Below, piece after piece: positions 1-64,000 of a stretch of DNA of 64,000 bases; the first letter of the stretch is position 1, and every line of letters starts with the position of its first letter. Origin of the DNA: Cupriavidus alkaliphilus (GTDB taxonomy: Bacteria; Pseudomonadota; Gammaproteobacteria; Burkholderiales; Burkholderiaceae); the NCBI RefSeq assembly GCF_900094595.1, contig NZ_FMAD01000007.1, positions 310,001-374,000 on the forward strand, read 5' to 3'. A model generated the notes under the pieces. That model saw nothing but the letters and a program-made list of their open reading frames with translations. It searched no databases and was not told where the DNA came from. The translations under genes and the position numbers were made by a program.

Positions 1-845
1 CCGTGGCCCATGTACTTGTGCAGGATGTGGCGGAACAGCTGGTCTTCCACCTTGCCGTAGTACGCGACCGGCTCCTTCTCGCTGGGTTGCGCCAGCGTCT
101 TGTAGCCATCGACGCCCAGTTCGGTCGACGAGGCGCGAACCTTGGCCACCCACTGGTCGAACTCGTAGTTCGACATGGCGATGGCCTTGAACTTCATGCC
201 CGAGAAGCCGCCGCCGCTGTAGTTGGCGGACACGCCGTCATAGCTGCCGGCTTCGTTGGCGATCAGGTGGAGCTTGGTTTCCATCCCGGCCATGGCGTAC
301 ACCTGGCTGCCCAGTTGCGGGATGAAGAACGAATTCATGATCGAATCCGAGGTGATCTTGAAGTTCACCGGGGTGTCGACCGGGAAGGCGATCTGGTTGA
401 CGGTGGCGATGTTCAGTTCCGGATAGATGAACAGCCACTTCCAGTTCAGCGCCACCACTTCGACCGTGACCGGCTTCTTGCTCGATTCCAGCGGCTTGTA
501 CGGGTCGAGGTCGTGCGAGGACTTCCAGGTGATGATGCCCAGCGCGATGATGATCAGGCAGGGGATCAGCCACACCACCACCTCGATCGCGGTCGAGTGC
601 GACCAGTCGGGTTCATAGCGTGCCGAGGTATTGCTGGCGCGGTACTTCCAGGCGAACACCAGCGTCAGCACGATCACCGGCACCACCACCAGCAGCATCA
701 GCCAGGTGGCGATCAGGATGATGCCTTTGATGTCGACGCCGACCTGCCCTTTCGGGTCGAGCAGCGTCATGTTGCAGCCGGCGAGCAGGAGCAGGCCAAG
801 GCAAGGCAGGAACCGCGTCCACCGCGGCAGTATGGGTTTCTTCAT
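1..845 (-). CDS. cyoA: Cytochrome bo3 ubiquinol oxidase subunit II (partial)
   Basis: Subunit II of the quinol-oxidising terminal oxidase, anchored in the inner membrane with a periplasmic cupredoxin domain. About 281 N-terminal residues are visible; the C-terminus runs off the window. The N-terminus has a lipoprotein signal (lipobox LLAGC) followed by two hydrophobic segments. The cupredoxin part carries family motifs such as NWKWLFIYPE and NSFFIPQLGSQVYAM. It lacks the CuA ligand cysteines of cytochrome c oxidases, as expected for a quinol oxidase. The ATG at 843-845 fits directly before the signal peptide. The rest of the cyo operon should lie just outside the window. An FNR-like box lies about 480 bp upstream. 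Confidence 0.93.
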   Translation of the reverse strand, partial: MKKPILPRWTRFLPCLGLLLLAGCNMTLLDPKGQVGVDIKGIILIATWLMLLVVVPVIVLTLVFAWKYRASNTSARYEPDWSHSTAIEVVVWLIPCLIIIALGIITWKSSHDLDPYKPLESSKKPVTVEVVALNWKWLFIYPELNIATVNQIAFPVDTPVNFKITSDSIMNSFFIPQLGSQVYAMAGMETKLHLIANEAGSYDGVSANYSGGGFSGMKFKAIAMSNYEFDQWVAKVRASSTELGVDGYKTLAQPSEKEPVAYYGKVEDQLFRHILHKYMGH

Positions 846-1321
846 GTCACGACTGGTTTGGTTACACCGCGCTTCGGGCAAAAGCGCGGCTAAACCGCCT
901 GATGCTTGCGCAAGAGGCGTGGGGCTGAGGGAAAACCGGAAGGACGTGTCCTTAGCTGGCGTTGCGGTCTGGGGGCGGATCCTGCGCCCGGGGACCATGC
1001 GGCCTTGCAACGCCATGAACACGGAAGGACTGACTGCGCGCGCTGCAGGCCCTGTGGGACCTTGCCGGCGCTGCGGCACCTGGCCGAAACCGCGAACGGT
1101 CCCGGCTCAGTACAGCGGCCGGGTAGCGTTGGAATACGAGGCTTTTGCGCCTCCCGACGGACCTGCCGTCAGGGCAGGCGCGGTTTTCGGCCGGGGAGCG
1201 CAACACGTAAAACATCGTGGGCGCGACTGTACCGCAACGCAACATTAGGGGTAAACCCAACGATGCGGAACACACTGTTCATTTAAACGGACAATCAACG
1301 CATTGGTGCACTGAGCTGTCT
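846..1321. other. Gene-free stretch upstream of cyoA
   Basis: About 475 bp without a convincing gene. The open frames here are short, rich in Arg, Ala and Pro, and resemble no family I know. The stretch probably serves as a long 5' leader and control region for cyoA. I see no tRNA, repeat or insertion element. Confidence 0.5.
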
Positions 1322-1335
1322 TTGATCCACGTCAA
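1322..1335. promoter_or_regulatory. FNR/ANR-like box upstream of cyoA
   Basis: TTGAT-CCAC-GTCAA matches the FNR consensus TTGAT-N4-ATCAA at nine of ten half-site positions. It lies in the upstream region of the cyoA gene, and FNR-type oxygen control of cyo operons is known in enterobacteria. The distance to the cyoA ATG, about 480 bp, is long, so the link is an inference. Confidence 0.5.
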
Positions 1336-1365
1336 CATCACAAAATCGCGCTTAAATATGCAGAA

Positions 1366-1384
1366 AGCCGCGCTTTGCGCGGCT
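1366..1384 (-). terminator. Terminator of the MaoC gene pair
   Basis: An 8-bp GC-rich stem (AGCCGCGC/GCGCGGCT) with a TTT loop is followed on the minus strand by TTCTGCATATTT. It lies 60 bp past the stop codon of the downstream MaoC gene. Confidence 0.7.
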
Positions 1385-1444
1385 CTCCGGGGTGCGACGC
1401 CGCGCTGTGGCATATTGTCGCAGTGCCGCATGCGGCGCGGCGGC

Positions 1445-1921
1445 TCAGCCGTAACGGCGGGTGATCGACTCGGCGATGCACACCGGGCGCTCGCTGCCCT
1501 CGCGCTCCACCGTGACCTCCCAGGTGGACTGCGCGCCGACCAGTTCGGGCGACTTCGGCAACGGATCCAGGCGCTCGACCTTGAGCAGCTTGATGCGCGC
1601 GCGCAGCTTGCTGCCGACCGGCACCGGTGCGGTAAAGCGCACCCGGTTAAGCCCGTAGTTGACGCCGATCTTGGACGGCATGCTGAGCGCGTTGTGCATG
1701 AACTTGGGCAGCAGCGACAGCGTCAGGAAGCCGTGCGCGATCGGGCCGCCATAGGGCGATTCTTTTTTGGCGCGCTCCACGTCGATGTGAATCCACTGGT
1801 GGTCGCCGGTGGCCTCGGCAAACTGGTTGACCTGCTGCTGGGTCACCTCGATCCAGTCGCTGACCGCGACCTCCTGGCCCTGCAGCCCTTCCAGTTCTTC
1901 CAGCGTTGCGATGGTACGCAT
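1445..1921 (-). CDS. MaoC-family (R)-specific enoyl-CoA hydratase-like protein
   Basis: 158-residue single hotdog-fold protein of the MaoC dehydratase family, likely hydrating enoyl-CoA thioesters. The catalytic Asp/His region is visible as ATGDHQWIHID, followed by the family segment YGGPIAHGFLTLSLLP. The start is set by an SD (GAGGAG) just upstream of the ATG at 1919-1921; an upstream frame extension has no coding character. It follows a second, shorter MaoC gene in the same direction with a 32-bp gap. With the acyl-CoA dehydrogenases further upstream it suggests a fatty-acid or aromatic-acid beta-oxidation role. The substrate cannot be told from sequence. Confidence 0.88.
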   Translation of the reverse strand: MRTIATLEELEGLQGQEVAVSDWIEVTQQQVNQFAEATGDHQWIHIDVERAKKESPYGGPIAHGFLTLSLLPKFMHNALSMPSKIGVNYGLNRVRFTAPVPVGSKLRARIKLLKVERLDPLPKSPELVGAQSTWEVTVEREGSERPVCIAESITRRYG

Positions 1922-1953
1922 GTCGATCGTCTCCTCGTGACGGTTAAGTGTTG

Positions 1954-2397
1954 TTACGCCGGCCGGCGGCCGTACATGCCCATGCCCTTGACGGTGCAGA
2001 CCAGTTCGCCGCGCTGGTTGGTGGCTTCCCACTGGGTATGCACGATGCCGCGGTCGGGCCTGGACTGCGACGCACGGGTGTCCAGCACGTTCAGCACCAC
2101 CGTCAGCGTGTCGCCGGCATAGACCGGCTTGAGCCAGCGGATCTCGTCGACGCCCGGCGAGCCCATGCTGGCCGACTTGCCGGTGGTGCTCAGCACCAGC
2201 AGGCGCATCATGATCGAGCACGTCATCCAGCCGCTCGAGATCAGGCCGCCGTAGATGCTGCTGGCGGCGGCTTCCTTGTCGATATGGAACGGCTGCGGAT
2301 CGTACTGGCGCGCGAAGCTCAGGATCTCTTCCTCGGTGACGAGGTAGGAGCCCAGCTCGCGGCGGCTGCCGACTTCAAAATCCTCGAAATACAGCAT
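1954..2397 (-). CDS. MaoC-family acyl dehydratase
   Basis: 147-residue hotdog protein. It shows the hydratase pattern [13 protein letters not shown] with Asp and His at catalytic spacing, then [11 protein letters not shown]. It is clearly distinct from the neighbouring 158-residue MaoC protein, so this is not a recent tandem copy. The pair may form a heteromeric hydratase or act on different chain types. It lies downstream of two acyl-CoA dehydrogenase genes but is separated from them by a strong terminator, so it is probably its own transcription unit. Confidence 0.88.
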
Positions 2398-2502
2398 GGG
2401 GGTGTCTCCGTTGGGGATGGCGGTTGAGTTGTCCGCACGATGATCGCATGGCGGGCCGGCGCGCGCGTCCGTATTTGCCGAACCCGCCCCTAACAGCGCG
2501 CA

Positions 2503-2538
2503 AAGAAAAAAACCGCGCCTGGACTGCAGCGCGGTTTT
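2503..2538 (-). terminator. Rho-independent terminator of the acyl-CoA dehydrogenase operon
   Basis: A 10-bp stem (AAAACCGCGC/GCGCGGTTTT) with a 10-nt loop is followed on the minus strand by a run of T. It lies 17 bp past the stop codon of the acyl-CoA dehydrogenase gene and separates it from the MaoC pair. Confidence 0.85.
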
Positions 2539-2554
2539 GACTGGACTGGCCGGA

Positions 2555-3673
2555 TCAGGCAGCTTCCTGGAACCCCGGCTGGGCGGCGAACCGGCCCAGG
2601 TGATGGTCCACGTCGCCGAAGGTGGTGTTGATCATGGTCAGCCGCTTGAACATGTGCGCGGCCGGCAGTTCGTTGGTCACGCCCATGCCACCGTGGATCT
2701 GCACCGCCTCCTGGCCAACCGTGCGCGCGGCCTGCCCCACGCGCGCCTTGGCGGCGGAGACGTAGCGGCGGCGCTCTTCCGCCGTGGCCTCCTCGAAGCG
2801 AGCCGCGGCCAGCAGCGTGATCGAGCGAGACTGCTCCGCGTGGATAAACATCTCGACCATGCGATGCTGCAGCGCCTGGAAGCGCGCGATCGGCACGCCG
2901 AACTGCTGGCGCGTCTTGGCGTATTCCAGCGTCGCGGCATTGAGCGTGTCCATCACGCCCACGGCCTCGGCGCACAGCAGCACCGCGGCGTAGTCGGCCA
3001 CCTGCTCGACCAGCGCGAAGGCCTTGCCGGCCTCGCCCAGCAGGTGCGCCGGCGCGTCCTGGAAGGTGATGTCGGCGGCGCGCAGGTTGTCGATGGTGCG
3101 GTAGTCCTTGATGCTGACACCGGCGCCCTTCGCATCCACCAGGAACAGCGAGATGCCGTCCTGGTCGGCATCGCCGCCGCTGCTGCGCGCCGACACGATC
3201 AGCTGGTCGGCCTGGCCCCCGTGCACAACCACGGTCTTGCGGCCGTTGAGCTTGCCGTCGCGCGCGGTAACACGCACGTTGTTCAGCTCATAGCGCGCCT
3301 GCGGCTCGTTGAATGCCGCGGCCAGCTTCAGCTCGCCGCCGGCCACCTGCTCCAGCAGCGCGTCCTGGCCGCCGGCCAGACCCAGGGCGTAGGCGCCCAC
3401 CACGGTGGCCAGGTACGGCTCAACGATCAGGCCGCGGCCCAGTTCCTGCTGCACCACCATCATGTCCAGGGCCTTGCCGGCAAAGCCGCCCTGCGCTTCC
3501 GGCACCGGCAGCGCGGTCAGGCCGAGCTCGGCCAGCGCGCCCCATGCGGACTCGCCGTAGCCGGTCGCGCTCTCGTAGTGCTTCTTGCGCTCTTCGAAGC
3601 CATAGTCCTTGTCGATGAAACGGCGGACGGCGTCGGCCAGCTGCTTCTGTTCGTCGCTGAGATTGAAGTTCAT
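2555..3673 (-). CDS. Acyl-CoA dehydrogenase, small (PimD-like) subunit
   Basis: 372 residues with the acyl-CoA dehydrogenase fold. It oxidises an acyl-CoA to the 2-enoyl-CoA using FAD. The N-terminus ([19 protein letters not shown]) is typical. Near the C-terminus [10 protein letters not shown] keeps the Glu of the usual catalytic GGxGYTxE motif, but the FAD-contacting GTSEIQ motif is replaced by TFGDVDHH. This is the small-subunit pattern of heteromeric dehydrogenases such as the PimC/PimD type. The partner gene lies 13 bp upstream. PimD-like naming rests on remembered family resemblance; the acyl substrate is unknown. Confidence 0.88.
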
Positions 3674-3686
3674 GATGCGTGTCTCC

Positions 3687-4889
3687 TCACAGCCCCAGAA
3701 TCATCTGGCTGATGATGTTCTTCTGAATTTCGTTGGACCCGCCGTAGATGGAGGTCTTGCGATAGTTGAAGTAGTACGCGGCCAGCGGCGCGGCGTCGTC
3801 GTAGCCGGTCACGGCGTGCTCGGTCTCGCACTCCAGGTAGGCGGTGTCGAACGGCTGCGCGTACGGGCCGACCGCCTCGACCATCAGCTCGGTCAGCAGT
3901 TGCTGGATCTCGGTGCCCTTGATCTTCAGCATCGAGGCCTCGGGGCCGGGGCCCTTGCCCGCCGCTTCGCTCGACACCACGCGCAGCACGGTGATCTCCA
4001 GCGCCATCAGCTCGATTTCCAGCGCGGCCACCTTGGCGCCGAACACCGGATCCTCCAGCAGCGGCTTGCCGTTCTTCTGCTGCTGGCGCGCCACGCGCTT
4101 GAGGAAGCCCAGCTCGCGCTTGGAATTGCCGACGCGGGCAATGCCGGTGCGCTCATGGCCAAGCAGGTATTTGGCGTAGGTCCAGCCCTTGTTCTCTTCG
4201 CCGACGCGGTTCTCGACCGGCACCTTGACGTTGTCGAAGAAGACTTCGTTCACTTCATGCTCTTCGTCGAGCATGATGATCGGGCGCACGGTGATGCCCG
4301 GCGTCTTCATGTCGATCAGCAGGAACGAGATGCCCTCCTGCTTCTTGGCTTCGGGGTCGGTGCGCACCAGGCAGAAGATCATGTCGGCGTGCTGGCCGAG
4401 CGTGGTCCAGGTCTTCTGGCCGTTGACGATGTAGTGCTTGCCGTCGGAGGTCAGTTCGGCGCGGGTCTTCAGCGAGGCCAGGTCCGAACCGGAACCCGGC
4501 TCCGAATAGCCCTGGCACCACCAGTCGGTGCAGTCGAGGATGCGCGGCAGGTAGTACGACTTCTGCTGCTCGTTGCCGTACTTCATGATCACCGGAGCGA
4601 CCATCGCCACGCCGAACGGCAGCACGCCGGGCGCGCCGACGCGGGCATTCTCTTCGTCCCAGATATGGCGCTGGGTGGCGTTCCAGCCGGTGCCGCCGTA
4701 CTGCACCGGCCAGTGCGGCGCCGACCAGCCCTTGCCGGCGAGCAGCTTGTGCCAGCGCACCAGGTCGTCGCGGTTCGGACGGCGGTGGTTGAGAATCTTG
4801 CTGCGGATGTCCGCCGGCAAGTTGGCTTCGAGCCAGCTACGCACTTCCTCGCGGAAGGCATCGTCGGACGCCGAGTAGTTGAGATCCAT
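3687..4889 (-). CDS. Acyl-CoA dehydrogenase, large (PimC-like) subunit
   Basis: 400 residues, acyl-CoA dehydrogenase fold. FAD and substrate motifs are visible: WWCQGYSEPGSGSDLASL in the middle and IYGGSNEIQKNII near the end. The region where the catalytic Glu motif usually sits has no GGxGYTxE. It thus complements the small subunit, which keeps the Glu but lacks GSNEIQ. The start at MDLNYSASDD is chosen because GGAG lies 8 bp upstream and matches family length; a longer frame adds 21 poorly conserved residues. Likely forms an alpha2-beta2 enzyme with the adjacent gene. Confidence 0.88.
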   Translation of the reverse strand: MDLNYSASDDAFREEVRSWLEANLPADIRSKILNHRRPNRDDLVRWHKLLAGKGWSAPHWPVQYGGTGWNATQRHIWDEENARVGAPGVLPFGVAMVAPVIMKYGNEQQKSYYLPRILDCTDWWCQGYSEPGSGSDLASLKTRAELTSDGKHYIVNGQKTWTTLGQHADMIFCLVRTDPEAKKQEGISFLLIDMKTPGITVRPIIMLDEEHEVNEVFFDNVKVPVENRVGEENKGWTYAKYLLGHERTGIARVGNSKRELGFLKRVARQQQKNGKPLLEDPVFGAKVAALEIELMALEITVLRVVSSEAAGKGPGPEASMLKIKGTEIQQLLTELMVEAVGPYAQPFDTAYLECETEHAVTGYDDAAPLAAYYFNYRKTSIYGGSNEIQKNIISQMILGL

Positions 4890-4982
4890 GCCCGTCTCCA
4901 GTGGTGCCGGCATGGCGCGGGCCGCCGGCGGTTTGTTCTGCCTGCGCGTCATGCGCCGACAGCAACGGGCACAGGACGCAAT

Positions 4983-5429
4983 TCAGTGAGCCGTCTGCTT
5001 CAGCGCATCCGGCACCACGAGCGGAAAGGTCTCGATGCCCTCCTCGGCCAGCGCCTGCACCTCCTCCGGCGAGGCCGAACCGCGGATGCCGCGCTCCGGC
5101 GCCTCGTCATAGTGCATGCGCCTTGCCTCCTCGGCAAAGCGGTCGCCAACATCCTCGGTCTGCGCCAGCACCTGCTTCACTGCCTTCATATAGAGCGCTT
5201 GCAGTGTCACCGGTGTGGCTGCCGGCGGCGCCGGCCTGGCCTTGCCCTCGCGCGCGGTCGCGCCCGACAGGTTCAGGCGCGGTGCGCTGGGCAGCCGGGT
5301 CACGGCGTGGTCGCCACAGACCGGGCATTGGACGAGGTCACGCGAGATTTGCGACTGCGCCTCTTCCTCCGAGGCAAACCAGCCCTCGAAACGATGGTCA
5401 TGCGCGCAGCGCAGGTCGAGCACCTTCAT
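4983..5429 (-). CDS. DUF1178 family protein
   Basis: 148 residues of a small uncharacterised family common in alpha- and beta-proteobacteria. The N-terminus (MKVLDLRCAHDHRFEGWF) and a CPVCG pair suggest a zinc-ribbon-like head. A middle linker is Ala/Pro-rich and the C-terminal half is helical. It is the first gene after the promoter and inverted repeat at 5454-5514 and may be cotranscribed with the acyl-CoA dehydrogenase pair 94 bp downstream. Function is unknown. Confidence 0.85.
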   Translation of the reverse strand: MKVLDLRCAHDHRFEGWFASEEEAQSQISRDLVQCPVCGDHAVTRLPSAPRLNLSGATAREGKARPAPPAATPVTLQALYMKAVKQVLAQTEDVGDRFAEEARRMHYDEAPERGIRGSASPEEVQALAEEGIETFPLVVPDALKQTAH

Positions 5430-5453
5430 GATCTTTCCAGCCCGTCAAAAGCT

Positions 5454-5482
5454 ATATTATCCGCGAATCCAAATTTTGTGAA
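5454..5482 (-). promoter_or_regulatory. Sigma-70-type promoter for the DUF1178/acyl-CoA dehydrogenase unit
   Basis: On the minus strand TTCACA (5477-5482) is separated by exactly 17 bp from TAATAT (5454-5459), with the DUF1178 ATG about 25 bp further on. The -35 box overlaps one arm of the inverted repeat at 5480-5514. Confidence 0.55.
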
Positions 5483-5514
5483 CGGTCGTGCTAAATTTTT
5501 TAGAACGACCGTTC
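5480..5514. promoter_or_regulatory. Long inverted repeat, probable regulator operator
   Basis: Two perfect 10-bp arms (GAACGGTCGT and ACGACCGTTC) flank an AT-rich centre that is itself palindromic (CTAAA-TTT-TTTAG). Arm 1 overlaps the -35 box of the DUF1178 promoter. The half-sites resemble TetR-family operators. It could instead be a terminator of the Nudix gene, but no T-run follows the stem. Confidence 0.6.
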
Positions 5515-5546
5515 GGAACTACGCTGCGGCGTCTCCGCCGCGCGGC

Positions 5547-6200
5547 TCAGCCTTGTGCCGCCCCATACGCCGGCATAGGCTGCTCGCCCGGCTGCCAGGC
5601 ACCCGAGATCACTTTTTCCAGCCAGAATGCGCCGATGATGGTCTTTACGTCGGTGATGCGGCCGCTGCGGACCCAGTCGATCACCTGCCCCGCCGGCGCA
5701 ATGAAGGTTTCCAGGAATTCGCCGTCATCGAGCTGCGCCTCGCCGTGCGTCAGGTCGCGCGCCAGCAGGATATCGATGAACTCGGTCGAATAGGAAATGA
5801 CGGGATGGATCCGCGTCAGGTAGTCCCAGCGCGCGGCGCGGTAACCGGTTTCCTCGAGCAGTTCGCGTTCGCCGCAGCGCTGCGCCCCCTCTTCGGGATC
5901 GAGCTTGCCCGCGGGGAATTCCAGCATCACCTCGCCTACCGGGTAGCGGAACTGGCGCTCCAGCAGCACGGTGCCGTCATCGAACAGCGGGATCATCATC
6001 ACCGCGCCGGGATGGACCACGTACTCGCGCCCGGTCTGCTTGCCGTCGGGCAGTCTGACGACGTCCTGCTTGAGGGTGAGGAACTTGCCGCGATGGACCG
6101 TGGCCGACGCCACGCACACTTCCTTCAGTGCGTCGTCGTTCTCGGACAGGCTAGCGAATGCGGCGGGAGATTGGGTACCGCGTGGGATCTTGTCGGTCAT
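5547..6200 (-). CDS. Nudix hydrolase, ADP-ribose pyrophosphatase-like
   Basis: 217 residues. The complete Nudix box is visible in GKLDPEEGAQRCGERELLEE followed by TGY, with the Mg-binding REXXEE core. The flanking region (PGAVMMIPLFDDGTVLLERQ, then FRYPVGEVMLEFPAGK) is typical of ADP-sugar pyrophosphatases such as NudF. Likely cleaves ADP-ribose or another ADP-sugar to AMP and a sugar phosphate in the cytoplasm. It follows a DUF2818 gene and the nuo operon in the same direction and may be cotranscribed with them. Confidence 0.88.
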   Translation of the reverse strand: MTDKIPRGTQSPAAFASLSENDDALKEVCVASATVHRGKFLTLKQDVVRLPDGKQTGREYVVHPGAVMMIPLFDDGTVLLERQFRYPVGEVMLEFPAGKLDPEEGAQRCGERELLEETGYRAARWDYLTRIHPVISYSTEFIDILLARDLTHGEAQLDDGEFLETFIAPAGQVIDWVRSGRITDVKTIIGAFWLEKVISGAWQPGEQPMPAYGAAQG

Positions 6201-6244
6201 GGACGCTCCGGATCAGGCAGGGCCCGGCGCCGACAAGACCGGCT

Positions 6245-6553
6245 TCAGGCCGTGCGGTGTTTGACGAGGTATTGCCAGGTGAAGCCAGGGAAGGCAAACA
6301 CCAGCATCATGCAGGCGGTGATGGCGTAGAACTGCCAGCCCTGCGCAAACGTGCCGCCCAGGTTGGCTTCCACCGCCAAGCCGGCGGCGCCGGCCACCCC
6401 GAACCAGACCACCAGTTCGAGCAGGCGCAGCCACAGCGGCTTGCGCGCCTGCCGCAGCGGGATCACCACGAACAGGCGCTGGTTGACGAACGGCAGATTC
6501 GCACATACCAGTGCCAGCAGGATGACAAACCAGCCGCTTGCGGAGGCGCTCAT
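6245..6553 (-). CDS. DUF2818 family membrane protein
   Basis: 102 residues with three predicted hydrophobic segments (about residues 8-24, 45-65 and 75-92). The family is small and, as far as I know, found mainly in beta-proteobacteria next to nuoN. Here it follows nuoN by 13 bp, so it is probably cotranscribed with complex I. A role as an accessory or assembly factor is plausible but unproven. Confidence 0.85.
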   Translation of the reverse strand: MSASASGWFVILLALVCANLPFVNQRLFVVIPLRQARKPLWLRLLELVVWFGVAGAAGLAVEANLGGTFAQGWQFYAITACMMLVFAFPGFTWQYLVKHRTA

Positions 6554-6566
6554 GTCGCGTGCCGGA

Positions 6567-8042
6567 TCAGGAACCCAGGGTCGAGCGGATGGCCTGGTAG
6601 CACAGGTTCATCAGCGCGGCCGGGAACAGGCCCAGCAGGATCACCGCGGCGCCGTTCACGCTCAGCATCGAACGCAGGCCGAAGGTGGCTTCCAGTTCCT
6701 CTTCGCCAACGGGGGCGTCGAAGTACATCAGCTTGACGATGCGCAGGTAGTAGAACGCGCCGATCAGCGAGAACAGCACCGCCACCACCGCCAGCCAGGT
6801 CATGCCGGCCTTGACCACCGCGTCGAGCACGGCCAGCTTGGCATAGAAGCCCACGGTCGGCGGGATGCCCGCCAGCGAGAACATCATCACCAGCATCAGG
6901 AAGGCAAACCACGGGTTGCGGCGCGACATGCCCTTCAGGTCTTCCAGGGTCTCGGCCTCGAAGCCCTTGCTGGTGCGCAGCAGGATGATGCCGAAGGTGC
7001 CCAGCGTGGTCAGCAGGTAGGTGACCGAGTAGAACATCGCCGAGCTGTAGGCATCGGCAGCGCCGTCAGCCTTGTTGGCGACCACGCCCGAGAGCAGCCC
7101 CAGCAGCACGAAGCCCATGTGCGAGATGGTCGAGTACGCCAGCATCCGCTTCAGGTTGCTCTGCACGATGGCGGTCAGGTTGCCGATCGCCAGCGAGATG
7201 ATCGACAGCACCACCAGCATCATCTGCCAGTCGCTGGCCAGCGGCAGCAGGCCTTCCACCAGCACGCGGATGAACAGCGCGAACGCCGCCACCTTCGGGC
7301 CGCCGGCGATCAGCAGGGTCACCGCGGTCGGCGAGCCCTGGTAGATGTCCGGAATCCACATGTGGAACGGCGCGGCCCCCAGCTTGAACGACAGGCCGGC
7401 GACGATGAAGACCACGCCGAAGGCCAGCATGGTGGTGTTGATGCGGCCGGATTCCACCGCGCGGAACACCTCGCCCAGGTTCAGCGAGCCAGTGGCACCG
7501 TACATCATCGAGATGCCGTACAGCAGGAAGCCCGAAGCCAGCGCGCCCAGCACGAAGTACTTCATTGCCGATTCGGAGGTCACGCGCGACTCGCGGCGCA
7601 GCGCCACCAGCGCGTACGACGACAGCGACAGCAGCTCCAGGCCCAGGTACAGGGTCAGGAAGTTGTTGCCGGTGATCATCACGATCTGGCCGCCCAGCGT
7701 GAACAGCGCCAGCATGTAGAACTCGCCGGCGAACATGTCGCGCTCGGCCAGGTAGCGGCGCGTATAGACCAGCGTGACGAACAGGCCGGCGGCGCAGAAG
7801 GCCGACAGCACGTTGGCCATCGGGTCGATCACGACCAGGTTGGCGAACGCGTAATGGGTCTCGCCGGTGGCGGCGTTCATGCCGAACCAAACGGTAAGCA
7901 CCAGCGTGGTCAGCAGCGACAGCGGATACGCCACGCTCTGCTTGCCCTTGCCCCGGGCCAGGTCGATCCAGTTGATCGCGGCGATGGCGATCGCCAGGAA
8001 GATGATCGGCGCCACGGGGGCGAGTGTCGAGGACGGTTGCAT
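6567..8042 (-). CDS. nuoN: NADH-quinone oxidoreductase subunit N
   Basis: 491 residues, about 14 hydrophobic segments. This is one of the three antiporter-like proton-pumping subunits of the complex I membrane arm. The proton antiporter domain has the conserved segment FKLGAAPFHMWIPDIYQGSP with its functional Lys. Length matches the family. It is the last of the 14 nuo genes, 18 bp after nuoM. Confidence 0.97.
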   Translation of the reverse strand: MQPSSTLAPVAPIIFLAIAIAAINWIDLARGKGKQSVAYPLSLLTTLVLTVWFGMNAATGETHYAFANLVVIDPMANVLSAFCAAGLFVTLVYTRRYLAERDMFAGEFYMLALFTLGGQIVMITGNNFLTLYLGLELLSLSSYALVALRRESRVTSESAMKYFVLGALASGFLLYGISMMYGATGSLNLGEVFRAVESGRINTTMLAFGVVFIVAGLSFKLGAAPFHMWIPDIYQGSPTAVTLLIAGGPKVAAFALFIRVLVEGLLPLASDWQMMLVVLSIISLAIGNLTAIVQSNLKRMLAYSTISHMGFVLLGLLSGVVANKADGAADAYSSAMFYSVTYLLTTLGTFGIILLRTSKGFEAETLEDLKGMSRRNPWFAFLMLVMMFSLAGIPPTVGFYAKLAVLDAVVKAGMTWLAVVAVLFSLIGAFYYLRIVKLMYFDAPVGEEELEATFGLRSMLSVNGAAVILLGLFPAALMNLCYQAIRSTLGS

Positions 8043-8060
8043 GTTGATATCTCTCCCCGA

Positions 8061-9527
8061 TTACAGCTTCGACTGCGCCGCGTGCTGCAGCAGGTTGACC
8101 ACGGACGGGTGCATCACGTCGGTAAAGGGCTTCGGGTGCAGGCCCATGTACAGCGTCATGATGGCCAGCAGGCCGAGCATGACGAACTCACGCTTGTTCA
8201 GGTCGGCCAGCTCGCGCACGTGCTGGTGCACGACGTCGCCGAAGATCACGCGCTTGACCATCCACAGCGAGTAGGCGGCGCCCAGGATCAGCGCGGTGGC
8301 GGCCAGCAGGCCGATCCAGAAGTTGAACTTGACCGCGCCCAGGATCACCATGAATTCGCCGACGAAACCGGAGGTGGCCGGCAGGCCGCAGTTGGCCATG
8401 GCGAAGAACACCGACAGCGCGGCGAACTTGGGCATGGTGTTGACCACGCCGCCGTAGTCGGCGATCTGGCGCGAGTGCACGCGGTCGTACAGCACGCCGA
8501 TGCACAGGAACATCGCGCCCGAGATAAAGCCGTGCGAGATCATCTGCACGATGCCGCCTTCGACGCCGATGTCGCTGAAGATAAAGAAGCCCAGCGTGAC
8601 GAAGCCCATGTGGGCGATCGACGAGTACGCCACCAGCTTCTTCATGTCGGCCTGCACCAGTGCCACCAGGCCGATGTAGATCACCGCGATCAGCGAGATG
8701 GTGATGATGAACGGGGCCAGGTAGTGGCTGGCGTCAGGCGCGATCGGCAGCGAGAAGCGCAGGAAGCCGTAGGCGCCCAGCTTCAGCATGATCGCGGCCA
8801 GCACCACCGAGCCGCCGGTCGGCGCCTCGACGTGGGCGTCGGGCAGCCAGGTGTGCACCGGCCACATCGGCACCTTGACCGCGAAGGCAACGAAGAAGGC
8901 CAGGAACAGCGCGATCTGCTCGTTCATCGACAGCTTGGCCTGGTGCCATTGCAGGATGTCGAAGGTGCCGGTCTTGTTGTACAGGTACAGCAGCGCGACC
9001 AGCGTCAGCAGCGAGCCCAGCAGCGTGTACAGGAAGAACTTGAAGGCCGCGTAGACGCGGTTCGGGCCGCCCCAGACGCCGATGATGATGTACATCGGGA
9101 TCAGGGTGGCTTCGAAGAACACGTAGAACAGCATGCCGTCGAGCGCGCAGAACACGCCCACCATCAGGCCGGACAGGATCAGGAACGAGGCCATGTACTC
9201 GGCCACGCGCTCGGTGATCACTTCCCATGCCGAGATCACCACGATCACCGTGATGAAGGCGGTCAGCACCACGAACCACATCGACAGGCCGTCAACGCCC
9301 AGCAGGTAGTGGATGTTGAAGCGCTCGATCCAGTTCGCCTTTTCGACGAACTGCATCGCCGCGGTGGCGCGGTCGAAGTTGAACACCAGCGGCAGCGTGA
9401 CCACGAAGCTGGCGATCGAGCCGAACAGCGACATCCACCGCACGAAGCCAGGGCTGCGGTCCGAGCCGAAGGCCAGGATCAGCAGGCCGAAAAAGACAGG
9501 CAGCCAGATTGAGAAAGACAGAACCAT
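8061..9527 (-). CDS. nuoM: NADH-quinone oxidoreductase subunit M
   Basis: 488 residues, about 14 membrane helices. This antiporter-like subunit of the complex I membrane arm carries the signature FAVKVPMWPVHTWLPDAHVE and a later Lys-containing segment KKLVAYSSIAHMGFVTLG. It lies between nuoL and nuoN, all with short gaps. Confidence 0.97.
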   Translation of the reverse strand: MVLSFSIWLPVFFGLLILAFGSDRSPGFVRWMSLFGSIASFVVTLPLVFNFDRATAAMQFVEKANWIERFNIHYLLGVDGLSMWFVVLTAFITVIVVISAWEVITERVAEYMASFLILSGLMVGVFCALDGMLFYVFFEATLIPMYIIIGVWGGPNRVYAAFKFFLYTLLGSLLTLVALLYLYNKTGTFDILQWHQAKLSMNEQIALFLAFFVAFAVKVPMWPVHTWLPDAHVEAPTGGSVVLAAIMLKLGAYGFLRFSLPIAPDASHYLAPFIITISLIAVIYIGLVALVQADMKKLVAYSSIAHMGFVTLGFFIFSDIGVEGGIVQMISHGFISGAMFLCIGVLYDRVHSRQIADYGGVVNTMPKFAALSVFFAMANCGLPATSGFVGEFMVILGAVKFNFWIGLLAATALILGAAYSLWMVKRVIFGDVVHQHVRELADLNKREFVMLGLLAIMTLYMGLHPKPFTDVMHPSVVNLLQHAAQSKL

Positions 9528-9554
9528 TTCTATGTTTTCCTTACTTGGTGCCTA

Positions 9555-11642
<2,088 letters not shown>

Positions 11643-11700
11643 AGGACGCTTAGTGGTGTGCGGTCGGTGAGTCTTGGGTATCTACGTAGTGCGCCACGGA

Positions 11701-12006
11701 TCAGTACTTCAGGGTGTCCATGTCGTCCACGTTGATCGTATCCAGGTTGCGGAACAGCACCACCAGGATTGCCAGACCGATTGCCGACTCGGCGGCGGCC
11801 ACCGTGAGGATGAAGAAAACGAAAACCTGACCAGCCAGGTCGCCCAGGTAATGCGAGAAGGCAACGAAGTTGATGTTCACCGCAAGCAGCATCAGTTCGA
11901 TCGCCATCAGCAGCACGATCACGTTCTTGCGGTTCAGGAAGATGCCGACGATGCTGATCGCAAACAGGATCGCACCGAGCACGAGGAAATGAGCGAGAGA
12001 GAGCAC
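11701..12006 (-). CDS. nuoK: NADH-quinone oxidoreductase subunit K
   Basis: 101 residues with three membrane helices, the usual size. The conserved membrane Glu residues are visible in [19 protein letters not shown] and in the following helix ([10 protein letters not shown]). It forms part of the proton path near the quinone end of the complex I membrane arm. It sits 17 bp after nuoJ. Confidence 0.97.
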
Positions 12007-12023
12007 AGCGATTTCTCCGGGCT

Positions 12024-12668
12024 TTAGTTCTTATTGGCGGCAGCCGCGGCTTCCGTCTGCTGGGTCTGGTCTTCGGCGGCCATCGGCACCAGGCGCACGC
12101 GCTCGTCGCGGCGGGTGCGCAGCTGCGCCGACACGTCCTGGGCCTTGACGTCCTTGCGGCGGCGCAGGGTCAGCGCCACGGCGGCGATGATCGCCACCAG
12201 CAGGATGATGCCGGCCACTTCGAAGGCGTAGATGTAGTCGGTGTAGATCAGCTTGCCCAGTGCGGCGGTGTTCGAGTAGCCCGGCTCCTGCGAGCCGCTG
12301 GCCACCACCGGCGTGGTGGTGCCGATGAAGTTGCGCACCAGCACGATCGCCATCTCGGCGATGATCAGCGCGCCCACGATCGAGGCCATCGGCACGTAGG
12401 TCCAGAAGTCGCGGCGCAGGTGCTCGATATCGATATCGATCATCATCACCACGAACAGGAACAGCACCATCACCGCGCCGACATAGACCAGCACCAGCAG
12501 GATGGCGAGGAATTCCGCCTGCAGCAGCATCCAGATCGCCGCGGCCGTGAAGAACGACAGCACGAGGAACAGTGCGGAGTGCACCGGGTTCTTCGCGGTG
12601 ATGACTTTCAGTGCGGAGAGCACCAGCACCAGCGCAAAGACGTAGAAGATGGTGGTCGTGAGTTCCAT
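12024..12668 (-). CDS. nuoJ: NADH-quinone oxidoreductase subunit J
   Basis: 214 residues, five membrane helices then a charged C-terminal tail. The family segment [16 protein letters not shown] with its pi-bulge helix is visible. The start [13 protein letters not shown] is chosen over longer in-frame ATGs because it places the first helix at the N-terminus, as in the family. A 199-bp gap with a strong hairpin separates it from nuoI. Confidence 0.95.
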
Positions 12669-12787
12669 GGTCCCTATCGGATCCTCTCTGGGCCGTCCGG
12701 CACAAGCCAACCCCTCGGGTGGCCCGCTCCTGCGGCATCCTTGCATTGGCCCCTTGCATTGCAGGGACCGCATTTCAATTCGGTGGC

Positions 12788-12822
12788 GGCGGCTGCCAGG
12801 TCTGCTGCTTGCGGCAGCCGCC
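12788..12822. other. GC-rich hairpin in the nuoI-nuoJ gap
   Basis: A perfect 10-bp inverted repeat (GGCGGCTGCC/GGCAGCCGCC) with a 15-nt loop lies in the 199-bp gap. There is no T-run, so it is more likely an mRNA stability or processing element than a terminator. Confidence 0.45.
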
Positions 12823-12867
12823 AACCGGCGTTACGTCTGTGGCCGAAACTTCCGGCCGGCATCCGGC

Positions 12868-13359
12868 TTAGCGGTACTTCGCGTCGGCCGCCTTGGCCGC
12901 GGCGATCTGCGGCTCGTAGCGGTCGCCCACGGCCAGCAGCATGTCCTTGGTGAAGTACAGGTCGCCGCGCTTTTCGCCGTGGTATTCCAGGATCTGCGTC
13001 TCGACGATGGCGTCGACCGGGCAGGCCTCTTCGCAGAAGCCGCAGAAGATGCACTTGGTCAGGTCGATGTCATAGCGCGTGGTGCGGCGGGTGCCGTCGG
13101 CGCGCGCGTCGGACTCGATCGTGATGGCCAGCGCCGGGCACACCGCCTCGCACAACTTGCAGGCGATGCAGCGCTCTTCCCCGTTGGGGTAGCGGCGCAG
13201 CGCGTGCAGCCCGCGGAAACGCGGCGAGATCGGCGTCTTCTCTTCCGGGAACTGGACCGTGATCTTGCGCGCGAAGAGATAGCGGCCGGTCAGGGCCATG
13301 CCCTTGAAGAGTTCCTTCAGGAGCAGGCTGTTGAAGAAGTCCTTGATGGCGAGCAGCAT
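12868..13359 (-). CDS. nuoI: NADH-quinone oxidoreductase subunit I
   Basis: 163 residues. It carries the two 8Fe-type ferredoxin motifs [12 protein letters not shown] and [12 protein letters not shown] that hold clusters N6a and N6b, which pass electrons toward NuoB. The start MLLAIKDFF is chosen for its SD (AGGAAG) and family fit; an upstream ATG adds seven residues. Follows nuoH. Confidence 0.97.
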
Positions 13360-13423
13360 GATGCTTCCTAGTATTTCCACACGATGCGCGCCCTGCCGGG
13401 CAGGCGCACCGTCGTTTGGCCGT

Positions 13424-14488
13424 TCAGTGCCAGATGTTCCACGGCGACTTGATCCAGATCGCCACGATGATCAGCCAGGCCACGGTCAGGGGAATGAACA
13501 CCTTCCAGCCCAGGCGCATGATCTGGTCATAGCGATAGCGCGGGAACGAGGCACGAATCCAGATGAACACGGACAGCAGCAGGAAAACCTTGATCAGCAG
13601 CCAGAAGAAGCCGGGGACCGCGTTGGTCACCACGCTCTCGAACGGAGGCGCCCAGCCGCCCAGGAACATCAGCGCGGTCATCGTCGAGATGATGATCATG
13701 TTGATGTACTCGGCCAGGAAGAACAGCGCGAAGCCCATGCCCGAGTATTCGATCATGTGGCCGGCCACGATTTCCGATTCGCCTTCGACCACGTCGAACG
13801 GGTGGCGGTTGGTTTCGGCCACGCCCGAGATGAAGTACACCCCGAACATCGGCAGCAGCGGCAGCCAGTTCCACGACAGGATGTTGATGCCCATGTCGGC
13901 GAAGTAGCCGGTGTTCTGGCCGTTGACGATGGCCGACAGGTTCAGGCTGCCGGCAACCATCAGCACCGTCACCAGGGCAAAGCCCATGGCGATTTCATAC
14001 GACACCATCTGCGCCGCGGCGCGCATCGCGCCGATGAAGGCGTACTTGGAGTTCGAGGCCCAGCCGGCCAGGATCACGCCGTAGACGCCGACCGAGCTGA
14101 TCGCCATCACGTAGAGCAGGCCGGCGCTGACGTCGGCCATCACCACCTCGGCCTGGAACGGAATCACGGCCCAGACCGCCACGGCCGGCATCAGCACCAT
14201 CAGCGGGGCGATCAGGTACATGCCCCGGCTGACCTGCGTGGGCAGCATGACTTCCTTGAGCAGCAGCTTCAGCACGTCGGCGATCGGCTGCAGCAGGCCC
14301 AGCGGACCGACGCGGTTCGGGCCGATGCGCACGTGCATCCAGCCGATCAGCTTGCGCTCCCACAGGATCAGGTACGCCACGCACAGCAGCAGCGGCACCA
14401 CGATGATCACGGCGCGGATCAGGATCCACAGCGGCGTCCAGTACGCGCCCAGTGCGCCCTGCCCTTGCGAGGTAATCCAGTCAATCAT
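13424..14488 (-). CDS. nuoH: NADH-quinone oxidoreductase subunit H
   Basis: 354 residues, eight membrane helices. NuoH forms the quinone chamber at the junction of the two arms. Conserved loops are visible: [20 protein letters not shown] and [19 protein letters not shown]. Length and position between nuoG and nuoI are standard. Confidence 0.97.
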
Positions 14489-14509
14489 GTCTTGTTCTCG
14501 CTCTTGTTC

Positions 14510-16873
<2,364 letters not shown>

Positions 16874-16885
16874 GTTCTGCCACGC

Positions 16886-18181
16886 TTAGATGTAGGCCGG
16901 AACCATGCACTGCTTGTGTTCGACGTGATATTCGAACTCTTTCCAGTAGTGCTTGAGCATGCCGCGGACCGGCATCGCCGCGGCATCGCCGAGCGCGCAG
17001 ATGGTGCGGCCCATGATGTTTTCCGCGACGTTGTTGAGCAGGTCCAGGTCTTCCTGGCGCCCTTCTCCGTGTTCGATGCGATTGACCATGCGGTACAGCC
17101 AGCCGGTGCCTTCGCGGCACGGCGTGCACTGGCCGCACGATTCCTCAAAGTAGAAGTACGACAGGCGCAGCAGCGAGCGGACCATGCAGCGCGTCTCGTC
17201 CATCACGATCACCGCGCCCGAGCCCAGCATCGAGCCAGCCTTGGCGATCGAGTCGTAGTCCATGTCGGACGCCATCATCAGGTCGCCCGGCACCACCGGC
17301 GCGGACGAGCCACCCGGAATCACCGCCTTGATGCGCTTGCCGCCGCGCATGCCGCCGGCGAGCTCCAGCAGCTTGGCGAAGGGCGTGCCCAGCGGGATCT
17401 CGTAGTTGCCGGGACGCTCGACGTCGCCCGAGACCGAGAAGATCTTGGTGCCGCCGTTGTTCGGCTTGCCCAGCTTCAGGTAGTTCTCGGGACCGACGGC
17501 CAGCAGGAACGGCACCGCGGCGAAGGTCTCGGTGTTGTTGATGGTGGTCGGCTTGCCGTACAGGCCGAAGCTGGCCGGGAACGGCGGCTTGAAGCGCGGC
17601 TGGCCCTTCTTGCCTTCCAGCGATTCCAGCAGCGCGGTTTCCTCGCCGCAGATGTAGGCGCCATAGCCGTGGTGGGCGTGCAGCTGGAAGCTGAAGCCCG
17701 AGCCCAGGATGTTGTCGCCCAGGAAGCCGGCGGCACGCGCTTCTTCGAGGGCTTCCTCGAAGATCTTGTACTCGTTCCAGATCTCGCCGTGGATGTAGTT
17801 GTAGCCCACGGTGATGCCCATCGCGTACGCGCCGATGGCCATGCCCTCGATCAGCGAATGCGGGTTGTAGCGGATGATGTCGCGGTCCTTGAACGTGCCA
17901 GGCTCGCCTTCATCGGTGTTGCAGACCAGGTATTTCTGACCCGGGAACGTGCGCGGCATGAAGCTCCACTTCAGCCCGGTCGGGAAACCCGCGCCGCCAC
18001 GGCCACGCAGGCCCGAGGCCTTGACGTCGGCGATCACCTGCTCGGGCGGGATCTTCTCGGTCAGGATGCGCTTCAGTTGCTGGTAGCCGCCACGCTTGAC
18101 GTAGTCTTCCAGGTGCCAATTCTTGCCGTCCAGGCCGGCCAGGATCAGCGGCTGGATATGGCGGTCGTGCAGACTGGTCAT
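16886..18181 (-). CDS. nuoF: NADH-quinone oxidoreductase subunit F
   Basis: 431 residues. It binds NADH and FMN (glycine-rich [13 protein letters not shown]) and cluster N3 ([12 protein letters not shown] plus a later Cys). It is the electron entry point of complex I. The start [11 protein letters not shown] is chosen because a GGGGGG SD lies just upstream, inside the end of nuoE, and only one base separates the two genes. Confidence 0.97.
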
Positions 18182-18182
18182 G

Positions 18183-18686
18183 TTACTTGCCCCCCTTGGC
18201 GGCTTCGCTCTTGAGCTCGTCGACAAGCGCGTCGAGCTTGTCGTCGCTCATGAAGCTGCACATGCGGGTGTTGTTGACGATCATCACCGGCGCGTCGCCG
18301 CAAGCGCCCATGCACTCGCCCTCTTTCAGGGTGAAGCAGCCGTCAGCGGTGGTCTCGTTGTAGTCGATCCCGAGCTTGCGCTTCAGGTACTCGCCAGCCC
18401 GCTCGCCACCCGACAGGGCGCACGGCAGGTTGGTGCAGACGGCGAGCTTGAATTTGCCCACCGGCTTGGTGTCGTACATGTTGTAGAAGGTCGCCACCTC
18501 TTCCACCCACACGGGCGGCATCTCGAGGTAGTTGGCGACGAACTGCATGACTTCGGGGGAAACCCAGCCCACCTCGCCCTGCGCCACGGCAAGCGCCGCC
18601 ATCACGGCCGACTGCTTCTGGTCGGCCGGATACTTCGCGATCGCGCGATCGATTTCCTTGAGAGCTTCTGCTGATAGCATGGTCAT
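18183..18686 (-). CDS. nuoE: NADH-quinone oxidoreductase subunit E
   Basis: 167 residues, thioredoxin-like fold with cluster N1a. The four ligands are in VCTNLPC and GECMGACG. It pairs with NuoF. The start could be either of two ATGs two codons apart. A 178-bp gap with GC-rich hairpins separates it from nuoD, unusual inside this operon. Confidence 0.96.
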
Positions 18687-18864
18687 TGCAGTAAAACGCC
18701 GGAGACAGCGCCACCGGGCGTCTCTCCGCAGGTTTGCAGCCGTCGCTGCCGTTCCGCCGGCGGGCCTGAGGCCGTGCCGGTCCGCCGCGGGTCTTCCGGG
18801 CCGCTCCGCTCAGCAGAGCTCCTCGGAAAGCGCCCGGATCGTCGTCCGGGCCGGCGGTCCGTGA

Positions 18865-20118
18865 TTAGCGGTCGATCTCGCCGAAGACGATGTCTTGCGT
18901 GCCGATGATCGTTACCGCGTCAGCAATCATGTGTCCCTTGGCCATTTCGTCCAGCGCGGCCAGGTGCGGGAAGCCGGGCGCACGGATCTTCAGGCGGTAC
19001 GGCTTGTTCGCGCCGTCCGAGATCGCGTAGATGCCGAACTCGCCCTTCGGGTGCTCCACCGCTGCGTACGCTTCGCCTTCGGGCACGTGCATGCCTTCGG
19101 TGAAGAGCTTGAAGTGGTGGATCAGTTCTTCCATGTTGGACTTCATGTCCACGCGCGAGGGCGGCGCCACCTTGTGGTTATCGGTGATCACCGGGCCCGG
19201 GTTGCGGCGCAGCCATTCCACGCACTGCCTGATGATGCGGTTGGACTGGCGCATCTCTTCCACGCGCACCAGGTAGCGCGCGTAGCAGTCGCCGCCCACG
19301 CCCACCGGCACGTCGAAGTCCAGCTTGTCGTACACCTCGTATGGCTGCTTCTTGCGCAGGTCCCAGGCAATGCCCGAGCCGCGCAGCATCGGGCCGGTAA
19401 AGCCCATCTGCAGCGCGCGTTCCGGGCTGACCACGCCGATGTCCACCAGGCGCTGCTTCCAGATCCGGTTGTCGGTCAGCAGCGTCTCGTACTCGTCGAC
19501 GTACTTCGGGAAGCGGTTGGTGAAGTCCTCGATGAAATCCAGCAGCGAGCCCGAACGGGCTTCGTTCATGGCCTTGATCGCGCGCTCGTTGTGTACCTTG
19601 GACGCGCGATATTGCGGCATCGTGTCAGGCAGGTCGCGGTACACGCCGCCCGGACGGTAGTAGGCCGCGTGCATGCGCGCGCCCGACACCGCCTCGTACA
19701 TGTCGAACATGTCCTCGCGTTCGCGGAAGGCGTACAGGAACACCGCCATCGCGCCCACGTCGAGCGCGTGCGAGCCGATCCACATCAGGTGGTTCAGCAG
19801 GCGGGTGATCTCGTCGAACATCACGCGGATGTACTGCGCGCGCACCGGCACCTCGAGGCCCAGCAGCCGCTCGATCGCCATCACGTAGGCGTGCTCGTTG
19901 ACCATCATCGACACATAGTCGAGGCGGTCCATGTACGGCACGCTCTGGATCCAGGTCTTCTGCTCGGCCAGCTTCTCGGTGGCGCGGTGCAGCAGGCCGA
20001 TATGCGGGTCGGCGCGCTGGATGACTTCGCCGTCCAGTTCCAGCACCAGGCGCAGCACGCCGTGCGCGGCCGGGTGCTGCGGGCCGAAGTTCAGGGTGTA
20101 ATTCTTGATATCTGCCAT
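18865..20118 (-). CDS. nuoD: NADH-quinone oxidoreductase subunit D
   Basis: 417 residues of the 49-kDa/NiFe-hydrogenase-large-subunit family, without the metal cysteines. Early motifs such as [14 protein letters not shown] line the quinone pocket. It is separate from nuoC, unlike the fused nuoCD of E. coli. Confidence 0.97.
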
Positions 20119-20127
20119 GACGCGTTC

Positions 20128-20727
20128 TCAGTACTCCACGCCGCCGTACTTGTCCTCGCGGATCACGCGCGGCGTGATTTCGCGCGGCTCGATCGTGACC
20201 GGCTGGTAGATGACCCGCTTCTGGTCGGGGTCGTAGCGCATCTCGACAAAGCCGGAAACCGGGAAGTCCTTGCGGAACGGATGGCCGACGAAACCGTAGT
20301 CGGTCAGGATGCGGCGCAGGTCCGGATGGCCGTCGAACACGATGCCGTAGAAATCGAAGGCCTCGCGCTCGAACCAGTTGACCGAGTTCCACACGTTGAT
20401 CAGCGACGGCAGCACCGGGAAGTCGTCGTCGCTGGCGAACGCGCGCAGGCGCAGGCGCCAGTTATGCGTGACCGACAGCAGCTGCGAGACCGCGGCAAAG
20501 CGCAGGCCGTCCCACGCGCCGTCGGCATACTCGGAATAATCGACGCCGCACAGGTCGATCAGCTGCTCGAAGCGCAGCGACGGATCGTCGCGCAGGATCT
20601 GCGCCACTTCCAGGTAGTCGTCGGCCTTGACCACCAGCGTCAGTTCGCCGGTCGCCTCGACCAGTTTCTGCACGCGCTTGCCGAGAGCTTTCTCGAGCGC
20701 GGCCTTCAGGGTATCGAGCTTCGCCAT
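20128..20727 (-). CDS. nuoC: NADH-quinone oxidoreductase subunit C
   Basis: 199 residues of the 30-kDa subunit family. The C-terminal signature [20 protein letters not shown] is clear. It forms the peripheral-arm base with NuoB and NuoD. It lies one base after nuoB and 9 bp before nuoD. Confidence 0.97.
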
Positions 20728-20728
20728 T

Positions 20729-21211
20729 TCAGCCCTTGCGCGCGATGGTGTTGGTACGCTTGATCTTGTTCTGCAGCTGGATCACGCCGTAGATCAGCGC
20801 CTCGGCCGTCGGCGGGCAGCCCGGCACGTAGATATCCACCGGCACGATGCGGTCGCAGCCGCGCACCACCGAATACGAATAGTGGTAGTAGCCGCCACCA
20901 TTGGCGCACGAGCCCATCGAGATCACCCAGCGCGGTTCCGCCATCTGGTCGTAGACCTTGCGCAGCGCGGGGGCCATCTTGTTGCACAGCGTGCCGGCCA
21001 CGATCATCACGTCCGACTGGCGCGGCGACGGGCGGAAGATCACGCCGAAGCGGTCCATGTCGTAGCGCGCGGCGCCGGCATGCATCATTTCCACGGCACA
21101 GCAGGCCAGGCCGAAGGTCATCGGCCACAGCGACCCGGTGCGGGTCCAGTTGATCAGCTTGTCAGCGGTAGTCGTGACAAAGCCTTCGTTGAGAACGCCT
21201 TCGATTGCCAT
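20729..21211 (-). CDS. nuoB: NADH-quinone oxidoreductase subunit B
   Basis: 160 residues. It binds the last cluster N2, with ligands in [15 protein letters not shown] and YVPGCPP; the tandem cysteines are present. It hands electrons to quinone at the NuoB/NuoD interface. It starts 6 bp after nuoA. Confidence 0.97.
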
Positions 21212-21217
21212 TTCACA

Positions 21218-21577
21218 TCACTCCCAATCGAGCGCGCCCTTTTTCCAGATGTAGACGAAGCCCACGATGAATTCCAGCAGAAACACGCCCATGGCGATGA
21301 AACCCGGCCAGCCGATATCCTTCAGGGCAACGCCCCACGGAAACAGGAAGGCGGTTTCGAGATCGAACAGGATAAACAGGATGGCGATGAGGTAGTAGCG
21401 CACGTCGAACTTCATGCGCGCGTCCTCGAACGCTTCGAAGCCGCACTCGTACGGCGACAGCTTCGCGGGATCGGGCTTGTTCGGACCGAGGATCCGACCG
21501 ATCGACATCAGTGCCACGCCAAGCACGACACCGAAGATGATGAAGATGAGAACGGGGAAGTAGGCTTCGAGATTCAA
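21218..21577 (-). CDS. nuoA: NADH-quinone oxidoreductase subunit A
   Basis: 119 residues, three membrane helices, with the conserved loop [20 protein letters not shown]. It is the first nuo gene. The start codon at 21575-21577 is TTG, not ATG. No ATG exists upstream in frame nearby, and the protein [10 protein letters not shown]... has the right family length from this TTG. A weak AAGG lies about 11 bp upstream. The weak start may limit translation of the operon's first gene. Confidence 0.95.
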
Positions 21578-21743
21578 GGTACGGCCAGCCTTATCTGGAA
21601 TGTTGTCAACAGCACCAGCTGAAGCGGCGTCCTGTTGCCCACCCCAGGCGCTAAGCCACGAGAACCATGGCGCGCCGCCTTGCGGACTGCCGGAGCCCCA
21701 TGCGCGGGTGCATTGCCCGGCCAGGGACTCCGATCAAGTTGTT

Positions 21744-21828
21744 TGGTGCCGACGGCGAGACTCGAACTCGCACAGCTTTCGCCACTACCCCCTCAAGATA
21801 GCGTGTCTACCAATTTCACCACGTCGGC
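21744..21828 (-). tRNA. tRNA-Leu (anticodon GAG)
   Basis: An 85-nt class II tRNA including the encoded CCA end. The acceptor stem GCCGACG/CGTCGGC is perfect. The anticodon stem CTATC/GGTAG encloses the loop TTGAGGG with anticodon GAG, which reads CUC and CUU. A variable arm and the T-loop GTTCGAG are present. It lies between secG and nuoA in the same direction. The E. coli tRNA-Leu(GAG) gene, leuU, also follows secG. Confidence 0.96.
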
Positions 21829-22015
21829 TGGGGGAGAAACAATATTGCCTGGCGCCGGGTTTTCAGGCCCTTCAGGTCCGTTACAAAGGCTTTCGTCTTT
21901 GCGCGGAACCCATCGCTGGGGAATCGTTTCAAGCCTTGCATTCTAACCCAAATTTCTTGCTTTGTTCAACGCACAACTGCAAAAAAACTCAGGAATCCGC
22001 CGCAAGGCAATCGGA

Positions 22016-22390
22016 TTATTTCGGTACCGCAGGAGCTGCCGGCGCCGAGGCATCCGCGGCGGCGGCCGGGGCTGCGGCGGGTGCCGAGGCGCCGGCCACG
22101 GCGGGCGCCGATGCCGGCGCCGCGCCCATCACGCCCAGCGAGGCGGCGGGCTTGTAATTGCCCAGCAGCGTCAGCGCCAGCGTGCAGACGAAGAACAGCG
22201 TGGCCAGCACGGCGGTGGTGCGCGACAGGAAATTTGCCGAGCCGGTGGCGCCGAACAGGCTGCCGGAGGCGCCCGAGCCGAAGGCCGCGCCCACATCGGC
22301 GCCCTTGCCATGCTGGATCAGCACCAGGCCGATTACGCCCAGCGCCGACAACACCTGCAGCACCACCAACAAAGTCTTGAAGATTGCCAT
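22016..22390 (-). CDS. secG: Protein translocase subunit SecG
   Basis: 124 residues. Two membrane helices (about residues 4-22 and 52-72) with the family linker LIQHGKGADVGAAFGSGASG. SecG assists the SecYEG channel. The C-terminal third is an Ala/Pro/Ser-rich tail typical of beta-proteobacterial SecG. It lies 51 bp after tpiA and upstream of tRNA-Leu. Confidence 0.95.
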   Translation of the reverse strand: MAIFKTLLVVLQVLSALGVIGLVLIQHGKGADVGAAFGSGASGSLFGATGSANFLSRTTAVLATLFFVCTLALTLLGNYKPAASLGVMGAAPASAPAVAGASAPAAAPAAAADASAPAAPAVPK

Positions 22391-22441
22391 TTGATTTAAA
22401 TAAGCTTACTTGCCTGATCGGTCGATCGGAACGGCCGGCAT

Positions 22442-23185
22442 TCAGGCGTTGCCGATCGCGAGAAAATCTTCCGACTTGAGCGAGGCGCCGCCAATCAGGC
22501 CCCCGTCGATATCGGTCATCGAAAACAGTTCGGCCGCATTGTCGGGCTTGACGCTGCCGCCGTACAGGATCGCCATGCGCTCGGCCACGCCAGCATCGCG
22601 CGCGGCAACCTGGCCGCGCAGGAAGGCATGCACCGCCTGCGCCTGCGCGCTGGTGGCGGTCTTGCCGGTGCCGATGGCCCACACCGGCTCATAGGCCAGC
22701 ACCACGCGGCCCAGCTGCTCCACCGTGAGCGCTTCCAGCACCGCCTGCAGCTGCCGGCCGACCACGGCCTCGGTCTCGCCCGCCTCGCGCTGGGCCAGGG
22801 TCTCGCCCACGCAAACCACCGGGACGATGCCGAACTCGAGCGCCCGCAGCGCCTTGGCCGCGACGGCCTGGTCGGTCTCGCCATGGTAGGTGCGGCGCTC
22901 GGAGTGCCCGACCAGCACGTAGGTGCAGCCGAACTCGCCCAGCATCGACGCCGCCACTTCGCCGGTGAAGGCGCCGCGCGCCTCCACCGACACGTCTTGT
23001 GCACCCCAGGCCACTTTGGAGCCATTCAGCAGCGCCTGGCATTGTGCAAGATAGGGGAACGGCGCGCAGACCGCCAGCGTCGCGCCGGTCACACCAGCGC
23101 CAGCCTGGATGGCTTCCAGCAGTGCCGCGTTGGCAGCCAGGCTGCCGTGCATCTTCCAATTGCCGATGACGAGCTTTTGTCTCAC
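22442..23185 (-). CDS. tpiA: Triose-phosphate isomerase
   Basis: 247 residues. It converts dihydroxyacetone phosphate and glyceraldehyde 3-phosphate. Active-site motifs are NWKMHG (Lys), VGHSERR (His) and [11 protein letters not shown] (Glu). The start is GTG at 23183-23185, preceded by a strong GGGAGGGG SD; the longer ATG frame adds 17 unconserved residues. The order tpiA-secG is common in proteobacteria. Confidence 0.96.
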
Positions 23186-23254
23186 GAGGTGCCCCTCCCA
23201 AATCAAACCCGCTATTGTAGCGTGTGGCAGGGGCAAGGCGCTACGCCCGCCGAT

Positions 23255-24259
23255 TTACCAGGTCAGCACGATCTTGCCGATATGCTCGCTGGACTCCATC
23301 AGCCGGTGCGCTTCGGCCGCCTGCGAGGCCGGGAACACCTGGTGGATCACCGGCTTGATCTTGCCGGCAGCCAGCAGCGGCCACACCTGTTCGTGCAGCG
23401 CCGCGGCGATCTTGCCCTTGAACGATGCCGGGCGCGGGCGCAGCGTGGAGCCGGTCACGGTGATGCGCCGGCGCAGGATGTCGCCCAGCGGAATCTCGGC
23501 CTTGGCGCCGCCCAGCAGCGCGATGATGACGATGCGGCCATCGTCGGCGATGCACTTGAGCTCGCGCGCCAGGTACGGGCCGGCGACCATGTCGAGGATC
23601 ACGTCGACACCCTTGCCGCCGGTCAGCGCAGCGACTTCGGCGACGAAGTCCTGGGTCTTGTAGTTGATGGCGCGATCGGCGCCGAGGTCTTCGCAGGCCT
23701 TGCACTTTTCGTCGGTGCCGGCGGTGACGAAAACCTTGAAACCCAGCGCCTTGGCAATCTGGATCGCGGTGGTGCCGATGCCGCTGGAGCCGCCCTGGAT
23801 CAGCAGGGTTTCCTCCTTGCCGCGCGGACCCTGGCCCAGGTAGCCGCGATCGAACACATTGCTCCACACGGTGAAGAAGGTCTCCGGCAGCGCCGCGGCC
23901 TCGATATCGCTCAGCCCCTGCGGCGCGGGCAGGACCTGCGCCAGCGGCGCGGTGCACAGCTGCGCGTAGCCGCCGCCCTGCACCAGCGCGCAGACGCGGT
24001 CGCCTGCCTTCAGGCCGAAGCGGTTGTCGGCATGACCGAGGTCGCCGCCCACCACCACGCCGGCCACTTCCAGGCCGGGCAGGTCCGATGCGCCCGGCGG
24101 CACCGGGTAGTTGCCGGTGCGCTGGAAGACGTCGGGGCGGTTCACGCCGGCGGCAGCCACGCGGATCAGGACTTCGCCCGCGGCCGGCACCGGGTCGGGA
24201 CGCTCGGTCAGCTGGAGGACTTCGGGGGCGCCGTATTCGCGGATCTCGATGGCTTGCAT
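23255..24259 (-). CDS. NAD(P)H quinone oxidoreductase, PIG3/zeta-crystallin type
   Basis: 334 residues of the medium-chain dehydrogenase superfamily without catalytic zinc. The N-terminus MQAIEIREYGAPEVLQL and segments GVNRPDVFQRTGNYP and LIQGGSSGIGTTAIQIAK (NADPH site) match PIG3-type quinone reductases. The start is set by an SD (AAGGAG) upstream. It precedes tpiA by 69 bp. Substrate is not determinable here. Confidence 0.9.
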   Translation of the reverse strand: MQAIEIREYGAPEVLQLTERPDPVPAAGEVLIRVAAAGVNRPDVFQRTGNYPVPPGASDLPGLEVAGVVVGGDLGHADNRFGLKAGDRVCALVQGGGYAQLCTAPLAQVLPAPQGLSDIEAAALPETFFTVWSNVFDRGYLGQGPRGKEETLLIQGGSSGIGTTAIQIAKALGFKVFVTAGTDEKCKACEDLGADRAINYKTQDFVAEVAALTGGKGVDVILDMVAGPYLARELKCIADDGRIVIIALLGGAKAEIPLGDILRRRITVTGSTLRPRPASFKGKIAAALHEQVWPLLAAGKIKPVIHQVFPASQAAEAHRLMESSEHIGKIVLTW

Positions 24260-24332
24260 GCTTGCTGCTCCTTGTCTTCTGTCGGGTCGGTGTGAGCTTG
24301 CGCTCGATAGGGTTGCCGGCAGTGTAAACAAA

Positions 24333-24361
24333 AAAACGGCTGGACATGGTCCAGCCGTTTT
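24333..24361 (-). terminator. Rho-independent terminator of pnp
   Basis: A perfect 13-bp stem (AAAACGGCTGGAC/GTCCAGCCGTTTT) with an ATG loop, with a run of T on the minus strand. It lies about 50 bp past the pnp stop and upstream of the quinone reductase gene. Confidence 0.92.
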
Positions 24362-24411
24362 CTGGTGGCGCCCCCTCCCGGAGGCGCCGGCGGGCGCGAC
24401 TGCCCGTGGTA

Positions 24412-26583
<2,172 letters not shown>

Positions 26584-26712
26584 GTGCATTCCTTGACTTG
26601 CGTGCTGGCCGCGCGATCTACGCAATGACACGCGCGCGGCCGGCGACGCCTGCGTTCTCAGCCGCAGGCAAACTGCCGGGTTGCCGGTCGCGGTCGCAGG
26701 GAAGTGCTATGC

Positions 26713-26755
26713 CATTCCAGCGCGGCACCGGCGTTGCCGATGCCGTGCTGGAATG
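26713..26755 (-). promoter_or_regulatory. Long hairpin in the pnp 5' leader, likely RNase III/PNPase control element
   Basis: Nested arms CATTCCAGC/GCTGGAATG, GCGGCA/TGCCGT and CGGC/GCCG around a GTT loop give a stem of about 20 pairs with one mismatch and one GU pair. It lies 130-172 nt upstream of the pnp start. No T-run follows, so it is not a terminator. In E. coli a comparable leader stem is cut by RNase III and lets PNPase repress itself. Confidence 0.7.
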
Positions 26756-26937
26756 ACACAAAGCCCTGTTTCCTTGCCCGATCCGGGGTGTTGAGGAAAA
26801 AGAACAACTTACTCCGTTGCGCAACTTGCCGCAACGGCGCCCGCGCCATGGACATGGCCGGGTAAGGTGAGGCGAAAATCACTTCACTCACAGCCTGCAC
26901 CGCCGGCGCGACGGTTTCGCTGCGCCAGAAATGCAAA

Positions 26938-26967
26938 ATGCCTGCCCAGCAATGCTGAAGCAGGCAT
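26938..26967 (-). terminator. Terminator/attenuator after rpsO
   Basis: The stem ATGCCTGC/GCAGGCAT with inner CAGC/GCTG is followed on the minus strand by TTTGCATTT. It lies 58 bp past the rpsO stop. Read-through into pnp is likely, so it may be partial. The remaining pnp-rpsO gap (26584-27024) shows no gene besides the leader hairpin. Confidence 0.75.
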
Positions 26968-27024
26968 CGAGGCCTCACGCGAAACCGTGCAAACCCAGGA
27001 ATCGCGCTGCCATCGGACGCAACC

Positions 27025-27294
27025 TTACTTGCGCAGACCCAGCTTTTCGATCAGGGCGCGGTAACGGTCGGCATCGTTGGACTTGAGGTAGTCCAGCAGG
27101 CGGCGACGGCGGCTCACCATGCGCAGCAGGCCGCGGCGGCTGTGGTGGTCCTTCATGTTGGCCTTGAAGTGCGGGGTCAGTTCGTTGATGCGGGTGGTCA
27201 GCAGGGCCACTTGCACTTCGGGGCTGCCAGTGTCGTTGGCGCCACGTGCGAACTGCTTGATGACTTCGGACTTGTTGATATCGGCGACTGCCAT
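27025..27294 (-). CDS. rpsO: 30S ribosomal protein S15
   Basis: 89 residues, the exact family length. It binds 16S rRNA in the platform of the small subunit. The signature [20 protein letters not shown] and the C-terminus LIEKLGLRK are typical. Upstream of pnp in the conserved order. Confidence 0.98.
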
Positions 27295-27410
27295 GATGAT
27301 TTCCTTTCACTTGCGAACGCCACAGCGCGGGATGCGCCGCATGCGTCGTGCCATGTAATGACTGGCTGGGTTGCCGCCACCGGGCCAGGGCCAGGCGACG
27401 ACAGCCGCGG

Positions 27411-27416
27411 ATTATA
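27411..27416 (-). promoter_or_regulatory. Probable -10 box for rpsO
   Basis: A consensus TATAAT on the minus strand, about 115 bp upstream of the rpsO ATG. The -35 position (TACTCC at 17 bp) is poor, so the call rests on the -10 box and its location. Confidence 0.45.
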
Positions 27417-27455
27417 GCCGAAAAGCGGGCGCAGGAGTACCCGGCGCCCCGCCGC

Positions 27456-28712
27456 TTACGGACGCTCCATGCGGCAGGTGGTCGGCAGCGTGGTCTGCGC
27501 CGCCTTGAGCTTGCGCACGGTGCGGAAGCCATAGCCCGAGCCCTCGTTGTCGAAGCGCACGGCGCCGCCCTGGCGCTCCATCACGGACACGTACAGCGGT
27601 TGCAGCACCTGGTGGTCATCGGCCCGCACCGTGGCTTCGTGGAAGTCGTTGACGTAGCGCATGTGCTCCAGCGCGCGCGCCACCTTGACCGCGTCGGTGG
27701 AGCCGGCCTGCGTGATCGCGCGCGCCAGCATCTCGACCATCATCTGCATGCGCAGGTGGACGTAGTCGTCCTTGGGCTCCGGATAGCGCGCGCGGAATTC
27801 CTGGTAGAACGCATCGGACGCCGCCCCGCCCACATTGGGATGCCACTCGGCCACCGCCAGCACGCGCCCCACCCCGGCATCGCCCATCGCCGCCGGCGCG
27901 CCCAGGCCATTGCCGTAGAAGGTATAGAACTTGGCCCGCAGCCCGCCCTCGCGCGCGGCCTTGACCATCAGCGTCAGGTCGTTGCCCCAGTTGCCGGTGA
28001 TGACCGCGTCCGCGCCGCTTGCCTTGATCTTGGCGATATAGGGCGCGAAGTCCTTGATCTTGCCGATCGGGTGGAATTCGTCGCCGACGATCTGGATATC
28101 GGGCCGGCGCGCCGCCAGCATCTCGCGCGCCGAGCGTGCCACCTGGTGGCCGAAGCTGTAGTCCTGGTCGATCAGGTACACGCGGCGCACCGCCTGGTCC
28201 TGGCGGATGACTTCGGTCAGCGCCTGCATGCGCATGTCGGCGCTGGCATCGAAGCGGAAATGCCAGAAGCTGCAGTTCTCGTTGGTCAGGCTCGGGTCGA
28301 CCGCCGAATAGTTCAGGAACAGCACGCGCGCGTCGGGCTGGCGCGCGTTATGGCGGTTGATCGCCGCTACCAGCGCCCCCGCCACCGCCGAGCTGTTGCC
28401 CTGCAGGACAAACGGGATGCGCTTGTCGGTCAGCGCGCGCAGCTGGATCAGGCTTTCGTCGACATTGCCCTTGCTGTCGAAGGTGACCAGCTCGAGCGGG
28501 CGCGCACCGTCGGCGGTCTTCACGCCTCCGCGCGCGTTGATGCGCTCGATCGCCAGGCGCAGGTTGCGCGCCACCGCTTCGCCGGCATTGGCGAACGGGC
28601 CGGACAGGCCGTCGATCATGCCCAGCCGGATCGGCTCCTGCGCCGATGCGCCCGCCGCTGCCGCCAGCAACAACCCGCCCAGCCATCCCCGCCACCGCGC
28701 CGCAACCGTCAT
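27456..28712 (-). CDS. Branched-chain amino-acid type ABC transporter substrate-binding protein
   Basis: 418 residues, type I periplasmic binding protein (LivJ-like). A Sec signal peptide (GWLGGLLLAAAAGASAQ) is followed by EPIRLGMIDGLSGPFANAGE, the usual start of the mature domain. The start MTVAARW is supported by an AGGAGAG SD. No permease or ATPase genes lie next to it, so it is an orphan binding protein; the ligand is unknown. It is divergent from the lipoprotein gene at 28921. Confidence 0.88.
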   Translation of the reverse strand: MTVAARWRGWLGGLLLAAAAGASAQEPIRLGMIDGLSGPFANAGEAVARNLRLAIERINARGGVKTADGARPLELVTFDSKGNVDESLIQLRALTDKRIPFVLQGNSSAVAGALVAAINRHNARQPDARVLFLNYSAVDPSLTNENCSFWHFRFDASADMRMQALTEVIRQDQAVRRVYLIDQDYSFGHQVARSAREMLAARRPDIQIVGDEFHPIGKIKDFAPYIAKIKASGADAVITGNWGNDLTLMVKAAREGGLRAKFYTFYGNGLGAPAAMGDAGVGRVLAVAEWHPNVGGAASDAFYQEFRARYPEPKDDYVHLRMQMMVEMLARAITQAGSTDAVKVARALEHMRYVNDFHEATVRADDHQVLQPLYVSVMERQGGAVRFDNEGSGYGFRTVRKLKAAQTTLPTTCRMERP

Positions 28713-28920
28713 TCGTCTCTCTCCTGGAAAGCGCTGGATAGTACGGCAGCGTCCGGTTGCGGGCAAATACCGGCGCGGACCGGATCCGCGCCGCCAGTTC
28801 CGGGGAGAACCGGCCGGGTTATCGGCAGATCCGCACAAAAGCAGCGTCGGATGCACACACCACCCGCCGTCGGACTACACTGGCGGTATCCACATTCCAT
28901 ACATCGATCGGGGTCCAGCC

Positions 28921-29451
28921 ATGAAATCCGTCATCGCCAAGGGCGCGCGCCGTCTCGTGCTGGCGCTGGGCGTCGCCATGCTGTCCGCCTGCGCCACGCT
29001 GATGCCGGAGCAGGAAGGGAGCCGGCTGGTGGGCCAGCCGCAGGCCGCGGTGCAGGCCATGTTCGGGCCGCCCACCGATGTGTTCCCGCTGCGCGACGGC
29101 ACCACGCGCTGGATCTACTCGAAGCAGCCGATGGGCCAGTATGCCTATGGCGCCGACTTCGACCGCAACGGCAACCTGACCGCGTTCCGCAACATGCTGT
29201 CGACGCCGGAGCTGTACAAGGCGCAGGTCAACACCTGGACCAAGCGCGACGTGGCCGAGCACTTCGGCATGACCCGGCTGCCGGTCAGTTACTACCCGCG
29301 CATGCGCAACGAGGTCTGGTCCTACCGCTTCCGCCACGAAGACGTATGGCCGTCGCTGTTCCACTTCTATTTCGACGATGCCGGCGTGCTGCGCCGGACC
29401 CAGATCACGCCCGACCCGCTCTACGACCCGGACGAGCGCCGCCCGTTCTGA
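28921..29451 (+). CDS. Predicted outer-membrane-type lipoprotein
   Basis: 176 residues with a lipoprotein signal (VLALGVAMLSACATL; lipid-bearing Cys in LSAC). The mature part contains GQPQAAVQAMFGPPTDV, resembling the SmpA/OmlA (BamE-like) small-domain pattern, then an aromatic-rich C-terminal region. No defined function; possibly envelope-related. Confidence 0.75.
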   Translation: MKSVIAKGARRLVLALGVAMLSACATLMPEQEGSRLVGQPQAAVQAMFGPPTDVFPLRDGTTRWIYSKQPMGQYAYGADFDRNGNLTAFRNMLSTPELYKAQVNTWTKRDVAEHFGMTRLPVSYYPRMRNEVWSYRFRHEDVWPSLFHFYFDDAGVLRRTQITPDPLYDPDERRPF

Positions 29452-29477
29452 CGCGCCGCCCGTCCACCCATGAAAAA

Positions 29478-29508
29478 GCCCGCCATCCCCGGGTCGGGAA
29501 TGGCGGGC
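29478..29508 (-). terminator. Terminator of leuA
   Basis: A 9-bp stem (GCCCGCCAT/ATGGCGGGC) with a 13-nt loop and five T on the minus strand after the stem. It lies between the convergent lipoprotein gene and leuA and may serve both. Confidence 0.87.
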
Positions 29509-29563
29509 CTGGTCCGTACGTTCGGGCCGGGTAGGCCTTCCGCCGCCTGCGCAGGAATCCGGA

Positions 29564-31105
29564 TCAGATCTGCGGGTTGATCTTCTGCACGGCCTTGTCG
29601 TGCAGCTTGTTCAGCGCGGCCAGGTAAGCCTTGGCCGAGGCCGCGACGATATCCGGGTCGGTACCCACGCCGTTGACGATGCGGCCGGCCTTGGACAGGC
29701 GCACCGTGACTTCGCCCTGCGCCTCGGTGCCGCCGGTGATGGCGTTCACCGAATACAGCACCATCTCGGCGCCGCTGGCCACGCGCGATTCGATCGCATG
29801 CAGGGTGGCATCGACCGGGCCGTTGCCCTCGCCCTCGCCGCTCTTCTCCTGACCGTCCATGCTGAACACCACACGCGCATGCGGACGTTCGCCGGTCTCG
29901 GAGCGCTGCGACAGCGAGATGAAGCGGAAGTGTTCGTTGGCGTCGTGCTGCGCCTCGTTCGAGACGATGGCGACGATGTCCTCGTCGAAGATCTCGGCCT
30001 TCTGGTCGGCCAGCTCCTTGAAGCGCGTGAAGGCGGCATTGACCTCGCTCTCGCTGTCGAGCTCGATGCCCAGTTCCTGCAGGCGCTGCTTGAAGGCGTT
30101 GCGGCCCGACAGCTTGCCCAGCACGATCTTGTTGGCGGTCCAGCCCACGTCTTCGGCGCGCATGATCTCGTAGGTGTCGCGCGCCTTGAGCACGCCATCC
30201 TGGTGGATGCCCGAGGCATGCGCGAAGGCGTTGGCGCCGACCACGGCCTTGTTCGGCTGCACCGCGAAGCCGGTGATCTGCGACACCAGCTTGGACGCCG
30301 GCACGATCTGCGTGGTGTCGATGCCAAGGTCCAGGTTGAAGTAGTCGCGGCGGGTCTTCACCGCCATCACCACTTCTTCGAGGCTGGTGTTGCCGGCACG
30401 TTCGCCGAGGCCGTTGATGGTGCATTCGATCTGGCGCGCGCCGGCCATCTTGACCGCCGCCAGCGAGTTGGCCACAGCCATGCCGAGGTCGTTATGGCAG
30501 TGCACCGACCAGACCGCCTTGTCCGAGTTGGGAATGCGTTCGCGCACCGAGCGGATCAGCTCGGCATAGCCTTCCGGCACGGCGTAGCCGACGGTATCGG
30601 GCAGGTTGATGGTGGTCGCGCCCTCGGCGATCACGCCTTCGAGCACGCGGCACAGGAAGTCCATGTCCGAGCGGCTGCCGTCTTCCGGCGAGAACTCGAT
30701 ATCGTCGGTGAACTGGCGCGCGAAGCGCACCGCCAGGCGCGCCTGCTGGTAGACCTCGTCCGGCGTCATGCGCAGCTTCTTCTCCATGTGCAGCGCGGAG
30801 GTGGCGATGAAGGTGTGGATGCGGAACGAGTTGGCCGGCTTGAGCGCCTCGGCCGCCCGGGCAATGTCCTTGTCGTTGGCGCGGGCCAGCGAGCAGATGG
30901 TGGAGTCCTTGACCACCTGCGCGATCGAGCGGATCGCTTCGAAGTCGCCGTTGGAGCTCGCGGCGAAACCGGCCTCGATCACATCGACCTTCAGGCGTTC
31001 CAGCTGGCGCGCGATGCGGATCTTTTCCTCGCGGGTCATCGAGGCGCCGGGCGACTGCTCGCCGTCACGCAAGGTGGTGTCGAAAATGATGAGTTTGTCA
31101 GACAT
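29564..31105 (-). CDS. leuA: 2-Isopropylmalate synthase
   Basis: 513 residues. It catalyses the first committed step of leucine synthesis, joining acetyl-CoA and 2-oxoisovalerate. The DRE-TIM barrel motifs [15 protein letters not shown] and [19 protein letters not shown] (metal-binding HxH) are present, and the C-terminal regulatory LeuA dimer domain follows (about residues 390-510). The start MSDKLIIFD is set by SD and homology. Control is probably by the attenuator at 31202-31360. Confidence 0.96.
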
Positions 31106-31201
31106 GGTGTGGAGCTCCTGATTGCTTATCGTGTGCTGTCCCCGGCATGCTGCGTCCGGGGCTTTACCGCCTGTTCCGCGCTCCACGGCTGTGGAATGCA
31201 A

Positions 31202-31236
31202 AACGCCCCGGCGTGCATGAAGCAGGCCGGGGCGTT
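31202..31236 (-). terminator. leu attenuator terminator
   Basis: An 11-bp GC-rich stem (AACGCCCCGGC/GCCGGGGCGTT) with a 13-nt loop and TTTT on the minus strand, about 97 nt before the leuA ATG. It lies after a Leu-rich leader peptide, as in amino-acid attenuators. Confidence 0.88.
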
Positions 31237-31257
31237 GGAAAATTCCTTGCGGATTTC

Positions 31258-31286
31258 GCGCTAAGGGGTAAGTCCGTCCTTAGCGC
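31258..31286 (-). promoter_or_regulatory. Leader-overlapping hairpin of the leu attenuator
   Basis: A perfect 9-bp inverted repeat (GCGCTAAGG/CCTTAGCGC) spans the leader peptide stop codon. It sits where the pause hairpin of an attenuator would be, between the leader codons and the terminator. Confidence 0.7.
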
Positions 31287-31360
31287 GCGCGCGTCCCGAC
31301 CTGATGGCCTAGTAGGCCACCTAGGGTGGTGCGGGCGATTAGGACTTGGCGCGAAATCAT
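31280..31360 (-). CDS. leuL: leu operon leader peptide
   Basis: A 26-residue reading frame ending in TAA, with Leu at positions 7, 13, 16 and 17, all encoded by CTA. CTA is very rare in this high-GC genome. The peptide ends ...GLLGHQVGTRAR. The frame is followed by a hairpin and a strong terminator before leuA. The promoter's predicted start falls within a few bases of the ATG, so the leader may be translated with almost no 5' UTR. The name follows E. coli practice. Confidence 0.85.
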   Translation of the reverse strand: MISRQVLIARTTLGGLLGHQVGTRAR

Positions 31361-31367
31361 GGCTGCG

Positions 31368-31396
31368 ACTATAGCCGACTTGGCGCGCACGCGCAA
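31368..31396 (-). promoter_or_regulatory. Promoter of the leu leader/leuA
   Basis: TTGCGC (31391-31396) and TATAGT (31368-31373) are 17 bp apart on the minus strand. The expected transcription start lies at about 31360-31362, at or next to the ATG of the leader peptide. Confidence 0.65.
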
Positions 31397-31432
31397 CACA
31401 GGGTTTTGCCGCACGCGCCGCCCGCAGAGGCC

Positions 31433-31936
31433 TCAGCCCTTGGGCGGGATGCGCAGCTTCTGGCCCGGATAGATCTTGTCCGGGTGGCTCAGCATCGGCT
31501 TGTTGGCCTCGAAGATCTTGTTGTAATCGGCGCCGTTGCCATAGGCGGCCTGCGCGATCGCCCACAGTGTGTCGCCCTTGACCACGGTGTGCCAGCCCGA
31601 TTCCGCGGACTCGACGTTGACCGACATCTTGTCCTCGACCTTGTCCACGCCCTCGACATTGCCTGCGCACAGGATGATCTTCTCGCGCGTGGCCTGGTCG
31701 GGTGCCACGCCGAACACGGTGACGAGACCCTGCGAGCCGTCGACCTGCACCATCAGCCCGGTAGCGTCCAGCCCCATCTTCCTGATATATGCCTCGATCG
31801 CGTCGCCCGCGGCGCGATTGGCGGCATCGACCTTCTCCGCCGATGCATCCGCCGCGGCCGCTGCCTGCGCGGCCTTGGCCTCGCCGGTGCCGAACAGCTT
31901 TTCTCCCGCTTCCTTGATGAAGTCGAACATGCCCAT
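31433..31936 (-). CDS. BON-LysM domain protein, Kbp (YgaU)-like
   Basis: 167 residues. A BON domain occupies about residues 40-100 (MVQVDGSQGLVTVFGVAPD). A LysM domain fills the C-terminus (WHTVVKGDTLWAIAQAAYG to YPGQKLRIPPKG). E. coli Kbp, of the same layout, is a cytoplasmic potassium-binding protein. No signal peptide is visible here either. The start MGMFDFIKEAG has an AGGAGG SD. It lies between pssA and leuA. Confidence 0.88.
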   Translation of the reverse strand: MGMFDFIKEAGEKLFGTGEAKAAQAAAAADASAEKVDAANRAAGDAIEAYIRKMGLDATGLMVQVDGSQGLVTVFGVAPDQATREKIILCAGNVEGVDKVEDKMSVNVESAESGWHTVVKGDTLWAIAQAAYGNGADYNKIFEANKPMLSHPDKIYPGQKLRIPPKG

Positions 31937-32054
31937 GACATCCTCCTGACGGTGGGTGGAAAACACTGCAGAGTGCCACGCCCGGATGGCCGCGGCACGA
32001 AAACAATTGTGAATCCCGCAATGCATGAAGGGCGCCTGAGCGCCCTTCTGCGAT

Positions 32055-32936
32055 TTATTCCCGCGGCTTCTTCTCGATCGCCGGCTTGCCATGCATGGCC
32101 CGCCAGGCCCACAGCACATAGCCCGAAATCGCGTAGGCCACGAACAGCCCGAACAGCGCCACCGGCGGATCGGTCGAGACCACCACGAACAGCACCAGGA
32201 CCAGCACCATCATGCCGAACGGCACGCGGTAGCGCACGTCGAGCGCCTTGCCGCTGTAGAACGGCGCATTGGACACCATCGACAGCCCCGCGTACAGCGT
32301 GATGCCGAACGCCACCCACGGCATCCACAGCTCCTTGACCGGCAGCTTGTTGTCGATCACCAGCCAGACAAAGCCGGCCACCAGCGCCGCCGCGGCCGGA
32401 CTCGGGAGGCCCTGGAAGAAGCGCTTGTCGATGACGCCGATGTTGGCGTTGAAGCGCGCCAGCCGCAGCGCCGCGCAGGTGCAGTAGACGAAGGCGGCAA
32501 TCCAGCCCCACTTGCCCAGGTCATGCAGGATCCATTCGTACATCACCAGCGCCGGCGCGACGCCGAACGAGGTCATGTCCGAGAGCGAGTCATACTGCTC
32601 GCCGAACGCGCTTTGCGTATTGGTGATGCGCGCCACGCGCCCGTCCATGCCATCGAGCACCATGGCCGCGAAGATGGCGATGGCGGCGGCGTCGAAGCGC
32701 ATGTTCATCGCCTGCACGATGGCGAAGAAGCCGGCGAACAGCGCCGCGGTGGTGAAGGCGTTGGGCAGCAGGTAGATGCCGCGCCGGCGCGGACGCTGGT
32801 AGGCGATGTCGTGGTCGTCGGCGGCTTCGTCGTCGAAGTCGTCGTCGGCGCCGCGCAGCTGGTTGTGGCGGAACGGCCGCAGGTGGGTCACGTTGCCGCT
32901 GCTGCTGCGCTTGTTACGTCGATGGAAGGCAACCAT
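32055..32936 (-). CDS. pssA: CDP-diacylglycerol-serine O-phosphatidyltransferase
   Basis: 293 residues, integral membrane enzyme making phosphatidylserine. The CDP-alcohol phosphotransferase motif is visible as LDGMDGRVARITNTQSAFGE followed by QYDSLSD. A charged N-terminal extension rich in Asp and Glu precedes the first helix. The start is the ATG at 32934-32936; a GTG one codon upstream is possible. It is followed downstream by the BON-LysM gene and preceded by psd, the next pathway enzyme. Confidence 0.95.
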   Translation of the reverse strand: MVAFHRRNKRSSSGNVTHLRPFRHNQLRGADDDFDDEAADDHDIAYQRPRRRGIYLLPNAFTTAALFAGFFAIVQAMNMRFDAAAIAIFAAMVLDGMDGRVARITNTQSAFGEQYDSLSDMTSFGVAPALVMYEWILHDLGKWGWIAAFVYCTCAALRLARFNANIGVIDKRFFQGLPSPAAAALVAGFVWLVIDNKLPVKELWMPWVAFGITLYAGLSMVSNAPFYSGKALDVRYRVPFGMMVLVLVLFVVVSTDPPVALFGLFVAYAISGYVLWAWRAMHGKPAIEKKPRE

Positions 32937-32961
32937 CACTGTCCTCCGGTCAGGCCGCCGC

Positions 32962-33612
32962 TCACTGCACGTCGAGTTCGGCGAGGATGGTCGACGAGGC
33001 CGACACCTTCTCGCCGATGGTCACGCGCGGGCGTGCGTCGAGCGGCAGGTACACGTCGACGCGCGAGCCGAAGCGGATAAAGCCGTAGCGCTGGCCGCGC
33101 GAGAGGTTGTCGCCGGCCTTGGTGTAGCACAGGATGCGGCGCGCCACCAGGCCCGCCACCTGCACCAGCGTGACCAGCTGGCCGTCGGCCGCGCGCCGGA
33201 TCAGCACCGCGTTGCGCTCGTTTTCGGTCGAGGCCTTGTCCAAGTCGGCATTGACGAACTTGCCGGGAAAATATTCGACCTTCTCCACCGCGCCGTCGAC
33301 CGAGACCCGGTTCGAGTGCACGTTGAAGACGTTCATGAAGACGCTGATCTTCAGCGCCTCGCGCTTGGCGTACGGGTCCATGGTCTTCTCGACCACGACG
33401 ATGCGGCCGTCGGCCGGGGCCAGCACGGCATTGGGCTGCGACGGGATCGGACGCGGCGGGTCGCGGAAGAACTGCAGCACGAATACCGTGATGATCCACA
33501 GCGGCAGCGCCCACCAGAAGCCCGCGCTGGCGTGCACCAGCAGCGAGATGACAAAGGCGCCGGCCAGGAACGGCCAGCCTTCACGGGCGATCAGCGGATG
33601 AGGATAGTTCAT
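32962..33612 (-). CDS. psd: Phosphatidylserine decarboxylase proenzyme
   Basis: 216 residues of the short Psd type. It converts phosphatidylserine to phosphatidylethanolamine. The self-cleavage site RFGS places the pyruvoyl serine at about residue 183, giving a small alpha chain of 34 residues. Two hydrophobic segments near the N-terminus (residues 13-48) anchor it. It lies 25 bp before pssA, so the two steps are co-expressed. Confidence 0.95.
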
Positions 33613-33748
33613 GCAGTACGTGTTTCGATGGAGTCAGGCCAAGGCAAGGCGGCCTGGCCGCGGCACGCAGGTGCCGCGCGCCCTGCCGGCCGCCGCGCGA
33701 GCAGCATCCGGCACGCCGTGCCCGAAAAGTTCGACAAGGATAACAAAA

Positions 33749-33814
33749 AGCCGTTCAGGTCCCGGCAATCCCCTTCCGATGATAGAAGGGCAAGGCACGG
33801 AACGCTGAACGGCT
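33749..33814 (-). terminator. Terminator after ilvC
   Basis: A 10-bp outer stem (AGCCGTTCAG/CTGAACGGCT) with a long loop that holds an inner CCCTTC/GAAGGG hairpin. T residues follow on the minus strand. It lies 46 bp past the ilvC stop. Confidence 0.65.
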
Positions 33815-33859
33815 TCGGCCCGCCGCCGTGCGGCGCGAGCCATCAGGCAGCGCTGTGAA

Positions 33860-34900
<1,041 letters not shown>

Positions 34901-34993
34901 TTATATGAGGGGGGCGGCATCCTCGTGTGCATCGTGTGCGCACGGATCGCGCCGCCCGGGGATACTGCTTGAACCTGTGCGAGCGGCGCTGGA

Positions 34994-35485
34994 TCAGACT
35001 TTCAGGATGCGTTCGCCGCGGCCGATGCCCGAGCCGCCGGTACGGACGGTCTCCAGGATGGCGGTACGGTCGATCGCGTCCAGGAACGCATCGAGCTTGA
35101 CGCCGTTGCCGGTCAGCTCGATGGTGTAGGTCTTCTCGGTGACATCGATGATGCGGCCGCGGAAGATGTCGGCGGTGCGCTTCATTTCCTCGCGCTCCTT
35201 GCCGACCGCGCGCACCTTGACGAGCATCAGCTCGCGCTCGATGTGCGCGCCTTCGGTCAGGTCGACCACCTTGACCACTTCCACCAGGCGGTTCAGGTGC
35301 TTGGTGATCTGCTCGATCACGTCGTCCGAACCGGTGGTGACGATGGTCATGCGCGACAGCGAGGAGTCCTCGGTCGGCGCCACGGTCAGCGTCTCGATGT
35401 TGTAGCCGCGGGCCGAGAACAGGCCCACCACGCGCGACAGCGCACCGGCTTCGTTTTCCAGCAGGACCGAAATGATGTGTCGCAT
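34994..35485 (-). CDS. ilvH: Acetolactate synthase small (regulatory) subunit
   Basis: 163 residues. The N-terminal ACT domain (MRHIISVLLENEAGALSRVV, then GLFSARGYNIETL) binds valine for feedback inhibition. The C-terminal domain activates the large subunit. Its ATG directly follows the ilvI stop codon, so translation is coupled. Confidence 0.96.
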   Translation of the reverse strand: MRHIISVLLENEAGALSRVVGLFSARGYNIETLTVAPTEDSSLSRMTIVTTGSDDVIEQITKHLNRLVEVVKVVDLTEGAHIERELMLVKVRAVGKEREEMKRTADIFRGRIIDVTEKTYTIELTGNGVKLDAFLDAIDRTAILETVRTGGSGIGRGERILKV

Positions 35486-37249
35486 TTACAGGTCCTCCGC
35501 GCCGAGCAGCATTTCGGAAATGCCCTTGCCCGCCTGGACCATCGGCCAGACGTTTTCGGTGGGATCGGTCTGGAAGTCCAGGAACACGGTACGGTCCTTC
35601 AGGCGGAACGCCTCGCGCAGCGCCGGCTCGACGTCCGACGTCTTTTCGACGCGCATGCCGATATGCCCGTAGGCTTCGGCCAGCTTGACGAAATCGGGCA
35701 GCGCGTCCATGTAGGAATGCGAGTAGCGGTTGTCGTACTCGATCTCCTGCCACTGGCGCACCATGCCGAGATAGCCGTTGTTGAGCGAGCAGATCTTCAC
35801 CGGGGTGTCGTACTGCAGGCAGGTCGACAGCTCCTGGATGCACATCTGGATCGAGCCTTCGCCGGTGATGGTGACGACTTCCTTTTCCGGGAACGCCTTC
35901 TTGATGCCCATCGCATACGGCAGGCCCACGCCCATTGTGCCCAGGCCGCCGGAATTGATCCAGCGGCGCGGCTCGTTGAACTTGTAGAACTGCGCGGCCC
36001 ACATCTGGTGCTGGCCGACGTCGGAGCAGATGAAGGCGTCGCCGTGGGTCAGTTCCCAGATCTTTTCCACCACGTACTGCGGCTTGATGATCTCGGAGCT
36101 GCGGTCGTACTTCAGGCAGTCGACCGAGCGCCATTGCTCGATCTGCTCCCACCACCTGGCCAGCGCCTCGCGCTTGGGCTTGATGTCGCTGGCCTTGATC
36201 TGGGCGATCAGTTCCTGCAGCACGTCCTTGACGTTGCCGACGATGGGGATATCGACCTTGACGCGCTTGGAAATCGACGACGGATCGATGTCGATATGGA
36301 TGATCTTGCGCGCCTGCGAGGTGAAATGCGACGGGTTGCCGATCACGCGGTCGTCGAAACGGGCGCCGATGGCGATCAGCACGTCGCAGTTCTGCATGGC
36401 CATGTTGGCTTCATACGTGCCGTGCATGCCGAGCATGCCGACGAACTGCTTGTGGGTGCCGGGGAACGCACCCAGGCCCATCAGCGTGTTGGTCACCGGG
36501 TGGCCGGTCAGCGCCGCCAGCTGGCGCAGCTCGTCGCTGGCATTGGCCAGCACCACGCCGCCGCCGCTGTAGATGTACGGGCGCTCGGCGTTCTGCAGCA
36601 GCGCCACGGCCTTGCGGATCTGGCCCGAGTGGCCCTTGTTGACCGGGTTGTACGAGCGCATGTCGATCGACTTGGGGTACTCGTACTTGCAGGCATTGCG
36701 CGAGACATCCTTGGGGATGTCCACCACCACCGGGCCGGGACGGCCGGTCGAGGCAATGAAGAACGCCTTCTTGATGGTCGCGGCGAGGTCGCGCACGTCC
36801 TTCACCAGGAAGTTGTGCTTGACGATCGGGCGGGTGATGCCGACGGTGTCGCACTCCTGGAAGGCGTCCTGGCCGATGGCGTGGGTCGGCACGTTGCCGG
36901 TGATCACCACCATCGGGATCGAGTCGAGGTACGCGGTGGCGATGCCGGTGACGGCATTGGTCACGCCGGGACCGGAGGTCACCAGGGCGACGCCCACCTT
37001 GCCCGTTGCGCGTGCGTAGCCATCCGCGGCATGGACCGCGGCCTGCTCGTGGCGCACCAGGATGTGCTCGAACTTGGTTTGCTTGTGGAGCTCGTCGTAG
37101 ATGTACAGCACTGCGCCGCCGGGGTAGCCCCAGACGTACTCGACGCCTTCTTCGGCAAGTGCGTGAACGAGAATTTCCGCCCCGATCATTTCGGGCGCGG
37201 CAGATGAATTGCTGTCGGCGTGGGAGAATTCCGCGCTGGGCATGTTCAT
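35486..37249 (-). CDS. ilvI: Acetolactate synthase large subunit
   Basis: 587 residues, thiamine-diphosphate enzyme. It joins two pyruvates, or pyruvate and 2-oxobutyrate. The catalytic Glu region is EGVEYVWGYPGGAVLYIYDE. The TPP-Mg motif begins GEGSIQMCIQEL and ends NNGYLGMVRQWQ. The start at 37247-37249 is chosen for its AAGGA SD at 5 bp; the ATG two codons later is the alternative. First gene of ilvI-ilvH-ilvC. Confidence 0.96.
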   Translation of the reverse strand: MNMPSAEFSHADSNSSAAPEMIGAEILVHALAEEGVEYVWGYPGGAVLYIYDELHKQTKFEHILVRHEQAAVHAADGYARATGKVGVALVTSGPGVTNAVTGIATAYLDSIPMVVITGNVPTHAIGQDAFQECDTVGITRPIVKHNFLVKDVRDLAATIKKAFFIASTGRPGPVVVDIPKDVSRNACKYEYPKSIDMRSYNPVNKGHSGQIRKAVALLQNAERPYIYSGGGVVLANASDELRQLAALTGHPVTNTLMGLGAFPGTHKQFVGMLGMHGTYEANMAMQNCDVLIAIGARFDDRVIGNPSHFTSQARKIIHIDIDPSSISKRVKVDIPIVGNVKDVLQELIAQIKASDIKPKREALARWWEQIEQWRSVDCLKYDRSSEIIKPQYVVEKIWELTHGDAFICSDVGQHQMWAAQFYKFNEPRRWINSGGLGTMGVGLPYAMGIKKAFPEKEVVTITGEGSIQMCIQELSTCLQYDTPVKICSLNNGYLGMVRQWQEIEYDNRYSHSYMDALPDFVKLAEAYGHIGMRVEKTSDVEPALREAFRLKDRTVFLDFQTDPTENVWPMVQAGKGISEMLLGAEDL

Positions 37250-37394
37250 TTCAGTCCTTTGCAATTTTCGGCAAAAAATTGTTTGGATGCTCTCTGCCGA
37301 ACTTGTGGCTCGGGTTCAAGCGGTGCGCGTCTGCATGGAAGACCGCCTCATAAGCGGCCGGATGAGACAACCACTGATGTCGTGTGAACCGTCG

Positions 37395-37423
37395 ATGATA
37401 CTGCAATGCACCAGCGCGGTCTA
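37395..37423 (-). promoter_or_regulatory. Possible promoter of ilvI
   Basis: TAGACC (37418-37423) and TATCAT (37395-37400) are 17 bp apart on the minus strand, giving a leader of about 140 nt before ilvI. I see no leader peptide rich in Ile, Val or Leu codons in it. The rest of the 377-bp gap to the sigma factor gene holds no other clear element. Confidence 0.4.
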
Positions 37424-37626
37424 CGGTTGTTTACGCCGCCGGCATCGGCAAGTTCCCCGGATTGGCAAAAACTTTTGCGCAGCGCCATGTATTTCCCGCC
37501 AGACAAAACGGTACAGCGCGGCCAAATTTTGCTAGCATCCCAGCACATTGGGGCGCCGCGCGCCCTTCGCAGCACATTCACCAGAACCGGGCCCGGGTCC
37601 CGGCGCAACAAGCCCCAACCGCCTGA

Positions 37627-38196
37627 ATGGCCACCGACCAGGAACTGTCCGCATTTCTTGCCAGCGTCGAGCGGCGCGCCTTCAAGCAGGCCGTGTTCGC
37701 CGTGCGCGACGACGAGGCCGCGCTGGACATCGTCCAGGACGCCATGATCAAGCTGGCCGAAAAATATGGCGACAAGAGCGCCGCGGAACTCGCGCCGCTG
37801 TTCCAGCGCATCCTGCAGAACACCATCCACGACTGGTTCCGGCGCCAGAAGGTGCGCAATACCTGGGTCTCGCTGTTTTCCAGCCTGCGCGACGACCGTG
37901 GCGACGGCGACGACAGCGACCTGCTGGAGACGCTCGAGGCACAGGTCGGCTCGGAGTCGGCCGAAAGCAGCGCCGACAAGGTCGAGCGCGCCCAGGTCAT
38001 GCACATCATCGAGCAGGAGATCCAGCGCCTGCCCACGCGTCAACGCCAGGCATTCCTGATGCGTTACTGGGAAGATATGGACGTCGCCGAAACCGCGGCC
38101 GTGATGGGCTGCTCCGAAGGCAGCGTCAAGACGCACTGTTCCCGTGCCACGCACACGCTTGCGCAGGCCCTGCGCGCACGGGGGGTCCGACTATGA
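37627..38196 (+). CDS. ECF-family RNA polymerase sigma factor
   Basis: 189 residues. Region 2 is visible around ALDIVQDAMIKLAEKYGD and region 4 as LPTRQRQAFLMRYWEDMDVA followed by EGSVKTHCSRATHTL. An acidic linker joins them. It would direct RNA polymerase to a stress or envelope regulon. The stop overlaps the ATG of the DUF3619 gene (ATGA), so the two are translationally coupled, an arrangement common for sigma/anti-sigma pairs. Confidence 0.92.
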   Translation: MATDQELSAFLASVERRAFKQAVFAVRDDEAALDIVQDAMIKLAEKYGDKSAAELAPLFQRILQNTIHDWFRRQKVRNTWVSLFSSLRDDRGDGDDSDLLETLEAQVGSESAESSADKVERAQVMHIIEQEIQRLPTRQRQAFLMRYWEDMDVAETAAVMGCSEGSVKTHCSRATHTLAQALRARGVRL

Positions 38197-38624
38197 GCAG
38201 AAACGACAAAGAAATCCGCGAGCGCCGGTTTGCGCATGAGGTTCGCGCGGCACTTGACGCCGGCGCCGACGCCTTGCCGGCCGACATTTCCGAACGGCTC
38301 GCCGCCGCGCGCCGGATGGCGGTCGCCCGCAAGAAGGCCGAGGCGCCCGTGCTGGTGCCGCAGCTGGCCATGCCGGGCGCGCAGGCGCCGCTGTTCGACG
38401 ACGACGCCTCGCCGCTGCACCGCGCCGGCGCCTGGCTGCGCCGGCTGGGGCTGGTCTGGACGCTGGTCGCGCTGGGCGCCGGCCTGGTGGGCATCTACCA
38501 CTGGCAGGAACAGAAGCGCATCGAGGAACTGGCCGATATCGACGCCGCCATGCTGCTCGACGACCTGCCGCCCACGGCCTACGCCGACGAGGGCTTCCAC
38601 GTGTTCCTGAAGCACGGGCAATAG
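38193..38624 (+). CDS. DUF3619 family single-pass membrane protein
   Basis: 143 residues. A positively charged N-terminal half is followed by one membrane helix (about residues 88-108, WTLVALGAGLVGIYHW) and a short C-terminal part. Family function is unknown. Its overlap with the sigma gene and its topology (cytoplasmic head, one helix) make it a candidate anti-sigma factor, but it lacks the zinc-binding HxxxCxxC motif of ZAS anti-sigma proteins. Confidence 0.85.
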   Translation: MSRNDKEIRERRFAHEVRAALDAGADALPADISERLAAARRMAVARKKAEAPVLVPQLAMPGAQAPLFDDDASPLHRAGAWLRRLGLVWTLVALGAGLVGIYHWQEQKRIEELADIDAAMLLDDLPPTAYADEGFHVFLKHGQ

Positions 38625-38625
38625 C

Positions 38626-39432
38626 ATGGCGCCCCCGCTTCCCCACCCCGACGCCCCGCGCCGCCGGCTGGCCGCCCTGCTGGCCGGCGCGGCCACCTGC
38701 TGGGCGCTGTTGCCCGCCCCGGCGCAGGCGCAGGGGGCTTCCGCGGCGGACGGAGCCCCTGCCTCCCAGGCCGCCCAGCCGGTCAGCGCCAAGCCCGCCT
38801 GGGCCGACCTCAGCCCGGTCAACCAGCGCATCCTGGCGCCGCTGCAGCCGCTGTGGGACACCCTGCCGGAGCTGAACCGCCACAAGTGGCTGCGCATCGC
38901 CGCGCGCTATCCGAAGTATTCGCCGGCCGAACAGGCCCGGCTGCAGGCACGCATGGCGGAGTGGGTCAGGATGACTCCGCAGCAACGCCGTCTGGCGCGC
39001 GAAAACTACCAGATCACCCGCTCGCTGCCGACCGAAAAGAAGGCCGAGGCCTGGGACAAGTACCAGCAGTTGCCCGAAGAGCAGAAGAAGAAGCTGGCCG
39101 CCACCGACCAAGTGCCGCGCCGCCCCGGCGCCGTCAGCGCGCTGCCCAGCGGCAAGCGCCTGCCCAGCGACACCAGCCGCCAGCTGCGCCATGAACACAA
39201 GGCGGGCGCGGGCCACGCTGCCCACCCGGCCGGCACGCCGGCCAGCGCGGGCGCGGCGCTGCCCGCAGCCCCCGCCGCCGCGGCAGCTGCCGCGGCGTCC
39301 GCCCCTGCCGTTGCCACCCCCGCGGCGCCCGCAAGCGCAGCGCTGCCCGCGGCCGCAGTGCCGGCTGCCGCGGCGGCCCAGGCTGCCACCGAAGCAACGG
39401 CCGCGGCGTCCGACGCCACCGTGCGCCAGTAA
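38626..39432 (+). CDS. DUF3106 family secreted protein
   Basis: 268 residues. A signal peptide (LAALLAGAATCWALLPAPAQ) leads into the DUF3106 core (about residues 55-150), which has repeated charged helices. The last 70 or so residues are an Ala/Pro low-complexity tail. It is probably periplasmic. It starts one base after the DUF3619 stop, so the three genes form one operon with the sigma factor. Confidence 0.85.
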   Translation: MAPPLPHPDAPRRRLAALLAGAATCWALLPAPAQAQGASAADGAPASQAAQPVSAKPAWADLSPVNQRILAPLQPLWDTLPELNRHKWLRIAARYPKYSPAEQARLQARMAEWVRMTPQQRRLARENYQITRSLPTEKKAEAWDKYQQLPEEQKKKLAATDQVPRRPGAVSALPSGKRLPSDTSRQLRHEHKAGAGHAAHPAGTPASAGAALPAAPAAAAAAAASAPAVATPAAPASAALPAAAVPAAAAAQAATEATAAASDATVRQ

Positions 39433-39542
39433 TTCGCAGGCCATTTGGCATAATGGCCGTTTGAGGCCGGCCGGCGCACCTGGGCCAGCTTCGCCAGGCC
39501 CGCACCGGCATCCGCATGCCGCGCGCCGGCGCCCTGTCCAGA

Positions 39543-40085
39543 ATGCCATCGATGCCCGCTGCCACCCTCGACCCCGTACCCCCTGCCGCGTCCGCGCCGG
39601 CCGCCCCGCCGCTGCGCCGCCGCATCGCCTGCATGCTTTATGAAGGCGTGCTGCTGTTCGGCGTGTTGAGCGCCTCGACCGCCGCCTACCTGCTGGTGCG
39701 TCCGCTGCTGCAGAAGCTGGGCGTGGACGGGCCGCTGGCGATCCAGCTGTGGAGCTTCCTGGTGATGGGGCTCTATTTCACGTGGTTCTGGCAGCGCAAC
39801 GGCCAGACCCTGGCGATGCAGACCTGGCGCATGCGCGTCGAAAACGCCGCGGGCGTGCCGCCGCGCTGGCCGCAGGCGGCGCTGCGCTACGTGCTGACGT
39901 GGCTGTGGTTGCCGCCCTCGGCCGCGGTCGGCCATCTGCTCGGGCTGGTCAAGGGCCCGTTCGTCGGCGTGCTGTGCGCCGGCCTGCTGATCTGGATCCT
40001 GCTGGCCTGGCTGGACCCGCGCCGCCAGTTCCTGCATGACCGCCTGGCCGGCACGCGCCTGACCGACCTGCGCACCAAGCCATGA
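39543..40085 (+). CDS. RDD family membrane protein
   Basis: About 180 residues with the RDD domain: RRRIACMLYEGVLLFGVL near the start, then helices and DPRRQFLHDRLAGTRL near the end. Three or four membrane segments. The start is uncertain among ATGs at 39516, 39543 and 39552, none with a good SD. The stop overlaps the next gene's ATG. Function unknown; transport is often suggested. Confidence 0.83.
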   Translation: MPSMPAATLDPVPPAASAPAAPPLRRRIACMLYEGVLLFGVLSASTAAYLLVRPLLQKLGVDGPLAIQLWSFLVMGLYFTWFWQRNGQTLAMQTWRMRVENAAGVPPRWPQAALRYVLTWLWLPPSAAVGHLLGLVKGPFVGVLCAGLLIWILLAWLDPRRQFLHDRLAGTRLTDLRTKP

Positions 40086-41062
40086 GCCTTGGCGCCGCCG
40101 GCATCCGCCGCGTCGCGGTGACCGTGCAGGCGGCCGCAGCGCTGGGCATTGCCGCGGCGCTGGTACGCACGGCGGCCTGGCCGTGGCCCGGCGCGCTCGC
40201 CGCCGGGGCCGGGCTGATCCTGGGCGGCTTCGCCTGCGGCATTGCCATCGCCTTCGCGCTGAGCGGACGCGGCCTGTGGGTCGCACGCTGCGATCACCCG
40301 CCCGCGCCGCCTGCCGAACTTGCAGCCACCCGCAGGCCGCTGCGGCTGGCGCAGGCGTTGCGCTGCTACGCAACCGAATGCCTGGCGGTACTGCGCATGT
40401 TCGACTGGCTGCAACCCTTCCGCGCGCGGGCACCGTTTGCGCCGGCCAACCATGCCCGGCCCGGCCGCGATGCCCCGCCGGTGCTGCTGGTCCATGGCTA
40501 TGCCTGCGGCCAGGCCATCTGGCTCGACATGCAGCCGGCGCTGGCCGCCGCCGGCTACCGCTGCCACGGGATCGACCTCGAACCCGTGTTCGGCGACATC
40601 GACGACTACGCGCACGCGCTGCTGGCGGCGATGCGGCGCATCCGCGCCGAAAGCGGGCGCGCGCCCCTGCTGCTCTGCCACAGCATGGGCGGCCTGGTTG
40701 CGCGCGCCGCGCTGCGGCTGGCCGGCGATGAAGACCTGTGCGCCGGCATCGTGACGCTGGGCAGCCCGCACCACGGCAGCGCGCTGGCGCGGTTTGGCGG
40801 CGGCCACAATGCGCGCCAGATGCGCTGCGGCAGCCCGTGGCTGCGCGCGCTCGCGGCCGCCGAAACGCCGCGCCTGCGCGCGCGCATGATCTCGATCTTC
40901 AGCTGGCACGATTCGATCGCGGGCCCGCCGTGCACCGGGTGGCTCGACGGCGCCGGCCATATCCCGCTGTCCGGCATCGGCCATGTGTCGCTGCTGCGCC
41001 ATCCCGCCGCGGTGCGCGCCGTACTCGACGCCCTGGCCGAACTGTCCGCGCGCGGCCGCTGA
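40082..41062 (+). CDS. Alpha/beta-hydrolase, lipase-like (membrane-anchored)
   Basis: 326 residues. An N-terminal hydrophobic region (about residues 12-62) is followed by a hydrolase domain with the oxyanion segment VLLVHGYACGQAIW and the nucleophile LLCHSMGGLVARAAL. A C-terminal GHVSLLRHP could hold the catalytic His. It resembles triacylglycerol lipases or esterases. Overlaps the RDD gene by four bases, so likely co-translated. Confidence 0.85.
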   Translation: MSLGAAGIRRVAVTVQAAAALGIAAALVRTAAWPWPGALAAGAGLILGGFACGIAIAFALSGRGLWVARCDHPPAPPAELAATRRPLRLAQALRCYATECLAVLRMFDWLQPFRARAPFAPANHARPGRDAPPVLLVHGYACGQAIWLDMQPALAAAGYRCHGIDLEPVFGDIDDYAHALLAAMRRIRAESGRAPLLLCHSMGGLVARAALRLAGDEDLCAGIVTLGSPHHGSALARFGGGHNARQMRCGSPWLRALAAAETPRLRARMISIFSWHDSIAGPPCTGWLDGAGHIPLSGIGHVSLLRHPAAVRAVLDALAELSARGR

Positions 41063-41180
41063 GCCGGCCGCGGCGGCGGCTGTCCCGCGGCCGCAACGAT
41101 TCATATGTCAGTCATGTTTTCGTCACCGTGGCGTCACCGCGGGCTGGCTGAATGCAGCCATCGCCGCAACCGGGACTGGC

Positions 41181-42158
41181 ATGGTGCAAGCAATCCGATC
41201 TGCCCGCGGGTATCTGTCGAAGGCCTCGCAACTGGCGCCATGGCTGCGCCGCAGCGCTGACAGCGGCGCCGCCGCGCCGGTGACCGCCTTCATGGCGCCG
41301 GCGCTCGATGGCGCTGCGCTGGCGCCGCCGCGCGAAGCGCAGGAAACCTATCCCCCCGAACCGCACCCGATCCAGCGCTACCGCGCCATCTGGCTGTCGG
41401 ACATCCACCTGGGGACACCCGGCTGCCAGGCCGACTACCTGCTGGATTTCCTCAAGCACAACGAGTCCGACCAGCTCTACCTGGTCGGCGACATCATTGA
41501 CGGCTGGCAGCTGCGCCGCGGCTGGTACTGGCCGCAAAGCCACAACGACGTGGTGCAGAAGCTGCTGCGCAAGGCGCGCAAGGGCACCGAGGTGATCTAT
41601 GTCCCCGGCAACCACGACGAAGCCGCGCGCCAGTTCGACGGCATGGCCTTCGGCGACATCACCGTGCGCGAAGAGGCGATCCACGTCACCGCCACCGGGC
41701 GCCGCCTGTGGGTGGTGCACGGGGACCTCTTCGACGGCGTGGTGCAGCACGCGCGCTGGCTGGCCTACCTGGGCGATTCGCTCTACACCATGATCCTGGC
41801 GCTCAACCGGCACTTCAACCGGCTGCGCGCGCGCCTGGGTTTTCCGTACTGGTCGCTGTCGCAGTACCTGAAGCACCAGGTCAAGAACGCGGTCAACTAC
41901 ATCGGCGCGTTCGAGAGTGCGATGGTGGACGAGGCGCGCCGCCGCGGCTGCGACGGCGTGGTCTGCGGCCATATCCACAAGGCCGAAATCCGCGAGGTCA
42001 ACGGCCAGCTCTACTGCAACGACGGCGACTGGGTCGAAAGCCTGTCGGCGCTGGTCGAAACCCTGGAAGGCGAACTGAAGATCGTCTACTGGACCACGCT
42101 GCTCGACGCCCCCGCACCCGCCATGCGCCGCCGCCGCCGCGCTGCCGTGGCCGGCTGA
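41181..42158 (+). CDS. Metallophosphoesterase, UDP-2,3-diacylglucosamine diphosphatase-like
   Basis: 325 residues. The metal-binding blocks are all visible: SDIHLGTPGC, VGDIIDGWQ, PGNHDE, HGDLFD and CGHIHKAE. They match the LpxH/YbbF-type calcineurin family, which cleaves UDP-diacylglucosamine in lipid A synthesis, but this protein is longer than LpxH (about 240) and has an N-terminal extension. A second, dedicated LpxH may exist elsewhere. It precedes a glycosyltransferase and dgkA, an envelope-lipid theme. Start uncertain; 41293 is an alternative. Confidence 0.83.
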   Translation: MVQAIRSARGYLSKASQLAPWLRRSADSGAAAPVTAFMAPALDGAALAPPREAQETYPPEPHPIQRYRAIWLSDIHLGTPGCQADYLLDFLKHNESDQLYLVGDIIDGWQLRRGWYWPQSHNDVVQKLLRKARKGTEVIYVPGNHDEAARQFDGMAFGDITVREEAIHVTATGRRLWVVHGDLFDGVVQHARWLAYLGDSLYTMILALNRHFNRLRARLGFPYWSLSQYLKHQVKNAVNYIGAFESAMVDEARRRGCDGVVCGHIHKAEIREVNGQLYCNDGDWVESLSALVETLEGELKIVYWTTLLDAPAPAMRRRRRAAVAG

Positions 42159-42243
42159 GCCGGGACGGTCGCGCTTATTTCGCATGGCTCCATCCGCCCC
42201 CCCGCCATCCGCATTGCCCTTCCACCGCGCCCAAGGAGGCTGC

Positions 42244-43383
42244 ATGAAGATCCTGATCGTCACCGATGCCTGGGAACCGCAGGTCAATGGCGTGGTGCGC
42301 ACGCTCAAGTCCACGCGCCGCGAACTGGAGGCGATGGGCCACACGGTCGACATGATCACGCCGCTGGAATTCCGCACGGTGCCATGCCCGACCTATCCCG
42401 AGATCCGGCTGTCGCTGCTGCCGGGCGCGCGCGTTTGGCGGCGCATCGAGGCCTTCGCCCCCGACGCCCTGCACATCGCCACCGAGGGCCCGCTCGGGCT
42501 GGCCGCGCGCAGCCATGCGCTGCGCCGCAAGCTGCCCTTCACCACCGCCTACCACACCCGCTTCCCGGAATATGTGCAGGCGCGCTTCGGCATTCCGCTG
42601 GCGTGGACCTACCGCTTCCTGGGCTGGTTCCATGGCCCCGCCCAGGCGGTGATGGCGCCGACGCCGGTGGTGCTGGACGACCTGCGGCGCTACGGCATCA
42701 CCAATGCCGTGCTGTGGACGCGCGGCGTGGACCTGGACGTGTTCACGCCCCAGCGCGCCAATGTGCTCAACACCGCCCACCCGATCTTCCTGTACGTTGG
42801 CCGCGTGGCGGTGGAGAAGAACGTCGAGGCGTTCCTGGCGCTGGACCTGCCCGGCTCCAAATGGGTGGTCGGCGACGGCCCGGCGCTGCCGGCGCTGCGC
42901 GCCCGCTACCCCGGCGCCAACTACCTGGGTGTGCTGAGCCAGCCCGAGCTGGCGCGGGTGTATGCTTCCGCTGACGTGTTCGTGTTCCCGAGCCGCACCG
43001 ACACCTTCGGGCTGGTGCTGCTGGAAGCGCTGGCCAGCGGCCTGCCGGTGGCCGCGTACCCGGTCACGGGCCCGATCGACGTGCTGGGCGACAGCCCCGC
43101 CGGCGTCATGCACGAAGACCTGCGCGAGGCCTGCCTGGAGGCGCTGCGCATTGACCGCGCCACGGCCCGGGCCCACGCCGAGCGCTTCTCGTGGCGCGCC
43201 GCGTCCGAGCAGTTCCTGGCCCACCTGCGGCCGTTCGCCGCTGCCAGGCCAGGGCGAGGCGGCGCAGCGGCCTCACCCGCCACACCCACGCCTTCCGCCC
43301 CGCAAACCCATGCCGAAACCGCATCCGGAACTGCCGTCCGACCCGCCAATGCAGAGGCCGCCGCCGGCAATGCAGAGCGCTGA
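42244..43383 (+). CDS. GT4-family glycosyltransferase
   Basis: 379 residues. The N-terminal domain starts MKILIVTDAWEPQVNGVVRT. The C-terminal donor-sugar domain has FLYVGRVAVEKN and SRTDTFGLVLLEALASGLPV (EX7E-like). It resembles GDP-mannose-dependent mannosyltransferases of the MgtA type. The C-terminal 40 residues are Ala/Pro-rich. The start is set by a good SD (AAGGAGG). Confidence 0.87.
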   Translation: MKILIVTDAWEPQVNGVVRTLKSTRRELEAMGHTVDMITPLEFRTVPCPTYPEIRLSLLPGARVWRRIEAFAPDALHIATEGPLGLAARSHALRRKLPFTTAYHTRFPEYVQARFGIPLAWTYRFLGWFHGPAQAVMAPTPVVLDDLRRYGITNAVLWTRGVDLDVFTPQRANVLNTAHPIFLYVGRVAVEKNVEAFLALDLPGSKWVVGDGPALPALRARYPGANYLGVLSQPELARVYASADVFVFPSRTDTFGLVLLEALASGLPVAAYPVTGPIDVLGDSPAGVMHEDLREACLEALRIDRATARAHAERFSWRAASEQFLAHLRPFAAARPGRGGAAASPATPTPSAPQTHAETASGTAVRPANAEAAAGNAER

Positions 43384-43795
43384 CTACTCCGTCGACCAGA
43401 ATCCGCACAAGGGCAACCGGGGCCTGGCGCGCGCCTGGCATGCGGCCATCAATTCGCTGTCGGGGCTGCGCTATGCAGTGCTGGAGGAGAGCGCGTTCCG
43501 CCAGGAGCTGACCCTGGTGGTGATCCTGACGCCGTGCGCCTTCCTGGTGCCGGTGACGGCGGTCGAGCGCATCTTGCTGCTGGGCACGCTGCTGGTGGTG
43601 CTGATCGTGGAGCTGCTCAACTCCAGCGTCGAGGCCGCGGTCGACCGCATCTCGCTGGAGCGGCACAGCCTGTCCAAGCGCGCCAAGGACTTCGGCAGCG
43701 CCGCGGTGATGCTGGCGCTGGTGCTGTGCGGCGGCACCTGGATCACCATCGCCGGGCCGCATGTGGTGCGGTGGGTGCAGGCGCTGGCGGGCTGA
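43370..43795 (+). CDS. dgkA: Diacylglycerol kinase
   Basis: About 141 residues; three membrane helices. It phosphorylates diacylglycerol with ATP, recycling lipid from membrane-derived glucan synthesis. The family motifs EESAFRQE, ELLNSSVEAAVDRIS and RAKDFGSAAV are present. The start is uncertain among in-frame ATGs (43310, 43349, 43370), all overlapping the glycosyltransferase end; the latest is chosen by family length. Confidence 0.92.
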   Translation: MQSADYSVDQNPHKGNRGLARAWHAAINSLSGLRYAVLEESAFRQELTLVVILTPCAFLVPVTAVERILLLGTLLVVLIVELLNSSVEAAVDRISLERHSLSKRAKDFGSAAVMLALVLCGGTWITIAGPHVVRWVQALAG

Positions 43796-43867
43796 GCCGG
43801 CCCGGAACAGACGTGTCCGGGCGCGGCGCGGCGGGGGGCGCAGCATGGGCAAGGCAGGCCGATTGCT

Positions 43868-43873
43868 TATAAT
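43868..43873 (+). promoter_or_regulatory. -10 box for the TetR-LOG unit
   Basis: A consensus TATAAT 48 bp before the TetR gene ATG, inside a small inverted repeat (CGATT/AATCG) that could be the autoregulatory site. No good -35 box is seen. Confidence 0.45.
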
Positions 43874-43921
43874 CGCAACCCTGCCCCCGACTTACCGATC
43901 GCACCGATCGCCCGGACGCCC

Positions 43922-44623
43922 ATGGAACCGAAACCGCAAACCGGACCCCGCCGCACCAGGGACCGCATCCTCGACGTCTCGCTGCGCCTGTTCAACGAAG
44001 TCGGCGAGCCCAACGTCACCACCACCACGATCGCGGAAGCGATGGAGATCAGCCCCGGCAATCTCTACTACCACTTCCGCAACAAGGACGACATCATCAA
44101 CTCGATCTTCGTGCGCTTCGAGCAGGAGATGGAGCGCCGCCTGAAGATGCCGGACGACCACAAGGCCACGCTCGACGAAAGCTGGGGCTACCTGCAGTAC
44201 ATGTCCGAGTTCCTGTGGAACTACCGCTTCCTGTACCGCGACATCAACGACCTGCTGGCGCGCAACCGGATGCTGGAGACCAACTTTAAGCGCATCGTCG
44301 AGCAGAAGCAGCGCTTTGCGCACGAGATCTGCCGCCAGTTCATCGAGGACGGCGAGATGGAAGCCACGCCCGAGCAGGTCGAGGCCATCTGCACCAACAT
44401 GGTGGTGGTCGCCACCTACTGGCTGTCGTTCCAGTTCGTGCAGCATCCGCGCCAGTACAACGATCCCGAGCAGATCCGCGGTTACCTGCACGGCTCGAGC
44501 TACCACATCTTCTCGATCCTGGCACCCTATCTGCGCGGCCGGGCACGGGAGGCATTCGACCAGCTGGCGCGCGACTACGCGGCAGCCAAGGCCGCCGCCG
44601 CTGCGGCAAAGGAAACGAAGTGA
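43922..44623 (+). CDS. TetR/AcrR-family transcriptional regulator
   Basis: 233 residues. The N-terminal HTH is visible: ILDVSLRLFNEVGEPNVTTT, then ISPGNLYYHFRNKDDI. The C-terminal ligand domain has an aromatic-rich core. An Ala/Lys-rich tail ends the protein. Its stop overlaps the GTG start of the next gene. Ligand unknown. Confidence 0.92.
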   Translation: MEPKPQTGPRRTRDRILDVSLRLFNEVGEPNVTTTTIAEAMEISPGNLYYHFRNKDDIINSIFVRFEQEMERRLKMPDDHKATLDESWGYLQYMSEFLWNYRFLYRDINDLLARNRMLETNFKRIVEQKQRFAHEICRQFIEDGEMEATPEQVEAICTNMVVVATYWLSFQFVQHPRQYNDPEQIRGYLHGSSYHIFSILAPYLRGRAREAFDQLARDYAAAKAAAAAAKETK

Positions 44624-45204
44624 AAGCCGTCTGCGTGTATTGCGGGTCCAGTCCCGGCAACCGTCCCGAATATGCCCAAGGCGCGCGCCTGCTCGGCCGC
44701 ACCCTGGCCGAAAGCGGCCTGACGCTGGTGTACGGCGGCGGCAAGGTGGGCCTGATGGGCATCGTCGCCGACGCCGTGCTCGAACATGGCGGCCGTGCCA
44801 TCGGCATCATCCCCGAAGCGCTGATGCAGAAGGAAGTCGGCCACCGCGGCCTGACCGAGCTGCACGTGGTGCGCAACATGCACGAACGCAAGCAGATGAT
44901 GGCCGACCGCGCCGACGCCTTTGTCGCCATGCCCGGTGGCGTGGGTACCTTCGAAGAGCTGTTCGAGACCTTCACCTGGCTGCAGCTGGGCTACCACGCC
45001 AAGCCGGTAGGCCTGCTGAACCTGGCCGGGTTCTACGACGGCATGCTGGGCTTCCTGTCGCACGCGGTGCGCGAAGGCTTCCTGAAGCAGGTGCACGCCG
45101 AGCTGCTGCACGTGGGCGACACGCCCGCCGGCCTGCTGGCGCAACTGGCGGCCGCGCCGCGCGTGCGAGTCGACAAGTGGCAGGAGGCGCGCGACCAGAC
45201 CTGA
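44620..45204 (+). CDS. LOG-family protein (cytokinin riboside 5'-monophosphate phosphoribohydrolase-like)
   Basis: 194 residues. The lysine-decarboxylase-like fold shows YGGGKVGLMG and the signature MPGGVGTFEELFE. Family members release free cytokinin-type bases from nucleoside monophosphates or hydrolyse nucleotides. The start GTG overlaps the TetR stop (GTGA) and has an AAAGGA SD, so the pair is an operon. In a bacterium the physiological substrate is usually unknown. Confidence 0.92.
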   Translation: MKAVCVYCGSSPGNRPEYAQGARLLGRTLAESGLTLVYGGGKVGLMGIVADAVLEHGGRAIGIIPEALMQKEVGHRGLTELHVVRNMHERKQMMADRADAFVAMPGGVGTFEELFETFTWLQLGYHAKPVGLLNLAGFYDGMLGFLSHAVREGFLKQVHAELLHVGDTPAGLLAQLAAAPRVRVDKWQEARDQT

Positions 45205-45229
45205 GCGCGCGCCAGCTTCCGGCCCGGGT

Positions 45230-45826
45230 TCAGAAGGAAGAGCCCGGCTGCTGCAGGAACGCCAGTTCCTCGGCCGTACTCTGCCGGCCCAGTACCGCAT
45301 TGCGGTGCGGGAAGCGGCCAAAGCGCGCGATGATCACGCGGTGCTTCTCGGCCCACTCGACGGCATCCACCGCCCCGCCGCTGGCTTCGCGCAGCTGCGT
45401 CATCAGGCGCACCGCCTCGTCCTGGTCTTCCAGCGCCTCGGAATGCTCGAACGGCATGTAGCAGAACATGCGGTGGTAGTCGGTCGGCAGCGCGCGGTCC
45501 ATGCCGCTGGCGACGATGCGCCGGGCCAGTGCCAGCGCCTGCGCATCGGTGCCGAAGCTGCGCGGATCGTTGCGGAACATATTGCGCGGGAACTGGTCCA
45601 GCAGCACCACGCGCGCGCACGCGCCCTCGGGCGTGACCGACCAGTCGTCAGGCGCCCCGTCGCAGGCGACCTCCCAGTCAGACAGGAAGTTCGCGCGAAT
45701 CTGCGCATCGAATGCATCCGACTTGGTGAACCATTGCGGGCGCACCGTATTCCAGGCGGCCGAACCGGGCTGGTCGAACCAGAAATCCAGCACACGCAGG
45801 GCGTCTTCAGGCAGTTGGGCTGTCAT
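45230..45826 (-). CDS. DUF924 family protein
   Basis: 198 residues. The family pattern VLDFWFDQPGSAAWNTVRPQ, LLDQFPRNMFR and FCYMPFEHSE is clear. All-helical, TPR-like fold; function unknown. Convergent with the LOG gene. Confidence 0.88.
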   Translation of the reverse strand: MTAQLPEDALRVLDFWFDQPGSAAWNTVRPQWFTKSDAFDAQIRANFLSDWEVACDGAPDDWSVTPEGACARVVLLDQFPRNMFRNDPRSFGTDAQALALARRIVASGMDRALPTDYHRMFCYMPFEHSEALEDQDEAVRLMTQLREASGGAVDAVEWAEKHRVIIARFGRFPHRNAVLGRQSTAEELAFLQQPGSSF

Positions 45827-45870
45827 CGGCAGGAAAAACCTTTCGGGTTAGAAACGGCAGCGCTGGCGCC

Positions 45871-46287
45871 TCAGCGCGCCACATTGCGCATCCAGTCGGC
45901 GGTCTGGAAGAAGGCCTGCATCAGGCGCAGCTGCAGGTCTTCGGGCAGGCCGATGTCCTGCATCGCCAGCGCCATGCAGCGCATCCACTGGTCGCGCTCG
46001 CTGACGCCGATCTCGAACGGCAGATGCCGCGCGCGCAGGCGCGGATGGCCGAAGCGCTCGATAAAGTGGTTGGGGCCGCCCAGCCAGCCGCACAAAAACC
46101 AGAACAGCTTGTCGCGCGAGCCCTCGAGCGACGGCGGATGCAGCGCGCGCAGCGCGGCGAATTGCGGCTCCAGGTCCATCAGGTCGTAGAAACGGTCGAC
46201 CAGTTCGCGCACGCGCGCCTCGCCGCCCACCAGTTCAAAGGCAGTGACCTCGGCATTGCCGGGCTTGTCATCGGATTCAGTACTCAT
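45871..46287 (-). CDS. Group II truncated hemoglobin
   Basis: 138 residues, 2-on-2 globin fold. Visible features: RELVDRFYDLMD (helix B), the proximal His in LRARHLPFEIG (F8) and RDQWMRCM with the Trp at G8 diagnostic of group II. The likely role is oxygen or nitric-oxide handling. It is separated by 35 bp from the FtsX-type permease gene upstream. Confidence 0.93.
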   Translation of the reverse strand: MSTESDDKPGNAEVTAFELVGGEARVRELVDRFYDLMDLEPQFAALRALHPPSLEGSRDKLFWFLCGWLGGPNHFIERFGHPRLRARHLPFEIGVSERDQWMRCMALAMQDIGLPEDLQLRLMQAFFQTADWMRNVAR

Positions 46288-46322
46288 CACACACTCGGTC
46301 TGCGCGGCGCCGGCACGCTGGC

Positions 46323-48938
46323 TCAGGCATCGCGCAAGGTCGCCAGCGCTGGCTGGCGCAGCACTTCGCGCAGGCCCAGCCAGCCGCCGGCAAAAGCGCA
46401 CAGCATGCCAGAAACCACGCCGACCGGCACGATCCACGCATTGAAGCGGTACGGGAAATCGAATACGAACTGCGACAGCCCCCAGCCCACCGCGATCGCG
46501 CCGAGGCTGGCCAGCAGGCCGGCGAGGCCGCCCACCACCAGGAACTCGGCATACTGGGTCTGCCGCACCAGTGCGGCAGACGCACCCAGCGCCTTGAGCA
46601 GGCCCGCGTCGCGCTTGCGCTCGTCGCGCGCGCCGGACAAGGCCGCGTACAGCACCGTCACCCCGGCGGCCAGCGTGAACACGAACAGGAACTCCACCGC
46701 CGCAATCACCTGGTCCAGGATGTCCTGGATCTGGCGCAGGATCATGTCGGTATTGACCACGGTGATGTTGGGAAAGGCCGCGATCAGCCGGTTGCCCAGC
46801 GCGGCGCTGGCGGGCGGCAGGTGGAACGAGGTGATGTAGGTCTCGGGCATGCCCTGCATCGCCCGCGGCGGCAGGATCACGAAGAAGTTGACCCGCATCG
46901 AGCCCCAGTCGAGCTTGCGCAGCGAGGTCACGCGCGCCTGCACCGGCTGGCCGGCCACGTCGAAGCGCAGCGTGTCGCCGAGACGGATGCCCAGGGTCTT
47001 GGCGATGCCCTCTTCCACCGACGCGCCCGCCTCGTCGCCGTCCGAGCCGTTCGACCAGCGCCCGGCGATCACGCGGTTGCCCTCCGGCAGCGCATCGGTG
47101 TAGGACAGGTTGAACTCGCGCTCGACCAGGTTGCGCGCGCGCCCGTCCTCGAAGCTGTCGCCGCGGATGGTGCGCGCGCCGATATGGGTCAGGCGCCCGC
47201 GCACCATCGGGTAAAGCAGGTCGGTGATGCCGGCGCCGGCCAGCATCTGGCGCAGCGGCTCGCGCTGGTCCGGCTGGATATTGATGATGAAGCGGTTGGG
47301 CGCGTCCGCCGGCGTGGCGCTGCGCCAGGAATCGACCAGGTCGTTGCGGGTCATGCCGAGCAGCAGCAGCGCCATCAGCCCCACCGCCAGCGCCACGGTC
47401 TGCAGCACCGTGACCGCGCGACGGCGCTCCAGCACCGCCAGCGCAAAGCGCCACCCCATCGCCGCGCGCCCGCGCAGGCGTCCGCGCAGCAGCCGCGACA
47501 GCAGCGTCAGCAGGCCCAGCGCCAGCACGCCGAACACCACCCCCGCGGCGACAAAGCCGCCGGCGGTGGTCAGGCCCAGCCGCAGGTCGCGCGCGGCCAC
47601 CAGCAGCAGCGCGACAAAAGCGCCAAGCCCCAGCGCATAGGCCACCCAGGCCGACACCGGCGGCAGCCCGATATCGCGCCGCAGCACCCGCAGCGGCGCG
47701 ACCCGCGTCAGCGCCAGCAGCGGCGGCAGCGCAAACCCGGCCAGCAGCACCAGCCCGGCCAGCACCCCCACCAACGCCGGCAGCAGCGACGGCTGCGGCA
47801 GCGACACCTTGAGCAGCCCGCCCAGCGACAGCAGCAGGCCATAGTGCGCCAGGTAGCCGAGCAGCACGCCGGCCAGCGCGCCGCCCGCGCCGACCAGCAG
47901 GAATTCCAGCCCGAAGGCCCGCAGGATCTGCCCGCGCGACAGCCCCAGGCACTTGTAGACCGCGCAGGCATCGGTGTGGCGCTGCATGTAGCGGCGCGCC
48001 GACATCGCGATCGCCACTGCCGCGATCATCGACGACAGCACCGCCACCAGCGACAGGAAGCGCTCGGCGCGGTCCAGCGTGGCGCGCATCTGCGGCTGGC
48101 CGGATTCCAGCGACTCGACCCGCGTATTGCGCAACTGGCGGCGTTCGATCTCGTCCTGCGCCCATTTCTGGAAGGCCGCGCCGGCGGCATCCGGACCTGC
48201 CACCAGCAGCCGGTAGGTGACGCGGCTGCCCCAGCCGATCAGCCCGGTGCTGTCCAGGTCCGACAGCGGCATCAGCACGCGCGGCGCAAAGTTCATGAAG
48301 CCGGTGCCGCGATCGAGTTCCTGCGTGATGATGCGGTCGATGCGGAAGCTGCGGCTGCCCAGCCGCAGGCTGTCGCCCACCGCCACGCCCAGCGCGCCCA
48401 GCAGCGCCTCGTCGACCCATACCGTGCCCGGCGCGGGAATGCCGTCCGCGGGCGCGTCCGGCCCGCCCGGCGCGCCGGTCACCTTGAGCCGGCCGCGCAG
48501 CGGATAGCCGTCGGTCACCGCCTTGAGCGCGGCCAGCTGGCTGGGCGGCTCGGCGCCGGCCTGGGCCTTGCCCTCGGCAGTGGCCATGCTCGGGAAGGTA
48601 ACGGTCTGCGCCACCGCCAGGCCGGCTGCCCGGGCACGCTGCGCGAACGCGGCGTCGAATGGCTGGTCGGCCACCAGCAGCACATCCGAGGCAATCATCT
48701 GGCGCGCGTCGCGCTCAAGGCCCAGCCGCATGCGGTCGGCCATGAAGCCCACGCTGGTCAGCGCGGCCACGGCCAGCACCAGCGCAAACAGCAGCAGGTA
48801 GAGCTCGCCTGCCAGCCAGTCGCGCCGGGCCATGCGCAGCGCCTGGCGCCAGGCGGAAAATCTGCCGCCGGTGGCAGTGTGCAGTCCAGCGGGTTGGGCG
48901 GCAGTCGCAGGGACGTTGATGGCGGACTCGGAGGGCAT
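46323..48938 (-). CDS. FtsX-family ABC transporter permease, YbbP-like
   Basis: 871 residues. One membrane helix near the N-terminus (about residues 45-66), a large periplasmic MacB-like core, then clusters of helices (about 290-500), a second periplasmic domain and terminal helices. This doubled FtsX layout matches YbbP, which in E. coli works with the ATPase YbbA. No ATPase gene adjoins it here, so its partner is elsewhere or it was lost. Function may be lipid or envelope maintenance. Confidence 0.85.
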   Translation of the reverse strand: MPSESAINVPATAAQPAGLHTATGGRFSAWRQALRMARRDWLAGELYLLLFALVLAVAALTSVGFMADRMRLGLERDARQMIASDVLLVADQPFDAAFAQRARAAGLAVAQTVTFPSMATAEGKAQAGAEPPSQLAALKAVTDGYPLRGRLKVTGAPGGPDAPADGIPAPGTVWVDEALLGALGVAVGDSLRLGSRSFRIDRIITQELDRGTGFMNFAPRVLMPLSDLDSTGLIGWGSRVTYRLLVAGPDAAGAAFQKWAQDEIERRQLRNTRVESLESGQPQMRATLDRAERFLSLVAVLSSMIAAVAIAMSARRYMQRHTDACAVYKCLGLSRGQILRAFGLEFLLVGAGGALAGVLLGYLAHYGLLLSLGGLLKVSLPQPSLLPALVGVLAGLVLLAGFALPPLLALTRVAPLRVLRRDIGLPPVSAWVAYALGLGAFVALLLVAARDLRLGLTTAGGFVAAGVVFGVLALGLLTLLSRLLRGRLRGRAAMGWRFALAVLERRRAVTVLQTVALAVGLMALLLLGMTRNDLVDSWRSATPADAPNRFIINIQPDQREPLRQMLAGAGITDLLYPMVRGRLTHIGARTIRGDSFEDGRARNLVEREFNLSYTDALPEGNRVIAGRWSNGSDGDEAGASVEEGIAKTLGIRLGDTLRFDVAGQPVQARVTSLRKLDWGSMRVNFFVILPPRAMQGMPETYITSFHLPPASAALGNRLIAAFPNITVVNTDMILRQIQDILDQVIAAVEFLFVFTLAAGVTVLYAALSGARDERKRDAGLLKALGASAALVRQTQYAEFLVVGGLAGLLASLGAIAVGWGLSQFVFDFPYRFNAWIVPVGVVSGMLCAFAGGWLGLREVLRQPALATLRDA

Positions 48939-49022
48939 CGGTTGGTTGGTTCTTGGTTGCTGGCGCCGGTGCGCCTCGGGTCAGTCAGGCAATGCAAAGA
49001 GCCGGCGGGAACGGCCGCGACG

Positions 49023-49622
49023 CTAGCGTGGTGCGTCGTGCCGGGTCCCGCCGCGCAGGCTGGCATGGACGCGGCGCACCCCGCGCCACAGCTTCGGCAG
49101 CAGCCACACCGAGCCCACCAGGAACACCGCCAGCAGCACCAGGAACAGCACCGGCACGAAAAACGCCAGCAGCAGGCTGCCGGTGGCGGTCAGATCCTCA
49201 GTGAATGAGGCCGTCCAGTTGGAAAACGGTTCCGGCGACACGTTGATCAGCGCGCGCGTGCCGGCCTTGACCGCATGCGCGGTGCCGGCCAGCGTGCCGC
49301 CGACCAGGCCCGCGGCTACCACCCACTGGGGATCCAGCTGGCCGAACGCGGCGGCCGCCAGGATCGCCCCGGCCGGAATGCGGATGAAGGTGTGGATGCC
49401 GTCCCAGACGGTGTCGAACGCCGGCACCTTGTCGGCGACGAACTCGGCCACTGCCAGCACCGCGGCCACGCCGATCACCCACCAGGATTCCAGTGGCTGC
49501 AGCCCGGGCGGCAGTTCCAGCCAGCCCAGCCGCGCCAGCACTCCGGCGGCCAGCACGGCCAGATAGAGGCGAAAGCCGCTGGCCCAGGACATGCCCGCGG
49601 CCAGCGCGGCGGTTTCCAGCAT
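49023..49622 (-). CDS. DUF4126 membrane protein
   Basis: 199 residues, five to six hydrophobic segments. The family pattern WASGFRLYLAVLAAGVLARL at the N-terminus and VAEFVADKVPAFDTVWDGIH is clear. Function unknown. Same direction as the FtsX permease, 84 bp upstream of it. Confidence 0.85.
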   Translation of the reverse strand: MLETAALAAGMSWASGFRLYLAVLAAGVLARLGWLELPPGLQPLESWWVIGVAAVLAVAEFVADKVPAFDTVWDGIHTFIRIPAGAILAAAAFGQLDPQWVVAAGLVGGTLAGTAHAVKAGTRALINVSPEPFSNWTASFTEDLTATGSLLLAFFVPVLFLVLLAVFLVGSVWLLPKLWRGVRRVHASLRGGTRHDAPR

Positions 49623-49742
49623 GGCGCTCCTTGCAAGGGTCCGGCGCGGGCCGGTGCAGACATCGGCGCGCCCTGGCAGGGAGTGTAATACGGACCCGCG
49701 CGCGGTGCGCCCGAACGTCTGCGGTCGGGGCAGGCCAGGCCC

Positions 49743-50840
49743 TCAGCCGTCTTCCTTGCCGTCCGCCCCGAACCAGGGCAACGCCTCTTGCGGCGTCAGG
49801 ATGCCAGCCGGCTCGGCCATGGTGTAGCCGGGCAGCGCTTCGATGCGCCGGGCAAAGGCGGGATCGGCCAGTTGTGCCAGCAGCGCGGCCATCCACCCGG
49901 CGGTCTGGTCGTTCTTGCGCAGCGCCAGGTAGTAGGCCTCGCGCGTGAGCGGCACGAACGCCAGCCCGTGGGCCTCGGCGTTCATGCGCAGCCCGAACCC
50001 GGCCTGGGCCCGGCCGCCATGCACGGCTTCCGCCACTTTTTCGTTGCTGAATTCGGTTTCGTCGTAGCCGGCGATCTGGTCCGGATACAACCCCTCGGCG
50101 GCCAGCAGCTGGTCGAACAGCATGCGCGTGCCCGAGCTGCGCTGCCGGTTGACGAAGCGCGCCTGGCTGCGCGCCAGGCCGCGCAGGTCGTGCACCTCGC
50201 GCGCCAGCTCCGGCGCCAGGATCAGCCCCTGCTCGCGCCACGCCAGCCGCAGCAGCCGCACGGCGCCAGGCCGCAGCCACTTGCGCAGGGTCACATGCGC
50301 CACCGAACCCGCGGTCTGCACCGGCGAGACATAGAACCCGGCCAGCTCCGACTGGCGTTCCTGCAGGCAGATCAGCCCTTCCACGCTGCCGCAGAACACC
50401 GTGTCGAGCTGCAGCGGACTGCCGGCCGTGCCCAGCGCGGCGGCCAGCACTTCCACCGCCGGATCATGGCTGCCGGTGAAATGCACGCACGACTGCGGCT
50501 GCTGGGCGTCGTCCAGGTCGGCAATGAACTCCGCCATGGCGCGCCGCACCGCCGGCTCGATCGACTCGCGCAGGCGCAGCTCGGCGCGCAGCAGGCGCTC
50601 GCCGAAGCGCGTCAGCGACGCGCCGCGCCCGCGTTCCATATCCAGCATGCTGCGGCCAAGCATCTCTTCCCAAGACCGCATCACGCCCCAGGCGTGGCGG
50701 TACGACAGCCCGATCTCGCGCGCGGCGCGATGCAGCGACCCGGTTTCGCGCACCGCCTTGAGCAGCTGGAACACCTTGGCATTGGCGCGCGGATTGTCGT
50801 CGGGGGCGACCACGGGAAACAGGTCGAAGCGGAAAGTCAT
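49743..50840 (-). CDS. ModE-like regulator with periplasmic-binding-protein-like C-terminus
   Basis: 365 residues. The N-terminal HTH is ModE/LysR-type (GSLHRAAREIGLSYRHAWGV). The C-terminal 230 residues form a substrate-binding-like domain, the architecture seen in tungstate/molybdate regulators. It is divergent from a tungstate-binding protein gene (tupA), so it probably senses tungstate or molybdate and controls that gene. TTATGT-type repeats lie in the shared 145-bp promoter region. Confidence 0.82.
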   Translation of the reverse strand: MTFRFDLFPVVAPDDNPRANAKVFQLLKAVRETGSLHRAAREIGLSYRHAWGVMRSWEEMLGRSMLDMERGRGASLTRFGERLLRAELRLRESIEPAVRRAMAEFIADLDDAQQPQSCVHFTGSHDPAVEVLAAALGTAGSPLQLDTVFCGSVEGLICLQERQSELAGFYVSPVQTAGSVAHVTLRKWLRPGAVRLLRLAWREQGLILAPELAREVHDLRGLARSQARFVNRQRSSGTRMLFDQLLAAEGLYPDQIAGYDETEFSNEKVAEAVHGGRAQAGFGLRMNAEAHGLAFVPLTREAYYLALRKNDQTAGWMAALLAQLADPAFARRIEALPGYTMAEPAGILTPQEALPWFGADGKEDG

Positions 50841-50947
50841 AGGTTCTCCGCTACATATTTACTTGTCGATCTCGGCTGCACCACAATGAATACCCCATTC
50901 TTATGTTGTTTTGCCGCATTCTCACTGAGATCCATTGGCAAATGCAA

Positions 50948-50967
50948 TTATGTCGACAAAAACATAA
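50948..50967. promoter_or_regulatory. Inverted repeat upstream of tupA, probable operator
   Basis: TTATGT and ACATAA are perfect 6-bp arms with an 8-nt spacer, just before the tupA SD. A second TTATGT occurs at 50901-50906. It is a likely binding site for the divergent ModE-like regulator. Confidence 0.5.
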
Positions 50968-50984
50968 TAACAAGGAGATACCGT

Positions 50985-51806
50985 ATGTCCCGCCGCGCCC
51001 AGGCCTTGCGCCGCCTCGCCGCCCCGCTACTCTGCATCGCCCTGCTGCCGGCGGCGCATGGCGGCGAGATCAAGCTGGCCACCACCACCAGCACCGAGAA
51101 CTCGGGCCTGCTCAAGCACCTGCTGCCGCGTTTCGAGAAAACGTCGGGCGTCACCGTGAAGGTGATCGCGGTGGGCTCGGGCAAGGCCATGAAGATGGGG
51201 GAGATGGGCGATGTCGACGTGCTGCTGGTGCATGCGCGCAAGATGGAAGACGCGTTCGTCGCCGCCGGCTACGGCATCAACCGGCGCGACGTGATGTACA
51301 ACGACTTCATCTTGGTCGGCCCGGCCAGCGACCCGGCTGGGGTCAAAGGCGGCAAGGATGTGCTGGCCGGCCTGCGCAAGCTCGCCGCCAGCGGCAGCAA
51401 GTTCATCTCGCGCGGCGACAACTCCGGCACCGACGTGATGGAGAAGGATTACTGGAAGCAGCTCGGCATCGAACCCAAGGGCCAGCCGTGGTACGTCAAC
51501 GCCGGCCTGGGCATGGGCGAGGTGCTGACCATGGCGGCGCAGATGCCCGCCTATACGCTGTCGGACCGCGCCACCTACGGCGCTTACCGGGCAAAAACCG
51601 GGCTCATGATCGCCATCGAAGGCGACCCGAAGATGTTCAATCCGTACGGGATCATCGCGGTCAACCCGGCCAGGCATCCGGGTATCAACTACAAGGATGC
51701 GATGAAGCTGGTCGAATGGATCACGTCAAGGGAAGGACAGGAGGCGATTGCGGGGTATAAGGTTGAGGGCGAACAGCTGTTCTTTCCCAACTACGGTACG
51801 AAATAA
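50985..51806 (+). CDS. tupA: Tungstate ABC transporter substrate-binding protein
   Basis: 273 residues with a signal peptide (APLLCIALLPAAHGGE) and the TupA pattern IKLATTTSTENSGLLKHLLP. TupA is the high-affinity periplasmic tungstate receptor of a TupABC importer. The start has an AAGGAG SD. No permease (tupB) or ATPase (tupC) follows; an accessory region begins instead. The protein is full length, so the gene itself is intact. Confidence 0.88.
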   Translation: MSRRAQALRRLAAPLLCIALLPAAHGGEIKLATTTSTENSGLLKHLLPRFEKTSGVTVKVIAVGSGKAMKMGEMGDVDVLLVHARKMEDAFVAAGYGINRRDVMYNDFILVGPASDPAGVKGGKDVLAGLRKLAASGSKFISRGDNSGTDVMEKDYWKQLGIEPKGQPWYVNAGLGMGEVLTMAAQMPAYTLSDRATYGAYRAKTGLMIAIEGDPKMFNPYGIIAVNPARHPGINYKDAMKLVEWITSREGQEAIAGYKVEGEQLFFPNYGTK

Positions 51807-51948
51807 CACTCAGCCAGAGGCTCCCCTCACCGATCTTGCGTCACCCCAGTAATGCACGGTGTATTCGATCACATCAACCCGTGGCGGGGGGGTCCGCCAC
51901 TATCGAGGGGGCCTTCCTCGCCGCGCACAGACATTAGTTCCCGCCGGG

Positions 51949-52282
51949 CTATTCGCCGAGCTCCCGGCGCAAGTCTCGCGCGACACCTGCATGGCTGGTA
52001 TCACTCATACCCGATAGCAGCAGCGCGTCGTCCACCGGTTCCTGGCGGCGCACATTGAGCGCCGCCAGGTTCGCTAGCGCAGCATCTCGCGTGCCTTTTA
52101 TATCCATCACCCTTGACCGCTAACGCGCCGGGCTTCGCTTGCACCGCGCCGTAGTCACGGATGGCGTCTTCGCGTCGCCAGTATTCGCTCAGGCGTTCGG
52201 CCTTCAGGTTCATGGGCGTGTCCGGCCACTGGACGCTCGGCAAGTGGGAGCAACTATCTAGGTCAACCTCTAACACCGGCAT
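51949..52282 (-). pseudogene. Probable frameshifted gene remnant, unrecognised
   Basis: Two minus-strand frames join end to end. The upstream one (from 52282) reads ...MNLKAERLSEYWRREDAIRD and continues past 52110. The downstream one (52107 to 51949, 52 residues) starts MDIKGTRDAALANLAALNVR and ends RDLRRELGE. Both look protein-like, and the switch at 52100-52130 fits a frameshift. I do not recognise the family. It sits at the boundary of the accessory region and may be debris of an older insertion. The downstream frame could also be an intact 52-residue gene. Confidence 0.35.
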
Positions 52283-52550
52283 CTAGCCGCGATACGGCCT
52301 TCGCGGAACGACTTTCGGTCTGCAGCCGACTCGTTGCCTGTCTCTAAGCGTTGCTGCCACCCGCAGCTTCTGCGGTCCTCAGACAAGGCCTCATCCCTCG
52401 CCAGAAAGACTCATAGGACTCAGGCCACTGCCAAGGCGGGACAATGTTTGAATTCACCGTTCAAATCCCGGATATGAGCATCAAATATCGAATACCTAAT
52501 AAAACGCCGGCGCTGGCATTGAATCATCCCAGCTCATTTCCTACCATCTG
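52283..52550. other. Gene-free stretch at the start of the accessory region
   Basis: No gene is seen here. Base composition shifts from GC-rich to clearly AT-richer after about 52440. A short GTTCAAATCCC stretch near 52460 looks like a tRNA T-arm but no tRNA can be folded around it. Confidence 0.4.
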
Positions 52551-52572
52551 TCAGGCAAAGGCCTGATTTTTA
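52551..52572 (+). terminator. Terminator-like hairpin upstream of the peptide operon
   Basis: A perfect 6-bp stem (TCAGGC/GCCTGA) with an AAAG loop is followed by TTTTTAT on the plus strand. It may end upstream transcription, or attenuate the peptide operon if the promoter lies before it. Confidence 0.5.
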
Positions 52573-52708
52573 TCGCACAAAAATCAGCTTCTTTGCGGGA
52601 CTTCTGGGCAAAAAGTGGCGCAGATATTTTATCTACTCACTCTACGCCGGTATTTTTCTTAGGAAATCACCCCAGGAAATTTCCCATCAAATGTCCAGAA
52701 TTTGATCG

Positions 52709-52722
52709 CCATTTTAAAATGG
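52709..52722. promoter_or_regulatory. 14-bp perfect palindrome before the precursor gene
   Basis: CCATTTTAAAATGG is a perfect palindrome about 10 bp before the SD of the precursor-peptide gene. Its place suggests an operator or an AT-rich promoter part. No regulator gene lies inside the operon. Confidence 0.4.
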
Positions 52723-52742
52723 TTTAACCTCAAGGAGTCGTC

Positions 52743-52904
52743 ATGCAAAATACAGACATCGATCCCATCGTTCAATCATCCGCCGCGGAAACCACGGATC
52801 AGGACATTGACAAGGCCGCGCGAGAAATTGAGCGTCAGATCCAAGGCCGAGCTTGGAACATGAACCAGCCCCTCAATATGATTGCATACGAAGACCAAAG
52901 CTGA
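52743..52904 (+). CDS. Candidate RiPP precursor peptide
   Basis: 53 residues, first gene of the operon. A strong SD (AAGGAG, 5 bp spacing) precedes the ATG. The N-terminal 35 residues are acidic and helical-looking (DIDKAAREIERQIQG), like a leader. The C-terminal part RAWNMNQPLNMIAYEDQS is polar and Asn/Gln/Met-rich, like a core, and repeats the dipeptide NM. There are no Cys, so lanthionine or disulfide formation is excluded. The two downstream oxygenases suggest hydroxylation of Asn, Gln, Asp, Leu, Ile or aromatic side chains. There is no double-glycine site. The precursor call is inference from size, position and neighbours. Confidence 0.6.
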   Translation: MQNTDIDPIVQSSAAETTDQDIDKAAREIERQIQGRAWNMNQPLNMIAYEDQS

Positions 52905-52917
52905 CATCAGCCGAAGC

Positions 52918-52936
52918 GGCGCCCCATTGGGGCGTC
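52918..52936 (+). promoter_or_regulatory. Hairpin between precursor and modification genes
   Basis: GGCGCCCC-ATT-GGGGCGTC folds into an 8-bp stem with one GU pair and a 3-nt loop, 14 bp after the precursor stop. No T-run follows. Such hairpins often raise the precursor:enzyme ratio by partial termination or by protecting the upstream mRNA. Confidence 0.5.
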
Positions 52937-52960
52937 GTCACTTCCAAGAAGGAGTGGATC

Positions 52961-53854
52961 ATGCTTCTGCAATTTGGAATCCAGTCTCAAATCAGCAACT
53001 TGGTGACCCTGATTGGCGCCCAAGATCCGTCTGCCGCCCGCTCTCTTACCTCCATTGGGGACATCCAACGCGCCTATCACAGTTTCATCGAGCATCTACA
53101 AAAGCGACGCCCAAGCGGGGCGCCTGGTGTGACTCGAATTATCACAAGCGCAATAGAAGCAAATCAATTCCGCTCGGTGTTCACAAATGATTCATTGCTT
53201 GATGACAAAATGCAATCCGGAGTTATCAGGGCGCGCAAGGATGTGCAAGCAACGGAGAAGAGATCCCTGCTCAAGCGTGCGCTAAAGGAGCTAGCACTCT
53301 ACTCCAATGAACATCGAATTCTCTTCGACACAGTCATCACTGACATATTCATTCTGCCATCGGAAATCGCGAGAGCAGGCTCGACATCCAACGCATTGGG
53401 CGTGATATGGGCAAATCCAAAAATCCAATATAGCCTGCATGATGTCATTGAGATGCTCGTGCATGAACTCACACATCACGAGATGTTCTTGGACGAACTG
53501 CGTCATGCACACTATGACTACAAGGCCATGCTCGACAAGCGAACGTGGGCTCGATCGGCGATTCTTCATGTCCCACGCCCACTCGATAAAGTTCTGCATA
53601 GTGCAGTGGTTGCAACTGAAATACTACTGCTGCGCGAGCAGATCCTTGGCCACCCCATTCGACCAGCAATTCACCCACCGACGCTGAAGCTAATGAGTTA
53701 TGTGGGTGAGTCCTTAGCTTCAATGGATGCGGTGCTTCATAGCAAATCGTTGAGCAGTGGGATCTTTCTTGACCGCGCTTTTGAAATTTTCGAAAGCGTA
53801 AAGCGAAGCTATACCACGCTCTTGCATTGCCCTCGCGCCGCAGCGCTGCATTAG
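52961..53854 (+). CDS. HExxH-motif protein, putative alpha-ketoglutarate-dependent peptide beta-hydroxylase
   Basis: 297 residues, soluble. MLVHELTHHEMFLDEL places HExxH at residues 168-172. About 35 residues later comes RSAILHVPRPLDKVLHSAVV (Arg206, His213), matching the PRPL...GLLHGAY-like block of the RiPP-associated HEXXH-motif family (TIGR04267 as I remember it), whose members were shown to be alpha-ketoglutarate-dependent beta-hydroxylases rather than proteases. His213 is the candidate third iron ligand. The start at 52961 is set by AAGGAG 5 bp upstream; a longer frame begins inside the precursor gene. A zinc protease remains the main alternative. Confidence 0.6.
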   Translation: MLLQFGIQSQISNLVTLIGAQDPSAARSLTSIGDIQRAYHSFIEHLQKRRPSGAPGVTRIITSAIEANQFRSVFTNDSLLDDKMQSGVIRARKDVQATEKRSLLKRALKELALYSNEHRILFDTVITDIFILPSEIARAGSTSNALGVIWANPKIQYSLHDVIEMLVHELTHHEMFLDELRHAHYDYKAMLDKRTWARSAILHVPRPLDKVLHSAVVATEILLLREQILGHPIRPAIHPPTLKLMSYVGESLASMDAVLHSKSLSSGIFLDRAFEIFESVKRSYTTLLHCPRAAALH

Positions 53855-53879
53855 ATAGTTTTCACGGAGATAGACGCCC

Positions 53880-55265
53880 ATGAGGGAACAGGGAGTCAGA
53901 CGCCTGGCTGAGCTTAAATCACGCCAGTGGAAGGACCTCTTCCTGCTTTCGGCGGCAGGTTGGACGCTTATTCTTATCCTGATCCACCAGGGAGTCATTG
54001 CTGCCTCATCGTATTTCCTGACACGGTTGATCGAAGCATTCCAGGCGGGGACCGACTATCGGTCCTACCTATTCGAATACCTTTTGGCCATGGTGCTTCC
54101 CTATTTGCCCGGTTGCGCATCCCTCGTCGCCCTGCAGGCCTGGATCAACCAAGCTCACCGTAGATTCTCAGCACGCCTTCCGGAGGCCATTTTCGGACAT
54201 ACAGGCAAGCACAACGACAATGCTCTCCGGGAAGCCACCGAGGCTGCCTATTCGAGGAATTCATTCGCGGCATTGAAGGACTATCTGACGTTCGTGCATC
54301 AGTTTGCCACCCTGTGCTTGAACAGCGTGCTTAGCATCGTCGTTTTGGCTTTGCTGCTGCCGGCGAATCTCTTGGAGGGATATATGGTGAGTGTCCTCGC
54401 TTCGATGACGTTGATCCTGCTGCTGCGGCCGGGCGTTCATTCACTATCAACAAAGACTGAAACCGCCCTCATCTCCTATGGAGATGCACTCTCACAGGTC
54501 TGGGATAACTCTGTGCTAGGAAATAGGTACAACTTTGAACTATGGAATAATTATCGGGAACAACTCGCGTCGAAATATTATCGACAGTCGAACAAACTGC
54601 AGTTCTTGAAGCAAGCCGGAAATCTGGCACTCGCGCTTATCTCTTTGGCACCAACCACCTATCTCATCCTCGTTGCTGTTCAGAGCAAATCAGCGGAGCC
54701 AATTCTGATCGCTGCAATTGTTGTTAATCTGACGCGGATCTTTCATATCCTCAACTCCCTAAGCGGCCTAGTCAATCAGATTCTGGATTTTTCAGCGATG
54801 AATGCACGTATACGGGTGATGATGAGCCCGGAACTAAAATTTGACGATCCGTCTCATTTTCCTGACAAGCCGCGGGGAGAGATTTATCTCAATGGTGCCC
54901 CGATACATGAATACAAATCGGTGGTGGAAATTGTGCGAAGCTGCAGCCATGGGCGCTTTACGATACAAGGCGCCAACGGCGCTGGAAAATCTACGCTTCT
55001 GCAGGTGCTCAAGCAAGCCTTATCTGGCGATGCTATTTTGGTTCCGAGCCACAACGGCAAACTGCGCTGGCGCGCCACCGGCATTGAAAAATCAACGGGC
55101 GAACGGGCGGTTGGACATTTGCTGGAGATTTCCGAGCATCCCGATGCAAAGTACCTGCTTCTCGATGAATGGGATGCAAACCTTGACGCCGCCAATACCA
55201 AAGCAATCAATGACGTCTTGCGGAATCTTAGCCAGCACAAAGTGATAGTAGAAATCAGACATTAG
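53880..55265 (+). CDS. ABC exporter (fused membrane and ATPase domains) with a compact ATPase
   Basis: 461 residues. The first 300 or so form a six-helix exporter-type domain (segments near residues 28-48, 65-87, 143-160, 165-183, 245-267 and 274-297). The ATPase has Walker A GANGAGKST (364-372), Walker B YLLLDEWDANLD (425-436), a degenerate signature STGERA (405-410) and ends at ...VIVEIRH, whose last His takes the place of the switch His. Only about 33 residues separate Walker A from the signature, where about 90 are usual, so most of the helical subdomain and a clear Q-loop are missing. No peptidase C39 domain. Gaps of 25 and 9 bp flank it. Likely exports the modified peptide. Confidence 0.78.
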   Translation: MREQGVRRLAELKSRQWKDLFLLSAAGWTLILILIHQGVIAASSYFLTRLIEAFQAGTDYRSYLFEYLLAMVLPYLPGCASLVALQAWINQAHRRFSARLPEAIFGHTGKHNDNALREATEAAYSRNSFAALKDYLTFVHQFATLCLNSVLSIVVLALLLPANLLEGYMVSVLASMTLILLLRPGVHSLSTKTETALISYGDALSQVWDNSVLGNRYNFELWNNYREQLASKYYRQSNKLQFLKQAGNLALALISLAPTTYLILVAVQSKSAEPILIAAIVVNLTRIFHILNSLSGLVNQILDFSAMNARIRVMMSPELKFDDPSHFPDKPRGEIYLNGAPIHEYKSVVEIVRSCSHGRFTIQGANGAGKSTLLQVLKQALSGDAILVPSHNGKLRWRATGIEKSTGERAVGHLLEISEHPDAKYLLLDEWDANLDAANTKAINDVLRNLSQHKVIVEIRH

Positions 55266-55274
55266 GAGCTAGCT

Positions 55275-56447
55275 ATGAAAGACTCATATTTAGTGGAAGC
55301 CATTCTCGGCTCAGAGGACCTCCTGCGAAGCTACCGGAATAGAAATTTCTGGAAAGGCAGAATTGATCCCGTGAAGCTGCAATCCATCTTTTCTTGGCAC
55401 CGTCTCAACGAATTGCTTGCCACTCACAGAATCACCAACGATCGTTTGCGCCTTTCTCTAGCGGATGACTACAAGACAGCAAATATGGTGGCCTTTCGGC
55501 CGGGCCGAGACCAGTTCGGGCGGCCGACAGACATTCTTTCCATCAGCGCGCTGCATCAACTTATGGGATGCGGGGTTACTGGCGTTTTGGAAGCGACCCA
55601 GGAACTGGTTCCTCCGCTTGAAGTACTGACATCCGAGATCAGTACCAGGCTCCAAGCGCGCTCTTCAGCCAACGCCTTTTTTTCTTTTGGCTCGTCCTCA
55701 GGCTTTGGGCCACATAACGATGACCATGATGTAATCGTTATTCAATTCTGCGGTCAGAAGCACTGGCAGTTCTTTCGTACTTCCCCCTCTCTAGACAAGG
55801 CTAAGGTGGATGACTTAGCTGCTCCCGGAACAGCGGAAAAGGGCGACTGCGTATTGATGCAAGAAGGCGACGTATTGTTTGTGCCCAAGGGAACCTGGCA
55901 CGACGTATCGGCACTCAACGCGCCAAGCCTTCACGTCACCATCAGTATCGTCTTTCCAACGATGTCCGACTTTATCAGATGGCTATTGACAAAACATCGC
56001 TACAGCATTCCTTTTCAGGATATCCGCAGCGATGATGATCCGAGCACGGTTGCCGCCATCTGCGCCGACTTCCTTCATACTGAAATAGGATGTGACACCG
56101 TATCAACCTTTCTGAATGAATACTACGCCCGGCACTCTGCGCGAAGAATTAACCCCGCATTCCCCCATCTTAACCGGGTGACACCTGGAGATTCCTTCAT
56201 TCGTTTGCCATACACCTTCATAACATTGCACAACGACAAACGACTCGCAACACGTACGATCTCGGCTTTAGGGCGGAAACATTGCATTAGCGAGTTGGAG
56301 CATGAAGTACTAAAGCGGCTTTCTCACAAAGCTCCCAGCACACTGAAAGATATTCAATCGTTCAATCCAAAACACGGACCTAACACAGCGGCGACCATCA
56401 AGGCAATTGAGGGCCTGTTGGACAAAGGGCTAATTTCCAAGATGTGA
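55275..56447 (+). CDS. JmjC/cupin-type 2-oxoglutarate oxygenase, putative peptide hydroxylase
   Basis: 390 residues. The iron site is visible as SSGFGPHNDDHDVIVIQFCG (His147, Asp149) and FVPKGTWHDV (His209), the HxD...H pattern of the JmjC/Cupin_4 (RoxA, NO66) family. GQKHWQFF after the first motif is also typical. The last 80 residues resemble the winged-helix tail of the same family (FNPKHGPNTAATIKAIEGLL). Known members hydroxylate Arg or His of ribosomal proteins. Beside a small peptide gene and an HExxH enzyme, a peptide substrate is more likely. Last gene of the operon; no clear terminator follows. Confidence 0.75.
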   Translation: MKDSYLVEAILGSEDLLRSYRNRNFWKGRIDPVKLQSIFSWHRLNELLATHRITNDRLRLSLADDYKTANMVAFRPGRDQFGRPTDILSISALHQLMGCGVTGVLEATQELVPPLEVLTSEISTRLQARSSANAFFSFGSSSGFGPHNDDHDVIVIQFCGQKHWQFFRTSPSLDKAKVDDLAAPGTAEKGDCVLMQEGDVLFVPKGTWHDVSALNAPSLHVTISIVFPTMSDFIRWLLTKHRYSIPFQDIRSDDDPSTVAAICADFLHTEIGCDTVSTFLNEYYARHSARRINPAFPHLNRVTPGDSFIRLPYTFITLHNDKRLATRTISALGRKHCISELEHEVLKRLSHKAPSTLKDIQSFNPKHGPNTAATIKAIEGLLDKGLISKM

Positions 56448-56497
56448 GCAACTGTAATATGTACCCAGATACACCGTACTTGACGTTTTAAATACTC

Positions 56498-56836
56498 TCA
56501 GCCGTCATTGCCTCTTCGCTCGAGAACAAAGTCCGCCTCTACCTCTCTCACCCCGGGCAGTCGCACCATGACGTGAACACGAATATTCCGCAGATTCTCG
56601 CGGTGTCTGCAGAGGAAGTCCAAGATCGGCTCGAGTTGACGCCAACGGCGCACTGAACCTCGTACGGTTGAAAGGACGAAGTGTCGCTCACCCATTTGGA
56701 ACTCAACGAGCCAAGCCTTCTCATGCTGCCGATATACATCCACGTCAATTGAAGCAGGCAACATCCCTGCCAGATGCCGGATTTCCTGTATCGTGACCAG
56801 GGTCGCCTGATTTACTTCCAGCTGAGCTTCCAGCAT
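56498..56836 (-). CDS. Hypothetical protein, plasmid-partition-protein-like
   Basis: 112 residues from MLEAQLEVNQ, with GGAG 9 bp upstream. The segment KAWLVEFQMGERHFVLSTVR followed by RQLEPILDFL resembles the small proteins annotated as plasmid replication/partition related in Burkholderiales. The likeness is from memory and weak. It faces the peptide operon and may mark the right edge of the accessory region. Confidence 0.5.
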   Translation of the reverse strand: MLEAQLEVNQATLVTIQEIRHLAGMLPASIDVDVYRQHEKAWLVEFQMGERHFVLSTVRGSVRRWRQLEPILDFLCRHRENLRNIRVHVMVRLPGVREVEADFVLERRGNDG

Positions 56837-56990
56837 TTTACGATCTCCGCGTCGAGGATACCGGGGCGCGTCGCACAATCTACGACCCCATTCCTACTGC
56901 GGCAATTGCAATTTTCCAAGCACTACCTGAACCTTTTCAGCCTCTGTGGCCTGAACGGGGCAGCATCAGTCGATTTGAGCGGGATCAGCC

Positions 56991-57938
56991 TCAACCCGCC
57001 TCGGCCTCCAGCCTCGGCAGCTGCGGCAGATCCGCCGCCACCTCCGCGATCATGCGCCGGATCCACATCACGTCCGGCGCGGCATGGCAGCGTTCGTGCC
57101 ACAGCTGGTAGAAGCGCATGCGCGGGAACGCCACCGGCGACGGCACCATGCGGATCGGCAAGTACTGCGCATAGTGCGCGGCGAACTGCCGGCCGGTGGT
57201 GAAGACCATGTCGGTCTTCATCAGCACATACGGCACCAGCCCGAAATACGGCAGCGTGACCTGGATATTGCGCTTGTAGCCCTGCTCGGCGAGTGCCTGG
57301 TCGATCATGCTGCGCTGCATCGACGCGTAGGGCGCGGGCGCCAGGTGCGGCATTTCCAGGTAGTGCTTGAGCGTCAGTCCCTTGCGCGCCAGCGGGTGCT
57401 GCGCGCCCAGCATGCACACCACCTCGTCGTCGAACAGCGGCGAGATATGCAGGTGCTCCGGCGGCGACAGCCAGTTGCCGACCACGATATCCAGCTGTCC
57501 CTGCTCGAGATCGTCAAGGAAATCCGACGACGATGTCATCGGGTGCACAAACAGCTTGGCGCCCGGCGCCAGCCGGCGCACGCGCTCGACGATATTTGGC
57601 AGGAAGAAGGCGTCCAGGTAGTCGGGCGCGCCCAGGTGGAAGGTGCGCGTGGTGGTGGCCGGGTCGAACTGCTGCGGCGGGCGCGCGATGCGGTCCATCG
57701 CCGCCAGGCTCTGCTCGGCCAGCGCCAGCAGCTCGCGGCCGCGCTCGGTGGGCACCATGCCGTTTTTGCCCCGCACCAAAATGGCGTCGCCGGTGATCTC
57801 GCGCAGGCGCTTCAGGGTATTGCTGATGGCCGGCTGGGACTGGCCTAGACGCACGGCGGTGCGGGTCACGCTCTGCTCGGTGAGCAGGGTGTGGAGCACC
57901 CGCAGCAAATAGGTATCGAGATGGTCGCGTCCGTGCAT
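56991..57938 (-). CDS. LysR-family transcriptional regulator
   Basis: 315 residues. The N-terminal HTH is visible: TEQSVTRTAVRLGQSQPAIS, then NTLKRLREITGDAILVR. The effector domain resembles the NodD/DntR-like group. The start MHGRDHLDTYL is chosen by family alignment; a longer frame adds 27 residues. It is divergent from xdhA with a 230-bp shared control region, so it probably activates the xanthine dehydrogenase genes. Confidence 0.9.
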   Translation of the reverse strand: MHGRDHLDTYLLRVLHTLLTEQSVTRTAVRLGQSQPAISNTLKRLREITGDAILVRGKNGMVPTERGRELLALAEQSLAAMDRIARPPQQFDPATTTRTFHLGAPDYLDAFFLPNIVERVRRLAPGAKLFVHPMTSSSDFLDDLEQGQLDIVVGNWLSPPEHLHISPLFDDEVVCMLGAQHPLARKGLTLKHYLEMPHLAPAPYASMQRSMIDQALAEQGYKRNIQVTLPYFGLVPYVLMKTDMVFTTGRQFAAHYAQYLPIRMVPSPVAFPRMRFYQLWHERCHAAPDVMWIRRMIAEVAADLPQLPRLEAEAG

Positions 57939-58168
57939 GGCGATGGCGGCCCTCCGGCGGGGGCCGGATGGGTGGCGTGGGGGATGGGAACGGCGCATAG
58001 TGTATGACAGGCACCCCACGATCGGTCAAATCACCCTCTCCCGAGGGGCGCCGCCTGGTGCGGCGGCGCACGTCCGCGGTGCCCGCTGATGGGGCATATC
58101 ACCTGGGCCGAATATTGCTGGAAAGGCCCGGGTGCTATGTTTCCGCCATCACCAAGAGAGAGAAGACC

Positions 58169-59671
<1,503 letters not shown>

Positions 59672-59697
59672 GCCGGAGAACAAGGAACGAAATCGGC

Positions 59698-62058
59698 ATG
59701 AACAAGCAAACCGAACCCTTCCTGCTCGACGCCGCCGCCGAACAGGTACCGCAGGTCGGCATCTCGCGTCCGCACGAATCCGCCCACCTGCACGTGGCCG
59801 GCACCGCGACCTACACCGACGACATCCCCGAGCTGGCCGGCACGCTGCACGCCGCGCTCGGCATGAGCACCCGCGCGCACGCGCGCATCAAGTCGGTCTC
59901 GCTCGACAAGGTGCGCGCCGCGCCGGGCGTGGTCGACGTGCTGACGGTGGACGACATCCCCGGCACCAACGACTGCGGCCCCATCATCCATGACGACCCG
60001 ATCCTGGCGCGCGGCGTGGTGCAGTTCGTCGGCCAGCCGGTCTTTATCGTGGTGGCGACCTCGCATGACGCGGCCCGCCGCGCCGCCCGCCTGGGCGTGA
60101 TCGACTATGAAGACCTGCCGCCGGTGCTGTCGCCGCAGGCCGCGCACGAGGCCGGCAGCTATGTGCTGCCGCCGATGCACCTGACACGCGGCGAGCCCGC
60201 CGCGCGCATTGCCGGCGCGACCCACCAGGACAGCGGCACGATCCACCTGGGCGGCCAGGAGCAGTTCTACCTCGAAGGCCAGATCTCGTACGCCGCGCCG
60301 CGCGAGAACGACGGCATGCACGTGTGGTGCTCGACCCAGCACCCGACCGAAATGCAGCACGCCGTCGCGCATATGCTGGGCTGGCATGCGCACCAGGTGC
60401 TGGTCGAATGCCGCCGCATGGGCGGCGGCTTCGGCGGCAAGGAATCGCAGTCGGCGCTGTTCGCCTGCTGCGCCGCGCTGGCGGCGTGGAAGCTGATGTG
60501 CCCGGTCAAGCTGCGCCCGGACCGCGACGACGACATGATGATCACCGGCAAGCGCCATGACTTCGTGTTCGACTACAACGTCGGCCACGACGACGAAGGC
60601 CATATCGAAGGCGTGAAGGTCGAGATGGTGTCGCGCGCCGGCTTCTCGGCCGACCTGTCGGGCCCGGTGATGACCCGCGCGATCTGCCACTTCGATAATG
60701 CCTACTGGCTGCCCAACGTGCAGATCGACGGCTACTGCGGCAAGACCAACACGCAGAGCAACACCGCCTTCCGCGGCTTCGGCGGCCCGCAGGGCGCGTT
60801 CGCGGTCGAGTACATCCTCGACAATGTCGCCCGCACGGTCGGCAAGGATTCGCTCGACGTGCGCCGCGCCAACTTCTACGGCAAGAGCGAGAACAACGTC
60901 ACGCCCTACGGCCAGACCGTGGAAGACAATGTCATCCACGAGCTGATCGACGAACTGGTGGCCAGCAGCGAATACCGCGCCCGCCGCGAGGCCACGCGCG
61001 CGTTCAACGCCACCAGCCCGGTGCTGAAGAAGGGCATCGCCATCACCCCGGTGAAGTTCGGCATCTCGTTCAACGTGGCCCACTTCAACCAGGCCGGCGC
61101 GCTGGTGCACGTCTACAACGACGGCTCGGTGCTGGTGAACCACGGCGGCACCGAAATGGGCCAGGGCCTGAACACCAAGGTGGCGATGGTGGTGGCGCAC
61201 GAGCTCGGCATCCGCATGGAACGCGTGCGCGTGACCGCGACCGACACCAGCAAGGTGGCCAATACCTCCGCCACCGCGGCGTCGACCGGCGCGGACCTGA
61301 ACGGCAAGGCCGCGCAGGACGCCGCGCGCCAGATCCGCGAGCGCCTGGCCGCGTTTGCCGCGCGCAAGGCCGGGGTGGAACCTTCGGAAGTGCGCTTCAA
61401 CGATGACCTGGTCAGCGCCGGCGAGCTGCGCCTGTCGTTCGGCGAGCTGGCGCGCGAAGCCTACGTGGCGCGCGTGCAGCTGTGGTCCGACGGCTTCTAC
61501 ACCACGCCCAAGCTGCACTGGGACCAGAAGGCGCTGCAGGGCCGCCCGTTCTACTACTTCGCCTACGGCGCCGCATGCTCCGAGGTGCTGGTGGACACGC
61601 TCACCGGCGAATGGAAGCTGCTGCGCGCCGACGCGCTGCACGACGCGGGCCGCTCGCTGAACCCGGCGCTGGACATCGGCCAGGTCGAAGGCGCCTTTAT
61701 CCAGGGCATGGGCTGGCTGACCACCGAGGAATTGTGGTGGAACAAGGACGGCAAGCTGATGACGCACGCCCCGTCCACCTACAAGATCCCGACGGTCAAT
61801 GACTGCCCGGAAGCCTTCAACGTGCGCCTGTTCCAGAACCGCAACGTCGAGGACAGCATCCACCGCTCCAAGGCAGTGGGCGAGCCGCCGCTGCTGCTGC
61901 CGTTCTCGGTGTTCTTCGCGATCCGCGACGCCGTGGCCGCGCTGGGCGACTACCGCATCAACCCGCCGCTGAAGGCCCCGGCCACCAGCGAGGCCATCCT
62001 CGACGCCGTCGAGGCCGTGCGCGCGGCGGCGGCGCAAGGGGCTGCGCAGGCAGCCTGA
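59698..62058 (+). CDS. xdhB: Xanthine dehydrogenase molybdenum-cofactor subunit
   Basis: 786 residues. Mo-cofactor motifs: RRMGGGFGGKESQ, FRGFGGPQGAF and GGTEMGQGLNTKV. The catalytic Glu is in KAVGEPPLLLPF. It oxidises hypoxanthine to xanthine and xanthine to urate. ATG follows the xdhA stop by 26 bp. Confidence 0.96.
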   Translation: MNKQTEPFLLDAAAEQVPQVGISRPHESAHLHVAGTATYTDDIPELAGTLHAALGMSTRAHARIKSVSLDKVRAAPGVVDVLTVDDIPGTNDCGPIIHDDPILARGVVQFVGQPVFIVVATSHDAARRAARLGVIDYEDLPPVLSPQAAHEAGSYVLPPMHLTRGEPAARIAGATHQDSGTIHLGGQEQFYLEGQISYAAPRENDGMHVWCSTQHPTEMQHAVAHMLGWHAHQVLVECRRMGGGFGGKESQSALFACCAALAAWKLMCPVKLRPDRDDDMMITGKRHDFVFDYNVGHDDEGHIEGVKVEMVSRAGFSADLSGPVMTRAICHFDNAYWLPNVQIDGYCGKTNTQSNTAFRGFGGPQGAFAVEYILDNVARTVGKDSLDVRRANFYGKSENNVTPYGQTVEDNVIHELIDELVASSEYRARREATRAFNATSPVLKKGIAITPVKFGISFNVAHFNQAGALVHVYNDGSVLVNHGGTEMGQGLNTKVAMVVAHELGIRMERVRVTATDTSKVANTSATAASTGADLNGKAAQDAARQIRERLAAFAARKAGVEPSEVRFNDDLVSAGELRLSFGELAREAYVARVQLWSDGFYTTPKLHWDQKALQGRPFYYFAYGAACSEVLVDTLTGEWKLLRADALHDAGRSLNPALDIGQVEGAFIQGMGWLTTEELWWNKDGKLMTHAPSTYKIPTVNDCPEAFNVRLFQNRNVEDSIHRSKAVGEPPLLLPFSVFFAIRDAVAALGDYRINPPLKAPATSEAILDAVEAVRAAAAQGAAQAA

Positions 62059-62222
62059 ACGGTGGCAAGGAAGCGCGCGCCTGCGGACGCCCCGGACTTT
62101 CCCCCCTCGACTGCCTTGACAGGCGAGGGGCCGGCGGAAGAAGCAGGCGCGCGCCACCACCAGCACCGCCATTAGCGCCACAGCAACACCGGTCAACACC
62201 CGCATCTCCCGAGGCCCCCACC

Positions 62223-63212
62223 ATGCAGGACGCACCGCTCAAACCCTTCCGCTTCGCCGACGCCGCCCGCATGGTGCGCGCGGGCGTGCCGGTGGCGATG
62301 GTCACCATCGTCGAGGTCAAGGGCTCGGCGCCCCGCGAGGCCGGCATCCGCATGCTGGTCAGCGCCGACGACCTGGTCGGCACCATCGGCGGTGGTCACC
62401 TGGAATGGCGCGGCATGGACATCGCACGCGAGATGCTGGTGCGCGGCGAGCCGCGCCGGATCGAGCGCATCCCCCTGGGTCCCGCGCTGGGACAGTGCTG
62501 TGGCGGCGTGGTGCAGCTGGCGTTCGAGGTGCTTGGCGAAGCCGACCTGGCGTGGCTGGATGCCGTGGAGCGGAAGTTCGCCGCCCACTGCTCGCTGCAG
62601 CGGCACGTTCCCGCGCGCGGCGCGGTCACCTTTGCCGACAGCCGCGCCGTGCTCCCCGGCGTGGACCTGCAGCCCGACGGCAGCTGGACCGACACGCTGG
62701 TGCCCGACACCATGCACGTGGTGCTGTTCGGCGCCGGCCATGTCGGCCATGCGCTGGTCAAGGTGCTGGCCACGCTGCCGTGCCGCGTGCACTGGGTCGA
62801 CGAGCGCGACACGCTGTTCCCCGGCGGGCTGCCCGACAACGTCGAGGCCGAGGCCAGCGACACGCCCGAGGCCGTGGTCGCGCAGGCGCCGGCGGGCAGC
62901 TACTTCCTGGTGATGACGCACAGCCATGCGCTCGACCAGACCCTGTGCGAGGAAATCCTCAAGCGCACCGATTTCGCCTACTTCGGCCTGATCGGTTCCA
63001 AGACCAAGCGCGCGCGCTTTGAACACCGCATGGCCGAGCACGGCATCGACCCGGCCCGGTTTGCGGAAATGACATGCCCCATGGGGGTTCCCGGGATCAC
63101 CGACAAGGCTCCGGCTATGATTGCGGTTGCCATCGTCGCCCAGCTGCTCCAGGTCCGCGAACAGCGCCTTGCCGCGCTGCGTGCGGGCCGCACGGAGGCG
63201 GTGCATCCCTGA
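62223..63212 (+). CDS. xdhC: Xanthine dehydrogenase accessory protein XdhC
   Basis: 329 residues. The N-terminal part has [18 protein letters not shown] and [12 protein letters not shown] with the Cys pair; the C-terminal Rossmann domain has [17 protein letters not shown]. XdhC carries and sulfurates the molybdenum cofactor for XdhB. A 164-bp gap precedes it, wider than the other xdh gaps. Confidence 0.95.
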
Positions 63213-63267
63213 ACCCGTGCCGCCGGCGCTGCCGGCCGGTACAGAAAAGCCCAGAAACGAGGCCCCC

Positions 63268-64000
63268 ATGACCATCGATGCCGCGCTCGCGGAACAGATC
63301 CGCCGCACCCCCAAGGCCGAACTGCATGTGCATATCGAAGGCACGCTTGAGCCGGAACTGATCTTCCGGCTGGCGCAGCGCAACCAGGTGGCGCTGCCCT
63401 ACCCCAGCGTCGACGCGCTGCGCGCCGCCTACGCCTTCACCGACCTGCAGTCGTTCCTGGACATCTACTACGCCGGCGCCAGCGTGCTGCTGACCGAGTT
63501 AGATTTCTTCGACATGACCATGGACTACGTCAAGCGCGCCGTCGCCGACAACGTCCGCCACGCCGAGATCTTCTTCGATCCGCAGACCCATACCGCGCGC
63601 GGCGTGCCGATCGGCGTGGTGATCGACGGCATTGCCGATGCCCTGGCCCAGGCCCGCACCGAGTACGACTTCTCGAGCAGCCTGATCCTGTGCTTCCTGC
63701 GCCACCTGTCGGAGGAAGACGCGTTCGCCACGCTGGAGGCGGCGCTGCCCTATCGCGACCGCTTCGTCGGTGTCGGGCTCGATTCGTCGGAGAAAGGCAA
63801 CCCGCCCGAGAAATTCGCGCGCGTGTTCGCCCGGGCGCGCGAGCTCGGCCTGCACCTGGTGGCGCACGCGGGCGAGGAAGGCCCGGCGCAGTACGTGACC
63901 GATGCGCTCGACATCCTGAAAGCGGAACGCATCGACCACGGCGTGCGCGCCATCGACGATGCCGCGCTGGTCGAGCGCCTGGCGCGCGAGCGCGTGGCGC
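63268..64000 (+). CDS. Adenosine/adenine deaminase family protein (partial)
   Basis: About 244 N-terminal residues are visible; the C-terminus is beyond the window. Metal motifs: LHVHIEG (HxH) and HAGEEGP, plus RIDHGVR. The segment [15 protein letters not shown] and HAGEEGP are features I associate with bacterial/fungal adenine deaminases rather than adenosine deaminases. Adenine to hypoxanthine would feed the adjacent xanthine dehydrogenase. Likely part of the same operon, 55 bp after xdhC. Confidence 0.85.

Follow-up and report, generated by a model that had tools for sequence, protein, structure and literature searches.

The closest described systems are RiPP clusters that employ aKG-HExxH hydroxylases. 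For biphenomycin, the excerpted reports describe bip and bpm clusters in which one precursor is accompanied by a JmjC Orn hydroxylase, BipG/BpmG, and an aKG-HExxH enzyme, BipH/BpmH (PMC12707348, PMC12257519). In the Pseudomonas pfl and pos systems, according to the available part of the report, the aKG-HExxH enzymes PflC and PosC stand alone, no protease gene accompanies them, and a C-terminal motif contains a critical Ala (PMC12636437). The same excerpt recounts ChlB, a fusion of radical SAM and HExxH domains that requires a preinstalled cyclophane (PMC12636437).

The locus described here lies in the window, a 64,000-nucleotide stretch of the Cupriavidus alkaliphilus contig NZ_FMAD01000007.1. 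As the sequence-only reading had reported, four tightly spaced plus-strand genes encode, in order, proteins of 53, 297, 461 and 390 aa, with gaps of 56, 25 and 9 bp in the window's ORF list. We consider it likely that they form part of a horizontally acquired RiPP cassette in which the HExxH enzyme oxidises the MIA[YF][ED] box of the precursor, the JmjC enzyme oxidises its W-N box, and the ABC protein exports the product:

51795..56989, no strand: inserted low-GC cassette, from blastn against six same-genus genomes that lack it
52743..52904, plus strand: precursor peptide gene, 53 aa; 17 of 19 loci have a homologous peptide gene ahead of HExxH
52854..52877, plus strand: W-N box WNMNQPLN, residues 38-45 of the precursor, which tracks the JmjC loci
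52878..52895, plus strand: family-wide core box MIAYED, residues 46-51 of the precursor, proposed HExxH target
52916..52938, plus strand: predicted RNA hairpin between the precursor and HExxH genes (window z -3.09)
52961..53854, plus strand: putative aKG-HExxH peptide oxygenase, 297 aa, HExxH motif at codons 168-172
53880..55265, plus strand: ABC exporter, 461 aa, combining a membrane domain with a very short nucleotide-binding domain
55275..56447, plus strand: JmjC_2 oxygenase of NO66/YcfD type, 390 aa, with a C-terminal winged-helix/RRE-like domain

The cassette resembles the biphenomycin clusters, as excerpted, in combining JmjC and aKG-HExxH hydroxylases in one RiPP cluster. In contrast, the MNIO with its partner, the arginase, the B12-rSAM, the TldD-type protease and the FRF core given in those reports for bip/bpm, and the MFS transporter of bip, do not appear in the window's cassette, and a scan of five of its ORFs found no MNIO, B12-rSAM or arginase family. 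Since BipG/BpmG and BipH/BpmH already occur together, the aKG-HExxH and JmjC pair is not itself new. Our literature search found no paper on the M-[IV]-A-[YF]-[ED] peptide family, which agrees with the description of the operon as undescribed. With PflC and PosC, in the excerpted account, the cassette shares a stand-alone aKG-HExxH enzyme, a conserved C-terminal motif with Ala and, to judge by the five ORFs scanned, the lack of a protease gene. The pfl/pos precursor differs in its NHLP-type leader, Gln run and ARMD, and the enzyme partner there is an MNIO-nitroreductase fusion; the pfl gene list in that excerpt mentions no JmjC, whereas the window's cassette encodes one (PMC12636437). Neither a core with Gln run and ARMD nor an MNIO-nitroreductase was found in the window's cassette. 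The nitrilobacillin pes cluster, as far as its excerpted report goes, likewise has a stand-alone aKG-HExxH enzyme, PesO, in a RiPP cluster, but differs in its MNIO, nitrile synthetase and Pro hydroxylation (PMC13060819).

The four genes sit in an insertion. In blastn comparisons with six same-genus genomes, homology ends at 51794 and restarts at 56990, 56991 or 57007, which leaves a ~5.2-kb cassette absent in all six; in each of them the two flanking genes are adjacent, with aligned ends 44-541 bp apart. The comparison comprises the six relatives with both flanks side by side and leaves out the same-genus genome G1001, whose flanks lie on separate contigs, and relatives matching one flank only or neither well. 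The GC content is 51-53% across 52-57 kb versus 64-74% in the 5 kb to each side, in accordance with the AT-richer DNA noted earlier in a GC-rich chromosome. A RiPP cassette acquired horizontally is the best explanation of this arrangement. Decay of two related operons (L008 and L009) suggests that the cassette is dispensable. Two further ORFs of the cassette gave no plasmid match, one of 93 aa (52001-52282) and one of 126 aa (56498-56878), and the latter matched no family above cutoff.

The precursor gene is conserved together with the HExxH gene. A short peptide gene precedes it by 22-110 bp in 17 of 19 non-redundant HExxH loci, the exceptions being a decayed operon (L008) and a distant Frankiaceae locus (L027). 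Consistent absence of the peptide gene beside HExxH homologues, which would have spoken against the sequence-only reading, is thus not what these loci show. There is good support for the proposed RiPP-type operon, with its compact exporter and its iron oxygenases from two unrelated families. All 17 peptides end in M-[IV]-A-[YF]-[ED]. Among 2,054 short ORFs of these loci (ATG start, 20-120 aa, both strands), the motif occurs 17 times, a single time in each locus and in every case shortly before the HExxH gene, which is more than chance would give. The core codons differ synonymously between loci, and the core is conserved at the protein level. In the window, the proposed leader covers approximately residues 1-37, which look helical by eye, and the proposed C-terminal core is WNMNQPLN-MIAYEDQS (WNMNQPLNMIAYEDQS). 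The leader would be removed, although no peptidase family or domain is reported among the five cassette ORFs scanned; a leader protease might be encoded outside the cassette. In addition, an intercistronic hairpin is predicted in all 16 loci folded (L025 was not folded), with z below -2.4 in 14 of the 16. This hairpin could allow more precursor than enzyme to be made.

The aKG-HExxH enzyme would oxidise the family-wide MIA[YF][ED] box, the most likely outcome being a beta-hydroxylated Tyr/Phe or Asp/Glu. Together with the proposed action of JmjC, this would amount to hydroxylation of the precursor at several places by both enzymes, which we infer as the earlier reading did. Alternatively, the main reaction of the HExxH enzyme may be an oxidative cut at the invariant Ala of MIA, like that made by PflC at ARMD, with side-chain hydroxylation secondary; the product would carry a C-terminal amide (...NMI-NH2) and the tail would be discarded. 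Ala and Met are the two box residues identical in 17/17 cores, and the tails AYED and AYDD fit A-x-x-D like ARMD, where, according to the excerpted account, Ala is critical (PMC12636437), but other tails of the family, AYDN, AYEG and AFD, do not fit this pattern. Moreover, Y/F and E/D are conserved past the Ala, which is odd for a discarded tail, yet ARMD is conserved too, and the precursor has no Gln run such as that of PflA. On balance, cleavage as the main reaction appears unlikely, and hydroxylation of the MIA[YF][ED] box is the preferred reading.

By score and fold, the second gene product is assigned to the aKG-HExxH peptide hydroxylase family. We chose the ATG at 52961 as its start, which aligns with homologues, over a longer in-frame TTG start at 52853. 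The protein matches TIGR04267 (aKG-HExxH) with 60.3 bits against a cutoff of 40, and all 14 sequences in alignment A5, among them the window's, match this family with E up to 0.01. In a sequence-profile search HExxH matched no solved structure, and fold comparison was therefore needed. The best fold match of the model is the ChlB HExxH domain (8s5f; VIA Z 20.2, rmsd 3.6, 243 aligned; Foldseek E 2.6e-8; 14% identity), and only this domain and SjiH (Z 16.9) stand out among solved folds, the next row being at 7.0. The likeness to ChlB concerns the domain fold; in ChlB the domain is fused to radical SAM, whereas the window's enzyme stands alone. PHROGs gave no match for the protein.

The HExxH motif and the lack of another protease found in the cassette might instead point to leader removal by this protein as a zinc protease (zincin), with JmjC as the sole peptide oxidiser. 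PflC hydrolyses when its leader is missing, according to the same excerpt (PMC12636437), and the model has weak zinc-peptidase folds (Foldseek E 0.016-0.022 for 4l7a; VIA zinc-protease rows Z 5.5-5.8). However, these folds are at background level in the VIA list, the TIGR04267 score is above cutoff, the ChlB aKG oxygenase fold lies far above any protease, and operons without JmjC retain the HExxH gene and the core. Such a protease role is therefore highly improbable, and an aKG-HExxH oxygenase remains the assignment with which we proceed.

The JmjC protein matches PF08007 (JmjC_2) with 79.8 bits against a cutoff of 22. Its HxD..H triad (H147, D149, H209) is invariant in 7/7 sequences and aligns with that of NO66; by homology, we take these residues to be the iron ligands. 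The best folds for the model are ribosomal oxygenases, matched from end to end, C-terminal part included (Z 17-21), and PHROGs gave partial matches of unknown function. NO66, MINA53 and YcfD share with it the whole-length fold and the H-x-D..H triad at 15-19% identity, but act on ribosomal proteins, whereas the substrate here is presumably a cassette-encoded peptide. The C-terminal domain looks like a peptide-binding winged helix of RRE type. JmjC-clade peptides carry an extra W-N-x-N-x-x-L-N, the box that JmjC would oxidise, most likely at an Asn. This box is present in 8/8 loci with JmjC and in 1/9 without, namely L009, a decayed operon with a truncated HExxH gene. The eight JmjC loci group in a single clade (support 93/95), and because both traits are inherited by descent, the association rests on one clade rather than on repeated independent gains. 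That JmjC acts on a ribosomal protein, with the small ORF not a substrate and the cassette a transport/stress module with a leader peptide, would accord with the best folds of the model but deserves very little credence, since the core is kept at the protein level with synonymous codon changes while the HExxH enzymes of relatives share only 27-59% identity with that of the window, the W-N box goes with JmjC, and in the family genome sample this JmjC subfamily is found only with the operon (E < 1e-180 in 3/249 genomes, the same three that hold all four genes).

A precursor and HExxH, usually with ABC, is the conserved set, and JmjC is limited to one clade. The exact four-gene set claimed earlier is present here but represents a single clade within a wider family, in which JmjC is elsewhere absent or replaced. 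The Acinetobacter, Bordetella and Moraxella loci have no JmjC; in L024 the missing JmjC says little because the contig ends just after HExxH. Bdellovibrionaceae and Rhizobium loci carry in its place a different, cupin-like protein without Pfam or NCBIfam match, for which no homology to JmjC was found (hhalign probability 0.45%). HExxH is rare, occurring in 5/249 sampled genomes of the family and 1/369 of the class (the window's own). An alignment-based scan of genome contigs gave 15 loci; with the window's HExxH as single query, 93 pattern matches were obtained there, none of which was confirmed as a relative, nor was any of the 72 from viral contigs. One distant phage relative was found.

We tentatively entertain a broader reading, an undescribed RiPP family with a constant HExxH enzyme, an interchangeable second enzyme and a conserved product. 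Its near-invariant M-[IV]-A-[YF]-[ED] tail would be scattered over Pseudomonadota and Bdellovibrionota, and the place of the second enzyme would be taken by JmjC, by an unrelated cupin-like protein or by no enzyme at all, an extra segment of the core going with each. Since the tail is near-constant while the enzymes have diverged to ~30% identity, the product might be a conserved signal, a metal ligand or a cofactor-like molecule and not an antibiotic that evolves fast; its maturation might involve oxidative cleavage of the backbone at the invariant Ala. From the near-constant tail in both phyla, we predict a conserved product whose target is shared. With one peptide, two iron oxygenases and one exporter, the cassette offers a minimal system to study how aKG-HExxH and JmjC enzymes choose their sites on one peptide, and it comes with natural variants without the second enzyme or with another in its place.

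The compact ABC exporter would carry the product out of the cell. It has Walker A at 364, STGE at 405 and DEWDANLD at 429 and ends at H461; the distance from Walker A to the signature is only 41 residues, with Walker A, STG[EQ] and DEWDA present. With 20.1 bits, it falls below the ABC_tran cutoff of 25 expected of a canonical ABC exporter and gives weak matches only, as does the Bdellovibrionaceae protein (20.7 bits); in PHROGs it has partial matches of ABC type. The ABC protein occurs in 2/399 sampled genomes of the order, own genome counted. HExxH and ABC identities covary (Spearman 0.93 over 91 pairs of 14 loci, which are not independent). In Bordetella, HExxH and ABC are one protein, which just passes ABC_tran (25.7 bits). 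This natural fusion suggests a coupling between modification and export.

The sequence-only reading had placed four plus-strand genes in AT-richer DNA, and all four are present where it put them:

52743-52904, plus strand, precursor peptide gene (53 aa)
52961-53854, plus strand, HExxH protein gene
53880-55265, plus strand, ABC protein gene
55275-56447, plus strand, JmjC protein gene

The GC content is 51-53% at ~52-57 kb, compared with 64-74% in the five kilobases on each side. In six same-genus genomes, the genes flanking the cassette adjoin each other, with the aligned ends 44-541 bp apart. In each of these genomes, homology to the window ends at 51794 and picks up again at 56990, 56991 or 57007, so the operon lies inside an insertion of ~5,195 bp. 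The scan of five cassette ORFs revealed no protease. The insertion also carries a 126-aa ORF on the minus strand (56498-56878), with no family match above the cutoff and no plasmid match.

HExxH matches were found in 5 of 249 sampled family genomes and in 1 of 369 class genomes (the window's own), and ABC-protein matches in 2 of the 399 genomes of the order sample. Further HExxH relatives came from a profile scan of genome contigs (15 loci) and from five plasmid records. Duplicates were dropped (L013, identical to the Cupriavidus sp. IDO locus L006; L019, to the Bordetella locus L012; L020, to L007), as was a second, equal-scoring Acinetobacter plasmid, and more distant HExxH proteins from three Staphylococcus plasmids and one phage were kept apart, leaving 19 family loci. 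Far from being consistently absent beside the enzyme, which would count against the proposed RiPP-type operon, a short peptide gene is present in 17 of them, ending 22-110 bp upstream of HExxH and encoding a C-terminal M-[IV]-A-[YF]-[ED]. The motif is absent in any frame from L008, whose HExxH gene lacks its start, and from L027, a distant Frankiaceae locus. As a control, we collected the short ORFs of the 17 loci (ATG start, 20-120 aa, both strands); 17 of 2,054 have the motif near the end, one per locus, and each lies immediately before the HExxH gene. Synonymous differences among the core codons show that the peptide is under selection. The motif is also absent from the distant loci L029 and L030 (Staphylococcus plasmids) and L031 (phage SPbetaL1), and the two of these three that were placed in the tree fall outside the family. 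The L029 and L030 enzymes belong to another HExxH group, located beside MFS transporters and short ORFs with MQIH-like ends, possibly another RiPP family. The Frankiaceae MAG locus has two HExxH genes (L027:7713-8585 and 10163-11050) and no MIA-type peptide was found there; its neighbors look like a flavin-dependent oxidoreductase and methyltransferases.

The window HExxH protein falls within the aKG-HExxH peptide beta-hydroxylase family (TIGR04267, 60.3 bits against a cutoff of 40), whose model matches all 14 members of the HExxH alignment, window included, at E up to 0.01. NCBI annotates one relative as 'HEXXH motif-containing putative peptide modification protein'. The structure predicted for the window protein (mean pLDDT 90.2) resembles the HExxH domain of ChlB (8s5f; Foldseek E 2.6e-8; Z 20.2, rmsd 3.6 over 243 residues) and SjiH (Z 16.9), the following entry in the fold list reaching only Z 7.0. 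The JmjC protein scores 79.8 bits against PF08007 (cutoff 22) and can be aligned with NO66 at the H-x-D..H triad. Its model, of middling quality (mean pLDDT 77.2; range over five models 55-77), resembles NO66, MINA53 and YcfD across the whole length (Z 17-21). The final 90 residues are modeled as four strands followed by three helices, an arrangement compatible with the RRE-like winged helix reported for certain PF08007 members, among which the closest bacterial ones occur in RiPP-like contexts (PMC12710340). JmjC matches at E < 1e-180 occur in 3 of the 249 sampled family genomes, exactly those that carry the full four-gene set, and another 9 genomes gave nothing beyond partial, distant matches (E 3e-34 to 4e-18); we treat the HExxH and JmjC samples as one because the listed genomes coincide.

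In the ABC protein, a membrane part is accompanied by a nucleotide-binding part that is unusually short. In all 14 ABC proteins examined, 39-43 residues separate Walker A from the STG[EQ] or SDGN signature, and 12 have the exact Walker B string DEWDA. The window protein stays below the ABC_tran cutoff (20.1 vs 25 bits), and the Bordetella relative narrowly exceeds it (25.7 bits). HExxH and ABC identities co-vary (Spearman 0.93 over 91 non-independent pairs of 14 loci). Another compact ABC relative lies near a toxin-antitoxin pair on the 9.8-kb Psychrobacter plasmid pA11BP3 (L032:4017-5273), with neither HExxH nor a MIA motif beside it.

The operons fall into three types:

Type 1, eight loci: the window, Cupriavidus IDO, Duganella, Noviherbaspirillum, Burkholderia, two Herbaspirillum, Paraburkholderia
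Type 2: two Acinetobacter (one on a plasmid), Bordetella, Moraxella
Type 3: two Bdellovibrionaceae, Rhizobium, one unplaced proteobacterium

Type 1 combines the core W-N-x-N-x-x-L-N-MIAYE-[DG]-Q with HExxH, ABC and JmjC genes; the JmjC frame is interrupted near the contig end in L014, and HExxH is frameshifted near its start in L007. L009, a type 1 operon that has decayed, retains the peptide. The ABC and JmjC proteins of the Cupriavidus IDO locus are 100% identical to those of G214, a same-genus genome. In the decayed copies L008 and L009, HExxH is cut at one or other end, ABC is retained and JmjC was not found. Type 2 has the core [LM]-R-MIAY-[DE] with HExxH and ABC, and no JmjC was found. 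In Bordetella sp. 02P26C-1, the two are fused into one 754-aa protein (L012:7413-9677), and the ORF downstream looks transposase-like. Type 3 carries M-[IN]-M-[IV]-AFD at the extreme C-terminus, and HExxH is present. In the three type 3 loci whose contig continues, from Bdellovibrionaceae and Rhizobium, a protein of 365-370 aa bearing a cupin-like HDHD motif adjoins HExxH (L023:8856-9953, L026:8836-9939, L025:8803-9915). These proteins have no Pfam or NCBIfam match, and comparison shows no relation to JmjC. An ABC gene lies downstream in both Bdellovibrionaceae loci, and none was detected at the Rhizobium locus. With four JmjC proteins as tblastn queries, the nine loci counted as lacking JmjC gave no match; for L024 this says little, since its contig stops 346 bp past HExxH. 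In the tree, the JmjC loci (93/95) and the type 3 loci (100/99) each form a clade of their own; the type 2 loci do not. Downstream of the Cupriavidus IDO operon, L006:10998-14343 encodes a lasso-like pair, an ABC transporter and an asparagine-synthetase-like protein whose best NCBIfam match, a macrolactam cyclase, is below the cutoff; similar translated DNA flanks this segment on both sides.

The W-N box is found in 8/8 loci with JmjC and in 1/9 without it (L009). Judging by conservation, we propose that JmjC acts on this box and HExxH, the one enzyme in all operon types, on the MIA[YF][ED] box. Asn is our guess for the JmjC target, based on conservation and on what JmjC enzymes tend to hydroxylate; the 8 JmjC loci have three Asn residues in the W-N box. 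For named aKG-HExxH enzymes, PMC13060819 describes beta-hydroxylation of His, Asp, Phe, Gln and Pro. Alternatively, HExxH may cleave the backbone oxidatively at the Ala of the box, like PflC, for which such cleavage at an Ala is described (PMC12636437). This is a live rival to hydroxylation because Ala and Met are the box residues identical in 17/17 cores and AYED and AYDD resemble the A-x-x-D pattern of ARMD, although AFD, AYDN and AYEG fall outside it.

The HExxH and JmjC enzyme families are already known, and the two likewise occur together in one RiPP cluster in biphenomycin biosynthesis (PMC12707348, PMC12257519). The operon, previously called undescribed, is therefore not new in its enzyme pair. 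Neither the MIA-core peptides nor the minimal gene set nor the differing second enzymes appeared in the literature searched, which included few subscription papers and no supplements; the core strings gave 7 matches, unrelated by title. The MIA-peptide HExxH group is possibly an unlabeled node in a published HExxH similarity network.

A hairpin is predicted between the peptide and HExxH genes in all 16 folded loci, that is, all peptide loci except L025. Its z-score is below -2.4 in 14, the exceptions being L018 (-0.64) and L012 (-1.34), and it could leave precursor message in excess of enzyme message. The hairpins vary in sequence between loci.
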